The notes under the pieces are model-generated. The model made no database searches. It worked only from the letters and a program-made list of their open reading frames with translations, and was not told the origin of the DNA. A program made the position numbers and the translations under genes. A stretch of 45,758 nucleotides of DNA from an uncultured bacterium (GTDB lineage Bacteria > Vulcanimicrobiota > CADAWZ01). The DNA lies in the NCBI GenBank assembly GCA_902791745.1, contig CADAWZ010000003.1:1-45758 (forward strand). Direction: 5' to 3'. Positions 1 to 45,758 of the stretch are shown here, piece after piece (position 1 is the first letter of the stretch; every line of letters begins with the position of its first letter).

Positions 1-555
1 CAACTTTTCCATTTCTGCTTTTAGCTTTTCGACATATTCAACATCTTTAATCATTGTTATATTTATCTTGACATTTAGAAGGACGGATTTAATTGCTGTT
101 TTAAGCATATAATTTCCTGCTTCAAAATCTGAAAAACAAGATTTTTTACAATGCTGTTCAAATATTTTGGATAACTCAATAGCTTCATGACAAGTTTTGG
201 CAATTTCCATTGGAATATCTGAAGCAATTTTAAGTGATTCCTGAATTTTTTCACTTCGCAATAATTTTTCTTCTTCGGTCTCTTTTGACATTTTATATGC
301 TTTCATTACGAAATCATAAACTTTGGAATCTTCATCAGCAAGATTTGAAAGTTTATCTATAAGAGCCTCTCCCCTATTTTCAAAATCAAGAAGAATATTT
401 GGCTTTTCTGTTTTCTTGAAAGTAATTCTAAAAGCCATTAAAATTAATGCAATGCCCAATGTTGCACTTATTGCAGAAACTGCTCCTCCTCCAGGTGTAG
501 GGTCTGAAGATGAAGTTTTTTTGATAAAATCTTTTAGTGTTAAATCCGTAAACAT
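1..555 (-). CDS. Cyclodeaminase/cyclohydrolase family protein (FTCD_C/FchA-like), 3' end outside window
   Basis: An open frame of 185 codons runs from ATG at 555 to the window edge without a stop, so the last part of a family usually a little over 200 residues is missing. Residues about 18-27 read DPTPGGGAVS, the N-terminal signature of the formiminotetrahydrofolate cyclodeaminase / methenyltetrahydrofolate cyclohydrolase family, followed by a helical body as expected for this all-alpha fold. These enzymes act on folate-bound one-carbon units in the cytoplasm. The gene lies 56 bp downstream of a UROD/MetE-like gene on the same strand, which fits one-carbon metabolism. No strong ribosome-binding site precedes the ATG. 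Whether it is a cyclodeaminase, a cyclohydrolase or a related serine-cycle protein cannot be decided here. Confidence 0.85.
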   Translation of the reverse strand, partial: MFTDLTLKDFIKKTSSSDPTPGGGAVSAISATLGIALILMAFRITFKKTEKPNILLDFENRGEALIDKLSNLADEDSKVYDFVMKAYKMSKETEEEKLLRSEKIQESLKIASDIPMEIAKTCHEAIELSKIFEQHCKKSCFSDFEAGNYMLKTAIKSVLLNVKINITMIKDVEYVEKLKAEMEKL

Positions 556-611
556 GGTTTTACTTTTACAGCAATTTTCAAAAATACTGCCCTTTTCATT
601 TTTTCTAAATT

Positions 612-1655
612 TTATCCATAGATTTTTTTCATCTCATCAGATAAAATACTCGTCATTGAAAGAATCTTTTCTGCTGTTTTTTCACTAAGACTTCCTGTAC
701 CACAAGCAGGTGATATGAATGAAAAATCAGAAACTTTTCTTGTTTTACATATATTTTTTGCTTCATCCAAAAGTTCTGTTATTTTTGATTTTAATTCATC
801 TATACTTATTGATTCTATTTCTTCAGATGTTGGAACTGCTCCCCAAGCTATGGCTCCACCTTTTTCTAAGAATTTTGCCAATTTATCTTTGTATAACAAG
901 AGAGATTTTCCATAGTTGTATGAATCATAACTCAATATATCTGCAGGCGAATCAAGGATTATTGACCAATCTGTATTTCCGCAACAGTGAATAGCAATTT
1001 TTACATCAGGATATTCTGCTTTTATTTCATCTATAAATGAATATATAGTTTCTGCAACTTCATCACGATTTATTGACATAACACCAGATCCAATACTTGC
1101 CAAATATGGTTCATCTATAAAAAATATCACTTCTTTTTTTATTTTTTTCAAAAATCCGATTTGCCAAAGAGCTTTCATTTTTAGACCAGTTTTTATGATG
1201 TCTCTAAGATTGACATCAAACCAAGAAGCTCTTTTATTTTCATCTGTTACAGTGAGTGCAAAACTAAATGGACCAGTTGTATGACCTTTTACTGCTTTTG
1301 GATTGTTTGCAATTATTTTTTCTTTCAATTCAGCAAATTTATATAGACCTGCTGAAAATTTTTCTGTAATTTTGAAATTTTCGATGTCGTTTTCTTCGAC
1401 TTTTGAGTAAAAATCGAGAAGTTCTTCAGGTTCATTTTCAGGATTTGAAAAGAATATTTTTTTATCATCAATATTTATATTTACAAAAGGAAGACCTTCT
1501 GAATATTGGACATACATACTCTCATAAAATGTTCTATTTGGAAGCTGTACCCACATTGGATAATCTTTTAAATCGTCGAGTACAAGATTGGCTATGTAAT
1601 CAATATCTTTATGTGGAAAACTGCCTATAAGTAGTGGACTAAAATTAGCGTTCAT
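612..1655 (-). CDS. UROD/MetE-like superfamily protein
   Basis: The 347-residue protein begins GSFPHKD-like near residue 11 and has HTTGPFSFA in the middle, FIDEP before a Gly-rich turn, then AIHCCGNTDW and a closing SPACGTGSLS. This series is typical of the UROD/cobalamin-independent methionine synthase (MetE C-terminal) TIM barrel. The His-Cys-Cys and late Cys are candidates for a metal site. The start at 1655 is preferred over an in-frame upstream codon because AGGAG lies six bases before it. Family members transfer methyl groups or decarboxylate porphyrins. The short length and the folate-enzyme neighbour favour a methyltransferase-like role, but the substrate is unknown. It follows a terminator, so it probably has its own promoter; a TATAAT-like hexamer sits at 1674-1679. 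Confidence 0.75.
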   Translation of the reverse strand: MNANFSPLLIGSFPHKDIDYIANLVLDDLKDYPMWVQLPNRTFYESMYVQYSEGLPFVNINIDDKKIFFSNPENEPEELLDFYSKVEENDIENFKITEKFSAGLYKFAELKEKIIANNPKAVKGHTTGPFSFALTVTDENKRASWFDVNLRDIIKTGLKMKALWQIGFLKKIKKEVIFFIDEPYLASIGSGVMSINRDEVAETIYSFIDEIKAEYPDVKIAIHCCGNTDWSIILDSPADILSYDSYNYGKSLLLYKDKLAKFLEKGGAIAWGAVPTSEEIESISIDELKSKITELLDEAKNICKTRKVSDFSFISPACGTGSLSEKTAEKILSMTSILSDEMKKIYG

Positions 1656-1678
1656 TTTTTCTCCTAAAAATAAATTAT

Positions 1679-1714
1679 AAAAAAAAGTGGTCATGAAACA
1701 TTTTTCACAACCAC
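1679..1714 (-). terminator. Intrinsic terminator after the six-cysteine peptide gene
   Basis: Read on the minus strand, GTGGT (1714-1710) pairs with ACCAC (1691-1687), and TGAAA pairs with TTTCA inside, separated by a small TG/TG internal loop. Eight T residues follow directly (1686-1679). It sits 18 bp past the peptide stop codon and should end the transcript of the small Cys-rich genes. Confidence 0.75.
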
Positions 1715-1731
1715 TCAATCAATCCATAAAA

Positions 1732-1902
1732 TTATCTTCTTTTTTCACATGGTACATTGCCTACTGTGCATGATGTCTTGCATGCAGACTGACAAGATGT
1801 TGCACAATTAGCACATTCTTTTGAAAACTCTTCTTTTTTCCATGGTGCTGAAATCTGAGTAGCAAACTCAAATTTTTCTTCTTTTTTTGTTGTGTTTTGC
1901 AT
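1732..1902 (-). CDS. SCIFF-type six-cysteine ranthipeptide precursor
   Basis: This 56-codon gene starts at ATG 1902, nine bases after AGGAG, and ends at TAA 1732. The first 29 residues are a Lys/Glu-rich leader. The last 27 hold all six cysteines (30, 33, 37, 41, 45, 52), spaced CX2CX3CX3CX3CX6C, including the string SCQSACKTSCTVGN. That string and spacing match what I recall of SCIFF peptides (six cysteines in forty-five residues), the substrates of SPASM radical-SAM enzymes that form Cys thioether bridges, as with CteA/CteB of Clostridium thermocellum. No radical-SAM gene lies in the window, so the maturase must be elsewhere. Just upstream is another Cys-rich small gene; just downstream is a terminator. 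The family call is by recognition, without a search. Confidence 0.8.
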   Translation of the reverse strand: MQNTTKKEEKFEFATQISAPWKKEEFSKECANCATSCQSACKTSCTVGNVPCEKRR

Positions 1903-1932
1903 TGAAAAATTCTCCTAAATATATACAAAAAT

Positions 1933-2229
1933 TTAGCCGAGTGAAGAACCTTCTTTATCTGGGAAATCACAGTCTTCACATTCATTAAAACTTGCAAGAG
2001 GTCTTGCCTTATAAGTATGAGTACAGTTTATAAAAATCTTAGCTCCATCTTCAAGATTAAAACCAAAATCGACATGAGGACAAAATCTATCTGGAACATT
2101 ATCCAAACAAAACTCATATAAATCATCATACATACTTGGATGAGCATGTTGGAAATAGTGTTTTTCACATTGGAAAATTCCAAGTAAAGATTGTCTATAA
2201 ACACAAGGTCTATAATTATTAGCAGGCAT
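1933..2229 (-). CDS. Conserved-looking Cys-rich small protein, function unknown
   Basis: This 98-residue protein starts at ATG 2229, chosen because GGAGG lies eight bases upstream; an in-frame TTG at 2244 precedes the ribosome-binding site and is unlikely. It has seven cysteines (9, 21, 41, 50, 69, 84, 87), several histidines (24, 28, 30, 52, 71) and a CEDC motif near the C-terminus, which could bind a metal or an Fe-S cluster. There is no signal peptide or membrane segment. The gap to the six-cysteine peptide gene is only 30 bp, so the two are probably co-transcribed and end at the same terminator. I do not recognise the family. A partner role for the ranthipeptide is possible but unproven. 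Confidence 0.7.
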   Translation of the reverse strand: MPANNYRPCVYRQSLLGIFQCEKHYFQHAHPSMYDDLYEFCLDNVPDRFCPHVDFGFNLEDGAKIFINCTHTYKARPLASFNECEDCDFPDKEGSSLG

Positions 2230-2376
2230 AGCAAATCCCTCCAAAACTATCTGTATATCCCAAAAATTTAATTTCTACAGCTTCTTTTGAAAAACCGAGA
2301 AAGAAATATCACTTAAATTTATTTTTTATTCACAATTATTTTATAATACTTCTTTTATAAATAATTTTCCTTTTAA

Positions 2377-2919
2377 TTAAAAAATATTATTTGAAAAATC
2401 GGACTGAAAAATAAAAGGAACATTTCTAAAATTCCCATTTATATCAAGTCCATAGCCAGCAAGTCCAGTTTCTAAAGAGATCAAACCAGCATAATCAATA
2501 GGAACATCAACAAGTCTTAAACTTCTCGAATCAACCAAAACACAAGTTTTTATCCTTGCAGGTTTAAAAGATTTGACATGCCTAATTGCAAAATCCAGTG
2601 TCAATCCAGTTTCAACTATTGTATCTACTAAAAGAACCGATCTATTTTCAATAGAATCTGATATATCTTTAATAACTTTTACAGAAGAACTAAAATTATC
2701 AGGTGTTCCATAAGATGAAATTGAAATAAAATCTGTAACAACAGACCTTTTTAATTCTCTAACTAAATCTGATACAAAAAAAACAGAAGAACTTAAAAGA
2801 CCAATAATAAAAATATCAGAATTTTTAAAATCCTCTGAAATTTTAGTTGCAAGTTCTCTAACACAAATTTTTATTATCTCCGAAGAATAAAGCGGAACTA
2901 TTTCTCTATTTTCAATCAT
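2377..2919 (-). CDS. hpt: Hypoxanthine phosphoribosyltransferase-like protein
   Basis: The 180-residue length is normal for the purine-salvage enzyme that joins hypoxanthine or guanine to PRPP. Visible landmarks are DLVREL (51-56), ISSYG (67-71), the PRPP-loop region at 95-108, and the C-terminal part with VDVPIDYAG and GYGLD...RNVPF, all in the HPRT order. The PRPP motif is unusual: where the family has an acidic pair and then DTG, this protein has Asp-Thr (99-100) and Glu-Thr-Gly (103-105). The catalytic Asp is therefore replaced by Glu. It may be active with altered chemistry or have drifted. Its start overlaps the end of the upstream gene by 8 bp, indicating translational coupling. PyrR is less likely on the C-terminal sequence. 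Confidence 0.85.
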   Translation of the reverse strand: MIENREIVPLYSSEIIKICVRELATKISEDFKNSDIFIIGLLSSSVFFVSDLVRELKRSVVTDFISISSYGTPDNFSSSVKVIKDISDSIENRSVLLVDTIVETGLTLDFAIRHVKSFKPARIKTCVLVDSRSLRLVDVPIDYAGLISLETGLAGYGLDINGNFRNVPFIFQSDFSNNIF

Positions 2920-3934
2920 TTTTACTATCTTCTATTTTTTCTAAATTTTCTTTTTCTGGCTCTTTTGATTCTTTTACATTATCTTCAGATTGATCATGAG
3001 CCACAGGATTATTTTTTTCAGAAATATTTAGAACAACACTACCATCTGAAATTAAAACACCAACATCATTATATGTTACAAATTCAGGAATAATTCGCCT
3101 CAAATTTACCAAACAATAACTTTTATAAGTTTTTACAAAATCATAAGTCAAATTATTTTTTATTGCTTCCATAATTATATTTTGAATAATAAATTCAGGA
3201 ACATTTAATGATTTCATCAAATGAATTTTTTCTATTTCAACTTTTACTAAACTTTTCTTTGAGTCAACAGAAAATTCTACACTAAATGGAATAGTAAAAA
3301 TACTTTTCTTAAAATCACCTTTAAGTATAATTCTACCTGAAGATAAAATAACTTTTATGTTAAAAACACCTTTACTCTCCATATCATGTTTCAAAGATTT
3401 AATCAAATTGTCAATCAATTTTTGCAAAATTCCAATAGTTACTTCTTTTAAATAGATGGAAGAAATAGATAATCCACCTTTTTCAGTTCTTTTTAAAAAT
3501 AATCTAAGAGAAATATCATTTACAGATATTTCAAAATTTTCTGTATTCTTAAGATCTATAGCTTCTATCTCTGAATCAATTATAAGTTCATCAGAATCAT
3601 TTGCAAAAATAAAATCAGCATTTTTTATTTTTATATTTTCAATATATTGTGAAATATTAGCTATAGTTTGGTTTTTCTTTATCAAAGCTGATACAGAAAA
3701 ATTTAAATTTATTCTATCCTCTTCTCCTTCATCTTGTATATCTATAAAAGTAAAATCAGCATTTGTAAATTTTACACTTTTAATCAAAGTTAAAAAATTA
3801 GCTATTTTTTCGTCTTTTTTTACCAAACCTACAAGAGAAAGATTTAAATCTATTCCTTCTTTATCTTCATAATCTTGCAAATCAATATCTGCATTTGGAA
3901 TAACAATTCCATCAATTAAAGATATAAAATCCAT
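2912..3934 (-). CDS. Repeat-containing protein with possible DUF2993-like domain
   Basis: The 340-residue protein has three imperfect N-terminal repeats of about 45 residues. Each is built on a beta-like N-A-D-h-x-h-x-D motif (near residues 14, 58 and 104), and the first two end in LIKK-like plus IAN strings. Residues about 165-265 form a mixed alpha/beta segment with an LSSGRIILKGDFKK strand and a SLNVPEFIIQN helix, which recalls DUF2993/LmeA-type lipid-binding proteins. The last 30 residues are highly charged and low in complexity. No signal peptide or membrane segment is evident. It is the first gene of the minus-strand group and overlaps hpt by 8 bp. The domain assignment is a weak resemblance only. 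Confidence 0.6.
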   Translation of the reverse strand: MDFISLIDGIVIPNADIDLQDYEDKEGIDLNLSLVGLVKKDEKIANFLTLIKSVKFTNADFTFIDIQDEGEEDRINLNFSVSALIKKNQTIANISQYIENIKIKNADFIFANDSDELIIDSEIEAIDLKNTENFEISVNDISLRLFLKRTEKGGLSISSIYLKEVTIGILQKLIDNLIKSLKHDMESKGVFNIKVILSSGRIILKGDFKKSIFTIPFSVEFSVDSKKSLVKVEIEKIHLMKSLNVPEFIIQNIIMEAIKNNLTYDFVKTYKSYCLVNLRRIIPEFVTYNDVGVLISDGSVVLNISEKNNPVAHDQSEDNVKESKEPEKENLEKIEDSKND

Positions 3935-4015
3935 TGATATAAAATCCTCGAAAAAAAAATATTTTCCTAAAGTTTTTTCTTTTTTATTTATATTCTTTCC
4001 TTTTTGTCAAAAATT

Positions 4016-4044
4016 ATTATACAAAAAAAAAAATCAAAAGTAAA
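4016..4044 (-). promoter_or_regulatory. Candidate sigma-70-type promoter for the minus-strand group
   Basis: On the minus strand TTTACT (4044-4039), a 17-base T-rich spacer and TATAAT (4021-4016) form a good vegetative promoter. It lies about 80 bp ahead of the gene starting at 3934 and faces away from the cell-division cluster promoter. Confidence 0.55.
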
Positions 4045-4135
4045 ATTTTAAATTTTTGAAATTATAATAAATTTAATTTATTTTACTTAAAAATTTGGTT
4101 AAAAAAATTTTAACATTCATGAAGGAAAAAATATA

Positions 4136-4164
4136 TTGACAAGATAAAATTAAAAGAGTAATAT
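4136..4164 (+). promoter_or_regulatory. Probable main promoter of the division and cell-wall (dcw) cluster
   Basis: TTGACA (4136-4141), a 17-base spacer and TAATAT (4159-4164) match the vegetative consensus closely. The expected transcript start is near 4171, giving a leader of about 60 bases before rsmH. No mraZ gene or obvious repeated MraZ-type boxes lie between this promoter and rsmH. The rest of the 298-bp gap between 3935 and 4232 is AT-rich, with no other feature I can support. Confidence 0.7.
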
Positions 4165-4232
4165 TTAAAAAGAAAATATAATTTTTGATTAGAATATATT
4201 TTCGAATAGCCCAGATTTCTTAGTTTCTTATT

Positions 4233-5189
4233 ATGAATGTAACTATTAAAAATGATAATTACCATATTCCAGTGATGTTGAAAGAAACAGTCAATTTTCT
4301 TGAACCGTGGCGAGGTGGAAATTACATTGATTGCACCTTAGGAGGTGGCGGTCATTCAGAAGAAATTCTTTTGACCATGAATGGTCAAGGAAATTTAATT
4401 GGAATAGATAGAGACTCAGAAGCTATCGAAAGAGCTTCAAAAAAATTGGGCAATTTTCAAAATTTCCAAGCTGTAAAGGGAGCATTTGGAGATATTGAAA
4501 ACATTATAAATTCTCTTGATATAAAAAATATCAATGGCTGTATCTTTGATTTAGGTGTTTCATCCCATCAACTTGATGAAGCTCAAAGAGGTTTCAGTTT
4601 TAGATTAGAATCTGATCTTGATATGAGAATGGATCATGATCAAAATTTAACAGCTTATGATATAATTAATAAATATACTGAACAAGAATTAAGTAAAATT
4701 TTTTGGGAATACGGAGAAGAAAGAAAATCAAGAAAAGTTGCCTATGAAATAGTAAAAGAGAGAAAAAAGACTCCAATAAAAACAACATTGCAACTTGCTT
4801 CAATAATAGAAAAATGTATTCCTATAAATAAAAATTCTAAGCATTATATACATCCAGCAACTCGAACTTTTATGGCTCTTAGGATTGCTGTAAATAATGA
4901 GTTATTACAACTTTCAACAGGTTTAGAAGGAATTTTGAGAAAAATAAATGTAGGTGGAGTTGTTGTTGTTATATCTTATCATTCGTTGGAAGATAGAATT
5001 GTAAAAAATATATTTAGAAATCTATCTACCGACCCTGATATAAGAGAACAATATAAAAAAGATGATATTCTGAGTAAGAGATTGGTTAAAAGACTGACAA
5101 AAAAAGTTCTTATACCTTCAGAAGAAGAACAAGCAAAAAATCCTCGTGCCCGTTCGGCAAAAATGAGGGTAATTTCTGTCATATCTTAA
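4233..5189 (+). CDS. rsmH: 16S rRNA (cytosine(1402)-N4)-methyltransferase RsmH
   Basis: The 318-residue protein is full length for RsmH (MraW), which uses S-adenosylmethionine to methylate N4 of C1402 in 16S rRNA. It opens with the family's HIPVMLKE string, followed by the SAM-binding motif DCTLGGGGHS (about 34-43), DLGVSSHQLDEAQRGFSF, and a C-terminal ISYHSLEDRIVK block with RSAKMR near the end. It is the first gene of the dcw cluster, its usual place. No clear ribosome-binding site precedes ATG 4233, but the start matches the family N-terminus and no better codon is available. Confidence 0.97.
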   Translation: MNVTIKNDNYHIPVMLKETVNFLEPWRGGNYIDCTLGGGGHSEEILLTMNGQGNLIGIDRDSEAIERASKKLGNFQNFQAVKGAFGDIENIINSLDIKNINGCIFDLGVSSHQLDEAQRGFSFRLESDLDMRMDHDQNLTAYDIINKYTEQELSKIFWEYGEERKSRKVAYEIVKERKKTPIKTTLQLASIIEKCIPINKNSKHYIHPATRTFMALRIAVNNELLQLSTGLEGILRKINVGGVVVVISYHSLEDRIVKNIFRNLSTDPDIREQYKKDDILSKRLVKRLTKKVLIPSEEEQAKNPRARSAKMRVISVIS

Positions 5190-5259
5190 ATAATTAATTT
5201 TCCGCAGTCAAAGAATATAATAATATTAAAGAAATCAGAGAATTTGGAGGGTCTGTTTC

Positions 5260-5697
5260 TTGAAGCTCATTGAAATACTAAAAGACAGAAATAATATTAA
5301 TAAAAAGCCCCTATTTAGGCCAGCCGCTTATAGACCAGAAAAGGTTACAAAAATATCTACAGAAGCGGTTATTCTTACATCATTTACAATTTTATTGGTT
5401 ACATTGATGTCAATTTGTTATGTCGGCATTTGTGCCCAAAATGTAAAATCACAATATACTCTCTCAAGACTTAAAGAGAAAAAAATTGCTCTTGAAAAAA
5501 CAAGACTTAATTTAAAACTTGAAGTCAGTAGATTAAACTCACTTGAAAGAATAGAAACTATTGCAAGAAGAGAGTTAGGTATGGCACACCCTCCAAACCG
5601 ACTAATAATCGACATGAGAAATCCTTCTGTTTTGAGAGCATCAATAGAAGATGTTGTTGCCATCGAATCATATGATGAAGAATTGACTTCTGACTAA
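5260..5697 (+). CDS. ftsL: FtsL/DivIC-like septum protein
   Basis: This 145-residue bitopic protein has about 30 basic cytoplasmic residues, one transmembrane helix (about 35-58) and a heptad-rich coiled coil (about 62-100). It ends with the LGMAHPPNRLI-type segment common to FtsL/DivIC proteins. FtsL forms a complex with FtsQ and FtsB/DivIC that activates septal synthesis by FtsW-FtsI. The start is TTG at 5260, nine bases after GGAGG (5246-5250); no ATG in frame would keep the cytoplasmic tail. Sequence alone rarely proves FtsL, but its place between rsmH and ftsI is the standard one. Confidence 0.85.
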   Translation: MKLIEILKDRNNINKKPLFRPAAYRPEKVTKISTEAVILTSFTILLVTLMSICYVGICAQNVKSQYTLSRLKEKKIALEKTRLNLKLEVSRLNSLERIETIARRELGMAHPPNRLIIDMRNPSVLRASIEDVVAIESYDEELTSD

Positions 5698-5720
5698 TTT
5701 TTATTTTGCATATTAATTTT

Positions 5721-5760
5721 GGGCTATCCATGGATAAAATTCAAATCCTTTGGATAGCTT
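5721..5760 (+). promoter_or_regulatory. Hairpin in the ftsL-ftsI spacer
   Basis: GCTATCC (5723-5729) pairs with GGATAGC (5752-5758), and GGAT (5732-5735) pairs with ATCC (5745-5748) inside; two G-U pairs can extend the base. No strong T run follows, so it is more likely an RNA-processing, stability or leaky attenuation element than a terminator. Confidence 0.4.
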
Positions 5761-5785
5761 ATTTATATTAAAAAGGAATTTTTAA

Positions 5786-7534
5786 ATGGTAGGTTGGAAA
5801 AAACAAGTAAGAGATAGACTTATTTATGTATTCTATTTTGTGGCACTTTTGTTTCTTGTATTATGTTATAGACTTGTAGATATTCAAATTTTCCAACATG
5901 ATTTATATAAAGCAAAAGCAGAAGACCAACACAAGGGAACTGTAACAATTCCTGCTCTTCGCGGTTCAATAATGGACAGAAAATATGTCGTCTTGGCAAA
6001 TAGTTTAGCCCTCACATCAATAACTGCAGATCCAACAATGGTAAAAGATAGACACAAAACTGCTGTATTATTATCTCAAATTTTGGGAGAATCAGAAGAA
6101 GTTTTAGAAAGCAAATTGAGTGCTGCTACAAGATTTGTTTGGATCGCTCGAAAACTTGATGATGAAAAAGTAGAAAAAATAATGAAGCTTGAACTTCCTG
6201 GAATATATACAATGAAAGAGACTACAGGAAAGCGTTTTTATCCCAAAGGAGAATTAGCTTCACATATTTTAGGCTGTACAGGTATAGACGATCAAGGACT
6301 TGATGGAATAGAAGCCGTTATGGATAACTATCTAAAGGGAAAACCTGGTGAGATGACAGCAGAAATGGATATAAGAGGAAGACTTATACCAGGAGGAGCT
6401 TCTTCCATAATTGCAGCTTCAAGTGGCTATAATGTTGTTTTAACTATTGATGAAAGTATACAATATATTGTTGAAACTGCCCTTGAAAAAGCAGTAAAAG
6501 CCTATGGAGCCGACACAGGCTCTGTTTTAGTAATGGACGCAAAAACAGGAGAAATTCTTGCCCTTGCAAACAAACCAGATTACAAATCAAAAGATCCAAA
6601 ATCACCTGACTATATGCAACTTACAAGAAATAGTATTGTAACAGATGCATATGAACCTGGTTCAACATTCAAAGTCGTTTTAGCTGCAGCTGCTTTGGAC
6701 AGTGGAAAAGTTGGAATGAACGACCAAATACAATGTGGAGATACAATACAGGCTGGTGGTTGGACACTTCACAATGCTAATGATGGTTTTGGTGGAAATG
6801 CAACAGAAACAATAACAGACATCATAGCATTCTCATTTAATACGGGATCAGTTGCTATGGGACTGAGAATGGGGTCAAAAATTTTTTATGACTATATAGT
6901 AAAATTTGGCTTTGGAGATATAACAGGAATAGAATTACCTGGTGAAACTGAGGGAATTTTACCTCCGCTTAAAGATTGGTCTGAAATCAACTTAGCAACC
7001 ATCTCTTTTGGTCAAGGAATAGCAGTTACACCACTGCAAATTGTCTCTGCTGTTCAAGGCTCTATCAATAATGGAGAACAAATGCAACCTCGAATAATAA
7101 GACAAATACTCGACTCTGAAGGAAACATTGTCAAAGACTTTAGACCAGAAGTAAAATCAAGACCAATAAGCAAAGAAACATCATATAAAATAAATATGAT
7201 CCTAAGAAATGTTGTTGAAAATGGAACAGGAAAGAAAGCTCGCATACCAGGTTATTTAGTCGGTGGAAAATCTGGAACAGCAAATGTTGTTGAAAATGGA
7301 ATGTATGCAAAAGGTAAATATATAGCTTCATTTGTAGGGTTTGCACCTGCAGAAGATCCAAAATTTGTCATGCTTGTAAAAATTAAAAATCCCAAAGGTA
7401 CAATTTGGGGAGGTACTGTCTCAGGTCCTATTTTTTCAGAAATTGGAAGAGAAATTCTTTGGAGATTGGGCATTCCACCAAGTTTTCCAAATGAAATAAA
7501 TCAAATGGGAGCAGACCCCAGTAAAAATAATTAA
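5786..7534 (+). CDS. ftsI: Division-specific transpeptidase (class B penicillin-binding protein, FtsI/SpoVD type)
   Basis: The 582-residue monofunctional penicillin-binding protein has one N-terminal transmembrane helix (about 12-30), a PBP dimerisation domain beginning RGSIMDR (59-65), and a transpeptidase domain. The active-site motifs are all present: STFK with catalytic Ser293, SFN (350-352) and KSGT (495-498). It cross-links septal peptidoglycan together with FtsW. No PASTA repeats follow the catalytic domain, so it is a short FtsI-type protein and not a full PASTA-bearing SpoVD. AAGGA precedes ATG 5786. It lies 88 bp after ftsL and 14 bp before murE. Confidence 0.96.
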   Translation: MVGWKKQVRDRLIYVFYFVALLFLVLCYRLVDIQIFQHDLYKAKAEDQHKGTVTIPALRGSIMDRKYVVLANSLALTSITADPTMVKDRHKTAVLLSQILGESEEVLESKLSAATRFVWIARKLDDEKVEKIMKLELPGIYTMKETTGKRFYPKGELASHILGCTGIDDQGLDGIEAVMDNYLKGKPGEMTAEMDIRGRLIPGGASSIIAASSGYNVVLTIDESIQYIVETALEKAVKAYGADTGSVLVMDAKTGEILALANKPDYKSKDPKSPDYMQLTRNSIVTDAYEPGSTFKVVLAAAALDSGKVGMNDQIQCGDTIQAGGWTLHNANDGFGGNATETITDIIAFSFNTGSVAMGLRMGSKIFYDYIVKFGFGDITGIELPGETEGILPPLKDWSEINLATISFGQGIAVTPLQIVSAVQGSINNGEQMQPRIIRQILDSEGNIVKDFRPEVKSRPISKETSYKINMILRNVVENGTGKKARIPGYLVGGKSGTANVVENGMYAKGKYIASFVGFAPAEDPKFVMLVKIKNPKGTIWGGTVSGPIFSEIGREILWRLGIPPSFPNEINQMGADPSKNN

Positions 7535-7548
7535 ATAGTGGTAAGATC

Positions 7549-8997
7549 ATGAAAATAAAAGAAATAGTAAAAAATATAAATTGTTCAATAGTACATATTG
7601 ATGAAAAGACAGAAATTGATAATGTTACATGTGATTCAAGAGAAGCAAACGAAAAATCTTTGTTTTTCTGTATAAAAGGCTTCAAAACAGATGGTCATAA
7701 CTTTATTAAAGATGTACTGCAAAAAGGATGTAAATCTTTTTGCATATCTGAAAACATAGAATTTGAAAATGGAATAAATGTAATAAAAACAAATGATCCA
7801 CGAAAAGCATATGCAGAAGCCTCTATTGCATTTTATGATCACCCTGCAGAAAAAATGAGAATTATAGGTGTAACAGGCACAAATGGCAAAACAACATCTA
7901 CATTTATGATTAGTCATATATTGAACTCTCTACAAAATCCTACAGGACTAATGGGAACACTATACACAAAATTCGCAGACAAACAAATAACATCATCAGT
8001 AACAACTCCTGATGCAAAAACACTTCAACACAATCTTTCAGAAATGGTAAAAGCAGGCATAAAAAATGCTGTTTTTGAAGTTTCATCTCATGCTCTTAGT
8101 TTAGATAGAGTACATGGAATCAAATTTGATGTCGCTGTTTTTACAAATTTGACAAGAGACCATCTTGATTTCCACAAAAATTTTGATGAATATTTTGAGG
8201 CAAAATTAAAATTATTCCAAAATCTAAAAAAAGAAACTGGAATAGCTATTATAAATACAGATGATGAATATGGAATAAAAATCCCGAACTTGATAGATTC
8301 AAAATGCATTACATATGGAATCAAAAGTGGAGACATAAGGGCTTTTGATCCTAAAGTTGGACAAAAAGGTATTTCATATACACTTATAAGTGGAAATAAA
8401 AAAATACAAGTAAATCTTCAAATATCTGGATTTTTCAATGTATATAATTCCCTCGCTTCTATATGTGCATGTAAAGCTCTTGGAATAAGTGAAGAAGAAT
8501 CCTGCAAGGCTCTTGAATCTTTTACAGGTGTAAAAGGTCGTTTTGAACTTGTAAAAACAAAAAAAGATTTTGTAGCAATAGTTGATTATGCACATACTCC
8601 TGACGGCTTAGAAAATGTATTAAAAACAGCTAAAGCAATAAGTCATAACAAAGTAATTGCTGTTTTTGGCTGTGGTGGAGATAGAGATAAGACAAAAAGA
8701 CCAATAATGGGAAAAATAGCCTCTGATCTGTCAGATATAACAATAATAACATCTGACAACCCAAGAACAGAAAATCCAGATTCAATAATAGAAGATATAG
8801 AAAAAGGAGTTCCTGAAGGCAAAAAATATCACAAAGAAGTTGATAGAGAAAAAGCAATTAAATTGGCAACAGAAATGGCAACTTCTGGTGATGTAATTGT
8901 AGTAGCTGGAAAAGGGCATGAAAATTATCAAATATTTAAGGATAAAACTATCCATTTTGATGATACTGAAGTTTTGAATAAATATTTGATGGGATAA
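7549..8997 (+). CDS. murE: UDP-N-acetylmuramoyl-L-alanyl-D-glutamate-2,6-diaminopimelate ligase
   Basis: The 482-residue Mur ligase adds the third stem residue to the peptidoglycan precursor using ATP. It has the ATP loop GVTGTNGKTT (107-116), VEVSSHAL-like metal-binding residues, a TNLTRDHLDFH block and the C-terminal domain. DNPR at 403-406 is the meso-diaminopimelate recognition motif, so this species should make meso-DAP-type and not Lys-type peptidoglycan. It follows ftsI by 14 bp. Unlike most junctions in the cluster, it is separated from the next gene, murF, by about 258 bp carrying repeats. Confidence 0.97.
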   Translation: MKIKEIVKNINCSIVHIDEKTEIDNVTCDSREANEKSLFFCIKGFKTDGHNFIKDVLQKGCKSFCISENIEFENGINVIKTNDPRKAYAEASIAFYDHPAEKMRIIGVTGTNGKTTSTFMISHILNSLQNPTGLMGTLYTKFADKQITSSVTTPDAKTLQHNLSEMVKAGIKNAVFEVSSHALSLDRVHGIKFDVAVFTNLTRDHLDFHKNFDEYFEAKLKLFQNLKKETGIAIINTDDEYGIKIPNLIDSKCITYGIKSGDIRAFDPKVGQKGISYTLISGNKKIQVNLQISGFFNVYNSLASICACKALGISEEESCKALESFTGVKGRFELVKTKKDFVAIVDYAHTPDGLENVLKTAKAISHNKVIAVFGCGGDRDKTKRPIMGKIASDLSDITIITSDNPRTENPDSIIEDIEKGVPEGKKYHKEVDREKAIKLATEMATSGDVIVVAGKGHENYQIFKDKTIHFDDTEVLNKYLMG

Positions 8998-9009
8998 CCA
9001 GAAATTCGA

Positions 9010-9160
9010 GGCGTGTTGGTAAACTCTATTTTTAATTTGTAAGTTTTCGGCTACGCCAATTTTTGAGGTATAAGTCATTCACTTCAAGCTTCGCTTCGCT
9101 CTATTCCGTTCATTGACTTGCACCACACAAAATTGGCTAATTTGGAGTTTACCCTCTCAA
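9010..9160. repeat. Palindromic MITE-like repeat, copy 1 (short-core type) inside the mur operon
   Basis: The element lies between murE and murF. Outer ends are the exact inverted repeat GGTAAACTC (9018-9026) and GAGTTTACC (9145-9153). An inner palindrome runs from GCCAATTTTTG (9055) to CAAAATTGGC (ending 9137), with a GC-richer core containing CTTCGCTTCGCTC. The same inner arms and core recur near 37888 and in part near 44500; the outer ends recur near 42136. It has no coding capacity and looks like a non-autonomous mobile element or a REP-type repeat. It will be transcribed as part of the mur mRNA. Confidence 0.8.
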
Positions 9161-9167
9161 CCCTAAT

Positions 9168-9260
9168 AAAAAATATTTGATAAATTTTCACGATGGGGAG
9201 AGAAGACAAAATACAAAAAATATTTGATAAATTTTCATGATTGGGAAAAAAGACAATGAT
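9168..9260 (+). repeat. Tandem duplication of the murF leader (47-bp period)
   Basis: Two nearly identical direct copies begin at 9168 and 9215, each starting AAAAAATATTTGATAAATTT and running through a G-rich ribosome-binding region into AGACAA. Copy 2 contains the ATG of murF at 9256; copy 1 has ATA at the equivalent place. The pair directly follows the palindromic repeat, so it may be a duplication or repair scar linked to that insertion. Confidence 0.75.
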
Positions 9261-10623
9261 ACCAATAAAATTAAGTGAAATATTTTCAATTTTTGGCAAA
9301 AATATGACCGTTGAAGATGTCGATATAAAAAATGTATCTACAGATTCAAGAACAATAGAAAAAGGCGATTTATTTGTGCCTATAGTTGGAGAAAATTTTG
9401 ATGGTCATAAATTCATAGAAAAAGCATTTACAAGTGGTGCAAGTGCTTCTCTGTGTCATGTAAATCAAGTAGAAAAATACACCAAATTCTCAGAAAAAAT
9501 AATACCTGTTGAAAATACACTCGACGCACTTTTAAAAATTGCTGGACATTACAGAAAACAATTCACTTTTCCAATAACAGCAATAACTGGAAGTAACGGA
9601 AAAACAACAGTAAAAGATATTTTAGTTCATTTGCTTTCAGCCAAATATAAAACAAATGGAACTTTTGAAAACTTCAACAATGAAATAGGAGTTCCAAAAA
9701 CAATTTTTTCCTGTGATTCAAATACAGAATTTCTCGTCGTTGAAATGGGAATGAGAGGAAAAGGACAGATAAGGAAACTCGTATCTGAAGTAAAGCCAAC
9801 ATCTGCAATTATAAGCATGATAGGAGAAGCACATTTTGAACTTCTCGGTTCAAGAAAAAATATAGCCGAAGCAAAAGCTGAAATAACAGAGCAACTTCCA
9901 AAATCTGGATTTGTTGTTATGAATGGAGATGACGATTTTGCAGATCTCATCAAAGAAAAATCCTCAGCTCCAGTTTATTTTTTTGGAAAATCAGATAGAT
10001 GTACGCTCAAAATTTTGTCATGTTCTCAAAAAGAAAATGGAATTGATGTAGAAGCAGATTATAAAGGCAAAAAAATAAATTATTTTGTACCACTTCTCGG
10101 AATACACAATGTATATAATGCAAGTGGAGCATTGCTATCAGCTCTATTAAGTGGTGTTGAATTGGATCAAGCTATTGAGCAATTAAAAACTGTAAAAATA
10201 TCAGGAAGCAGAATAGAAATAATAAAAACAGACAAATATACAATCTTAAATGATTGTTATAATGCAAGTCCTTCTTCTGCTAAAGCTGCAGTCGAAATAT
10301 TGTCTTCACAGAATGCAAATCATAGAACAGCAATTATAGGAGATATGGGAGAATTAGGAGAGATAGCAGAAAATTCTCACTATGAACTCGGTCAAAAAAT
10401 AGGAAAATCAAAAATAGATTTGCTACTTGTTGCTGGTCAATTTGATAACTTAGTAATTGAAGGGGCACTAAATGCAGGAATGGATAAAAATTCTTGTATA
10501 TCTTTTGAAAAAACAGAAAATTTTGAGAAAGTTATGGATAAAATACCATTAAAAAGTACAGTGCTTGTAAAGGCTTCACATTCAATGCACTTTGAAAATA
10601 TAACAAAATGTTTAACTAAGTAA
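9256..10623 (+). CDS. murF: UDP-N-acetylmuramoyl-tripeptide-D-alanyl-D-alanine ligase
   Basis: The 455-residue enzyme adds D-Ala-D-Ala to the UDP-MurNAc-tripeptide, completing the pentapeptide. It has the ATP loop ITGSNGKTT, the FNNEIGVPKT block typical of MurF (versus MurE), and the NDCYNASPSS motif in the C-terminal half. ATG 9256 is preferred over TTG 9241: it aligns with usual MurF N-termini, and a GGGA lies nine bases upstream. The leader is duplicated just upstream, as recorded separately. It is followed after 21 bp by mraY. Confidence 0.96.
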   Translation: MIPIKLSEIFSIFGKNMTVEDVDIKNVSTDSRTIEKGDLFVPIVGENFDGHKFIEKAFTSGASASLCHVNQVEKYTKFSEKIIPVENTLDALLKIAGHYRKQFTFPITAITGSNGKTTVKDILVHLLSAKYKTNGTFENFNNEIGVPKTIFSCDSNTEFLVVEMGMRGKGQIRKLVSEVKPTSAIISMIGEAHFELLGSRKNIAEAKAEITEQLPKSGFVVMNGDDDFADLIKEKSSAPVYFFGKSDRCTLKILSCSQKENGIDVEADYKGKKINYFVPLLGIHNVYNASGALLSALLSGVELDQAIEQLKTVKISGSRIEIIKTDKYTILNDCYNASPSSAKAAVEILSSQNANHRTAIIGDMGELGEIAENSHYELGQKIGKSKIDLLLVAGQFDNLVIEGALNAGMDKNSCISFEKTENFEKVMDKIPLKSTVLVKASHSMHFENITKCLTK

Positions 10624-10644
10624 CAACGATCAAAGGGAGAAAAA

Positions 10645-11667
10645 ATGGATTTTTCAGTAATACCAGACTATTTTAGATTTGTAGCACCTTTATTAGGAAT
10701 AAGTTTTATCATAAGTATGATAATATTTCCTTTTTATATAAAAGCATTAAAAAAATTACAATGGGGACAACAAATAAGAGAAGAAGGTCCAGAAGATCAT
10801 CTATCTAAAAAGGGAACTCCTACAATGGGAGGACTCGCAATAATTGTAGTCTTTATTCTAACTTCATTATGTCTTCCATTTATTCCATCTACTTATAATG
10901 GTAAGCCATTGCAATTAACTCCTGATTACTATGTATTTGCTGGAATAATATTAATAAACGCAGGATTGGGGTTTGTTGATGATTTTTTAAAAATCAAAAA
11001 AAGTAAGTCATTAGGACTTCGTGCAAGAGATAAAATGACAGTACATCTGATAATGGCTATTGCTACAGCATACTATATGATTAACTTTACAGAAATTGGC
11101 AGTAAAATATTTATTCCATTTTTAGGTCATTCAATAGAATTTGGTTGGTGGTTATATCCTTTCTTTATGCTTGTTCTTCCTGGATGTGTAAATGCTGTAA
11201 ATTTGACAGATGGTCTTGATGGTCTCGCAGGAATAAATATAATAATATCTCTATCTGCATTCAGTCTCATACTTCTTGTAATGGGAAGAATAGATATGGT
11301 TACAGGCGGAATAATAATAGCAGGTGCTTTAATGGCATTCCTTTGGTTCAACTGTTATCCTGCCAAAATATTTATGGGTGATACAGGTTCGCTCGCACTC
11401 GGTGGTGCAATAGCAGGAATGGCTATTTTAACAGGAACAGAATTGATTCTCTGCATAATTGGCGGAATTTATGTATGCGAAGCACTGTCAGTTATGATTC
11501 AAGTAACATATTTCAAAAAAACTGGTGGTAAAAGAATATTTAGAATGACCCCTATTCATCACCATTTTGAAAAAGGTGGAATGCATGAAACACAAGTTAC
11601 AATGCGTTTTGCTATAACAGGCTTTATGTTTGCAGTATTAGGACTTTATGCATATTTTGGTTTTTAA
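10645..11667 (+). CDS. mraY: Phospho-N-acetylmuramoyl-pentapeptide transferase MraY
   Basis: This 340-residue polytopic membrane enzyme (about ten helices) transfers phospho-MurNAc-pentapeptide to undecaprenyl phosphate to form lipid I. It contains GTPTMGG (57-63), the Asp-rich FVDDFLK segment, NAVNLTDGLDGLA, the FMGDTGSL block and the MTPIHHHFE loop, all active-site signatures. AGGGAG precedes ATG 10645. Its place between murF and murD is standard. Confidence 0.97.
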   Translation: MDFSVIPDYFRFVAPLLGISFIISMIIFPFYIKALKKLQWGQQIREEGPEDHLSKKGTPTMGGLAIIVVFILTSLCLPFIPSTYNGKPLQLTPDYYVFAGIILINAGLGFVDDFLKIKKSKSLGLRARDKMTVHLIMAIATAYYMINFTEIGSKIFIPFLGHSIEFGWWLYPFFMLVLPGCVNAVNLTDGLDGLAGINIIISLSAFSLILLVMGRIDMVTGGIIIAGALMAFLWFNCYPAKIFMGDTGSLALGGAIAGMAILTGTELILCIIGGIYVCEALSVMIQVTYFKKTGGKRIFRMTPIHHHFEKGGMHETQVTMRFAITGFMFAVLGLYAYFGF

Positions 11668-11687
11668 AAAATTAGAGGCAACAAAAA

Positions 11688-13058
11688 ATGGAATTCAAAA
11701 ACAAAAAAATTTCAATAGCTGGATTTGGAAAAAGTGGAAAATCCATAGCTGAGATATTATTAAAAAATGGAAATGAAATATTTATAAGTGATAGTGGAGA
11801 AGAATCAAAATTCACCGAACTTATAAAAGAACTCGATTCAACAAAAGTAACATATGAATTTGGAGGTCATACTTCAAAAATATATGAAGGTAAAGATCTC
11901 ATCATAATAAGTCCTGGTGTTTCGATATATACCCCTGCAATACAAGAAGCAATCAAACACAATGTTCCAGTAATGGGAGAAGTTGAAATTGCCTATGAAA
12001 TGGCAAAAGCTGATATAATTGCAATAACAGGAACAAATGGAAAATCAACAACTGTAAGTATGATCGATAAAATGCTAAAAGATCATGGATTAAAATCCAT
12101 TTTAGCAGGAAATATTGGCACTCCCCTATCTTATGAAATATATAATCACAAGGAAGCCGATTATATTGTCGCAGAAATTTCAAGTTTCCAACTTGAATCA
12201 ATATCAAAATTTCGTCCACACATTGCAGGAATAACAAATATAACAGATGATCACACCGACAGACATCATGGTTTTGAAAACTATGTAAAAGCAAAAGCAA
12301 GAATTTTCATGAATCAAACTGAAAATGATTTTGCAATTTTAAATGCAGATGATAAAAATGTATTAAAAGCAGGAGAAGGAATAAAATCAAAAATATTATT
12401 CTTTTCAATGGAAAAAGAAGTAAATAATGGTTTCTATCTCAAAAATGGAATAGTCTATAATAGTGAAAACAACATTTCAAAAGAATGTTTCAATATAAAT
12501 GAATTTAAAATACATGGAATACACAATATAAAAAATTTATTGACTACACTATGTGTTGGTAAAATATTAAATATATCACCTAAAGAAGTATTAAGTTCTA
12601 TAAATGAATACAAACTAATGCACCATAGACTTGAGTTTTCTGGAGAAAAAAATGGCGTCAAATTCTATGACGATTCAAAAGGAACAAATCCAGGTGCCGT
12701 AATTGCAGGAATAAATAGTTTTTCATGTCCTATAGCACTTATTGTAGGTGGAAGAAACAAAGGACTTGATTTTGATGAAATGGCAAAAGAAATCGCCCAA
12801 AAAGTACATACTCTTGTATGTATTGGTGAAGCTGGTCCTGAAATAGGCGAACTTGCCAAAAAACATGGAATGAAAAATATAATTAACTGTGGAACTGATT
12901 TTACAAAAGCAATAACAGAAGCATATAAATCAGTAGAAAATTTAAATGGTTGTGTGCTTTTATCTCCTGCAAATGCAAGTTTTGATATGTTCAAATCTGC
13001 AGAAAATAGAGGGGATATATTTAAAGAAATTGTACAAAATTTGATTAAGAGGTCTTAA
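11688..13058 (+). CDS. murD: UDP-N-acetylmuramoylalanine-D-glutamate ligase
   Basis: The 456-residue Mur ligase adds D-Glu to UDP-MurNAc-L-Ala. It has a Rossmann-like N-terminus GFGKSGKS (13-20), the ATP loop ITGTNGKST, NITDDHTDRH, and the C-terminal FYDDSKGTNPGA and VGGRNKGLDF motifs that separate MurD from other Mur ligases. AGAGG precedes the stop region and serves the next gene, ftsW, whose start is only 2 bp after the murD stop. Confidence 0.97.
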   Translation: MEFKNKKISIAGFGKSGKSIAEILLKNGNEIFISDSGEESKFTELIKELDSTKVTYEFGGHTSKIYEGKDLIIISPGVSIYTPAIQEAIKHNVPVMGEVEIAYEMAKADIIAITGTNGKSTTVSMIDKMLKDHGLKSILAGNIGTPLSYEIYNHKEADYIVAEISSFQLESISKFRPHIAGITNITDDHTDRHHGFENYVKAKARIFMNQTENDFAILNADDKNVLKAGEGIKSKILFFSMEKEVNNGFYLKNGIVYNSENNISKECFNINEFKIHGIHNIKNLLTTLCVGKILNISPKEVLSSINEYKLMHHRLEFSGEKNGVKFYDDSKGTNPGAVIAGINSFSCPIALIVGGRNKGLDFDEMAKEIAQKVHTLVCIGEAGPEIGELAKKHGMKNIINCGTDFTKAITEAYKSVENLNGCVLLSPANASFDMFKSAENRGDIFKEIVQNLIKRS

Positions 13059-13060
13059 AT

Positions 13061-14236
13061 TTGAAAAAGAAACCTGATTTAACTATTATTTTAATAAGTA
13101 CAATATTGCTGATGATCGGTACAGTAATGGTTTTTAGTGCAAGTTCTCCTACTTGTGCTATGCTATCTGAATACGGTAATGATCCATACTATTATCTAAA
13201 AAAACAAATTGTAAATATCGCTATAAGCCTTGGTCTTTTTTGGTTATGTGCTGTGATAGACATAAAAGCCATGAAAAAATATGGTCATTTACTATTCATA
13301 TTAAATTTAGTATTGATAAGTATAATATTAGTTCCTGGAGTTGGAATAACTTCAAAAGGAGCTACTCGATGGCTTGGAGTTGGAAGTATTTCTTTTCAAC
13401 CAGCCGAATTTGCAAAATTATTTTGCGTGATATTTATGGCATCATATCTTTCAAAAAGAGCTGAAAAAATAAAAAATTCTTGGCAATTTTGGATTTTGAC
13501 GGGTTGGATAGTTTTAACTGCTGGTTTAATTGAAAGAGAACCAGATTTAGGAACAGCCCTTTCGATATGTATAGTATTTATGATAATGTTGTACATAAGT
13601 GGAGCCAAATTATCAGATATGGCTTGGCTAACTGGTCTTGGTGCGTCTGTTGTCAGTGCTATTTTGATATTTGGAGGAAATTCCTATAGAATAAAAAGAC
13701 TGACATCTTTTTTAGATCCTTGGAAAGATTCACAAGATTCAGGTTACCATGTATGCCAATCAATAATAGCAATAGGTTCGGGTGGTTTTGGTTTAGGATT
13801 GGGAGAAAGCCGACAAAAATATTTCTATCTTCCTGAACAACATACAGATTTTGTATTTGCAATAACAGGAGAAGAATTAGGAATAATAGGCACACTTATA
13901 ATTATTTTACTATTTTGCTTTTTCCTACACAGAGGCTTCAAAATTGCTTCCGAAACAAGCGACTTATTTTTGAGATTACTTGCAGTTGGTTGTACCTTAA
14001 TGATAACTCTACAGGCATTTATGAATATAGGAGTTGTAATAGGACTTTTACCTTGTACAGGAATTCCACTTCCATTTATAAGTTATGGAGGTTCTTCCTT
14101 AATGGTTACATTAATGATGGTAGGACTTCTATTTAATATTTCACAATATTGTTCCAGAGACGGAATAGGATTGCAACTGGATGACGAAAAGTCAGATTAT
14201 GATTTCAACGAATGTTTAGATGCAGAAGAAGATTAA
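13061..14236 (+). CDS. ftsW: Septal peptidoglycan glycosyltransferase FtsW (SEDS family)
   Basis: The 391-residue SEDS protein has about ten transmembrane helices. It polymerises lipid II glycan strands at the septum as partner of FtsI. Visible family blocks are VFSASSP near the first helix, GATRWLGVGSISFQPAEFAKL, EREPDLGTAL, ITGEELGIIG and ISYGGSSLMVTLM. The start is TTG 13061, placed by an AGAGG in the end of murD; the next in-frame ATG would remove half of helix 1. The C-terminus carries an acidic tail of about 25 residues. Confidence 0.95.
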   Translation: MKKKPDLTIILISTILLMIGTVMVFSASSPTCAMLSEYGNDPYYYLKKQIVNIAISLGLFWLCAVIDIKAMKKYGHLLFILNLVLISIILVPGVGITSKGATRWLGVGSISFQPAEFAKLFCVIFMASYLSKRAEKIKNSWQFWILTGWIVLTAGLIEREPDLGTALSICIVFMIMLYISGAKLSDMAWLTGLGASVVSAILIFGGNSYRIKRLTSFLDPWKDSQDSGYHVCQSIIAIGSGGFGLGLGESRQKYFYLPEQHTDFVFAITGEELGIIGTLIIILLFCFFLHRGFKIASETSDLFLRLLAVGCTLMITLQAFMNIGVVIGLLPCTGIPLPFISYGGSSLMVTLMMVGLLFNISQYCSRDGIGLQLDDEKSDYDFNECLDAEED

Positions 14237-14251
14237 AGGCGATTAAAAAAA

Positions 14252-15340
14252 ATGAACATAATATTTACAGGTGGTGGCACTGGTGGTCATCTATATCCAG
14301 CAATAGCTGTTGCAAGAGCATTAAAAGAGAAAGATTCAAATAACAATATATTATTTATTGGAAATGAAAATGGCATAGAATCAACAATAGTTCCCAAAGA
14401 GGGATTTGATATAAAATTTGTAAAATGCAGTTCATTCAGTTCAAATCCAATAAAACTTGCAACTGGACTTTGTAAAGTTGCAACTGGAATATTTGAATCA
14501 CTTTCTATAATATCAAAATTTAAACCCAATATAATAGTAGGAAGTGGAGGATATGTAAGTGCTCCTGTAACATTTGCAGGAAGTCTAAAGAAAGTACCTG
14601 TTGTTCTTCTCGAACAAAATACAATATCAGGAAAAACAAACAGATTTATAGGAAAATTTGCAAAAAAAATTTGTATAAGTTTTGAAGACAGTGCAGAATC
14701 ATTTCCTAAAAACAAAACAGTATTTACAGGAAATCCTGTCAGAGATGATATATTATCAGCAGATAGAGAAGAATCAAGGAAAGAACTAAACATAAACAAA
14801 GACCAATTTTGTATTTTAGTAACTGGAGCAAGTCAAGGTGCTAAAAGCATAAACAACGGAATTATCGAATGTTTAAAAAAATGGAAAGATAAAGATATTA
14901 CTATAATTCATCTAACAGGTGAAAAAAATTGGGAAGAAATAAAAAAAGCAACAGAAGAATTAACAAAGAATTCAAAAATTGATTACAGACCTGTTGCTTA
15001 TATGAACAATATAGCATCTGCCTATGCTTCTTGTGATTTAGTCATAGCAAGAGCAGGAGCAACTACATTAGCAGAAATTTCCGATAGAGGAATTCCTGCC
15101 ATTCTAATCCCCTACCCTCACGCAGCAGAAGACCATCAAAAGAAAAATGCATTATTTTTTGAAAAGAAAAATGCTGCAATAGAAATTGACGATGATAAAA
15201 TTCAAGAAAAATTAATAGAAACAGTAGAAATACTTATAAATGATAAAAATAAATTGGATTCTATGAGTAGAGCATGTAAAAATTTAGGAAAACCCAATGC
15301 AGTTTTTGAAATTTTAAAGGTATTAGAAGAAATAAAGTAG
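14252..15340 (+). CDS. murG: Undecaprenyldiphospho-muramoylpentapeptide beta-N-acetylglucosaminyltransferase
   Basis: The 362-residue GT28 enzyme attaches GlcNAc to lipid I to give lipid II at the inner face of the membrane. It starts with the membrane-site G loop GGGTGGHLYPA, and has GSGGYVSAPV and TGNPVRDD. Later come the UDP-GlcNAc-binding GASQGAKSIN block and RAGATTLAEI, followed by IPYPHAAEDHQ. It follows ftsW by 15 bp. Confidence 0.97.
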   Translation: MNIIFTGGGTGGHLYPAIAVARALKEKDSNNNILFIGNENGIESTIVPKEGFDIKFVKCSSFSSNPIKLATGLCKVATGIFESLSIISKFKPNIIVGSGGYVSAPVTFAGSLKKVPVVLLEQNTISGKTNRFIGKFAKKICISFEDSAESFPKNKTVFTGNPVRDDILSADREESRKELNINKDQFCILVTGASQGAKSINNGIIECLKKWKDKDITIIHLTGEKNWEEIKKATEELTKNSKIDYRPVAYMNNIASAYASCDLVIARAGATTLAEISDRGIPAILIPYPHAAEDHQKKNALFFEKKNAAIEIDDDKIQEKLIETVEILINDKNKLDSMSRACKNLGKPNAVFEILKVLEEIK

Positions 15341-15387
15341 AAGAGTAACATTTAACTTTTTTGAGATTTTGAGGTTTTTTTTATATA

Positions 15388-16827
15388 ATGCGACATATTC
15401 ATTTCATCGGTATTGGCGGAATAGGAATGAGTGGAATTGCCCAAATACTGATAAAAAAAGGCTATAAGGTTTCAGGTTCAGACTTAAAAAAATCGAACTT
15501 AACTGAAAATCTTGAAAACCTTGGAGCGAAAATTTATTACAATCATAATAAATCAAATATAGATGGTGCAGATACTGTAGTCTATTCTACAGCTATTTCT
15601 GAAAATAATATAGAAGTTCAATCTGCAAAAGAAGCAGGAATACAAATTATAAAAAGAGCAGAAATGCTTGGTTTTTTGATGAATGGACAAAATGGAACTG
15701 CAGTAGCAGGAACCCATGGAAAAACTACAACATCATCTATGATTTCTTATGTATTTAAATATATAGGATTAAATCCAACTGTGATAATAGGTGGAGAACT
15801 TTCCGCAATAACATCGAATGCATACTCTGGAACAGATCCATATTTAATAGCAGAAGCAGATGAAAGTGATGCATCATTTTTATATTTAAATCCTAAAATT
15901 GCAGTAATAACAAGTATTGACTCAGATGTAAATTTAAATGTAAGACCTTGGAGAGAATATAGAGATGACACACCTTTACTCATGGAAAAAATAAGGGAAA
16001 CATTTATAAATTTCACAGATAAAGTTCTTGAATCTGGATTAGTTGTTTTATGTGAAGATAATGCAGAAGTTAGAAAGATAAAATCAAGCATAAAAAGAAA
16101 AATAATAACTTATGGAATAAACCATGACGCTGATTTAATAGCAAAAGACATCAAATTATATGATTTTAAATCGTCTTGTGATGTATATTTAAAAGGTGAA
16201 AAAGTAGGAACTATGAATTTAAATGTTCCAGGAAAACACAATATACAAAATGCACTTGCATGTATTGCTGTCTGTACTGGATACGGATTTGATATAACAC
16301 AAGTCATAAATGCACTTGAAAAATTTGGAGGGTTAAAAAGAAGATTTGAAATCATTGGTAGACCAATGGGAACTATGATAGTAGATGACTATGCTCATAA
16401 TCCCTCTAAAATAATGTCAGCTTTACATGCAACAAAAACAGGAAATGCAAAAAGGGTTATAGCAGTATATCAACCACATAGATATTCACGCTCTAAATAT
16501 GAAAAAGAAGAATTATCTGAATCATTCTTTGAAGCAGACAAACTTATAATAAACGAAATATATTCTGCGGGTGAAAAACCTCTGGAAGATATATCTGGTG
16601 AAATACTAGCAGAATTGACAGCTAAAAAATCTCCAAATCTCGATGTAACTTTTATATCAGACCCTAAAGAAGCATTTGATAGCTTAATAGATAAAGTCAA
16701 AGAGGGAGATTTAATCATAGCACTTGGTGCAGGAGACATAACAAATTATGTCCATGAATTCTGTAATAAGCTCCAAGAGAAAGAAAAAAATAGCAAACAA
16801 GAAACTCATATTGCACATTGTGTCTAA
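15388..16827 (+). CDS. murC: UDP-N-acetylmuramate-L-alanine ligase
   Basis: The 479-residue first Mur ligase adds L-Ala to UDP-MurNAc. It has the N-terminal HFIGIGGIGMSGIA dinucleotide-fold signature, the ATP loop GTHGKTTTS, EADESDASFL, a DDYAHNPSK motif and YQPHRYSR in the C-terminal domain. GAGG lies 14 bases before ATG 15388 and the start matches the family exactly. It is 47 bp after murG. No murB follows, unlike some dcw clusters. Confidence 0.97.
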   Translation: MRHIHFIGIGGIGMSGIAQILIKKGYKVSGSDLKKSNLTENLENLGAKIYYNHNKSNIDGADTVVYSTAISENNIEVQSAKEAGIQIIKRAEMLGFLMNGQNGTAVAGTHGKTTTSSMISYVFKYIGLNPTVIIGGELSAITSNAYSGTDPYLIAEADESDASFLYLNPKIAVITSIDSDVNLNVRPWREYRDDTPLLMEKIRETFINFTDKVLESGLVVLCEDNAEVRKIKSSIKRKIITYGINHDADLIAKDIKLYDFKSSCDVYLKGEKVGTMNLNVPGKHNIQNALACIAVCTGYGFDITQVINALEKFGGLKRRFEIIGRPMGTMIVDDYAHNPSKIMSALHATKTGNAKRVIAVYQPHRYSRSKYEKEELSESFFEADKLIINEIYSAGEKPLEDISGEILAELTAKKSPNLDVTFISDPKEAFDSLIDKVKEGDLIIALGAGDITNYVHEFCNKLQEKEKNSKQETHIAHCV

Positions 16828-16833
16828 AAGAAA

Positions 16834-17604
16834 ATGAAAAGAAAAACGGAAAAATTTAAACTTAAGCCAATATTTCATGGAAGTATTCCAAGAAAAATAT
16901 TTATTCTTTTTCTTTTTATTATCTCTCAGATTATATTTTTAAGTTCACAAAGTTTTCTATTAAATTGTGTTGAAATAAAAGGTCTGGAAAGGATAGAAGG
17001 AAACGATATTAAAGAAAAATGCAAACCTCCATTTGGTCATCTAATATGGTTTGCAAATACTGATGCGATGAATGAAAGTCTTTTATCAATTCCTTGGATA
17101 AAAGATTCAACAATAAAAAAAGTATATCCAAACAAACTTGTAATATCTGTTTCTGAAAGAAAACTTGTTTTAGCAGAAGCAAATGAGGCTTCTCCAAATA
17201 AATGGTATGGAGTTGATTCAGAAGGCTATATTTTAGCCGAAATAGAATCTAAAAAAGCTGGAAATTATCCTAAATTAATGGTTCAAAAAGAAATAATATT
17301 AAATTCAAAAGATAGTAAATCAAATATAAAATCTATTTTAAATGTTGATTCAATTATCTCAAAAAAAGACAAACAAAATATAAAATATTACAAAATAGAT
17401 GAAGGCGGATACATCTCATTTGTATATGACACAGGAAAAAGGACATTTGAAGTTAAAATAGGTGAACCTGAAAATGCATCTGAAAAAATGAAAATATTTA
17501 CAGCAATGAGAGAACAAATGGGAAATCAAATAAACTATTTAGAATACATAGATTTAAGATATTCTGAGCCTGTTGTAAAATTAAGAGGATTTATAAAAAA
17601 ATAG
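16834..17604 (+). CDS. ftsQ: Cell-division protein FtsQ/DivIB
   Basis: The 256-residue bitopic protein has a basic cytoplasmic tail, a transmembrane helix (about 21-43) and then a POTRA domain with NCVEIKGLERI and IPWIKDSTIKKVYPNKLVI, the usual FtsQ/DivIB core. The beta domain (about 125-250) is more divergent, and ends in the family-like SEPVVKLRG. It links early and late divisome parts outside the membrane. Only 6 bp separate it from murC. Confidence 0.92.
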   Translation: MKRKTEKFKLKPIFHGSIPRKIFILFLFIISQIIFLSSQSFLLNCVEIKGLERIEGNDIKEKCKPPFGHLIWFANTDAMNESLLSIPWIKDSTIKKVYPNKLVISVSERKLVLAEANEASPNKWYGVDSEGYILAEIESKKAGNYPKLMVQKEIILNSKDSKSNIKSILNVDSIISKKDKQNIKYYKIDEGGYISFVYDTGKRTFEVKIGEPENASEKMKIFTAMREQMGNQINYLEYIDLRYSEPVVKLRGFIKK

Positions 17605-17607
17605 CTT

Positions 17608-18360
17608 ATGGAAAAAAATAACAATCAACACAACAGAGAAAATTGGCAAATTCCAATAGCTATAACCTGCATGTTACTTGGCATAGTAGTTACAATGCAA
17701 TTTAAAATGCAAGAAAAAGCAGGTTTTCCTCAACTTTCAAACAACAGAAATGACATGATAAAAATGGTTCATGAGCTTGAAGTTCAGAAAAACAAATTGG
17801 AAAAAGATCTCGAACAAAAAAAGAAAGAATTGAGCAATTTTGAGCAAGTTTCAGGAAGCAAAGAAGATTTAGTAAAAGCTATGCAAAATCAACTCGATAT
17901 GATAAGAACTGAAGCTGGCTATACAGATGTAAAAGGTCCTGGTATTATTGTGGAGTTATCAGATTCGGCAAAAAGACCTGCTCCAAAAGATGATCCATTC
18001 TTTTTTATAGTACATGATGTGGATATTGCTACACTTGTAAATGAATTATGGGCTTCAGGGGCCGAAGCAATTTCCGTAAATGGTCAAAGAATAGTTATAA
18101 ACACATCTATAAGATGTGTAGGGCCAACTGTTCTTATAAATTCAGTTAGATTAGCTTCACCATATAAAATAATTGCTATAGGTCCAGCAAAAGACTTAGA
18201 TGGAGCTTTAAGAACTCCTGGTGGATTTGTAGATTATATGACACCTTCGACAAATCAAGGAGTTAATGTAATCATAAACAAATATGACAATTTAGAAATT
18301 TCTGGATATAAAGGAAGTATGATATTGAGATATGCAGTTCCAGTGGGAGCTGAAAAATAA
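17608..18360 (+). CDS. DUF881 family protein (YlxW-like)
   Basis: The 250-residue protein has a short N-terminus, one transmembrane helix (about 13-28), a coiled coil (about 45-100) and a DUF881 domain. The domain shows the VKGPGIIVELSD strand, LVNELWASGAEAISVNGQRI, and IGPAKDLDGALRTPGGF. DUF881 genes often lie beside sbp and division genes in Gram-positive and some other phyla; a division or envelope role is inferred from context only. It begins 3 bp after ftsQ and abuts sbp with no spacer, so translation is coupled. Confidence 0.9.
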   Translation: MEKNNNQHNRENWQIPIAITCMLLGIVVTMQFKMQEKAGFPQLSNNRNDMIKMVHELEVQKNKLEKDLEQKKKELSNFEQVSGSKEDLVKAMQNQLDMIRTEAGYTDVKGPGIIVELSDSAKRPAPKDDPFFFIVHDVDIATLVNELWASGAEAISVNGQRIVINTSIRCVGPTVLINSVRLASPYKIIAIGPAKDLDGALRTPGGFVDYMTPSTNQGVNVIINKYDNLEISGYKGSMILRYAVPVGAEK

Positions 18361-18741
18361 ATGTGGATATTACTCGGTCTTATATTGGGAATAGTAATTG
18401 CTTTTATTCTTCCATCTCAATTTACTTTTCCAATTGCATATTCAACATATATATCGGTTGCATTTTTAGCAGGACTTGATTCTGTTATAGGTGGAATAAA
18501 AGGTGGAATTGAAGGAAAATTCGATTTATCTGTATTTATTTCTGGCTTTATAATGAATACATTGCTTGCAGCTCTAATAACTTGGATGGGAGATAGAATA
18601 GGAGTCGATCTATATATGGCTGCTATAGTTACATTTGGAGTTAGAATTTTTAATAACTTGGGATATATAAGACATGATTTAATGAATAAAAATCATAAAG
18701 ATAAGAATGAAGAAAAAACTATTAAAGAAGAAAACAAATAA
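18361..18741 (+). CDS. sbp: Small basic membrane protein, DUF1290 (Sbp)
   Basis: This 126-residue protein has three or four transmembrane helices and ends in a charged Lys/Glu-rich tail. The segments FLAGLDSVIGGIKGG and VRIFNNLGYIRHDLM are characteristic of DUF1290/Sbp proteins, which neighbour ftsZ in Bacillus and many other bacteria. ATG 18361 follows the TAA of the DUF881 gene directly. The molecular function is not established; a membrane role in division or envelope upkeep is inferred. Confidence 0.92.
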   Translation: MWILLGLILGIVIAFILPSQFTFPIAYSTYISVAFLAGLDSVIGGIKGGIEGKFDLSVFISGFIMNTLLAALITWMGDRIGVDLYMAAIVTFGVRIFNNLGYIRHDLMNKNHKDKNEEKTIKEENK

Positions 18742-18780
18742 AAACGGCAAAATATTTTTTGAATGTGAGGTTAATTTTAA

Positions 18781-20013
18781 TTGAATAGAAAAGAAATTAT
18801 AGCAGGAATAGACCTCGGATCGAAATATGTAAGATGTATTGTTGCCGAAGCCTCTGATAGCTCATCTGTAGAAATTTTAGCAATAGGAAAATCTCAGTCA
18901 AGAGGTATAAAACAAGGTAGTATAATAAATATAGGTGATGCTTATAGGTCTATATTAGAAGCAGTACAAGATGCAGAAAATATAGCTGAATTTAAATTAA
19001 AAAATGTATATATTGGATTAAGTGGAAAATTTGTTATTTCAAGTTTAGAACTTGCTGGCATTGCAATAACAAGTCAAGAAAAAATAATAACAGAAAATGA
19101 TATTCAAAGAGTAAAAGACCAAGTTAGACTTTTAGTAAGGCACCCTGAATATGATTTAATTCAAATAGTCCCTTGTGAATACATAGTAGATGGATTTGCA
19201 GGAATAAGCAATCCTAAAGACATGTCAGGGTTAAGATTAGAACTATCTGCAATGATGATTTTAGGTCTAAACACCTATCTTTCCAATATATCAAAAGCAA
19301 TAGAAGAAGCAGGACTTGAAGTTGAAGATAATGGATTTGTACTTGGAAGTTACTGCTCAGCTATATCTACTTTATCTGAAGAAATGAAAGATATTGGAAC
19401 CCTATTGATGGACATAGGAAGCGAAACTACAAATATAATCATATACAGAAATAAAAAGATGATAATGTCAAAGGTTATTCCATTCGGTGGAGAAAATTTG
19501 ACAAGGGATATTTCAAATGTTTTTGGAATAAAACCAAATGAGGCAGAAAGACTTAAAATAACAAAAGGAAATGCATGTTTAGATTTGGTAGAAGAAGATG
19601 AAGAATTATTGGGTGATTCTATAGCCTCAAATACTTCTGTTAAAATATTGAGAAAAGAATTAGCAGAAGTAATAGAAGCGAGAATGAACCAAACATTGAC
19701 CAGAATAAAAAAAGAATTGAGCCAATATCTAAAAACTCCAATAGGAGTAATTGTATTAACAGGTGGAACATCAAATTTAGAAGGAATTGAAACTTGTGTC
19801 GGAAGATTTTTTGATCGCCCTGTTAGAATAGGAAAAGTGATAGAGCCCAAAGGGCTTTCAGACGAAATGTCTGTAAGTGAAAATTCAATGTTGATGGGTC
19901 TTGTGTTACATGGAGCAAGTAAAGCAGAAAGAAAAACTGATAAACCACCATCAAAAAATAAATTTTCAGATTTTTTTGAAAAAGTTTTACAATTTGGAAA
20001 AGAAATTTTTTAA
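18781..20013 (+). CDS. ftsA: Cell-division protein FtsA
   Basis: The 410-residue actin-fold ATPase tethers FtsZ filaments to the membrane and recruits later division proteins. Its phosphate-1 loop is GIDLGSKYVRC (9-19). The SHS2 region lies around 85-165, and MDIGSETTNIIIY and VLTGGTSNLEGIE are the phosphate-2 and adenosine motifs. The C-terminal FSDFFEKVLQFGKEIF forms the expected amphipathic membrane-targeting helix. The start is TTG 18781, ten bases after GAGG; no other in-frame start keeps the first ATP-binding loop. Confidence 0.96.
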   Translation: MNRKEIIAGIDLGSKYVRCIVAEASDSSSVEILAIGKSQSRGIKQGSIINIGDAYRSILEAVQDAENIAEFKLKNVYIGLSGKFVISSLELAGIAITSQEKIITENDIQRVKDQVRLLVRHPEYDLIQIVPCEYIVDGFAGISNPKDMSGLRLELSAMMILGLNTYLSNISKAIEEAGLEVEDNGFVLGSYCSAISTLSEEMKDIGTLLMDIGSETTNIIIYRNKKMIMSKVIPFGGENLTRDISNVFGIKPNEAERLKITKGNACLDLVEEDEELLGDSIASNTSVKILRKELAEVIEARMNQTLTRIKKELSQYLKTPIGVIVLTGGTSNLEGIETCVGRFFDRPVRIGKVIEPKGLSDEMSVSENSMLMGLVLHGASKAERKTDKPPSKNKFSDFFEKVLQFGKEIF

Positions 20014-20038
20014 ATTTTAATTAAGGGTCTGTTCCCAA

Positions 20039-20066
20039 GAATCTCATCTCTTTTTATGAGAGATTC
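20039..20066 (+). promoter_or_regulatory. Hairpin between ftsA and ftsZ
   Basis: GAATCTC (20039-20045) pairs with GAGATTC (20060-20066), with an ATCTC...ATGAG inner alternative. It lies 7 bp before the GGAGG of ftsZ (20073-20077). There is no T run after the stem. A role in ftsZ mRNA processing or translation tuning is plausible. Confidence 0.45.
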
Positions 20067-20086
20067 AAGAATGGAGGTTATATATT

Positions 20087-21283
20087 TTGAATACATCCAA
20101 AGGTGATAAATACATTCCAGCTGGTATAGAAAAATTGACACAATCAATAAATAAATCACAACAAAATAATGTGTCAAAATCAACTATAGACTTAAACACA
20201 CCAGAAAAAATAGCTGGAATAAAAGTTGTAGGAGTTGGTGGTGCTGGCTGTAATGCAGTCAATCGTATGATCCATACTGGATTAAAAGGCGTTGATTTTA
20301 TAAGCATAAATACAGACCAACAGGCATTATCATATTTACAAGATGACACAGCTCGAATAATTCCTATAGGTCAAAACACAACAAAAGGAGTAGGAGCTGG
20401 TGGAAATCCTGAAATCGGTAAAAAAGCAATAGAAGAAAACAGAGCCGAAATAGTTTCAGCTCTTCAAGGTGCTGACATGGTTTTCATCACTGCTGGAATG
20501 GGAGGAGGAACAGGTACTGGAGCTTCTCCAACTGTTGCCGAAATAGCTAAAGAGATAGGAGCTTTATCAGTAGCTGTAGTAACAAAGCCATTCTCTTTTG
20601 AAGGCAGAATGAGAAGTATAGTTGCCGAAAAAGGCATTGCCCAATTAAAAGAAAAAGTAGATGCCCTTATCGTTATTCCAAACGACAATTTACTAAAAGT
20701 AGTAGATAAAAAGACATCTCTTATAGAAGCATTTAAAGTTGCAGATGATGTATTAAGATATGGAGTTCAAGGAATAACAGATATAATGACAATACCTGGT
20801 CTCATAAATGTCGATTTTGCAGATATACAGACAATTATGTTAAACAGTGGCTCAGCACTTATGGGTATAGGAATGGCTAATGGTGATCAAAGAGCTGTTG
20901 CAGCTGCAGAAGAAGCAATTAAAAGCACTCTTCAAGATACATCTATTGACGGTGCTAAAGGTGTATTATTCTGCATAACTGGCTCAAGTTCAATGACACT
21001 TGCAGAAGTTGACGAAGCTGCTCGAATCATATCACAAGCAGTCGACCCAGATGCAAAAATAATATTTGGAACTGTAATTGACGAAAATTATGCAGATAAT
21101 ATAATGGTTACTGTAATAGCTACTGGTTTTTCTTCAGCAGAAGATAACATGTCTGTAATGCAGGAAGAAGAACAACAGGATTATCCACAATATAATACAT
21201 ATGCTCAGCAGACTTCTGATGACTATGATCAAATACCAGCTATTCAGAGCACAAGAGATAAATTTTTAAATAGAAGAAGATAA
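20087..21283 (+). CDS. ftsZ: Cell-division GTPase FtsZ
   Basis: The 398-residue tubulin-like GTPase forms the Z ring. Landmarks are GGAGCNA (51-57), the tubulin signature GGGTGTG (139-145), the T7-loop region around NVDFADI, and a variable Gln/Tyr-rich linker ending in [16 protein letters not shown], a recognisable but diverged C-terminal partner-binding peptide. The N-terminus carries about 43 residues before the first GTPase strand, longer than usual. The start is TTG 20087, nine bases after GGAGG, and no closer in-frame start exists. Confidence 0.97.
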
Positions 21284-21327
21284 TTTTTATTAAAACCTCC
21301 ATAAAAAAGTAAAAGGACATTGAAAAA

Positions 21328-21657
21328 ATGGCAGATTTAATGCAACAAGCAATGGAAGCCCTAAAAGTTATGAAGGATCAAAATATAAATTTAGATGATC
21401 TAATTCCAAAAGATACTTATGGGCTTGTAAAAAGTGTAATAGCTTCACTTGGTCAACAAGCATGGATAAATTTAGGCATGCAACCAAATCCACTGACACG
21501 CAAAATTGAAAAAGACCTAAAACAAGCAAAACTTGCTATAGATTGTACTGTAAGTCTATGTGAAATAATGAAACAATATTCTTCTCCAAAAGAAAAAACA
21601 GAGTTAGATACACTTGTACAAAACTTACAGTTAAATTTTGTACAGCAAAATCAGTAA
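21328..21657 (+). CDS. DUF1844 family protein
   Basis: The 109-residue cytoplasmic helical protein contains SLGQQAWINLGMQPNPLT and DLKQAKLAIDCTVSL, the pattern of DUF1844, followed by a helix ending QLNFVQQNQ. The function of this family is unknown. AAAGGAC lies 12 bases before ATG 21328. It is 44 bp after ftsZ and probably the last gene of the dcw transcript; I see no clear terminator after it. In my recollection the family is commoner outside Firmicutes, which bears on taxonomy. Confidence 0.8.
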   Translation: MADLMQQAMEALKVMKDQNINLDDLIPKDTYGLVKSVIASLGQQAWINLGMQPNPLTRKIEKDLKQAKLAIDCTVSLCEIMKQYSSPKEKTELDTLVQNLQLNFVQQNQ

Positions 21658-21672
21658 AATTCAATATTATTA

Positions 21673-21701
21673 TTGCATTTTGTTTATAATTCTGTTATAA
21701 T
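21673..21701 (+). promoter_or_regulatory. Promoter of the pspA operon with a long leader
   Basis: TTGCAT (21673-21678), a 17-base spacer and TATAAT (21696-21701) form a strong sigma-70-type promoter, not a sigma-54 promoter of the type used with PspF. The expected leader of about 150 bases up to the pspA start is AT-rich and without a clear hairpin. Confidence 0.65.
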
Positions 21702-21858
21702 ATTACAAGAGGATAAATATTATAATTAGACGAAATAATTAGCTATTAATTTGTAAATTAAAATTATATATAAAATATAATTGGGGTAAATTGTATTCTA
21801 TTCTGTGAATATTTTTCACAAGTTCTAATCATAATGTTATGTGAAAGGATATAATGCC

Positions 21859-22629
21859 GTGTTTAAAAGACTAAGTAAAATTTTTAAGGGTTTTATGAGC
21901 CTATTTATTAAAAATATCGAAACCCAAAACCCAGAAGCTCTTCTTGAAGCTCAAAAAGAAGAATTAAGACAAAAAATTTCTCAATTCAACACAAATTTAG
22001 CAAAACAAGCTGGTTTTGTTGCAAGATTAGAAAGATTTGTTGCAGAACGTGAAAAGAAAGAAAAAGAATTACTTGCTAAAGCTCAGGCTAACTTCAAAGC
22101 AGGTAACTCTGAAATAGCTGGAAAAGCTGCATTTGAAAGAAAGACTGTTCTTGGAGAATTAGAAAATTACAAAGCACAACTTGTCACAGCTAAACAATCT
22201 TATGAAAACCTTGTAAAAACCAAAGAAGTTACAATAAAAGAAGCAAAATCAAAACTTGAATCTTTACAGCAAAAACTTTCTCAGGTAAAGATGAAAGAAG
22301 CAGAAGCAGAACTTCAAGAAATGTCTCAATCCATGGTTGGAGAACTCGGTGCTGGTGGCGATACAATGAATCGTCTTGAAGAACAACTCAATGAAAGATT
22401 AGAACTTGCCACAGGAAAAGCACAAGTTGCAAAAGATGCTGCAGATTTCTCAGATATAACAATGAAAGAATCAGAACAGAAAGCTCTCGAGAGCCAAGCT
22501 CTTGCAGAACTCGCAGCTTCAATGGGAATGGATTATTCACCTTATGGTCCAGCACCTACTGCTGAAAAAACAATGGGACCACAAGAAGGAGTTGCATTGC
22601 AGAAAAATGCAGATTTAGACATAATTTAA
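21859..22629 (+). CDS. pspA: PspA/IM30 family membrane-remodelling protein
   Basis: The 256-residue protein is almost wholly helical and coiled coil, with the PspA/Vipp1 order: N-terminal amphipathic helix (FKRLSKIFKGFMSLFI), NPEALLEAQKEELRQ, a long hairpin of helices with ARLERFVAEREKKE, and a C-terminal helical part. PspA/Vipp1 proteins are bacterial ESCRT-III relatives that assemble on stressed membranes. GTG 21859 is preferred because it fits the family N-terminus and AAGGA lies ten bases upstream; GTG 21841 would add six residues. The last 25 residues are a short Pro/Gly tail. Its partner gene follows after 54 bp. Confidence 0.88.
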   Translation: MFKRLSKIFKGFMSLFIKNIETQNPEALLEAQKEELRQKISQFNTNLAKQAGFVARLERFVAEREKKEKELLAKAQANFKAGNSEIAGKAAFERKTVLGELENYKAQLVTAKQSYENLVKTKEVTIKEAKSKLESLQQKLSQVKMKEAEAELQEMSQSMVGELGAGGDTMNRLEEQLNERLELATGKAQVAKDAADFSDITMKESEQKALESQALAELAASMGMDYSPYGPAPTAEKTMGPQEGVALQKNADLDII

Positions 22630-22683
22630 CAAAAATAACGACAATATCCCAAAATGCAAAAAAAATGGGAGATTTAATAGTTT

Positions 22684-23541
22684 ATGAAAAATAAAATAAC
22701 TTATTGGGATTTACTGAAAGAATGTTTTGGTTTACCCTTAAACCTGCTATTTCTTACTTTTATGATAATATTTGGACCTGCTCTCATTGGTTCAATGCCC
22801 ATTGCATACATAACAGGTGGAATAATTGAACTTCTTTGGTTATTATTTGGTGGTAATACCCCAATAATCCAAAATAGAATTAAACAAAAAGAACAGAAAA
22901 AAATATTAGCAGAATGGAACAAAAAGAAAAATAGAATTCTTGAAAAAATTTCAGCAATTGGAAGAAATAGATTTTTCAAATTTGAAAACACTGGAAAAGC
23001 TATTTCATCAATAATAAACCAATCTAAAAAAGATGGGCTTAGTGTAGATACTTCAAAATTAAAAACAGTAAATCAACTTTTATGGCTTTCATTAAAACTT
23101 CTCTATTCTCGTGAACTGATGGTAAAAAATACAAAAGGTAATACAAAAGAAATGTTGGTTACCAAAATCAACAACATGAAAAAGAATAGAAATAATGAAA
23201 CATCAGAAAAACTTATAAAAGAACTCGATTCTACAATAAAAACAATGGAACAGAGACTCGAAACCTTTGATAAAGTCTCAGAAGATATGAAATCAATTGA
23301 TTTAAATCTTATGAGAATCGAAGAGCAATTAGAACTTCTCAAAGATTTAGCTACAGTCGATGTCCAAAATTCAAAAGGAAGTGTATCTAAACAAATAGAT
23401 AATGCACAACAATCAATAGATGAAAATCAGGAATGGATGGAAACAGCAAAAGATTTGTTTGCTCCCCTTGATGATGATCTGACAGAAACGCCCCCTGACG
23501 ATGTTTTCGTTCAAGGTGTTTCATCTGGTGGGATATTTTAG
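22684..23541 (+). CDS. Membrane-anchored coiled-coil protein, PspA neighbour
   Basis: The 285-residue protein has two hydrophobic helices near its N-terminus (about 16-35 and 38-58), joined by a short loop, and a Lys-rich helical cytoplasmic region (about 70-240) with strong coiled-coil character. The acidic tail holds a DDDLTETPPDD segment. I do not recognise the family. It shares the pspA promoter and ends at the terminator 8 bp downstream, so the two genes form a two-gene unit. A membrane anchor or partner for PspA is the natural guess, comparable in position to PspB/PspC but not in sequence. Confidence 0.7.
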   Translation: MKNKITYWDLLKECFGLPLNLLFLTFMIIFGPALIGSMPIAYITGGIIELLWLLFGGNTPIIQNRIKQKEQKKILAEWNKKKNRILEKISAIGRNRFFKFENTGKAISSIINQSKKDGLSVDTSKLKTVNQLLWLSLKLLYSRELMVKNTKGNTKEMLVTKINNMKKNRNNETSEKLIKELDSTIKTMEQRLETFDKVSEDMKSIDLNLMRIEEQLELLKDLATVDVQNSKGSVSKQIDNAQQSIDENQEWMETAKDLFAPLDDDLTETPPDDVFVQGVSSGGIF

Positions 23542-23549
23542 GACACTAT

Positions 23550-23601
23550 GGCATTAATTCCACCGCTTCTATAAAGGCGGAAAATTAATTGCCATTTTTT
23601 T
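23550..23601 (+). terminator. Intrinsic terminator of the pspA unit
   Basis: GGC-TTAATT-CCGC (23550-23566) pairs with GCGG-AATTAA-GCC (23577-23593) with small mismatches, followed by seven T residues. It overlaps the next promoter. Confidence 0.75.
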
Positions 23602-23616
23602 ATAATATGCTATAAT
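23589..23616 (+). promoter_or_regulatory. Promoter of the AAA-DedA-Crp operon
   Basis: TTGCCA (23589-23594), a 16-base spacer and TATAAT (23611-23616) precede GGAGG (23632) and ATG 23646. The -35 hexamer is made from the descending arm of the upstream terminator, so the two signals share bases. Confidence 0.65.
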
Positions 23617-23645
23617 ATAATAAAAAATATTGGAGGCTCTATTAA

Positions 23646-25421
23646 ATGACAGAAATTGCTTCTTGGGCAAAAACAATGCAACAATACTTTATTGCAGGAA
23701 CTTCTTCTCAATTTATTCTATACGGAAATATTTTTGACTATGTCCCTGTCAAAGAAAGAAATAAACTGGAATTCATATCATTGAGAACTTTTTTAAATGA
23801 TGTAATGTTTGCACCATTTGATGTTGTGATATTCTATGATAGAGGCAAGGGAATAAGAGTAAAAAAAGGACAAGAAGAATTTCGTCGTTTTTTAGCAGGA
23901 TACGATAGTTTCAACCATACCAACTATGCAACATTTATGGGCAATTTACCAAGGGATCCCAAAGTTGCAATAGACTTGATCGATAGATTTATACAGTTAA
24001 ATCTACAAAAAGTAAAATTTTCAGAAAATGACAGAAATGCAGATGGAACACTAAAATCATATACAGTTCCTGTAAAGATAGCCATTGTCGTAGATTATGC
24101 CCAATATGTAGTTCCAAGAGGCGAGCTCATGCAAATGGTAGGAAATACAAGTGAAGTCCTCATAAAAATACTCGATTGGGCTTCTGATCCTGCAATAACC
24201 AATGCCCATGTTGCAACTTGTCTTATAACAGAAAATTTGCAAGAACTAAACACACTTCTTATTGAAAGTCCATACAACACAAAAATAAAACTTCCAATGC
24301 CTGATGAAAATGAATTGGCAGATTACTGCAGATTTTTATCAGAAAGAATGCCTGATTATTATGAATATTGCAAAATAGAACCAAGATTGCTCGGAGCTGG
24401 AATGTTAGGTCTCACAAAAGCTGGGGTAAATTCAATAATCTCATTTGCAATAAAAAATAAACAAGAACTAAATCCAAAGATTCTATCACAAAACAAAAAA
24501 AGCTATATAGAAAAAGAATGTAACGATCTACTTGAGTTCATAGAATCTCCATATAATCTTGATATGGTAGCAGGTCATAGAGCTGCAAAAAAATGGTTAA
24601 AAGAAGATGCAGAATTGATAAGAAATGGAAAATTGAGATCGATTCCAATGGGTTATCTTTTGACAGGAGGAATTGGTACTGGTAAAACATTTTTGGCAAA
24701 TTGTTGGGCTGGTGAGCTTGGAATTCCATTTGTAAAATTTAAAAATTTCAGAGATAAATGGCAAGGTTCAACAGAAGGAAATCTTGAAAAAATATTTACA
24801 GTTCTCGATGCCTTAGGTCAAGTCATTGTATTTATTGATGAAGCGGACCAATCAACAGGAAAAAGAGAAGGTGGCGGAGGCGATTCTGGAGTATCAGGCA
24901 GAGTCTATTCAATGTTAGCCCAAAAAATGAGTGACACAAAAAACAGAGGAAAAATAATTTGGATACTTGCAACATCTCGACCTGACTTACTTGAAGTCGA
25001 TTTAAAACGACAAGGAAGACTTGATGTACATATTCCACTTTTTGCACCTCAAACCGATGAAGATCGAAATGAATTATTCAAAGTAGTTGCCAAAAAATCT
25101 GGTTCAGATTTAAAAGATGAAGATATCCCTGAACTTCCAGCTGGTCTATCTTCATTAGGTGGAAACGAAATGGAGGCATTACTTGTAAGAGCTCACAGAC
25201 AATTTGATCTACATACAACAGATGAATCACTTGCAGAAATACTCAAAAAATTGTTAAAAGATTTTAGACCTTCTGCATATACAGCTGCTCTCGAATATAT
25301 GGATTTAATTGCAGTAAAAGAATGCACAGACTCAATGTTCTTACCAGAAAAATACAAAACAATAACTCCTGAAGAACTGGACGAAAGAATAGAACAAGTA
25401 AAACATAGAATGAATATCTAA
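23646..25421 (+). CDS. Tandem AAA protein (Ycf46-like): degenerate N-terminal AAA plus active AAA ATPase
   Basis: The 591-residue protein has a C-terminal classical AAA domain with Walker A GGIGTGKT (341-348), Walker B VIVFIDEAD (393-401), a sensor-like WILATSRPD and arginine-finger candidates Arg455 and Arg458 in RQGRLD. The N-terminal half (about 1-290) keeps AAA-like order, with a Walker-B-like AIVVDYA, ENLQELN and KIKLPMPDENEL, then a lid-like helix. It has no Walker A, so it is probably a dead AAA domain. This layout recalls Ycf46-type ATPases. No membrane segment is seen. It opens a coupled operon directly after the pspA unit, which invites comparison with Vps4 acting on ESCRT-III; that is inference. 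Confidence 0.88.
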   Translation: MTEIASWAKTMQQYFIAGTSSQFILYGNIFDYVPVKERNKLEFISLRTFLNDVMFAPFDVVIFYDRGKGIRVKKGQEEFRRFLAGYDSFNHTNYATFMGNLPRDPKVAIDLIDRFIQLNLQKVKFSENDRNADGTLKSYTVPVKIAIVVDYAQYVVPRGELMQMVGNTSEVLIKILDWASDPAITNAHVATCLITENLQELNTLLIESPYNTKIKLPMPDENELADYCRFLSERMPDYYEYCKIEPRLLGAGMLGLTKAGVNSIISFAIKNKQELNPKILSQNKKSYIEKECNDLLEFIESPYNLDMVAGHRAAKKWLKEDAELIRNGKLRSIPMGYLLTGGIGTGKTFLANCWAGELGIPFVKFKNFRDKWQGSTEGNLEKIFTVLDALGQVIVFIDEADQSTGKREGGGGDSGVSGRVYSMLAQKMSDTKNRGKIIWILATSRPDLLEVDLKRQGRLDVHIPLFAPQTDEDRNELFKVVAKKSGSDLKDEDIPELPAGLSSLGGNEMEALLVRAHRQFDLHTTDESLAEILKKLLKDFRPSAYTAALEYMDLIAVKECTDSMFLPEKYKTITPEELDERIEQVKHRMNI

Positions 25422-25436
25422 AGAAGGTATAAAAGC

Positions 25437-26474
25437 ATGTCGGTTTTTGATTCAATAAAACAAATGTTTAACAACAAAGACGATTCAAGTAAACACTATA
25501 AAAAAGGTGATTATTCAAGTCTTGTTGCCGAAACGATGAATTCATTAGATCAACTTGAAGGAGTAAAAATGGATAACTCCTATGTGTCACCTTATGAAAA
25601 ACGAGATTTTGCAAACAGTGTTGAAATAATGGATAAAGACCCAAAAGCAGAATTATTTTCAAGACATGCTGCTCTAAAAGCTAAAAATATAAACAAAAAT
25701 ATTCCAAAACAAACAGAAGATTCATTTGCAAGTATGATGAAAAAAACTGTAAATTCACCAGAAAATCAAATGAATCAAAATCCTATTATTTCTAAAGAAG
25801 ATTCTTTTTCAACATTAATGAAAAAGAAAGTGAGCAGTTACAAAGAAGATTCAACACAATTTCATACACAAAAATCAGGAGAATTAAAAAGAATAGAATT
25901 AGAAAACCGAAATGAGAACATAAATATAAGAAAAGAAAAAGAACCAAGAGTTGCTCAAGGATTACTTCAATTACTTGAAAATAAAGAACAACATTCAACA
26001 GACAATACGAACTTAGAATCATTAGTTTCCAAAGGTGAAGAATGGAAAAATTTTGACGAAATTTATGCTTTGACAAATGTTCCTGTATCAAATGACGGAA
26101 TGTCTATAGAAACTGTAATAGGAATGTCTTCCAAAATGTCAACAATGCCATTGGAATTGAGAAAAAATTCAATTTTAAGTTATCTGTCAAGCAAAAATAT
26201 AGCTCCAATATCAATAATTGAAGACGGAGAAAGAAAACTTAAAGCTATCGACACATACGAATCATTTATTGAAAACAGAATAAACAAGAGAAAAAAAAGG
26301 ATAAAATCAGAAATAGAACTCTTACAAAAGAAGATATTAGAACGAGAAGAAATACTTACAAATGATGAAAAACATTTCAGTGAGTGGAAAAATGAAAAAA
26401 CAATACTTGAAGATATGATGAAAGAAGCATTTGAATGCTTAGGGAAATCTAATAATGACGGAATCAATAATTAA
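25437..26474 (+). CDS. Coiled-coil protein of unknown function
   Basis: The 345-residue soluble protein has a long, polar, probably disordered first half. A short motif, EDSFASMMKKTV then EDSFSTLMKKKV (about 96-127), is repeated there. A compact segment follows (about 195-270, with NVPVSNDGMSIETVIGMSS), and the C-terminal coiled coil (about 280-335) is rich in Lys and Glu. The repeated short motif could be a binding peptide for a partner such as the AAA ATPase. It begins 15 bp after the ATPase gene and overlaps dedA by 20 bp, so translation is coupled. The family is not recognised. Confidence 0.65.
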   Translation: MSVFDSIKQMFNNKDDSSKHYKKGDYSSLVAETMNSLDQLEGVKMDNSYVSPYEKRDFANSVEIMDKDPKAELFSRHAALKAKNINKNIPKQTEDSFASMMKKTVNSPENQMNQNPIISKEDSFSTLMKKKVSSYKEDSTQFHTQKSGELKRIELENRNENINIRKEKEPRVAQGLLQLLENKEQHSTDNTNLESLVSKGEEWKNFDEIYALTNVPVSNDGMSIETVIGMSSKMSTMPLELRKNSILSYLSSKNIAPISIIEDGERKLKAIDTYESFIENRINKRKKRIKSEIELLQKKILEREEILTNDEKHFSEWKNEKTILEDMMKEAFECLGKSNNDGINN

Positions 26475-27150
26475 CTGTGTAGAATATTTTTCATCTTACG
26501 CCCATATATGGGGATTAATTTTTATATTTTTATTCATGACAATGGAAAGTACAATACTTCCATTACCAAGCGAAATAGTAATGATTCCTGCTGGATTTAT
26601 GGCTTACAGATGTGAACTTCTATGTCGCTCTTTTTGGCCAGATTTTTTCTTAGCTGTAATAGCTGGAATACTCGGTTCAATATGTGGAGCTTGGATAAAT
26701 TACGCTGTATCTTTAAAATTAGGGAGACCAATTTTATACAAATACGGTAAATATTTCTTCATAAAAGAACATGCTTTAAAAAGAGCTGAAGAAATATTTA
26801 ATAAATATGGAGATATGGCAACATTTGTATGTAGATTAATACCTGTGTTAAGGCATTTAATATCAATACCTGCAGGATTATCAAAAATGAATCCAAAGAG
26901 CTTTACATTATATACTGGTTTAGGTGCTGGACTTTGGATGTTCATTTTAACAGGGATAGGTTCTTATTTAGGAGTAATAGCTGGCTCAAAAACGAGTTAT
27001 AGAGAAATCATCGAAATGGGAGAAAAACTATTACATGAACATTTCTTAGTCATAATTATCTCTGTTATATTGCTTGCTGTAATATATAGTTTTATACATA
27101 AAAAAGTAATGGGGGAAAATGATAAGAAGGAGGAAAAAAAAGATGAATAA
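26455..27150 (+). CDS. DedA/SNARE-associated family membrane protein
   Basis: The 231-residue polytopic protein has the DedA hallmarks: an early helix followed by ESTILPLPSEIVMIPAG, the GSICGAWINYAVSLKLGRP re-entrant region, and CRLIPVLRHLISIPAGLSKM with its conserved Arg. DedA proteins are lipid scramblases or flippases involved in undecaprenyl phosphate or phospholipid recycling and in envelope stress. This suits its placement after pspA and the ATPase. The ATG lies within the end of the preceding coiled-coil gene. Confidence 0.9.
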   Translation: MTESIINCVEYFSSYAHIWGLIFIFLFMTMESTILPLPSEIVMIPAGFMAYRCELLCRSFWPDFFLAVIAGILGSICGAWINYAVSLKLGRPILYKYGKYFFIKEHALKRAEEIFNKYGDMATFVCRLIPVLRHLISIPAGLSKMNPKSFTLYTGLGAGLWMFILTGIGSYLGVIAGSKTSYREIIEMGEKLLHEHFLVIIISVILLAVIYSFIHKKVMGENDKKEEKKDE

Positions 27151-27604
27151 ATTTATTGGTTTAATTTCTGCTTTTGCTATGTTTATTGCTTTATCTTGTA
27201 GTGTCAGTGCTTATGACGATCCACTTTTAAGTAGACCACAACCAATGGAGAGAAAATGTAATTATATTCGTTTTTCACAAGATTACTATGAGAATAATTA
27301 CGGAACTCAATATGTTTACAATAAACCATCTTACAGACCTATAGTTGCATCGCCTAATGATAGATATCTTCCAAAACACATTATAAAATCTAACAATGAT
27401 CCTGTTGAGACTAACGATATATTTGGAACACAACCGACATACACACCTATAAATAAGTCTCCCATATATAATCAAAATATTCCAAATAGTGCAATAAAAA
27501 ATAACAACTTAAACACTAATAATTCTTATGGGACATATCCTTGGAATGTAAAATATACTTATACACCAGCAACACAGATAAAATATACACCTATCCACAA
27601 ATAA
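27143..27604 (+). CDS. Secreted Tyr/Pro/Asn-rich protein
   Basis: This 153-residue product has a signal peptide (MNKFIGLISAFAMFIALS, cleavage probably after SVSA near residue 24). A low-complexity mature part follows, with imperfect short repeats around YxP(I/A): YRPI, YTPI, YTPA, YTPI. ATG 27143 is chosen because AAGGAGG ends 11 bases upstream and the signal peptide starts there; an upstream in-frame ATG at 27119 gives eight basic residues inside dedA. It overlaps dedA by 8 bp. It may sit in the cell wall or outer surface; the family is unknown. Confidence 0.75.
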   Translation: MNKFIGLISAFAMFIALSCSVSAYDDPLLSRPQPMERKCNYIRFSQDYYENNYGTQYVYNKPSYRPIVASPNDRYLPKHIIKSNNDPVETNDIFGTQPTYTPINKSPIYNQNIPNSAIKNNNLNTNNSYGTYPWNVKYTYTPATQIKYTPIHK

Positions 27605-27606
27605 CT

Positions 27607-28287
27607 ATGACAAAATATATTCCAACGATAGAAGACTTAAAATCCATAAATATTTTTTCATCGTTAAATGATAAAGAGCTAAATTTGATAAAAAAATTTA
27701 GCTCTAAAATTTCTTATACAAAAAACACTATAATTTGTCTAAGTGGCGACCCTGCTACATTTTTTGCAGGAATAATAAAAGGTAAAATAAAGGTATCTTC
27801 TTTTTCTGAATCAGGAAAAGAAATTGCCTTTTATTACCTATACCCCAAAGATTGCTTTGGGGAAATGTCAATATTTGACAAAAAGTCATACAGATCAGCC
27901 ACTTTGACAACCGTTTCAAAATCAGAAATAATAATAATAAAAAATGTTGATTTTATTAGACTAATAAATGAAATACCTTCTCTTTTTATTAAATTAGGAG
28001 AAATTCTTGCAGATAGATTGAGACATTCTAATAAAAAAGTAGAGTCAATGTGTTTCTTTACATTAAAACAAAAAGTAACAGATTTTTTAATTGAATGTTG
28101 TGAAAAATCAAATAACTATGTCTGTTCACAAAAAGAAATAGTAGAATTTACAGGTGCAAATAGGGAAAGTATAAGCCGTGTAATATCTGAAATGAGAAAT
28201 AATGGAATAATTTTAAAATCTGAAAAAAATAATTTATTAAAAATAAATTTGGAGAAATTAAAATCGTACAATGAAAAAAATAAATGA
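27607..28287 (+). CDS. Crp/Fnr family transcription regulator
   Basis: The 226-residue regulator has a cyclic-nucleotide-binding-type beta barrel (about 10-125, with FGEMSIFDKKSYRSATLTT) and a C-terminal winged helix (CSQKEIVEFTGANRESISRVISEMRNNGII has the recognition helix at ANRESISR). There is no N-terminal cysteine cluster of the Fnr Fe-S type, so the effector is unknown. It starts 2 bp after the secreted-protein stop, without a clear ribosome-binding site, implying coupling. It overlaps the next gene by 17 bp. It may control its own operon. Confidence 0.92.
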   Translation: MTKYIPTIEDLKSINIFSSLNDKELNLIKKFSSKISYTKNTIICLSGDPATFFAGIIKGKIKVSSFSESGKEIAFYYLYPKDCFGEMSIFDKKSYRSATLTTVSKSEIIIIKNVDFIRLINEIPSLFIKLGEILADRLRHSNKKVESMCFFTLKQKVTDFLIECCEKSNNYVCSQKEIVEFTGANRESISRVISEMRNNGIILKSEKNNLLKINLEKLKSYNEKNK

Positions 28288-29041
28288 CAATCTTTATATT
28301 TTCCACTATCCCCTATATAATTTCAACTGTTCTCTATTAAAAACAGATGATTTTATATTTGTTATAGATACATATTTAGGTCCCAATGGTATACAAGATC
28401 TAAAAGATTTTGTGGAAAAAAACAAAGACAATAAAAAAATATATATAATAAATACACATTCTCATTATGATCACATCTGGGGAAATTGCCTTTTTAAAAA
28501 TTGTCAAATAATATCACATAGATTATGCAGAGAAAAAGTTTTATCTGATGGTGAAAAAATTCTAAATGAATTTAAAGAAAAAGAACCTAAATTAATTTTA
28601 GGAGATATAGAAATAAAAGCACCAAATATAATTTTTGAAGATGAATTGACTTTTTTTTCAAATAATATTTCTATAAAATTAAAGCATTTTAGCGGTCATA
28701 CAAAAGATAGTATTGTTATTATAATTGAACCATATCACATTTGTATTGCAGGCGATCTTGTTGAAGAACCTTTTCCGATTGTCAGTGAAGATGATAGCGA
28801 TTTAAAAGAATTTATATCATCTCTCGAAACTATAGATAAAATGAATTTTGATTTTATTATACCTTCACATGGAACAAGATTTGATAATAAATTAGTAAAA
28901 GAAAATTTATCTTATTTAAAACAGTTAGAAAGCAATTCAATTTCAGAGGATTATTGTAAAAAAAAACATATAACAAGTGAATTTTATTTAGAGGCACATA
29001 GACAAAACATGGAATATGTTATTAATTCGGAAATTAAATAA
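28271..29041 (+). CDS. Metallo-beta-lactamase-fold hydrolase
   Basis: The 256-residue enzyme has the zinc motif HSHYDH (63-68), a later His in FSGHTKDS, an Asp in IAGDLVEE and a PSHG motif, which together give the binuclear metal site of the MBL superfamily. Members include glyoxalase II, lactonases and RNases; the short single-domain form without a flavodoxin or CPSF domain suggests a small-molecule thioester, lactone or ester substrate. It is the last gene of the coupled operon that begins with the AAA gene. A palindromic repeat follows 19 bp later and may limit readthrough. Confidence 0.9.
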   Translation: MKKINDNLYIFHYPLYNFNCSLLKTDDFIFVIDTYLGPNGIQDLKDFVEKNKDNKKIYIINTHSHYDHIWGNCLFKNCQIISHRLCREKVLSDGEKILNEFKEKEPKLILGDIEIKAPNIIFEDELTFFSNNISIKLKHFSGHTKDSIVIIIEPYHICIAGDLVEEPFPIVSEDDSDLKEFISSLETIDKMNFDFIIPSHGTRFDNKLVKENLSYLKQLESNSISEDYCKKKHITSEFYLEAHRQNMEYVINSEIK

Positions 29042-29059
29042 TTGGTTTATTTTCTACTA

Positions 29060-29182
29060 AGCCAATTTTTGGATATAATACACTCACTTAGACAGTTTTT
29101 TCGCAAATTAAGAGCTTTTTGATTATATCTACTATGAAAAAAACTGATGTGTTCGTTTTATTATATCGCACAAAATTGGCTA
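29060..29182. repeat. Palindromic MITE-like repeat, copy 2 (long-core type)
   Basis: An imperfect palindrome of about 122 bp runs from AGCCAATTTTTGG to CAAAATTGGCT, with arms containing GATATAATACAC and GTTTTATTATATC and a central AAATTAAGAGCTTTTT. It is about 94 percent identical to the reverse complement of the copy at 42152-42274; only about seven positions differ. No ORF of note. Confidence 0.85.
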
Positions 29183-29244
29183 ATTCAACTTATTTAAAAG
29201 CCTAATTAACAACAGACGACTAAAAAAATGAAAAGGGGGAAAAA

Positions 29245-29859
29245 ATGAATCTTTTTGAAGGACTGTCAAAAACACTTAAACAAGGTACAGAATTGGCAAA
29301 AAAAGGGGCTGAAATAATAGCTAAACAAACAGAAAAATCTATAAAAATCGAATCCTTAAAAGCAGATATAACGACAGAAAAAAAACAACTTGATAAAAAA
29401 ATGAAGCGTTTAGCTTCAAGAATATATTCCATGTATGAAAAAAATGAGATAGAAGACCCTGAATTGATAGAAATGTGTAAAGAAATAAAAAAAATAAAAT
29501 GGAATATAGAAAAAAAATATTCTGAAATTGAAACACTAAGAAAAACAACTGTTTCTCTTAAAGATGAACCTGAAAAAGATCCTTGGGAAGATGACGAAGA
29601 AAATTTCTTTGAAAATAGTGATGATGAAGATAAAGAAAAAATAGAAGAAACACCCAAAAAAGAGGAAATAGAACAAAAAGAAGAAAAGCCCAAAGAAAAC
29701 AAGAAAAAAGAAAAGAAAGTAGTAAAAGTTAAAACAAAAAAGAAAATAAAAATTAAAATCAAAGATTTAGAACAAGAAGAATATAATAAGAAAAAAGAAG
29801 AAAAAAAAGATGACGACAAAAAAGATTCTATTAGCGACAGCGAACAAACACAAAATTGA
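29245..29859 (+). CDS. Coiled-coil protein with highly charged Lys/Glu tail
   Basis: The 204-residue protein has a helical first half (about 1-105). It begins with an amphipathic MNLFEGLSKTLKQGTELAKKG stretch and continues as a coiled coil; an acidic DDEENFF...DDEDKE segment and then an extreme Lys/Glu tail follow. GGGGG lies six bases before ATG 29245. Its last 50 bases overlap the rdgB start, an unusually long overlap. I do not recognise it; small proteins of this kind sometimes carry a zinc ribbon, but no Cys pairs are seen here. Confidence 0.65.
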   Translation: MNLFEGLSKTLKQGTELAKKGAEIIAKQTEKSIKIESLKADITTEKKQLDKKMKRLASRIYSMYEKNEIEDPELIEMCKEIKKIKWNIEKKYSEIETLRKTTVSLKDEPEKDPWEDDEENFFENSDDEDKEKIEETPKKEEIEQKEEKPKENKKKEKKVVKVKTKKKIKIKIKDLEQEEYNKKKEEKKDDDKKDSISDSEQTQN

Positions 29860-30406
29860 AGAAATTAAATATTTACTTCAAGGAATACCTTATGAAATAG
29901 TATCTGTTCTGGATTTTGAAAATATAAAAGAAGTAAAAGAAGGAAAAGATACATATCTTGAAAATGCTTCTTTAAAAGCACTGGGATATTCAAAACAAAC
30001 TGGCATTTTATCACTTGCAGATGATTCAGGTCTTGAAATAGATTGCCTTGGTGGCAAGCCTGGAGTTATGTCATCAAGATTTTTAAGTGAAGCAAAATCA
30101 TATAGTGAAAAAAATAGTATGCTCCTTGAAATGATAAAAAATGTACCACAAGAAAAAAGAGGAGCAAGATTTGTTTGCACAGCAGTTTTAGCTTATAATG
30201 GAAAAGTTATTAAATCATTTGTTGGTGAATTAAAAGGAAGTATAGCATTTGAAAAAGCAGGACACGAAGGATTTGGATATGATCCAGTATTTTATGTGCC
30301 TGAATATAAAACAACACTTGCTTCAGTTCCTGCAAATATAAAAAATCAAATAAGCCATAGAGCAAATGCAATGAAGCAAGTTAGAGAATATTTATTAAAT
30401 ATATAA
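29810..30406 (+). CDS. rdgB: Non-canonical purine NTP pyrophosphatase (XTP/dITP diphosphatase)
   Basis: The 198-residue HAM1/RdgB-family protein hydrolyses XTP, ITP and dITP to monophosphates, cleaning the nucleotide pool. It has LLATANKHKIEEI at the N-terminus, LADDSGLEIDCLGGKPGV with the metal-binding acids, GFGYDPVFYVPEY, and SHRANAMK at the end, all diagnostic. ATG 29810 lies inside the preceding gene's Lys-rich tail behind a purine-rich tract. The gene ends just before a bidirectional terminator. Confidence 0.96.
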   Translation: MTTKKILLATANKHKIEEIKYLLQGIPYEIVSVLDFENIKEVKEGKDTYLENASLKALGYSKQTGILSLADDSGLEIDCLGGKPGVMSSRFLSEAKSYSEKNSMLLEMIKNVPQEKRGARFVCTAVLAYNGKVIKSFVGELKGSIAFEKAGHEGFGYDPVFYVPEYKTTLASVPANIKNQISHRANAMKQVREYLLNI

Positions 30407-30431
30407 TTTAGTTTCTCTTGAGGTTATTCAT

Positions 30432-30477
30432 AAAAAATTCCCTTTCCCTATTTGCAAATAAGGAAAGGGAATTTTTT
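30432..30477. terminator. Bidirectional intrinsic terminator between rdgB and the convergent membrane gene
   Basis: AAAAAATTCCCTTTCC (30432-30447) pairs perfectly with GGAAAGGGAATTTTTT (30462-30477). The spacer TATTTGCAAATA is itself palindromic. A/T runs on both sides let it act on either strand. It ends within the stop-codon region of the minus-strand gene. Confidence 0.9.
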
Positions 30478-31015
30478 ATTTTCTCAATAATCTAAAATTA
30501 TTTATCCAATATGCCAAAATACCGCCCAAAATTGCAGAAATACAAGCGATAAAAGAAAATGCTGATCCCAAAATATTTTTTTGGATATTGTTTAATATCA
30601 AAAAAAGAGGTAAAATATAAATAGACGAAATAAAAATAAACAGGGATTTTAAAATAGCTCCCAAGACAATTCCCAAAAAAATAAAAACAAATGAATATTT
30701 ATTTTTTTTCTTTGAATATTGTACTCCAATCCAAATCAAATACATAAAAATACAGTTTGAAACAATCAAAAAAGGAATAAGTAACGGAATTTTTGGACCA
30801 ATTCCAAGACAAAATGCAAGAGAAGGAGAAATCAAAGCAACAAAGAAAATTGTTTTCAAATCTGTTTTAAAAACTGTAAGTGACAAAATCAAATTTACAC
30901 ACATTCCAGTCAAAAGCTGATTAGAAAAAAAAGAAGTTGTATATTGAAAAATTATTAAAAGAGTTATTAAAATAGCTCCATAGGCAAGATTTAAATTATT
31001 ATTTTTATTTTCCAT
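30476..31015 (-). CDS. Small polytopic membrane protein, ECF-transporter S-component-like
   Basis: The 179-residue protein has five or six transmembrane helices and few charged residues. The pattern of LAYGAILITLLI, ISPSLAFCLGIGPKIPLLIPF and a final GGILAYWI helix resembles substrate-binding S components of energy-coupling-factor vitamin transporters. No substrate motif is clear and no ECF ATPase is nearby, so the call rests on topology. It is divergent from the ATP-grasp gene, with 55 bp between starts, and convergent with rdgB. Confidence 0.55.
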   Translation of the reverse strand: MENKNNNLNLAYGAILITLLIIFQYTTSFFSNQLLTGMCVNLILSLTVFKTDLKTIFFVALISPSLAFCLGIGPKIPLLIPFLIVSNCIFMYLIWIGVQYSKKKNKYSFVFIFLGIVLGAILKSLFIFISSIYILPLFLILNNIQKNILGSAFSFIACISAILGGILAYWINNFRLLRK

Positions 31016-31070
31016 AACTTTTCAAAAATTCTTTTTCAAGAAAAATAAACCTTTAGAAAGGAATAAAAAA

Positions 31071-32231
31071 ATGAATTTTATATATCTTTCCCCACACTAT
31101 CCGCCAAATTTTAAGGCATTCTGCAAAAATTTAAATTATTTAGGTGTAAGAGTTCTTGGAATAGCAGATACCCCATATGAAGAAATTGGAGAAGACCTTC
31201 AAAATACACTCACAGAATATTACAAAGTCAGCAATTTAGAAGATTATGATCAAGTATATAGGGCTGTTGCATATTTTATTCATAAATATGGAAGAATTGA
31301 TGGCGTTGCCTCTATGAATGAATATTGGCTTGAAACAGAGGCAAGATTGAGAACAGATTTTAATATTGAGGGAATCAAGATAAATGAAATAGAAGCAATG
31401 AGAAAAAAATCTCTCATGAAACAAAAATTCATAGAAAACGGAATCCCTGTTGCAAGAGGAAAAGTCGTAAATAATATTGCTGAAGCGGAAGAACTAATAA
31501 AAGAATTAGGTTATCCAATAGTAGCAAAACCTAATAAAGGAGTAGGTGCTTCAAATACATATAAAATCAAAAATCATGAAGATTTAGAAGATTTCTTTAG
31601 AACAAAAACAAATGAAGAATATATTGCAGAAGAATTCATCGAAGGAACGATATGTACATATGACGGCTTAGTAGATGGAAATGGTGAAGTTGTTTTTGAT
31701 ATTTCACACATATACCAAAGCGTTATGGACCTTGTAAATTACAAAAAAAATGTATCCATATATTCAATAGGAATGATTCCTGATGATTTAAAAGAAATCG
31801 GACAAAAAATAATAAAAACATACAACCTCAAAAAAATGATATTTCATTTTGAATTCTTTAGAACAGAAGATGGAAGACTTATCGCCCTTGAAGTAAATAT
31901 GAGGGCTCCAGGTGGTTCTATGATAGACATGTTTAACTATGCTGCAGATGTAGATATGTTTAGAGAATGGGCAAATATAATTGCAAACAGACCTTTTGAA
32001 GAAGATAGAACTCTAAAATATTGCTGTGCATTTGCTGGAAGAAGAACAAAAGAAAAAAAATATGCACACAGCAACGAAGAGATATTCAAAAAATATGGTC
32101 ATATATTAATGTTTGCTGACAGAATTCTTGGAAGTTTTGCAGATGGAATGGGCGATTATGTCTATGTAGCAAGAAGTAAAAATATTGGACTTTTGAGAGA
32201 ATTTATAGATTTTGTTCAATGGGAGGAATAA
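31071..32231 (+). CDS. ATP-grasp domain protein
   Basis: The 386-residue enzyme has an N-terminal pre-ATP-grasp domain and then an ATP-grasp fold. MKQKFIENGIPVARG and YPIVAKPNKGVGASNTYKI form the lysine-bearing phosphate loop, EEYIAEEFIEG is the hinge, and FHFEFFRTEDGRLIALEVNMRAPGG holds the metal-binding Glu and Asn. Such enzymes ligate a carboxylate to an amine or thiol through an acyl phosphate. The sequence is closest in feel to carbamoyl-phosphate-synthase-like or amino-acid ligases, but the substrate is unknown. AAAGGA lies ten bases before the ATG. A NUDIX gene follows after 3 bp. Confidence 0.85.
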   Translation: MNFIYLSPHYPPNFKAFCKNLNYLGVRVLGIADTPYEEIGEDLQNTLTEYYKVSNLEDYDQVYRAVAYFIHKYGRIDGVASMNEYWLETEARLRTDFNIEGIKINEIEAMRKKSLMKQKFIENGIPVARGKVVNNIAEAEELIKELGYPIVAKPNKGVGASNTYKIKNHEDLEDFFRTKTNEEYIAEEFIEGTICTYDGLVDGNGEVVFDISHIYQSVMDLVNYKKNVSIYSIGMIPDDLKEIGQKIIKTYNLKKMIFHFEFFRTEDGRLIALEVNMRAPGGSMIDMFNYAADVDMFREWANIIANRPFEEDRTLKYCCAFAGRRTKEKKYAHSNEEIFKKYGHILMFADRILGSFADGMGDYVYVARSKNIGLLREFIDFVQWEE

Positions 32232-32234
32232 AGT

Positions 32235-32726
32235 ATGGTTTTTAAATATTGTCCATTCTGCAAGTCAGAAATGACTGTAAAGAAAGTTGAAGATAGAGAT
32301 AGAAATATCTGTGAATCATGTGGTTATATACACTATGAAAATCCATTGCCTTCCGTAGGAATAATTGCAATTAAAGACGGAAAATGCCTTTTAATTAAAA
32401 GAGGTAAAGAACCTGGAAAGGGTCATTGGGCTCCTCCTTCTGGTTTTGTTGAACTTGGAGAAAGTCTTGAAGAAGCTGCTGCAAGAGAATTAAAAGAAGA
32501 GACAGGATTAATTGGTCATGCAGTAGAGCATTTAGGGTCATATTGTGAACCTAATGATGTATATGGTTATGTAATAACTATTATATATCTTTTTGAAATA
32601 GATTCTGGTGAACCTACAGCTGGAGACGATGCAGAAGAAGTAAAATTTGTGTCCTTAGAAGAAATTCCAGATATGTTCTTTGAATGTTTTAATAAAGCTA
32701 TGAAAAAATACAAAGAAAGACATTAA
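32235..32726 (+). CDS. Zinc-ribbon NUDIX hydrolase
   Basis: The 163-residue protein has an N-terminal zinc ribbon (CPFCKS at 6-11 with CESCGY about 28-33) and a NUDIX domain with GFVELGESLEEAAARELKEE leading into TGL, a full NUDIX box. It hydrolyses a nucleoside diphosphate linked to another group. The layout recalls NADH pyrophosphatases (NudC), but the protein is much shorter and lacks their N-terminal domain, so ADP-ribose or an NTP could equally be the substrate. It is co-transcribed with the ATP-grasp gene. Confidence 0.92.
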   Translation: MVFKYCPFCKSEMTVKKVEDRDRNICESCGYIHYENPLPSVGIIAIKDGKCLLIKRGKEPGKGHWAPPSGFVELGESLEEAAARELKEETGLIGHAVEHLGSYCEPNDVYGYVITIIYLFEIDSGEPTAGDDAEEVKFVSLEEIPDMFFECFNKAMKKYKERH

Positions 32727-32741
32727 TTTTTTTATACATAC

Positions 32742-32783
32742 ACACGGAAATCAATTTTATAAAGTAGATTTCCGTGTTTTTTT
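32742..32783 (+). terminator. Intrinsic terminator or attenuator directly before the next ribosome-binding site
   Basis: ACACGGAAATC (32742-32752) pairs perfectly with GATTTCCGTGT (32767-32777), followed by a run of T to 32783. AGGAG of the next gene starts immediately after, at 32785. No promoter can fit between them. Confidence 0.85.
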
Positions 32784-32793
32784 AGGAGAAAAA

Positions 32794-33450
32794 ATGGAAA
32801 TATTTACAGAACCAATTACAGAAAAAGAAATATTATTACCAAAGGGAGTTAAATACGAACCTACTTATAATGGTTTTATTTTAAAAACAAATTCAGGTGC
32901 TCAATTTTTTCAGAGTGGATTTGAAAATAATCTTGTGAATATAGGAATTGGTATTTTAAGTGTTTGTACTTTAATAGTATTTTCTGGTGGTGCTGGACAA
33001 AGAGGAGAACTATATCCTTATCTCATAATCACTGGATTTATTGGGATGTTATTGTTTATAATTGGTTCTTCTATGAAAAAGCTAAAAATTACTATCACTG
33101 TTTCACCAAAAGGTATTGAAATAAAAGCTAAAAAAAATTCTTTATTTATTGAAAAAGAAAATATTAAACATATTTATGCTTCTCAAGGCTTAAGTGAAGA
33201 AAGTTATGATACAATTCCAACATCAACAATCTCATTAACAGGAACAAAATTTCATTTAAATGAATATAAAGTAATTTTAGTCTGTAAAGACCCAATAAAA
33301 CTTCCTAACTACTTTAAGTTCAAAGATAAAATTGATTTATTTTATTCACATTTTTTTTACACAAAAAAATCTGCAGTTTTTTTTGTTCAAGAATTTATAA
33401 GAGTTTTGGGACTCGATTTAAATGTAACTTTCATAGATAATAAGGAATAA
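32794..33450 (+). CDS. Two-helix membrane protein with a possible bacterial PH-like domain
   Basis: The 218-residue protein has two transmembrane helices (about 47-66 and 73-92). Before and after them are beta-rich segments; ITITVSPKGIEIKAKKNSLFIEKENIKHIYAS resembles the strand pattern of bacterial PH (bPH) domains, but this is only an impression. AGGAG precedes ATG 32794 by six bases and directly follows a terminator hairpin. The glycosyltransferase gene begins 4 bp after its stop. Function unknown. Confidence 0.6.
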   Translation: MEIFTEPITEKEILLPKGVKYEPTYNGFILKTNSGAQFFQSGFENNLVNIGIGILSVCTLIVFSGGAGQRGELYPYLIITGFIGMLLFIIGSSMKKLKITITVSPKGIEIKAKKNSLFIEKENIKHIYASQGLSEESYDTIPTSTISLTGTKFHLNEYKVILVCKDPIKLPNYFKFKDKIDLFYSHFFYTKKSAVFFVQEFIRVLGLDLNVTFIDNKE

Positions 33451-33454
33451 TCTT

Positions 33455-34579
33455 ATGAACATAATTATATTAAATGACAATCCCCCACCCTTAGGCGGTG
33501 CAGAATATCATATTGAACTTTTAAAATCCCTTTATGAAAAAAAAGGACATAAAGTTACTCTATTTTTTTTCAATGATTATGTAAAAGGTAAAAGCAAAAA
33601 AAATGCCTATATTGAACTTAAAAAATTATTGTCTTCTCAAAAATTTGATTTAGCACATGTCCATGCTGTTGAATATTATTTTTCTGATTGTATAAAACTT
33701 TTGACAGAAGAATATAATATAAAAACGATACAGACACTTCATGATTATAGATATATTTGTCCAACTGGTGATTGTTTTAGAAATAGTGAAATATGTACAG
33801 AATGTCATAAGGGAAACTTTTGGAAGGCTGGAATAAATGGATGTTACAATTTAATTGGCTCTTTTAATAGATTTTTTAATGAGTCTATATTAAAAAAAGA
33901 CATTCTTGGAATAAAAAATATCTATAGATTTATTTCTCCAAGTAATTTTTTAAAAAATGTTTTTGAAAAATCTTATTTTACTGGAAAAATTGAACAAATA
34001 TATAACTTTTTAGATATTGAAAAATACACTCAATATGACTATCAAAGAGACGAAGAAAATCCGTACATCTGTTTTACAGGTCGTTTGATGCCTAATAAAG
34101 GAGTTCTGACATTAATTGAAGCTGTGAAAGGGACTAAAATAAAATTAATAGTTGCAGGAAAGGGACCTGTTGGAGATATTATTGCAAAAAAAATATCTGA
34201 AGACGAATCATATAAAAATATAAGTCTTGAAGGATTTTTAAGTTTTGAAAATTTAGTAAAATTGATTAGAGGATCACACCTTGCAGTTGTCCCTTCTGAA
34301 TCTTGGGAAGTTTTAGGATTTTCTGCTATGGAAGCATTGGTACTTGAAAGACCTGTAATTGCTTCTAAAATAGGTGGATTAGTAGAAGTTGTCGCAGATG
34401 ATAGAGGAGCATTATTTGAACCAAAAAATATAGAAGAACTTAGAGAAAAAATTTTAAATTTGATGAAGTCACCCCAAAAACTTGATGAAATGGGAAAAAA
34501 TGGAAAAAAATTTGTCATTGAAAATATGTCAGAAAATATTTATTATGATAAAATAATGAATGTAATAGGCAGGGTTTAA
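33455..34579 (+). CDS. GT4-family glycosyltransferase
   Basis: The 374-residue GT-B enzyme starts NDNPPPLGGAEYHIELLKSL, typical of GT4. It then has HAVEYYF and TLHDYRYICPTGDCFRNSEICTEC; the Cys residues may stabilise a loop or bind metal. GRLMPNKGVLTLIEAV begins the nucleotide-sugar domain, which carries the EX7E-like VPSESWEVLGFSAMEAL. It should transfer a sugar from an NDP-sugar to a lipid or polysaccharide acceptor; the acceptor is not evident. It is probably co-transcribed with the membrane gene 4 bp upstream. Confidence 0.9.
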   Translation: MNIIILNDNPPPLGGAEYHIELLKSLYEKKGHKVTLFFFNDYVKGKSKKNAYIELKKLLSSQKFDLAHVHAVEYYFSDCIKLLTEEYNIKTIQTLHDYRYICPTGDCFRNSEICTECHKGNFWKAGINGCYNLIGSFNRFFNESILKKDILGIKNIYRFISPSNFLKNVFEKSYFTGKIEQIYNFLDIEKYTQYDYQRDEENPYICFTGRLMPNKGVLTLIEAVKGTKIKLIVAGKGPVGDIIAKKISEDESYKNISLEGFLSFENLVKLIRGSHLAVVPSESWEVLGFSAMEALVLERPVIASKIGGLVEVVADDRGALFEPKNIEELREKILNLMKSPQKLDEMGKNGKKFVIENMSENIYYDKIMNVIGRV

Positions 34580-34595
34580 TTTGTCATTTAAAGAA

Positions 34596-34623
34596 TTTAG
34601 AGAAGTTATAAATTTTGTATAAT
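34596..34623 (+). promoter_or_regulatory. Candidate promoter of the acd-etfBA operon
   Basis: A perfect TATAAT (34618-34623) lies behind a 16-base spacer and a weak TTTAGA -35. AAGGAG follows at 34627-34632, only a few bases on, so the leader would be very short. The position directly ahead of acd supports it. Confidence 0.4.
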
Positions 34624-34641
34624 ATTTAAGGAGATATATAA

Positions 34642-35802
34642 ATGGAGTATTTCCTGAGTGAGAAAGAAAAAATAGTTGCTGAAACCGCAAGAGAATTTGC
34701 GGAAAAATATATAAGACCTGTTAGGGCAGAATATGATGAAACTGGCGAATTTCCATGGGAAATTCTAAAGAAAATGGGACAAGCTGATTTGTGCGGAATC
34801 TATATTCCAGAAGAATATGGCGGACTTGGCTTAGGTGTTTTTGGATTGACACTTGCTGTTGAAGAAATGAGCAAAGTTTGTGGCGGTATCACACTTGCAA
34901 TGGCTGCAACAGCTCTTGGAACATTTCCACTTATTCTTTATGGAAACAAAGAACAAAAAGAAAAATATCTTCCCAAAATAGCCTCTGGTGATATGATATG
35001 TGCTTTTGGTTTGACAGAAGCAAATGCTGGTTCTGATGCTGGAAGTATTGCAACAAGAGCAGATAAAGATGGTGATTACTATGTTTTGAATGGTACAAAA
35101 ACATGGATAACAAATGGTGGAGTTGCCGATTTATATACTGTGATTGCTGTAACAGATAAATCAAAAGGTGCAAGAGGCACGACAGCTTTTTTAGTTGAAA
35201 AAGGAACTGAAGGCTTCAGTTTTGGAAGAAAAGAAAACAAAATGGGTATAAGAGCTTCTTCAACTACTGAACTTGTTTTTGAAAATTGCAGAGTTCATAA
35301 AAGCCAAATTCTTTCAAGAGAAGGAATGGGATTTATTGTTGCTATGAATACACTTTGTAATTCAAGACCTGGTGTTGCTGCTCAAGCTCTCGGTATTGCA
35401 GCAGGAGCTCTTGATGAAGCACTTAAGTTTTCAATGGAAAGAAAACAGTTTGGAAGTCCTATTTCATCTTTCCAAGCTATACAGCACATGTTGGCAGATA
35501 TGGCAATGGAAGTTGAAGCAGCGAGAGCTATTTTATATCAAACTGCAAGAACTATTGATTCTAAAAAGCAGAAAAATTTCTCAAAGGAATCTGCTATGGC
35601 AAAAGCATTTTGTTCTGATGTTGCAATGAGAACAACTGTAAATGCTGTTCAGATTTTTGGCGGAAGCGGTTATATGAAAGATTATCCTGCTGAAAAGATG
35701 ATGAGAGATGCAAAAATCACTCAAATTTATGAAGGTACTAATCAAATTTGCCGTAATGAAATAGCACTTCAACTTATCAAAGATGTAAAAGGTAAAAAGT
35801 AG
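34642..35802 (+). CDS. acd: Acyl-CoA dehydrogenase (butyryl-CoA dehydrogenase type)
   Basis: The 386-residue flavoenzyme is full length for short-chain acyl-CoA dehydrogenases. It has the first signature AFGLTEANAGSDAG, the FAD segment WITNGG, the second signature with KQFGSPISSFQAIQHMLADM, and near the end QIYEGTNQICRNEIA with the expected catalytic Glu. In anaerobes the enzyme reduces enoyl-CoA or oxidises acyl-CoA with ETF as partner. AAGGAG lies nine bases before the ATG, and etfB begins 12 bp after its stop. Chain-length preference cannot be read from sequence. Confidence 0.93.
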   Translation: MEYFLSEKEKIVAETAREFAEKYIRPVRAEYDETGEFPWEILKKMGQADLCGIYIPEEYGGLGLGVFGLTLAVEEMSKVCGGITLAMAATALGTFPLILYGNKEQKEKYLPKIASGDMICAFGLTEANAGSDAGSIATRADKDGDYYVLNGTKTWITNGGVADLYTVIAVTDKSKGARGTTAFLVEKGTEGFSFGRKENKMGIRASSTTELVFENCRVHKSQILSREGMGFIVAMNTLCNSRPGVAAQALGIAAGALDEALKFSMERKQFGSPISSFQAIQHMLADMAMEVEAARAILYQTARTIDSKKQKNFSKESAMAKAFCSDVAMRTTVNAVQIFGGSGYMKDYPAEKMMRDAKITQIYEGTNQICRNEIALQLIKDVKGKK

Positions 35803-35814
35803 GAGAAGAAATAG

Positions 35815-36609
35815 ATGAATATAGTCGTTTGTATAAAACAGGTTCCAGCTAATACACATGTAAAAATGGATCCTGTTACACATACTTTAATAAGAGATAG
35901 ATCAGGCTCAACAATAAATCCTTATGATTTACATGCATTGGAAACAGCTCTTCAAATAAGAGAAAATTATGGTGGACGAGTTACTGCTGTTACAATGGGT
36001 CCACCTCATGCTTCTGATATATTAAAAACAGCTGTTGGTATGACTGTTGATGATGGTATTTTGATTTGTGGAAGAGAATTTGCAGGAGCTGATACACTTG
36101 CAACTTCTTATACTATTTCAAGTGCAATCAAAAAAGTTTGTCCTGCTGATTTAATTATTTGTGGAAAAATTGCTATTGATGGAGATACAGCACAAGTAGG
36201 ACCTGGAATTTCACAATGGCTTGGAATGTCTCTTGTTTGTAATGTTATTAAAATAGAAAAAATAGAAGATAAGAAAATCATTGTAAAAAGAGCTGTCGAA
36301 GGTGGAAATGAACTCGTTTCTGTTACTCTTCCAGCTGTAATTACTGTTGACAAATCAATAAATGTTCCTCGAATTGAGTCAATAAAGGGAAGATTTAAAA
36401 AATGTGATTTTGAACCAAAGACTGTCAATGCTGAAGCAATTGAATGTGATTTGACAAAAATAGGATTAAATGGCTCTCCAACTTCTGTTTTTAAGGTATT
36501 TATACCTGAAAGACAAAAGGCAGATCATGAATTGATTGAAGGCAAGAATGTTGCTGAAAAAGCACAAAAAGTAGCAGATTTTCTTTTTGAATCTAAGCTG
36601 ATTGTTTAG
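35815..36609 (+). CDS. etfB: Electron transfer flavoprotein, beta subunit
   Basis: The 264-residue EtfB has CIKQVPANTHVKMDP at the N-terminus, NPYDLHALETALQIRE, and REFAGADTLATSYTI followed by IDGDTAQVGPGI. These latter two blocks resemble the anaerobe-type EtfB group that includes flavin-based electron-bifurcating complexes with acyl-CoA dehydrogenases. It binds flavin or AMP at the interface with EtfA. It follows acd by 12 bp; etfA begins 17 bp after its stop, so the three form one operon. Confidence 0.93.
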   Translation: MNIVVCIKQVPANTHVKMDPVTHTLIRDRSGSTINPYDLHALETALQIRENYGGRVTAVTMGPPHASDILKTAVGMTVDDGILICGREFAGADTLATSYTISSAIKKVCPADLIICGKIAIDGDTAQVGPGISQWLGMSLVCNVIKIEKIEDKKIIVKRAVEGGNELVSVTLPAVITVDKSINVPRIESIKGRFKKCDFEPKTVNAEAIECDLTKIGLNGSPTSVFKVFIPERQKADHELIEGKNVAEKAQKVADFLFESKLIV

Positions 36610-36626
36610 TGGGAGGCATTAATTTT

Positions 36627-37826
36627 ATGTCAATAAGAGTTATAGAAGAAAAATGTGTTGGCTGTGGTCTTTGCTCAAGAAAATGTCCACAGAGTGCAAT
36701 AACTGTTGTAAATAAAAAGGCTTCAATAGATGAATCTAAATGTATTGTTTGCAAATTATGTGTAAACACTTGTAGATTTAATGCAATAGAAGTTGTTGGA
36801 CAAAAACAAGAAAATAGCGAAAAATCTTCCTATAAAGGAATAGCTGTTTACGCTGAATCAATAGATGGAAAATTTAATCCTGTTGCTTATGAGCTTTTGT
36901 CAAAAGCAAATGATTTGGTAGTTAAGACAGGAGAAAATGTATTTGCCTTTGTTTTAGGAAGTGGATTTACAGATGAAAATCTATCAACGCTTTGCAAATA
37001 TGCTGATTTTGTATATGTTGTAGACAATCCATTTTTGGAAAAATACAGAGATGATGTTTATTCAAAAGTAATGGCTTACATTTTAAAGCAATATAAACCA
37101 TCTGCAATTCTCTCTGGTTCCACAATTAGAGGCCGTTCTTTCATGCCAAGAGTTGCTACAGAACTTGAAACAGGATTAACTGCTGATTGTATCTCAATTG
37201 AAATGGATGAGAATACAGGTAATTTAATCCAGACAAGACCTGCATTTGGTGGCGATTTGATGGCTTCTATTTTGTGTGAAAATACAAGACCTCAAATGTC
37301 AACTGTCCGTCAAGGTGTTTTTCCTGTAAATGAATCAATAAACAAAAATGGAAAAATCGTAAAAGTTGATGTTCCAGAAGAATTATTAAAATCCAATATG
37401 GAAATTTTGGGCTTTGAACCTTGTTCTTGTAGTGATGTAAATATAGCAGATTATGATATAGTTGTTGCTGGTGGAAGAGGACTTCGAAATGAAAAAGGTT
37501 TTGCTCTTTTGAGACAACTTGCAGACCTCCTTGGCGGTTGTGTTGCTGGTTCGAGACCTGCTTGTGATTGTGGATTTATTCCACATTCAGCACAGATTGG
37601 TCAAACTGGTGTTACAATAAAACCAAAATTATATTTGGCAATAGGTATTTCAGGAGCTGTACAACATATTTCAGGAGTAGAGGAAGCGGAATTGATTATC
37701 GCTGTAAATACAGATCCAAATGCTCCTATATTTGATATAGCAGACTATGGAATTATAGCCGATGCTTTTGAGTTTTTACCAGCATTGATTGAAAAAATAA
37801 AAGACAAAAAATTTGCGAAAAAATAA
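36627..37826 (+). CDS. etfA: Electron transfer flavoprotein, alpha subunit, with N-terminal two-cluster ferredoxin domain
   Basis: The 399-residue protein is longer than plain EtfA (about 320) because residues 1-60 form a ferredoxin-like domain. Two Cys quartets (CVGCGLCSRKCP and CIVCKLCVNTCR) should hold two [4Fe-4S] clusters. The EtfA body follows, with SGSTIRGRSFMPRVA, TADCI, the FAD-binding GGRGL, and GISGAVQH...NTDPNAPIFDIADYG. ATG 36627 is chosen because GGGAGG lies ten bases upstream; GTG 36609 overlaps the etfB stop. Ferredoxin-fused EtfA occurs in bifurcating systems such as caffeyl-CoA reductase and lactate dehydrogenase/Etf complexes. Confidence 0.94.
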   Translation: MSIRVIEEKCVGCGLCSRKCPQSAITVVNKKASIDESKCIVCKLCVNTCRFNAIEVVGQKQENSEKSSYKGIAVYAESIDGKFNPVAYELLSKANDLVVKTGENVFAFVLGSGFTDENLSTLCKYADFVYVVDNPFLEKYRDDVYSKVMAYILKQYKPSAILSGSTIRGRSFMPRVATELETGLTADCISIEMDENTGNLIQTRPAFGGDLMASILCENTRPQMSTVRQGVFPVNESINKNGKIVKVDVPEELLKSNMEILGFEPCSCSDVNIADYDIVVAGGRGLRNEKGFALLRQLADLLGGCVAGSRPACDCGFIPHSAQIGQTGVTIKPKLYLAIGISGAVQHISGVEEAELIIAVNTDPNAPIFDIADYGIIADAFEFLPALIEKIKDKKFAKK

Positions 37827-37860
37827 ATTATTGTTGTGATAGTTATTAACTTGGTAATTA

Positions 37861-37990
37861 GGGCGTCTTGGTAAACTGCATATTAGCCAATTTTTGCGGT
37901 GTAAGTCATTCACTCCAACTCCGCTTCGCTCTAATTTCGTTCGTTGTATTGCACCGCAAAAACTTTACTTAACTGGCAAAACATTTTTAA
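37861..37990. repeat. Palindromic MITE-like repeat, copy 3 (short-core type)
   Basis: It starts with the family end TTGGTAAACTG (37868) and has an inner palindrome from TAGCCAATTTTTGCGGTGTAAG to GCACCGCAAAAAC. The core CACTCCAACTCCGCTTCGCT is shared word for word with the copy near 44500 and nearly so with copy 1. The distal arm is degraded, with ACTGGC in place of TTGGC. It lies just downstream of etfA, where no other terminator is visible. Confidence 0.75.
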
Positions 37991-38066
37991 TACATATATA
38001 GTTAATACAAAAAATAAATAAAAAGTTACTGAAAATTATCAAATATAGGCTTATATACTGCGACTT

Positions 38067-38237
38067 TGTCATTGCGAGGCTTTAGCCGTGGCAATCTCAA
38101 CCGCTTAATTTAAATTTAGTAATTTATGAAGTAGATCGAGTACAATATTATAAATATAGGCGATCGACTTAATTTTCAATCAAATAATAATTTACAGGCT
38201 TAGATTGCCACGGTCGCCCAGCTACCTTGCAATGACA
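38067..38237. repeat. Inverted-repeat element with TGTCATTGC ends
   Basis: The left end begins TGTCATTGCGAGGC and continues to CCGTGGCAATCTCAA; the right end is its imperfect reverse complement (GATTGCCACGG... to CCTTGCAATGACA). About 95 bp of AT-rich sequence lies between. Similar TGTCATTGCGAGG...GGCAATCT palindromes occur, from memory, in many unrelated genomes as short mobile repeats. It is distinct from the GCCAATTTTTG family. With the copy at 37861 it fills most of the gene-free stretch 37827-38330; the last 90 bp before thpR are AT-rich without a clear feature. Confidence 0.75.
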
Positions 38238-38330
38238 TCTCTTCAAATAGAGTCTGTGTTTTGGTAGATTTTAAAATATTAATAAAAAAATTGAATTATT
38301 TACAGCAATAATCAATTTAATAAAAAAGAC

Positions 38331-38855
38331 ATGAGAATATTTACTGGATTTTTTACAAATAATGATACAAAATCAAAAATCAATGAATATATTGATTTTT
38401 TGAAAGAAAAATCTGTATCTGGTAATTTTACACATTTTAATAATATACATCTAACTTTGATTTTTTTAGGTGAAATCAATGACAGACAGTATAAATCACT
38501 TGTAAGAGCCGTTGAGAATGTTGAATTTTCTCCTTTTGAAATTCAATTTGACCAAATCGGAAAATTTGAAGGAAAAAGAGGTGAAAAAGGCGATCTCTAT
38601 TGGATTGGAGCGGATAAAAATGATGAGTTGAACTTTGTTTATAAATCATTGAAAAATGAGATTATGAAAGAAAAACTTACTTTTGACGCTAAAACATATA
38701 AGCCACATATAACTATTGGCAGGCAAGTTATTCTCAAAAATTCAAGTGAAGAACTCTGTAAAAAAATAACTCCTATCAATTTTAAGATAGACAAGATTAA
38801 TATAATCAAATCGGAAAGAACTCTAAATGGTATGAAATATGTAAAGTTAATGTAG
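38331..38855 (+). CDS. thpR: RNA 2',3'-cyclic phosphodiesterase (2'-5' RNA ligase family)
   Basis: The 174-residue 2H-phosphoesterase has both catalytic HxTx motifs, HLTL (in NNIHLTLIFLG, about 43-46) and HITI (in KPHITIGR, about 124-127), in the correct spacing. The family opens 2',3'-cyclic phosphates on RNA ends and can ligate 2'-5' in vitro. The N-terminus MRIFTGFF resembles the usual MRLFIAI start. It is 10 bp upstream of the acidic FlbD-like gene. Confidence 0.93.
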   Translation: MRIFTGFFTNNDTKSKINEYIDFLKEKSVSGNFTHFNNIHLTLIFLGEINDRQYKSLVRAVENVEFSPFEIQFDQIGKFEGKRGEKGDLYWIGADKNDELNFVYKSLKNEIMKEKLTFDAKTYKPHITIGRQVILKNSSEELCKKITPINFKIDKINIIKSERTLNGMKYVKLM

Positions 38856-38865
38856 GGAGGTTTTT

Positions 38866-39210
38866 ATGAAAACAAAATTTTTACAACTTCATGATATGGG
38901 AGAGCTTATAATCGTAAATGCAGATGAAATAAGATTAGTAGAACCTTATAGCTTAGACGAAGAAGAAATGGAAGATGAAGATGAACTCGATGAAGATGAA
39001 GATGAACTCGATGAAGATGAAGACCTCGATGAAGAAGTAGAAAAAACAGAGAAAGAACTCAATGAAGATGAAGAAGAAATAGAAGAACTTGACGAAGAAG
39101 ATGAGTCTTCTGAAGATGGATATAAGGCTGTTATTTCTTACAAAGGTATTAAAAATAGCTATACATTCGTTGATGAAACACCAGAAGAAATTTGGGAAAT
39201 GCTCGAATAA
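38866..39210 (+). CDS. FlbD-like small protein interrupted by an acidic low-complexity insert
   Basis: In this 114-residue protein, residues 1-28 (FLQLHDMGELIIVNADEIRL) and 86-114 (AVISYKGIKNSYTFVDETPE then EIWEML) together resemble the small beta/alpha FlbD-type fold, whose members are about 60-70 residues. Between them, residues about 31-84 are almost all Asp/Glu/Leu, encoded by imperfect GATGAA/GAACTC repeats. The resemblance is by eye. No flagellar genes are near, so a flagellar role is not implied. GGAGG precedes ATG 38866, and a terminator follows. Confidence 0.65.
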   Translation: MKTKFLQLHDMGELIIVNADEIRLVEPYSLDEEEMEDEDELDEDEDELDEDEDLDEEVEKTEKELNEDEEEIEELDEEDESSEDGYKAVISYKGIKNSYTFVDETPEEIWEMLE

Positions 39211-39236
39211 TAATTTTTAGAGTATCGTAAAAAAGT

Positions 39237-39275
39237 GGGGGTGTGAGATTTATATCTCACAATCCCATTTTTTTA
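39237..39275 (+). terminator. Intrinsic terminator after the FlbD-like gene
   Basis: TGTGAGAT (39242-39249) pairs with ATCTCACA (39254-39261) over a four-base loop. GGG/CCC extends the stem past a mismatch, and seven T residues follow. Confidence 0.85.
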
Positions 39276-39279
39276 TTTG

Positions 39280-39323
39280 TCAATTCGTTTATAAATTTTT
39301 AATAAAATTTATAAACGAATTGA
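39280..39323. repeat. Perfect 20-bp inverted repeat with 4-bp centre
   Basis: The arm TCAATTCGTTTATAAATTTT (39280-39299) is matched base for base by its reverse complement (39304-39323) around TAAT. It starts 5 bp after the T tract of the terminator at 39237-39275 and ends 61 bp before the next gene. It lacks a T run of its own, so it is not needed for termination. It could be an operator, a recombination or integration site, or a cruciform-forming element. Confidence 0.85.
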
Positions 39324-39384
39324 TCCGTCAACTTCTAAAAGACCTAACAAAACAAATAAATTTAAAGATGAGGAACTTTGTTAT

Positions 39385-39627
39385 ATGACAGTTCCTTTTG
39401 ATTCTTTAAAAAATTTTGATTATAAAAAACTTACATTTGGAGGAAAACAAGCAAGTAAATTATCCCCTAAAGTAAAAAGGTATTTTAAAGTTTTTGCTAA
39501 AGTAAATTTAGAAAAATTGCTATTATTTTGGGAAAAAGGCATTTTAAATGAATATGAAAAGGATTGGAAATATTCTATTGAAGGTGAAATAGAAAAAGAA
39601 TCAAAAATATATGATTTAGGAGTGTGA
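39385..39627 (+). CDS. Small orphan protein, function unknown
   Basis: The 80-residue, Lys-rich soluble protein has FGGKQASKLSPKVKRYFKVF and a helix with LEKLLLFWEKGILNEYEKDW. GAGGA lies ten or so bases before ATG 39385. Its stop is 3 bp ahead of the next gene, so the two form a pair. It follows the perfect palindrome and is flanked by repeats. The two-gene layout recalls toxin-antitoxin or effector-immunity pairs, but no known domain is recognised, so that is only a possibility. Confidence 0.55.
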   Translation: MTVPFDSLKNFDYKKLTFGGKQASKLSPKVKRYFKVFAKVNLEKLLLFWEKGILNEYEKDWKYSIEGEIEKESKIYDLGV

Positions 39628-39630
39628 GGT

Positions 39631-40326
39631 ATGCGTAAGAGATATTACCCAAAAACAGGTAAAATTTATATTGAGAATGAAAATAGAGAATTTATTCTTA
39701 AAGATATTAAAGAACCAATAATTTTTACAGAAAATACTGAATATAAGCAAGTAACTAAAGGTATTGTTTTTCTAAAAAAATTTAGCAAATATGACTATGA
39801 AAACTATGAAGATGAAAAATTTGTAGATGTAAATGATAAAGATATACAAGAAGAATTATATTATAATGAATATGGCGATGGATGTTATATGGAAACAGAC
39901 GATTCGCCCTCACAAAGTGAATTTAAACAATATACCGAAGAAGAAAAAATTAGAGATTTGGAAATTGAAAAATATTGTAAAGATAGATATAAAGCATTTA
40001 AAAGCAACATTAAGAAAATTGTTCCTATTAAAGAATTGCCTATGAATTTAATTCTTGCTATGGGAGACGATAGACATATACCTATAATTAAGTTCGATAA
40101 TAATATAGGAAATTTAGATATCTATCATTTTGATAGCGATATTAATCCAGACATTACCATAAGTAGTGATAAACCTAAAATAAGAGGCGGTATAGGAGAT
40201 TTATTTAAATCTGAATTTGATTATTTAGTAAAATTTGTAGCTGAAAATCATAATACTTTGTTACAATATTGGGCTTATAAATGCGATGAAGAACAAGTTT
40301 TACAGTGGCTGGATTTTGATGTCTAA
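39631..40326 (+). CDS. Orphan acidic protein, function unknown
   Basis: The 231-residue soluble protein has a beta-like N-terminus, a Tyr/Asp/Glu-rich middle (about 50-110), a strand-rich part (PMNLILAMGDDRHIPIIKF) and a C-terminal helix, LVKFVAENHNTLLQYWAYKC. Helices of this last kind end several small proteins of toxin-antitoxin and phage modules, but I cannot name a family. GAGG precedes ATG 39631. It is paired with the 80-residue gene and ends 18 bp before a bidirectional terminator. Confidence 0.55.
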   Translation: MRKRYYPKTGKIYIENENREFILKDIKEPIIFTENTEYKQVTKGIVFLKKFSKYDYENYEDEKFVDVNDKDIQEELYYNEYGDGCYMETDDSPSQSEFKQYTEEEKIRDLEIEKYCKDRYKAFKSNIKKIVPIKELPMNLILAMGDDRHIPIIKFDNNIGNLDIYHFDSDINPDITISSDKPKIRGGIGDLFKSEFDYLVKFVAENHNTLLQYWAYKCDEEQVLQWLDFDV

Positions 40327-40343
40327 CTAATCAACTAATACAT

Positions 40344-40386
40344 AAAAAATTCCCTTCCTTATTTTTACAATAGGAAAGGGAATTTT
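40344..40386. terminator. Bidirectional intrinsic terminator between convergent genes
   Basis: AAAAAATTCCCTT(T)CC (40344-40357) pairs with GGAAAGGGAATTTTT (40373-40386), with one unpaired base and A/T runs on both sides. It closely resembles the rdgB terminator at 30432-30477 and serves both the orphan gene and the minus-strand Tdh/Kbl group. Confidence 0.85.
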
Positions 40387-40400
40387 TGTTTTTCTACTAT

Positions 40401-40874
40401 TTATTCTTTTGAAGATTGGATTGCGTCCATAGTCAAGTCTTTAAATATGTTTACCCAAGTATTAATTACATTATCATTATTAGCTTTTTGCATTGCGTCA
40501 AGTTCATTTTGCGAATTGCTATTTTTGATCTGAGCCTGTATCTGCCCTATTTTCTGTGTAAGTCTCAAAAACTCATTTTTTAATGCAGTATTCTGAGCTG
40601 TATCAACAATTTTTTTCATAAGCTCTGCCTGCTCTTTTGCAAGTTTGTCCATTTTGTCTTGCATTTGAGCAAGTAATGCCATATTTCTTGAAAGGCTCAT
40701 ACTTCTTCCTGTTGATTCCATATCTTGACTTACTGCAACAAGTCTTTTTAATACTTCTTTTAAATTCGCTTTTGATAAAGGACCTGGAGGAGTTTTCAAA
40801 GGAGCAGAGGCTCCTATTGGAATTCCGAATACACCTGCTGGAGGTTGATTAAAATGACCGCTGAAATTATTCAT
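40401..40874 (-). CDS. Small helical protein of unknown function
   Basis: The 157-residue protein has a Pro/Gly-rich N-terminus (about 1-33) and then long helices rich in Gln, Met, Lys and Asn (about 35-155), with coiled-coil character near MQDKMDKLAKEQAELMKKI. No membrane segment or signal peptide is seen. It starts 21 bp after the kbl stop and ends the minus-strand transcript before the bidirectional terminator. The family is not recognised; co-transcription with kbl need not mean a shared function. Confidence 0.6.
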   Translation of the reverse strand: MNNFSGHFNQPPAGVFGIPIGASAPLKTPPGPLSKANLKEVLKRLVAVSQDMESTGRSMSLSRNMALLAQMQDKMDKLAKEQAELMKKIVDTAQNTALKNEFLRLTQKIGQIQAQIKNSNSQNELDAMQKANNDNVINTWVNIFKDLTMDAIQSSKE

Positions 40875-40895
40875 ATTTTCGCCTTTCAGATTTAG

Positions 40896-42068
40896 TTATT
40901 TGATTATATTTAATTCTTTTCCAGTCTCTTCAAAAATCTTTAATGCAAAATCAAGGTCTTCTATTGAGTGGGAACTGCTTATCATAACTCTTATTCTTGC
41001 TTTGCCTCTTGGAACTGTCGGGAATCCGATTGACATTGCAAATATTCCTTTTTCAAAGAGTTTCTTTGAAAATTCCTGAGCAACATGTGCTTCTCCCAAC
41101 ATTACTGGAGTAATAGGAGTTTCAGAAATGCCTGTGTCAAATCCTAATTTTTTCATTCCTGCTTTGAAGTGATTTGTATTTTTCCAAAGTTTTTTAACTC
41201 TTTCATCTGACTCTGTCATTATGTTTATTGCTTCTATTGAAGCACCAGCATCTGCAGGAGTTACAGCTGATGAAAATAGGAATGGTCTTGCCTTTTGTTT
41301 TAAGAAGTCGATTACTTTTTGTTTACCTGAAACAAATCCACCTACAATTCCAAATGCCTTTGAAAGTGTTCCAACTTCAAAATCTATTCTTCCATGTACT
41401 CCTAAATGATGTGCAATACCTCTTCCATGGTCACCTAAAACGCCTTCGCCATGTGCATCATCAACCATTGTCATTGCACCATATTTTTCAGCTAAATCAC
41501 AAATTTCTTTTAATGGAGCAATATCTCCGTCCATTGAAAATACACCATCTGTGATTATGAGCTTATTTTTTACATCTTTTGCTTCTTTTAATTTTTCTTC
41601 GAGGCTTTCAGGATCATTATGTTTATAGATAAACCTTTGAGCTTTTGAAAGTCTTACCCCATCAATGATTGAAGCATGATTTAGTTCGTCTGTAAATACT
41701 GCATCTTCTTTTGCAGATACGATTGAAGGGATTACGGCTTGGTTTGCTACAAATCCTGATTGTAATGAAAGAGTTGCTTCTGTCTGTTTAAATTCGGAAA
41801 TCTTTTTTTCTAATTCAATATGAAATGACATTGTGCCTGCTATACTTCTTACAGCTCCTGGACCTGCACCATACATGTCCATATATCTTTTTGCACCATC
41901 AACTAATCTTTTTTCGCCTGCCAATCCTAAATAATTATTTGAACAAAGATTTAGAACTTTCTTGCCATCAACTACAATCCATGCACCTTGTGGGCTTTCT
42001 ATTGTTCTTATATTATTGTAAAGACCAACTTCTTTAAGGCGTTTTATTTCTTCATCAATAAAATTCAT
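40896..42068 (-). CDS. kbl: Glycine C-acetyltransferase (2-amino-3-ketobutyrate CoA ligase)
   Basis: The 390-residue alpha-oxoamine synthase uses PLP to cleave 2-amino-3-ketobutyrate with CoA into glycine and acetyl-CoA. It has [10 protein letters not shown] near residue 40, [16 protein letters not shown] with the PLP-binding Asp and His, and TLSKAFG with the Schiff-base Lys. C-terminal [14 protein letters not shown] is also present. Related synthases (KAPS, ALAS, SPT) share these motifs; the tdh gene upstream makes Kbl the clear choice. GGAGG precedes its ATG. A palindromic repeat separates it from tdh. Confidence 0.95.
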
Positions 42069-42135
42069 ACACAGACCTCCTCTTTCGTTGTTATTTTTTT
42101 GAAAATTTTAAATTAACTTAACTTTCTGGAGCTTG

Positions 42136-42316
42136 TTGGTAAATTATCCAATAGCCAATTTTGTGCGATATAATTAAACAAACGCATCAGTTTTTTTCAT
42201 AATAGATATAATAAAAAAGCTCTTAATTTGCGAAAAAAACTGTCTAAGTGAGTGTATTATATCCAAAAATTGGCGTAACCGTAAATAATTAAATATGTGA
42301 AAATAGATTTTACCAA
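42136..42316. repeat. Palindromic MITE-like repeat, copy 4 (long-core type) inside tdh-kbl
   Basis: Outer ends TTGGTAAA (42136-42143) and TTTACCAA (42309-42316) are inverted. The inner core (42152-42274) is the reverse complement of the copy at 29060, with about seven differences. The outer flanks share TTGGTAAA and CGGYTACGCCAATTTTT with copy 1, tying the two core types into one family. It lies in the 259-bp tdh-kbl spacer; the rest of that spacer carries only the kbl ribosome-binding site. Confidence 0.85.
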
Positions 42317-42327
42317 CACACTCTAAT

Positions 42328-43383
42328 TTATTTATTTAACAAAACAATTTTTCCACATTCAGATTCAGGAGAATTTAAAATTTCAAATCCTTTTTTATAA
42401 TCTTCAAGTGGAATCTTATGTGTAATTACTGGCGATACATCAAGTCTTTTTGAAGAAAGAAAGTTTCTTACCTCAATCCAAGTTTGGAACATTTTTCTTC
42501 CTGTTATTCCTATAAGATTAATGCCCTTGAATATAATTCCATTTGCATAATCAAGTGTTATATCTCTTGAAGGAATTCCAAAAGCCGTATATCTTCCACC
42601 TCTTCTAACAACTTTGAAAGCATTTTCTATTGCAACTGCTGCACCTGACATTTCAAGCACTACATCTGTTCCAACTCCATGGGTTTTCTCTTTTATGTAT
42701 TCATATACATTTACTTCATCTGTATGTAAAATATGGTCTGCTCCCATTTTTTTTGCTATTTGTAACTTAAATTTGTTTTTACCTATAACAAAAATTTCGG
42801 ATGCCCCTGAAGCTCTTGCAACTCCTGTTGCAAAAAGTCCTGTTGGTCCATCCCCAAAAATTGCAACAGTGTGACCATTTATTCCCCCTCCTTCAAGGGT
42901 TGCATATACAGCATTCCCAAGAGGCTCTTGAATACTTGCATATTCAAAAGGTATTGAAGGATCATTTTTCCAACAGACTATTTCTGGAATAACTGCATAT
43001 TCTGCAAAACAACCATTTATATCAACACCTAATATTTTTAATTCATTGCAAATATGCATTTGACCTGTCAAACATTGTGGACAATGACCACATGGTATGT
43101 GCGTCTCTGCAGATATAAAATCTCCAACTTTTACACGCTTTACACGAGAACCAACTTCAACGACTTCTCCTGAAAATTCATGTCCAAGTGTTTGAGGAAC
43201 ATTTTGTATTCTGCCTTCTGCCCAACCATCCCAGTTATATATGTGAACATCTGTTCCACATATAGATGTTGCTTTTACTTTTACTAAAACTTCATTTGGA
43301 GCAGGTTTTGGAATAGGAATTGTCAAAAGTTCTGCCCCTTTTTCTCTTTTAGTTTTTACTACTGCTTTCATGTTGTCAGACAT
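42328..43383 (-). CDS. tdh: L-threonine 3-dehydrogenase
   Basis: The 351-residue zinc-dependent medium-chain dehydrogenase oxidises L-threonine to 2-amino-3-ketobutyrate with NAD. It has SICGTDVHIYNWDGWAE with the catalytic zinc ligand Cys, GHEFSGEVVEVG, a structural-zinc Cys set (CGHCPQCLTGQMHIC), and the nucleotide-binding FGDGPTGLFA. The VHIYNWD string is typical of Tdh. The start may be ATG 43383 or the ATG four codons later; an AAAGGGG lies somewhat far upstream. With kbl it converts threonine to glycine and acetyl-CoA. An inverted CTCT/AGAG repeat lies in the short leader. Confidence 0.95.
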   Translation of the reverse strand: MSDNMKAVVKTKREKGAELLTIPIPKPAPNEVLVKVKATSICGTDVHIYNWDGWAEGRIQNVPQTLGHEFSGEVVEVGSRVKRVKVGDFISAETHIPCGHCPQCLTGQMHICNELKILGVDINGCFAEYAVIPEIVCWKNDPSIPFEYASIQEPLGNAVYATLEGGGINGHTVAIFGDGPTGLFATGVARASGASEIFVIGKNKFKLQIAKKMGADHILHTDEVNVYEYIKEKTHGVGTDVVLEMSGAAVAIENAFKVVRRGGRYTAFGIPSRDITLDYANGIIFKGINLIGITGRKMFQTWIEVRNFLSSKRLDVSPVITHKIPLEDYKKGFEILNSPESECGKIVLLNK

Positions 43384-43433
43384 TTTGTTTTTTAAAACCC
43401 CTTTCTCTCTGTTTAGAGAGTATATAAAGATTT

Positions 43434-44264
43434 TTAAATTAACTGTTCAAAAATTAATCCTGTATTATTCTTCATAGCTTCTTCTGCAAACATTCCAAGT
43501 ATATCGAGCTGTCTTTTAAAGACATGTGAAGCCTTTTCATCAGAAGCTACGAGTTCTTGACCACCATAACCGTCTTGATTGTTCCAATTTGGAAATTTAC
43601 CCAAAACAGGTACAAAAGTATGTATTTTTCCCTCTGCTGTGAGTCCATAAACTCCAAATCCTTCTTTGTATAATTTTACAAAAGGATATGGAGCTCTATT
43701 TCCAAAACTATCTTTTACAAGAATACCATTTTTATTTCTACCCCAATAATATGAATCTGATCCATTTGGATATGTATCATCTTCTTCGCCTTCCCAAGGA
43801 TAGAAAAGTTCATGTTCACCACCTGTGTCATCTGGTACCATAACAGGTTGACCATCCGTCATGACTTTTGCAACAGGCCATTTTACATCATCGAGCAATT
43901 TTCTAAAATCTTCCATTTCATTATATAATTGTCTTACAATATCTATATCTATAAAATCATGGTAGAGTTTGTAATTTAAAAGAACTGATTCAGGCATGTA
44001 TTTTACAAGAATATTTAAAAAAGCAGGAAGTCCTTCTATTTCAGTATGACAACCTTCACAGGTTTGTTTTATATTTAAAGGACATTGTTCACATATTGCA
44101 GGTAGTGTCTGATCGCCTGCCATTATATATGCTTGTCTTATCATATCCCATTGAAATCTGATTTTACCATTATCATAAAAATCATCAATTTTTTCTTGAT
44201 ATGGTCTGCAAGCTCTATAACTTACTCTGAATATGTCCAATTTCAAATCGTGCCATGTTTGCAT
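43434..44264 (-). CDS. Protein with N-terminal four-cysteine motif, function unknown
   Basis: The 276-residue soluble protein carries a CX2C pair (58, 61) and a second CX2CH (69, 72, 73), which could hold zinc or an Fe-S cluster. The rest is rich in aromatic and acidic residues with beta-type segments (YPFVKLYKEGFGVYGLTAEG). No known domain is recognised. GGGAG lies nine bases before ATG 44264. It is upstream of tdh with a 50-bp gap, so it may be co-transcribed with the threonine pathway. Its 5' leader carries the inverted repeat TTTTAACC/GGTTTAAAA (44291-44319). Confidence 0.65.
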   Translation of the reverse strand: MQTWHDLKLDIFRVSYRACRPYQEKIDDFYDNGKIRFQWDMIRQAYIMAGDQTLPAICEQCPLNIKQTCEGCHTEIEGLPAFLNILVKYMPESVLLNYKLYHDFIDIDIVRQLYNEMEDFRKLLDDVKWPVAKVMTDGQPVMVPDDTGGEHELFYPWEGEEDDTYPNGSDSYYWGRNKNGILVKDSFGNRAPYPFVKLYKEGFGVYGLTAEGKIHTFVPVLGKFPNWNNQDGYGGQELVASDEKASHVFKRQLDILGMFAEEAMKNNTGLIFEQLI

Positions 44265-44415
44265 GTTTTGTAACTCCCGTTTTATACAGGTTTTAACCGC
44301 CTAATTTTGTGGTTTAAAAATTTCTTCTCTGTGATATTTTAAAAAACCTTCAAATAAATACTATCATATTATTAAATATTTTTAGCTTTATGAACAAATT
44401 TATTTTAAAAAAAAA

Positions 44416-44596
44416 GGGAGCTGTAAAAAAAACTCCTATTAGTATATAAAAAATTTCTGTAAAGTGAAAATTTACCATTTAGTTTTCTGTGTAATACATT
44501 CACTCCAACTCCGCTTCGCTCTAATTCCATTCATTATATCACACAGAAAACTATTGACATACTCAAAATTTTTGTATCCTTTTTTTTCACAGCCCC
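44416..44596. repeat. Palindromic MITE-like repeat, copy 5 (diverged short-core type)
   Basis: An inner palindrome runs from TAGTTTTCTGTGT (44480) to ACACAGAAAACTA (ending 44553), around the core CACTCCAACTCCGCTTCGCT shared with copy 3. Outer arms GGGAGCTGT-A-run and T-run-CACAGCCCC are also inverted. It fills most of the 339-bp gene-free stretch 44265-44603. On the minus strand it follows the permease stop closely and may end that transcript. Confidence 0.7.
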
Positions 44597-44603
44597 AAAA
44601 TAA

Positions 44604-45758
44604 TTATTCGTGATTAAGTGCGTCTATTGGATTAAGTTTTGAGGCTTTATATGCAGGATAAAATCCAAAAAAAATTCCAACACCAGCTGAGAATAAAAAT
44701 GAAACAATAATTGAGTCTGTTGAAATAAAAGTATTTAAATCTGGAACAAACTTGGGAACAGATTGTGAAAGTGCAATTCCAAATATAATTCCTATTATTC
44801 CACCCATTATGGAAAGTGTCATTGACTCAAATAAAAACTGTCTTAAAATATCACTACCTCTTGCTCCTAAAGACATTCTGATACCAATTTCTCTTATTCT
44901 TTCAGTTACAGAAACAAGCATTATATTCATAATTCCTATTCCACCGACCAAAAGAGATATAGAAGCAATAGCCAATAAAAATAATGTCAACATTTTTGTT
45001 GTCTCTGTTCTTTTTTCTATCATATCTACTTGGGAATTTATTCTAAAATCATCCTCAGTATCTTCTGCTAAATGATGTCTCTGTCTCAAAAGAGTTGTAA
45101 TTTCATCTATTGCCTCTTCTATATGTTCGTCTGAAGATATAGAACAATATATCGACCATAAAAATTTATTTTTATATAAACGAGCCTTAACCGTTGTATA
45201 AGGCATTAATAAAAAATTATCTTGATAATCTATTTCAGTCGTTCCTTTTGATTTTAAAACCCCAATAACTCTAAATGGAATATTTTTTACTCTTATAAAT
45301 TGGTCTATAGGGTCTTCTCCATTAAATAATTCCTCTAAAATAGTATTACCTATTAAACAAACTTGATTAGCATTTTTTACATCCTCTTCTGTAAAAAATT
45401 CACCTTCCGTGATTGACCAATTCCCAATTTTATCATAATCTTTTGAAACGCCATTAAAAATTGCATTCCAATTTTCATTTCCATACACAACCTGTGCATT
45501 TGCATTAATCTTAGGAGAAGCATAATTTACATAAACACATTCATTTTCTATAGCCTCACAATCTCCTAAAGTCAATGTCCTTGCAACACCTTGACGAACT
45601 CCATTAATTGTTATTTGCTTTGGCGTGATAATCAAAAGATTTGTTCCAAGTGAAGCTATTTTATCTTCAATAGCTTTAGAAGCACCTTGACCAATACTTA
45701 CTAAAACAATAACAGAAGCAACACCTATTATTATTCCAAGCATTGTCAAAAAAGCTCT
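44604..45758 (-). CDS. MacB/FtsX-type ABC transporter permease, 5' end outside window
   Basis: The frame stays open to the window edge (the first visible codons give R-A-F-L-T-M-L-G), so the N-terminus is missing. Visible parts are the end of the first transmembrane helix region (LGIIIGVASVIVLVSIGQGA), a periplasmic core domain of MacB type (about 30-240), and three C-terminal helices of the FtsX domain. The family block GIMNIMLVSVTERIREIGIRMSLGARGSDI and the ending SKLNPIDALNHE are diagnostic. Such permeases export peptides or lipoproteins or transmit force with a MacB-like ATPase. The ATPase should lie just outside the window. Confidence 0.92.
   Translation of the reverse strand, partial: RAFLTMLGIIIGVASVIVLVSIGQGASKAIEDKIASLGTNLLIITPKQITINGVRQGVARTLTLGDCEAIENECVYVNYASPKINANAQVVYGNENWNAIFNGVSKDYDKIGNWSITEGEFFTEEDVKNANQVCLIGNTILEELFNGEDPIDQFIRVKNIPFRVIGVLKSKGTTEIDYQDNFLLMPYTTVKARLYKNKFLWSIYCSISSDEHIEEAIDEITTLLRQRHHLAEDTEDDFRINSQVDMIEKRTETTKMLTLFLLAIASISLLVGGIGIMNIMLVSVTERIREIGIRMSLGARGSDILRQFLFESMTLSIMGGIIGIIFGIALSQSVPKFVPDLNTFISTDSIIVSFLFSAGVGIFFGFYPAYKASKLNPIDALNHE

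Follow-up and report, generated by a model that had tools for sequence, protein, structure and literature searches.

A SCIFF-type precursor peptide in an outer-membrane-bearing, non-clostridial bacterium, probably modified by an ScfB-like enzyme encoded on another contig

SCIFF peptides are small, rich in cysteine and cross-linked by a radical-SAM enzyme; they are widespread in Clostridia, and their function is still unsettled. The window analysed here, a stretch of 45,758 nucleotides, contains what looks like a gene for such a peptide with no maturase beside it, which raises the questions of whether the gene is real, where its enzyme is encoded, and whether the host is a clostridium at all. 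The first-pass annotation had described a 56-residue ORF with a good ribosome-binding site, a dedicated terminator and six cysteines in its last 27 residues, and each of these features was recovered: the ORF lies at 1732..1902, on the minus strand (the strand had been left unstated), with AGGAG, as read from the sequence, at 1912..1916 of the same strand, 9 nt 5′ of the ATG. An intrinsic terminator (1685..1716, minus strand), made of a 14-pair stem and a T-run, folds at -18 kcal/mol with a z score of -5.0, which was equalled by 0 of 200 shuffles. The product, MQNTTKKEEKFEFATQISAPWKKEEFSKECANCATSCQSACKTSCTVGNVPCEKRR, carries its cysteines at positions 30, 33, 37, 41, 45 and 52, in the spacing CX2CX3CX3CX3CX6C, and thus shows what defines a SCIFF, six cysteines that fall within ~45 residues and keep the spacing of the core. 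Its proposed assignment to SCIFF also held when the suggested comparison with TIGR03973 was run: the peptide scored 50.8 bits (E 1e-13) against a cutoff of 50, a margin of less than 1 bit, and PF13165 gave 50.2 bits against a cutoff of 27 (E 2e-13). That narrow TIGR03973 margin is due to the deviating leader: the model aligns from position 14 on only. Moreover, orthologues in other genera share 77% amino-acid identity while, at identical residues, 45-58% of the codons differ, and the gene is therefore under purifying selection. On this sequence evidence, we take the ORF to be a real gene and not a chance one.

In an alignment of 13 peptides (the window peptide, nine relatives from its phylum and three clostridial peptides), C30, C33, S36, C37, Q38, A40, C41, K42, T43, S44, T46 and C52 are invariant, and the fourth cysteine and both candidate threonines are unchanged in 10 of the 10 peptides of the phylum. 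In known SCIFFs the fourth cysteine (Cys32) is cross-linked with Thr37; a further study places the bond at Thr34 instead (PMC8326336). Going by the C-KTSC-T spacing, the counterparts of Cys32, Thr37 and Thr34 would be C41, T46 and T43, respectively, so that the thioether donor is likely Cys41 and the predicted acceptor Thr43 or Thr46. The fifth cysteine, C45, is missing from the G008 and G009 peptides, in agreement with a donor other than C45. The leader of the window peptide, in the same alignment, differs from the clostridial leaders.

As for the enzyme, the description of the gene as lacking a nearby maturase was accurate for the window, where none was found near it. However, the TIGR03974 profile search of the whole genome that the first-pass annotation had proposed returned a radical-SAM/SPASM enzyme on a contig other than the window's (G000:C11:17802-18878, G000 being the window's genome). 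The precursor is thus no orphan, a peptide without an enzyme can be rejected, and the refutation set in advance, absence of a maturase genome-wide, fails. TIGR03974 is the best NCBIfam model for this protein (363.8 bits, with not_ScfB at 324, PapB at 231 and QhpD at 194), and since that score is below the cutoff of 425 we call the enzyme ScfB-like; the G012 maturase, of the same clade, exceeds the cutoff with 437.8 bits. The top PDB match of the G000 enzyme is 5wgg (E 1e-84, residues 68-425), which we take to be CteB. In the nine maturases of the phylum the CX3CX2C radical-SAM motif (C88, C92, C95) and eight C-terminal cysteines (C314, C322, C340, C378, C381, C387, C391, C410) are invariant. 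It is the N-terminal region that has changed: in the window's taxonomic order ~80 residues precede the radical-SAM core, where most Clostridia have ~96-125; scored with a clostridial profile of the N-terminal region, the maturases of this order reach 2-8 bits and that of G007 reaches 74; and in a profile-profile comparison for the split order only the hairpin part can be aligned, the recognition domain being barely recognisable. The leader is altered in the same genomes whose maturase N-terminal region diverged, and the shortened recognition element, taken with the changed leader, argues that leader and enzyme have probably co-diverged in this order.

The first-pass annotation had also stated that SCIFF genes normally adjoin their enzyme in Clostridia, and rightly: at 76 of 80 control loci, drawn from named genomes that are almost all clostridial, the peptide gene directly precedes the maturase gene and shares its strand, and in earlier work 234 radical-SAM genes had a SCIFF gene no more than 500 bp away (PMC5300114). 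In the window's phylum, precursor and maturase likewise adjoin in G007, G008 and G009, and they are separated in G000, G001, G002, G003, G004 and G012, which belong to three families. In G000 itself the two genes are on different contigs, and gene adjacency is lacking. In G004 each gene is internal to a contig of its own, of 366 and 369 kb, and the split is therefore not caused by assembly fragmentation. In the sister genome G001, the contigs that enclose the SCIFF gene and the maturase measure 69 and 54 kb, respectively, and in both G001 and G004 the distance between the pair is tens of kilobases or more. The contig ends of G012 permit a distance of ~10 kb, so the two genes of that genome can be called non-adjacent but not necessarily distant. 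The window's clade has kept the split across several families.

The host could have been clostridial, or the system could have spread to or persisted in another lineage with its precursor detached; those were the alternatives of the first-pass annotation. Omp85 was found in the window genome and in nine of the nine relatives tested, and not in the Bacillus, Lactococcus and Corynebacterium controls. Some Bacillota are diderm, and Omp85 by itself cannot exclude Bacillota. Within the phylum, the maturase is present in 9 of 149 genomes (E<=1e-60), and clear peptide matches (E below 1e-11, 98 genomes searched) occur in those nine and in G005, a 62% complete genome with no maturase among the matches; peptide and maturase thus co-occur almost perfectly. 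Weak TIGR03973 matches in G040, G043 and G066 (E 0.003-0.006), none with a maturase at the threshold used, were set aside as noise, as was the sole match for a second SCIFF copy elsewhere in the window's genome, which contains internal stops. In the maturase tree, the enzymes of G000-G004 and G012 form one clade (support 96/87), apart from G008 with G009 and from G007 plus Clostridia, and its inner branching matches the genome taxonomy; G012 and G008 sit on long branches, which makes the placement of G012 less certain. Because Omp85 is present, SCIFF is rare in the phylum and the maturase falls outside the sampled Bacillota, the host is not clostridial but an outer-membrane-bearing lineage. 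Of the two alternatives, then, the first falls and the second is borne out by Omp85, the distribution and the tree, the SCIFF-type system having apparently passed down by vertical descent in a clade outside Clostridia. No relevant paper emerged when the literature was searched for ranthipeptides in combination with several candidate phyla.

In the window, a gene for a 98-aa Cys/His-rich protein (1936..2229, minus strand; the protein begins YRPCVYRQSLLGIFQCEKHYFQHAHPS) precedes the SCIFF gene by 30 nt and is probably co-transcribed with it. Throughout the window's family this gene precedes the SCIFF gene, with hpt beyond and then rsmH where the contig reaches, and the same neighbourhood is seen in G001, G002 and G003. 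The 98-aa protein is 94-97% identical between genomes whose hpt is 44-78% identical and has no match in Pfam, NCBIfam or PADLOC; judged from its sequence, it is a strongly conserved family without known relatives in the databases searched. As a SCIFF-specific partner it was rejected, since 28 of the 149 genomes of the phylum have it and the majority of those 28 lack SCIFF; it occurs regardless of SCIFF and is thus a separate matter. Unlike in the window's family, the SCIFF gene of G004 and G005 (L114, L115) has a PurA-like gene and one for an M54 (archaemetzincin-like) peptidase in its vicinity. Homologous proteins of 1170-1231 aa, with YcdB-like (DUF4901) and CAAX-protease (Rce1-like) domains, are encoded within a few kilobases of the SCIFF gene in G008 (L117 1144-4839) and G012 (L119 9654-13166), genomes of two families, and in G007 an M48 CAAX protease lies beside the maturase. 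It is possible that these CAAX-protease-type proteins serve as leader peptidases.

The maturase has a neighbourhood of its own. It is followed, on the same strand, by a GspF/PilC gene (PF00482) in G000, G001, G002, G004 and G012, that is, in every split genome whose contig continues past the maturase (5/5 readable). By contrast, gspF was matched in 0 of the 80 clostridial loci, of which 44 have secD and 42 secF (domains checked in L045). Three genes with prepilin-like N-termini then follow in G000, G001 and G004, called by motif with Pfam support weak or absent. The maturase-linked gspF is a distinct orthologue, the main pilB-/pilT-/pilC-like cluster of G000 being on another contig, and the nearest gspF matches in the SCIFF-less G015, G020 and G028 have no maturase adjoining. 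Although the gspF proteins of G012 and G000 are 48% identical and the remaining neighbours differ, the adjacency has been kept, which is suggestive, not proof; it could also be one ancient insertion retained by descent. Two side observations belong here: a truncated tandem 5′ copy of gspF (62 codons, 93% DNA identity over 141 bp) stands between the G000 maturase and the full gspF (L120 9961-10149, on G000:C11), and G004, G018 and G028 have 28 to 33 GspF/PilC homologues per genome, an unusually large expansion of type IV pilus/type II secretion-like modules. A speculative reading, which we think doubtful but worth stating, is that SCIFF here has joined a GspF/pseudopilin (type II secretion/type IV pilus-like) module, the maturase being co-expressed with it, leader recognition reduced, and the peptide made or exported in step. 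If true, this would parallel the clostridial secDF neighbourhood and point to an export-linked SCIFF function. For now, the secretion link is only a lead.

The same neighbourhood feeds a rival explanation, in which the pair has been re-purposed: the maturase may act on another substrate, serving the GspF/pseudopilin operon or a pilin-like protein, and the peptide would be a relic or independent. The position of the maturase directly before gspF in five genomes and in none of the 80 clostridial loci speaks for this, as does the shortened recognition element. However, the peptide has kept its core in full and occurs together with the enzyme, GspF orthologues without a maturase exist in SCIFF-less relatives, and a single ancient insertion may simply have been retained, so that we regard re-purposing as improbable. 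An alternative Cys-rich precursor at the maturase locus was sought and rejected, the locus offering only short ORFs, mostly antisense to or overlapping genes, and none SCIFF-like. Still less probable is that the peptide is translated yet left unmodified, as a small metal- or redox-binding protein; its many cysteines would suit that role, but the conserved non-Cys core (SCQ.ACKTS.TV) and the strict co-occurrence of peptide and maturase speak against it.

Least credible to us is that the SCIFF gene is not native, whether as a recent clostridial acquisition or as contamination. That SCIFF is best known from Clostridia (PMC8326336) would favour this origin, as would the position of the gene 1.7 kb from a contig end in a fragmented assembly of 213 contigs. 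Against it stand the orthologues in the same neighbourhood in three other genomes, the leader unlike those of Clostridia, the deep codon divergence, and a maturase clade that lies outside all sampled Clostridia and mirrors taxonomy. We therefore consider it very probable that the gene encodes the ScfA precursor of a SCIFF ranthipeptide in a non-clostridial, outer-membrane lineage, modified in trans by the ScfB-like enzyme from another contig. By analogy with characterised SCIFFs, the leader would first be bound by the N-terminal recognition element of the maturase, which would then abstract a hydrogen from a threonine side chain, and that threonine carbon would become bonded to the sulfur of the fourth cysteine, linking Cys41 to Thr46 or to Thr43. 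For the mature product, judging from Clostridia, a conserved signalling or housekeeping role seems likelier than an antimicrobial one.

The occurrence of SCIFF in another, outer-membrane-bearing phylum means that Clostridia are not its only hosts. Moreover, a precursor and an enzyme that stay genetically apart over deep divergence imply that SCIFF does not depend on gene linkage, and so linkage-based genome mining will miss split pairs. The closest known system is the clostridial ScfA-ScfB pair (TIGR03973/TIGR03974; CteA-CteB, Tte1186a-Tte1186), with which the window peptide shares the core SCQSACKTSCTVGN and the six cysteines, and the window's genome an ScfB-like enzyme with radical-SAM and SPASM cysteines; the donor cysteine and acceptor threonine positions are kept. 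Unlike the clostridial pair, the window's host has Omp85 and its precursor and maturase are unlinked, the leader is not MKHIKTL-like, and the N-terminal recognition region is shortened in the window's order. The co-diverged leader and maturase N-terminal domain give a comparative handle on leader recognition. A second handle, on SCIFF function, comes from the neighbourhoods, the maturase being beside gspF/pilC here where clostridial loci often have secDF instead. The related radical-SAM/SPASM enzymes of PapB-freyrasin and QhpD also form non-alpha thioethers, but the G000 enzyme scores 231 and 194 bits with those models versus 364 with TIGR03974, and the window peptide is without the repeated Cys-X3-Asp motif. 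A close relative of ScfB is the orphan maturase not_ScfB (NF040492), with which the G000 enzyme scores 324 against a cutoff of 855; unlike in that case, a SCIFF precursor exists in the window's genome.
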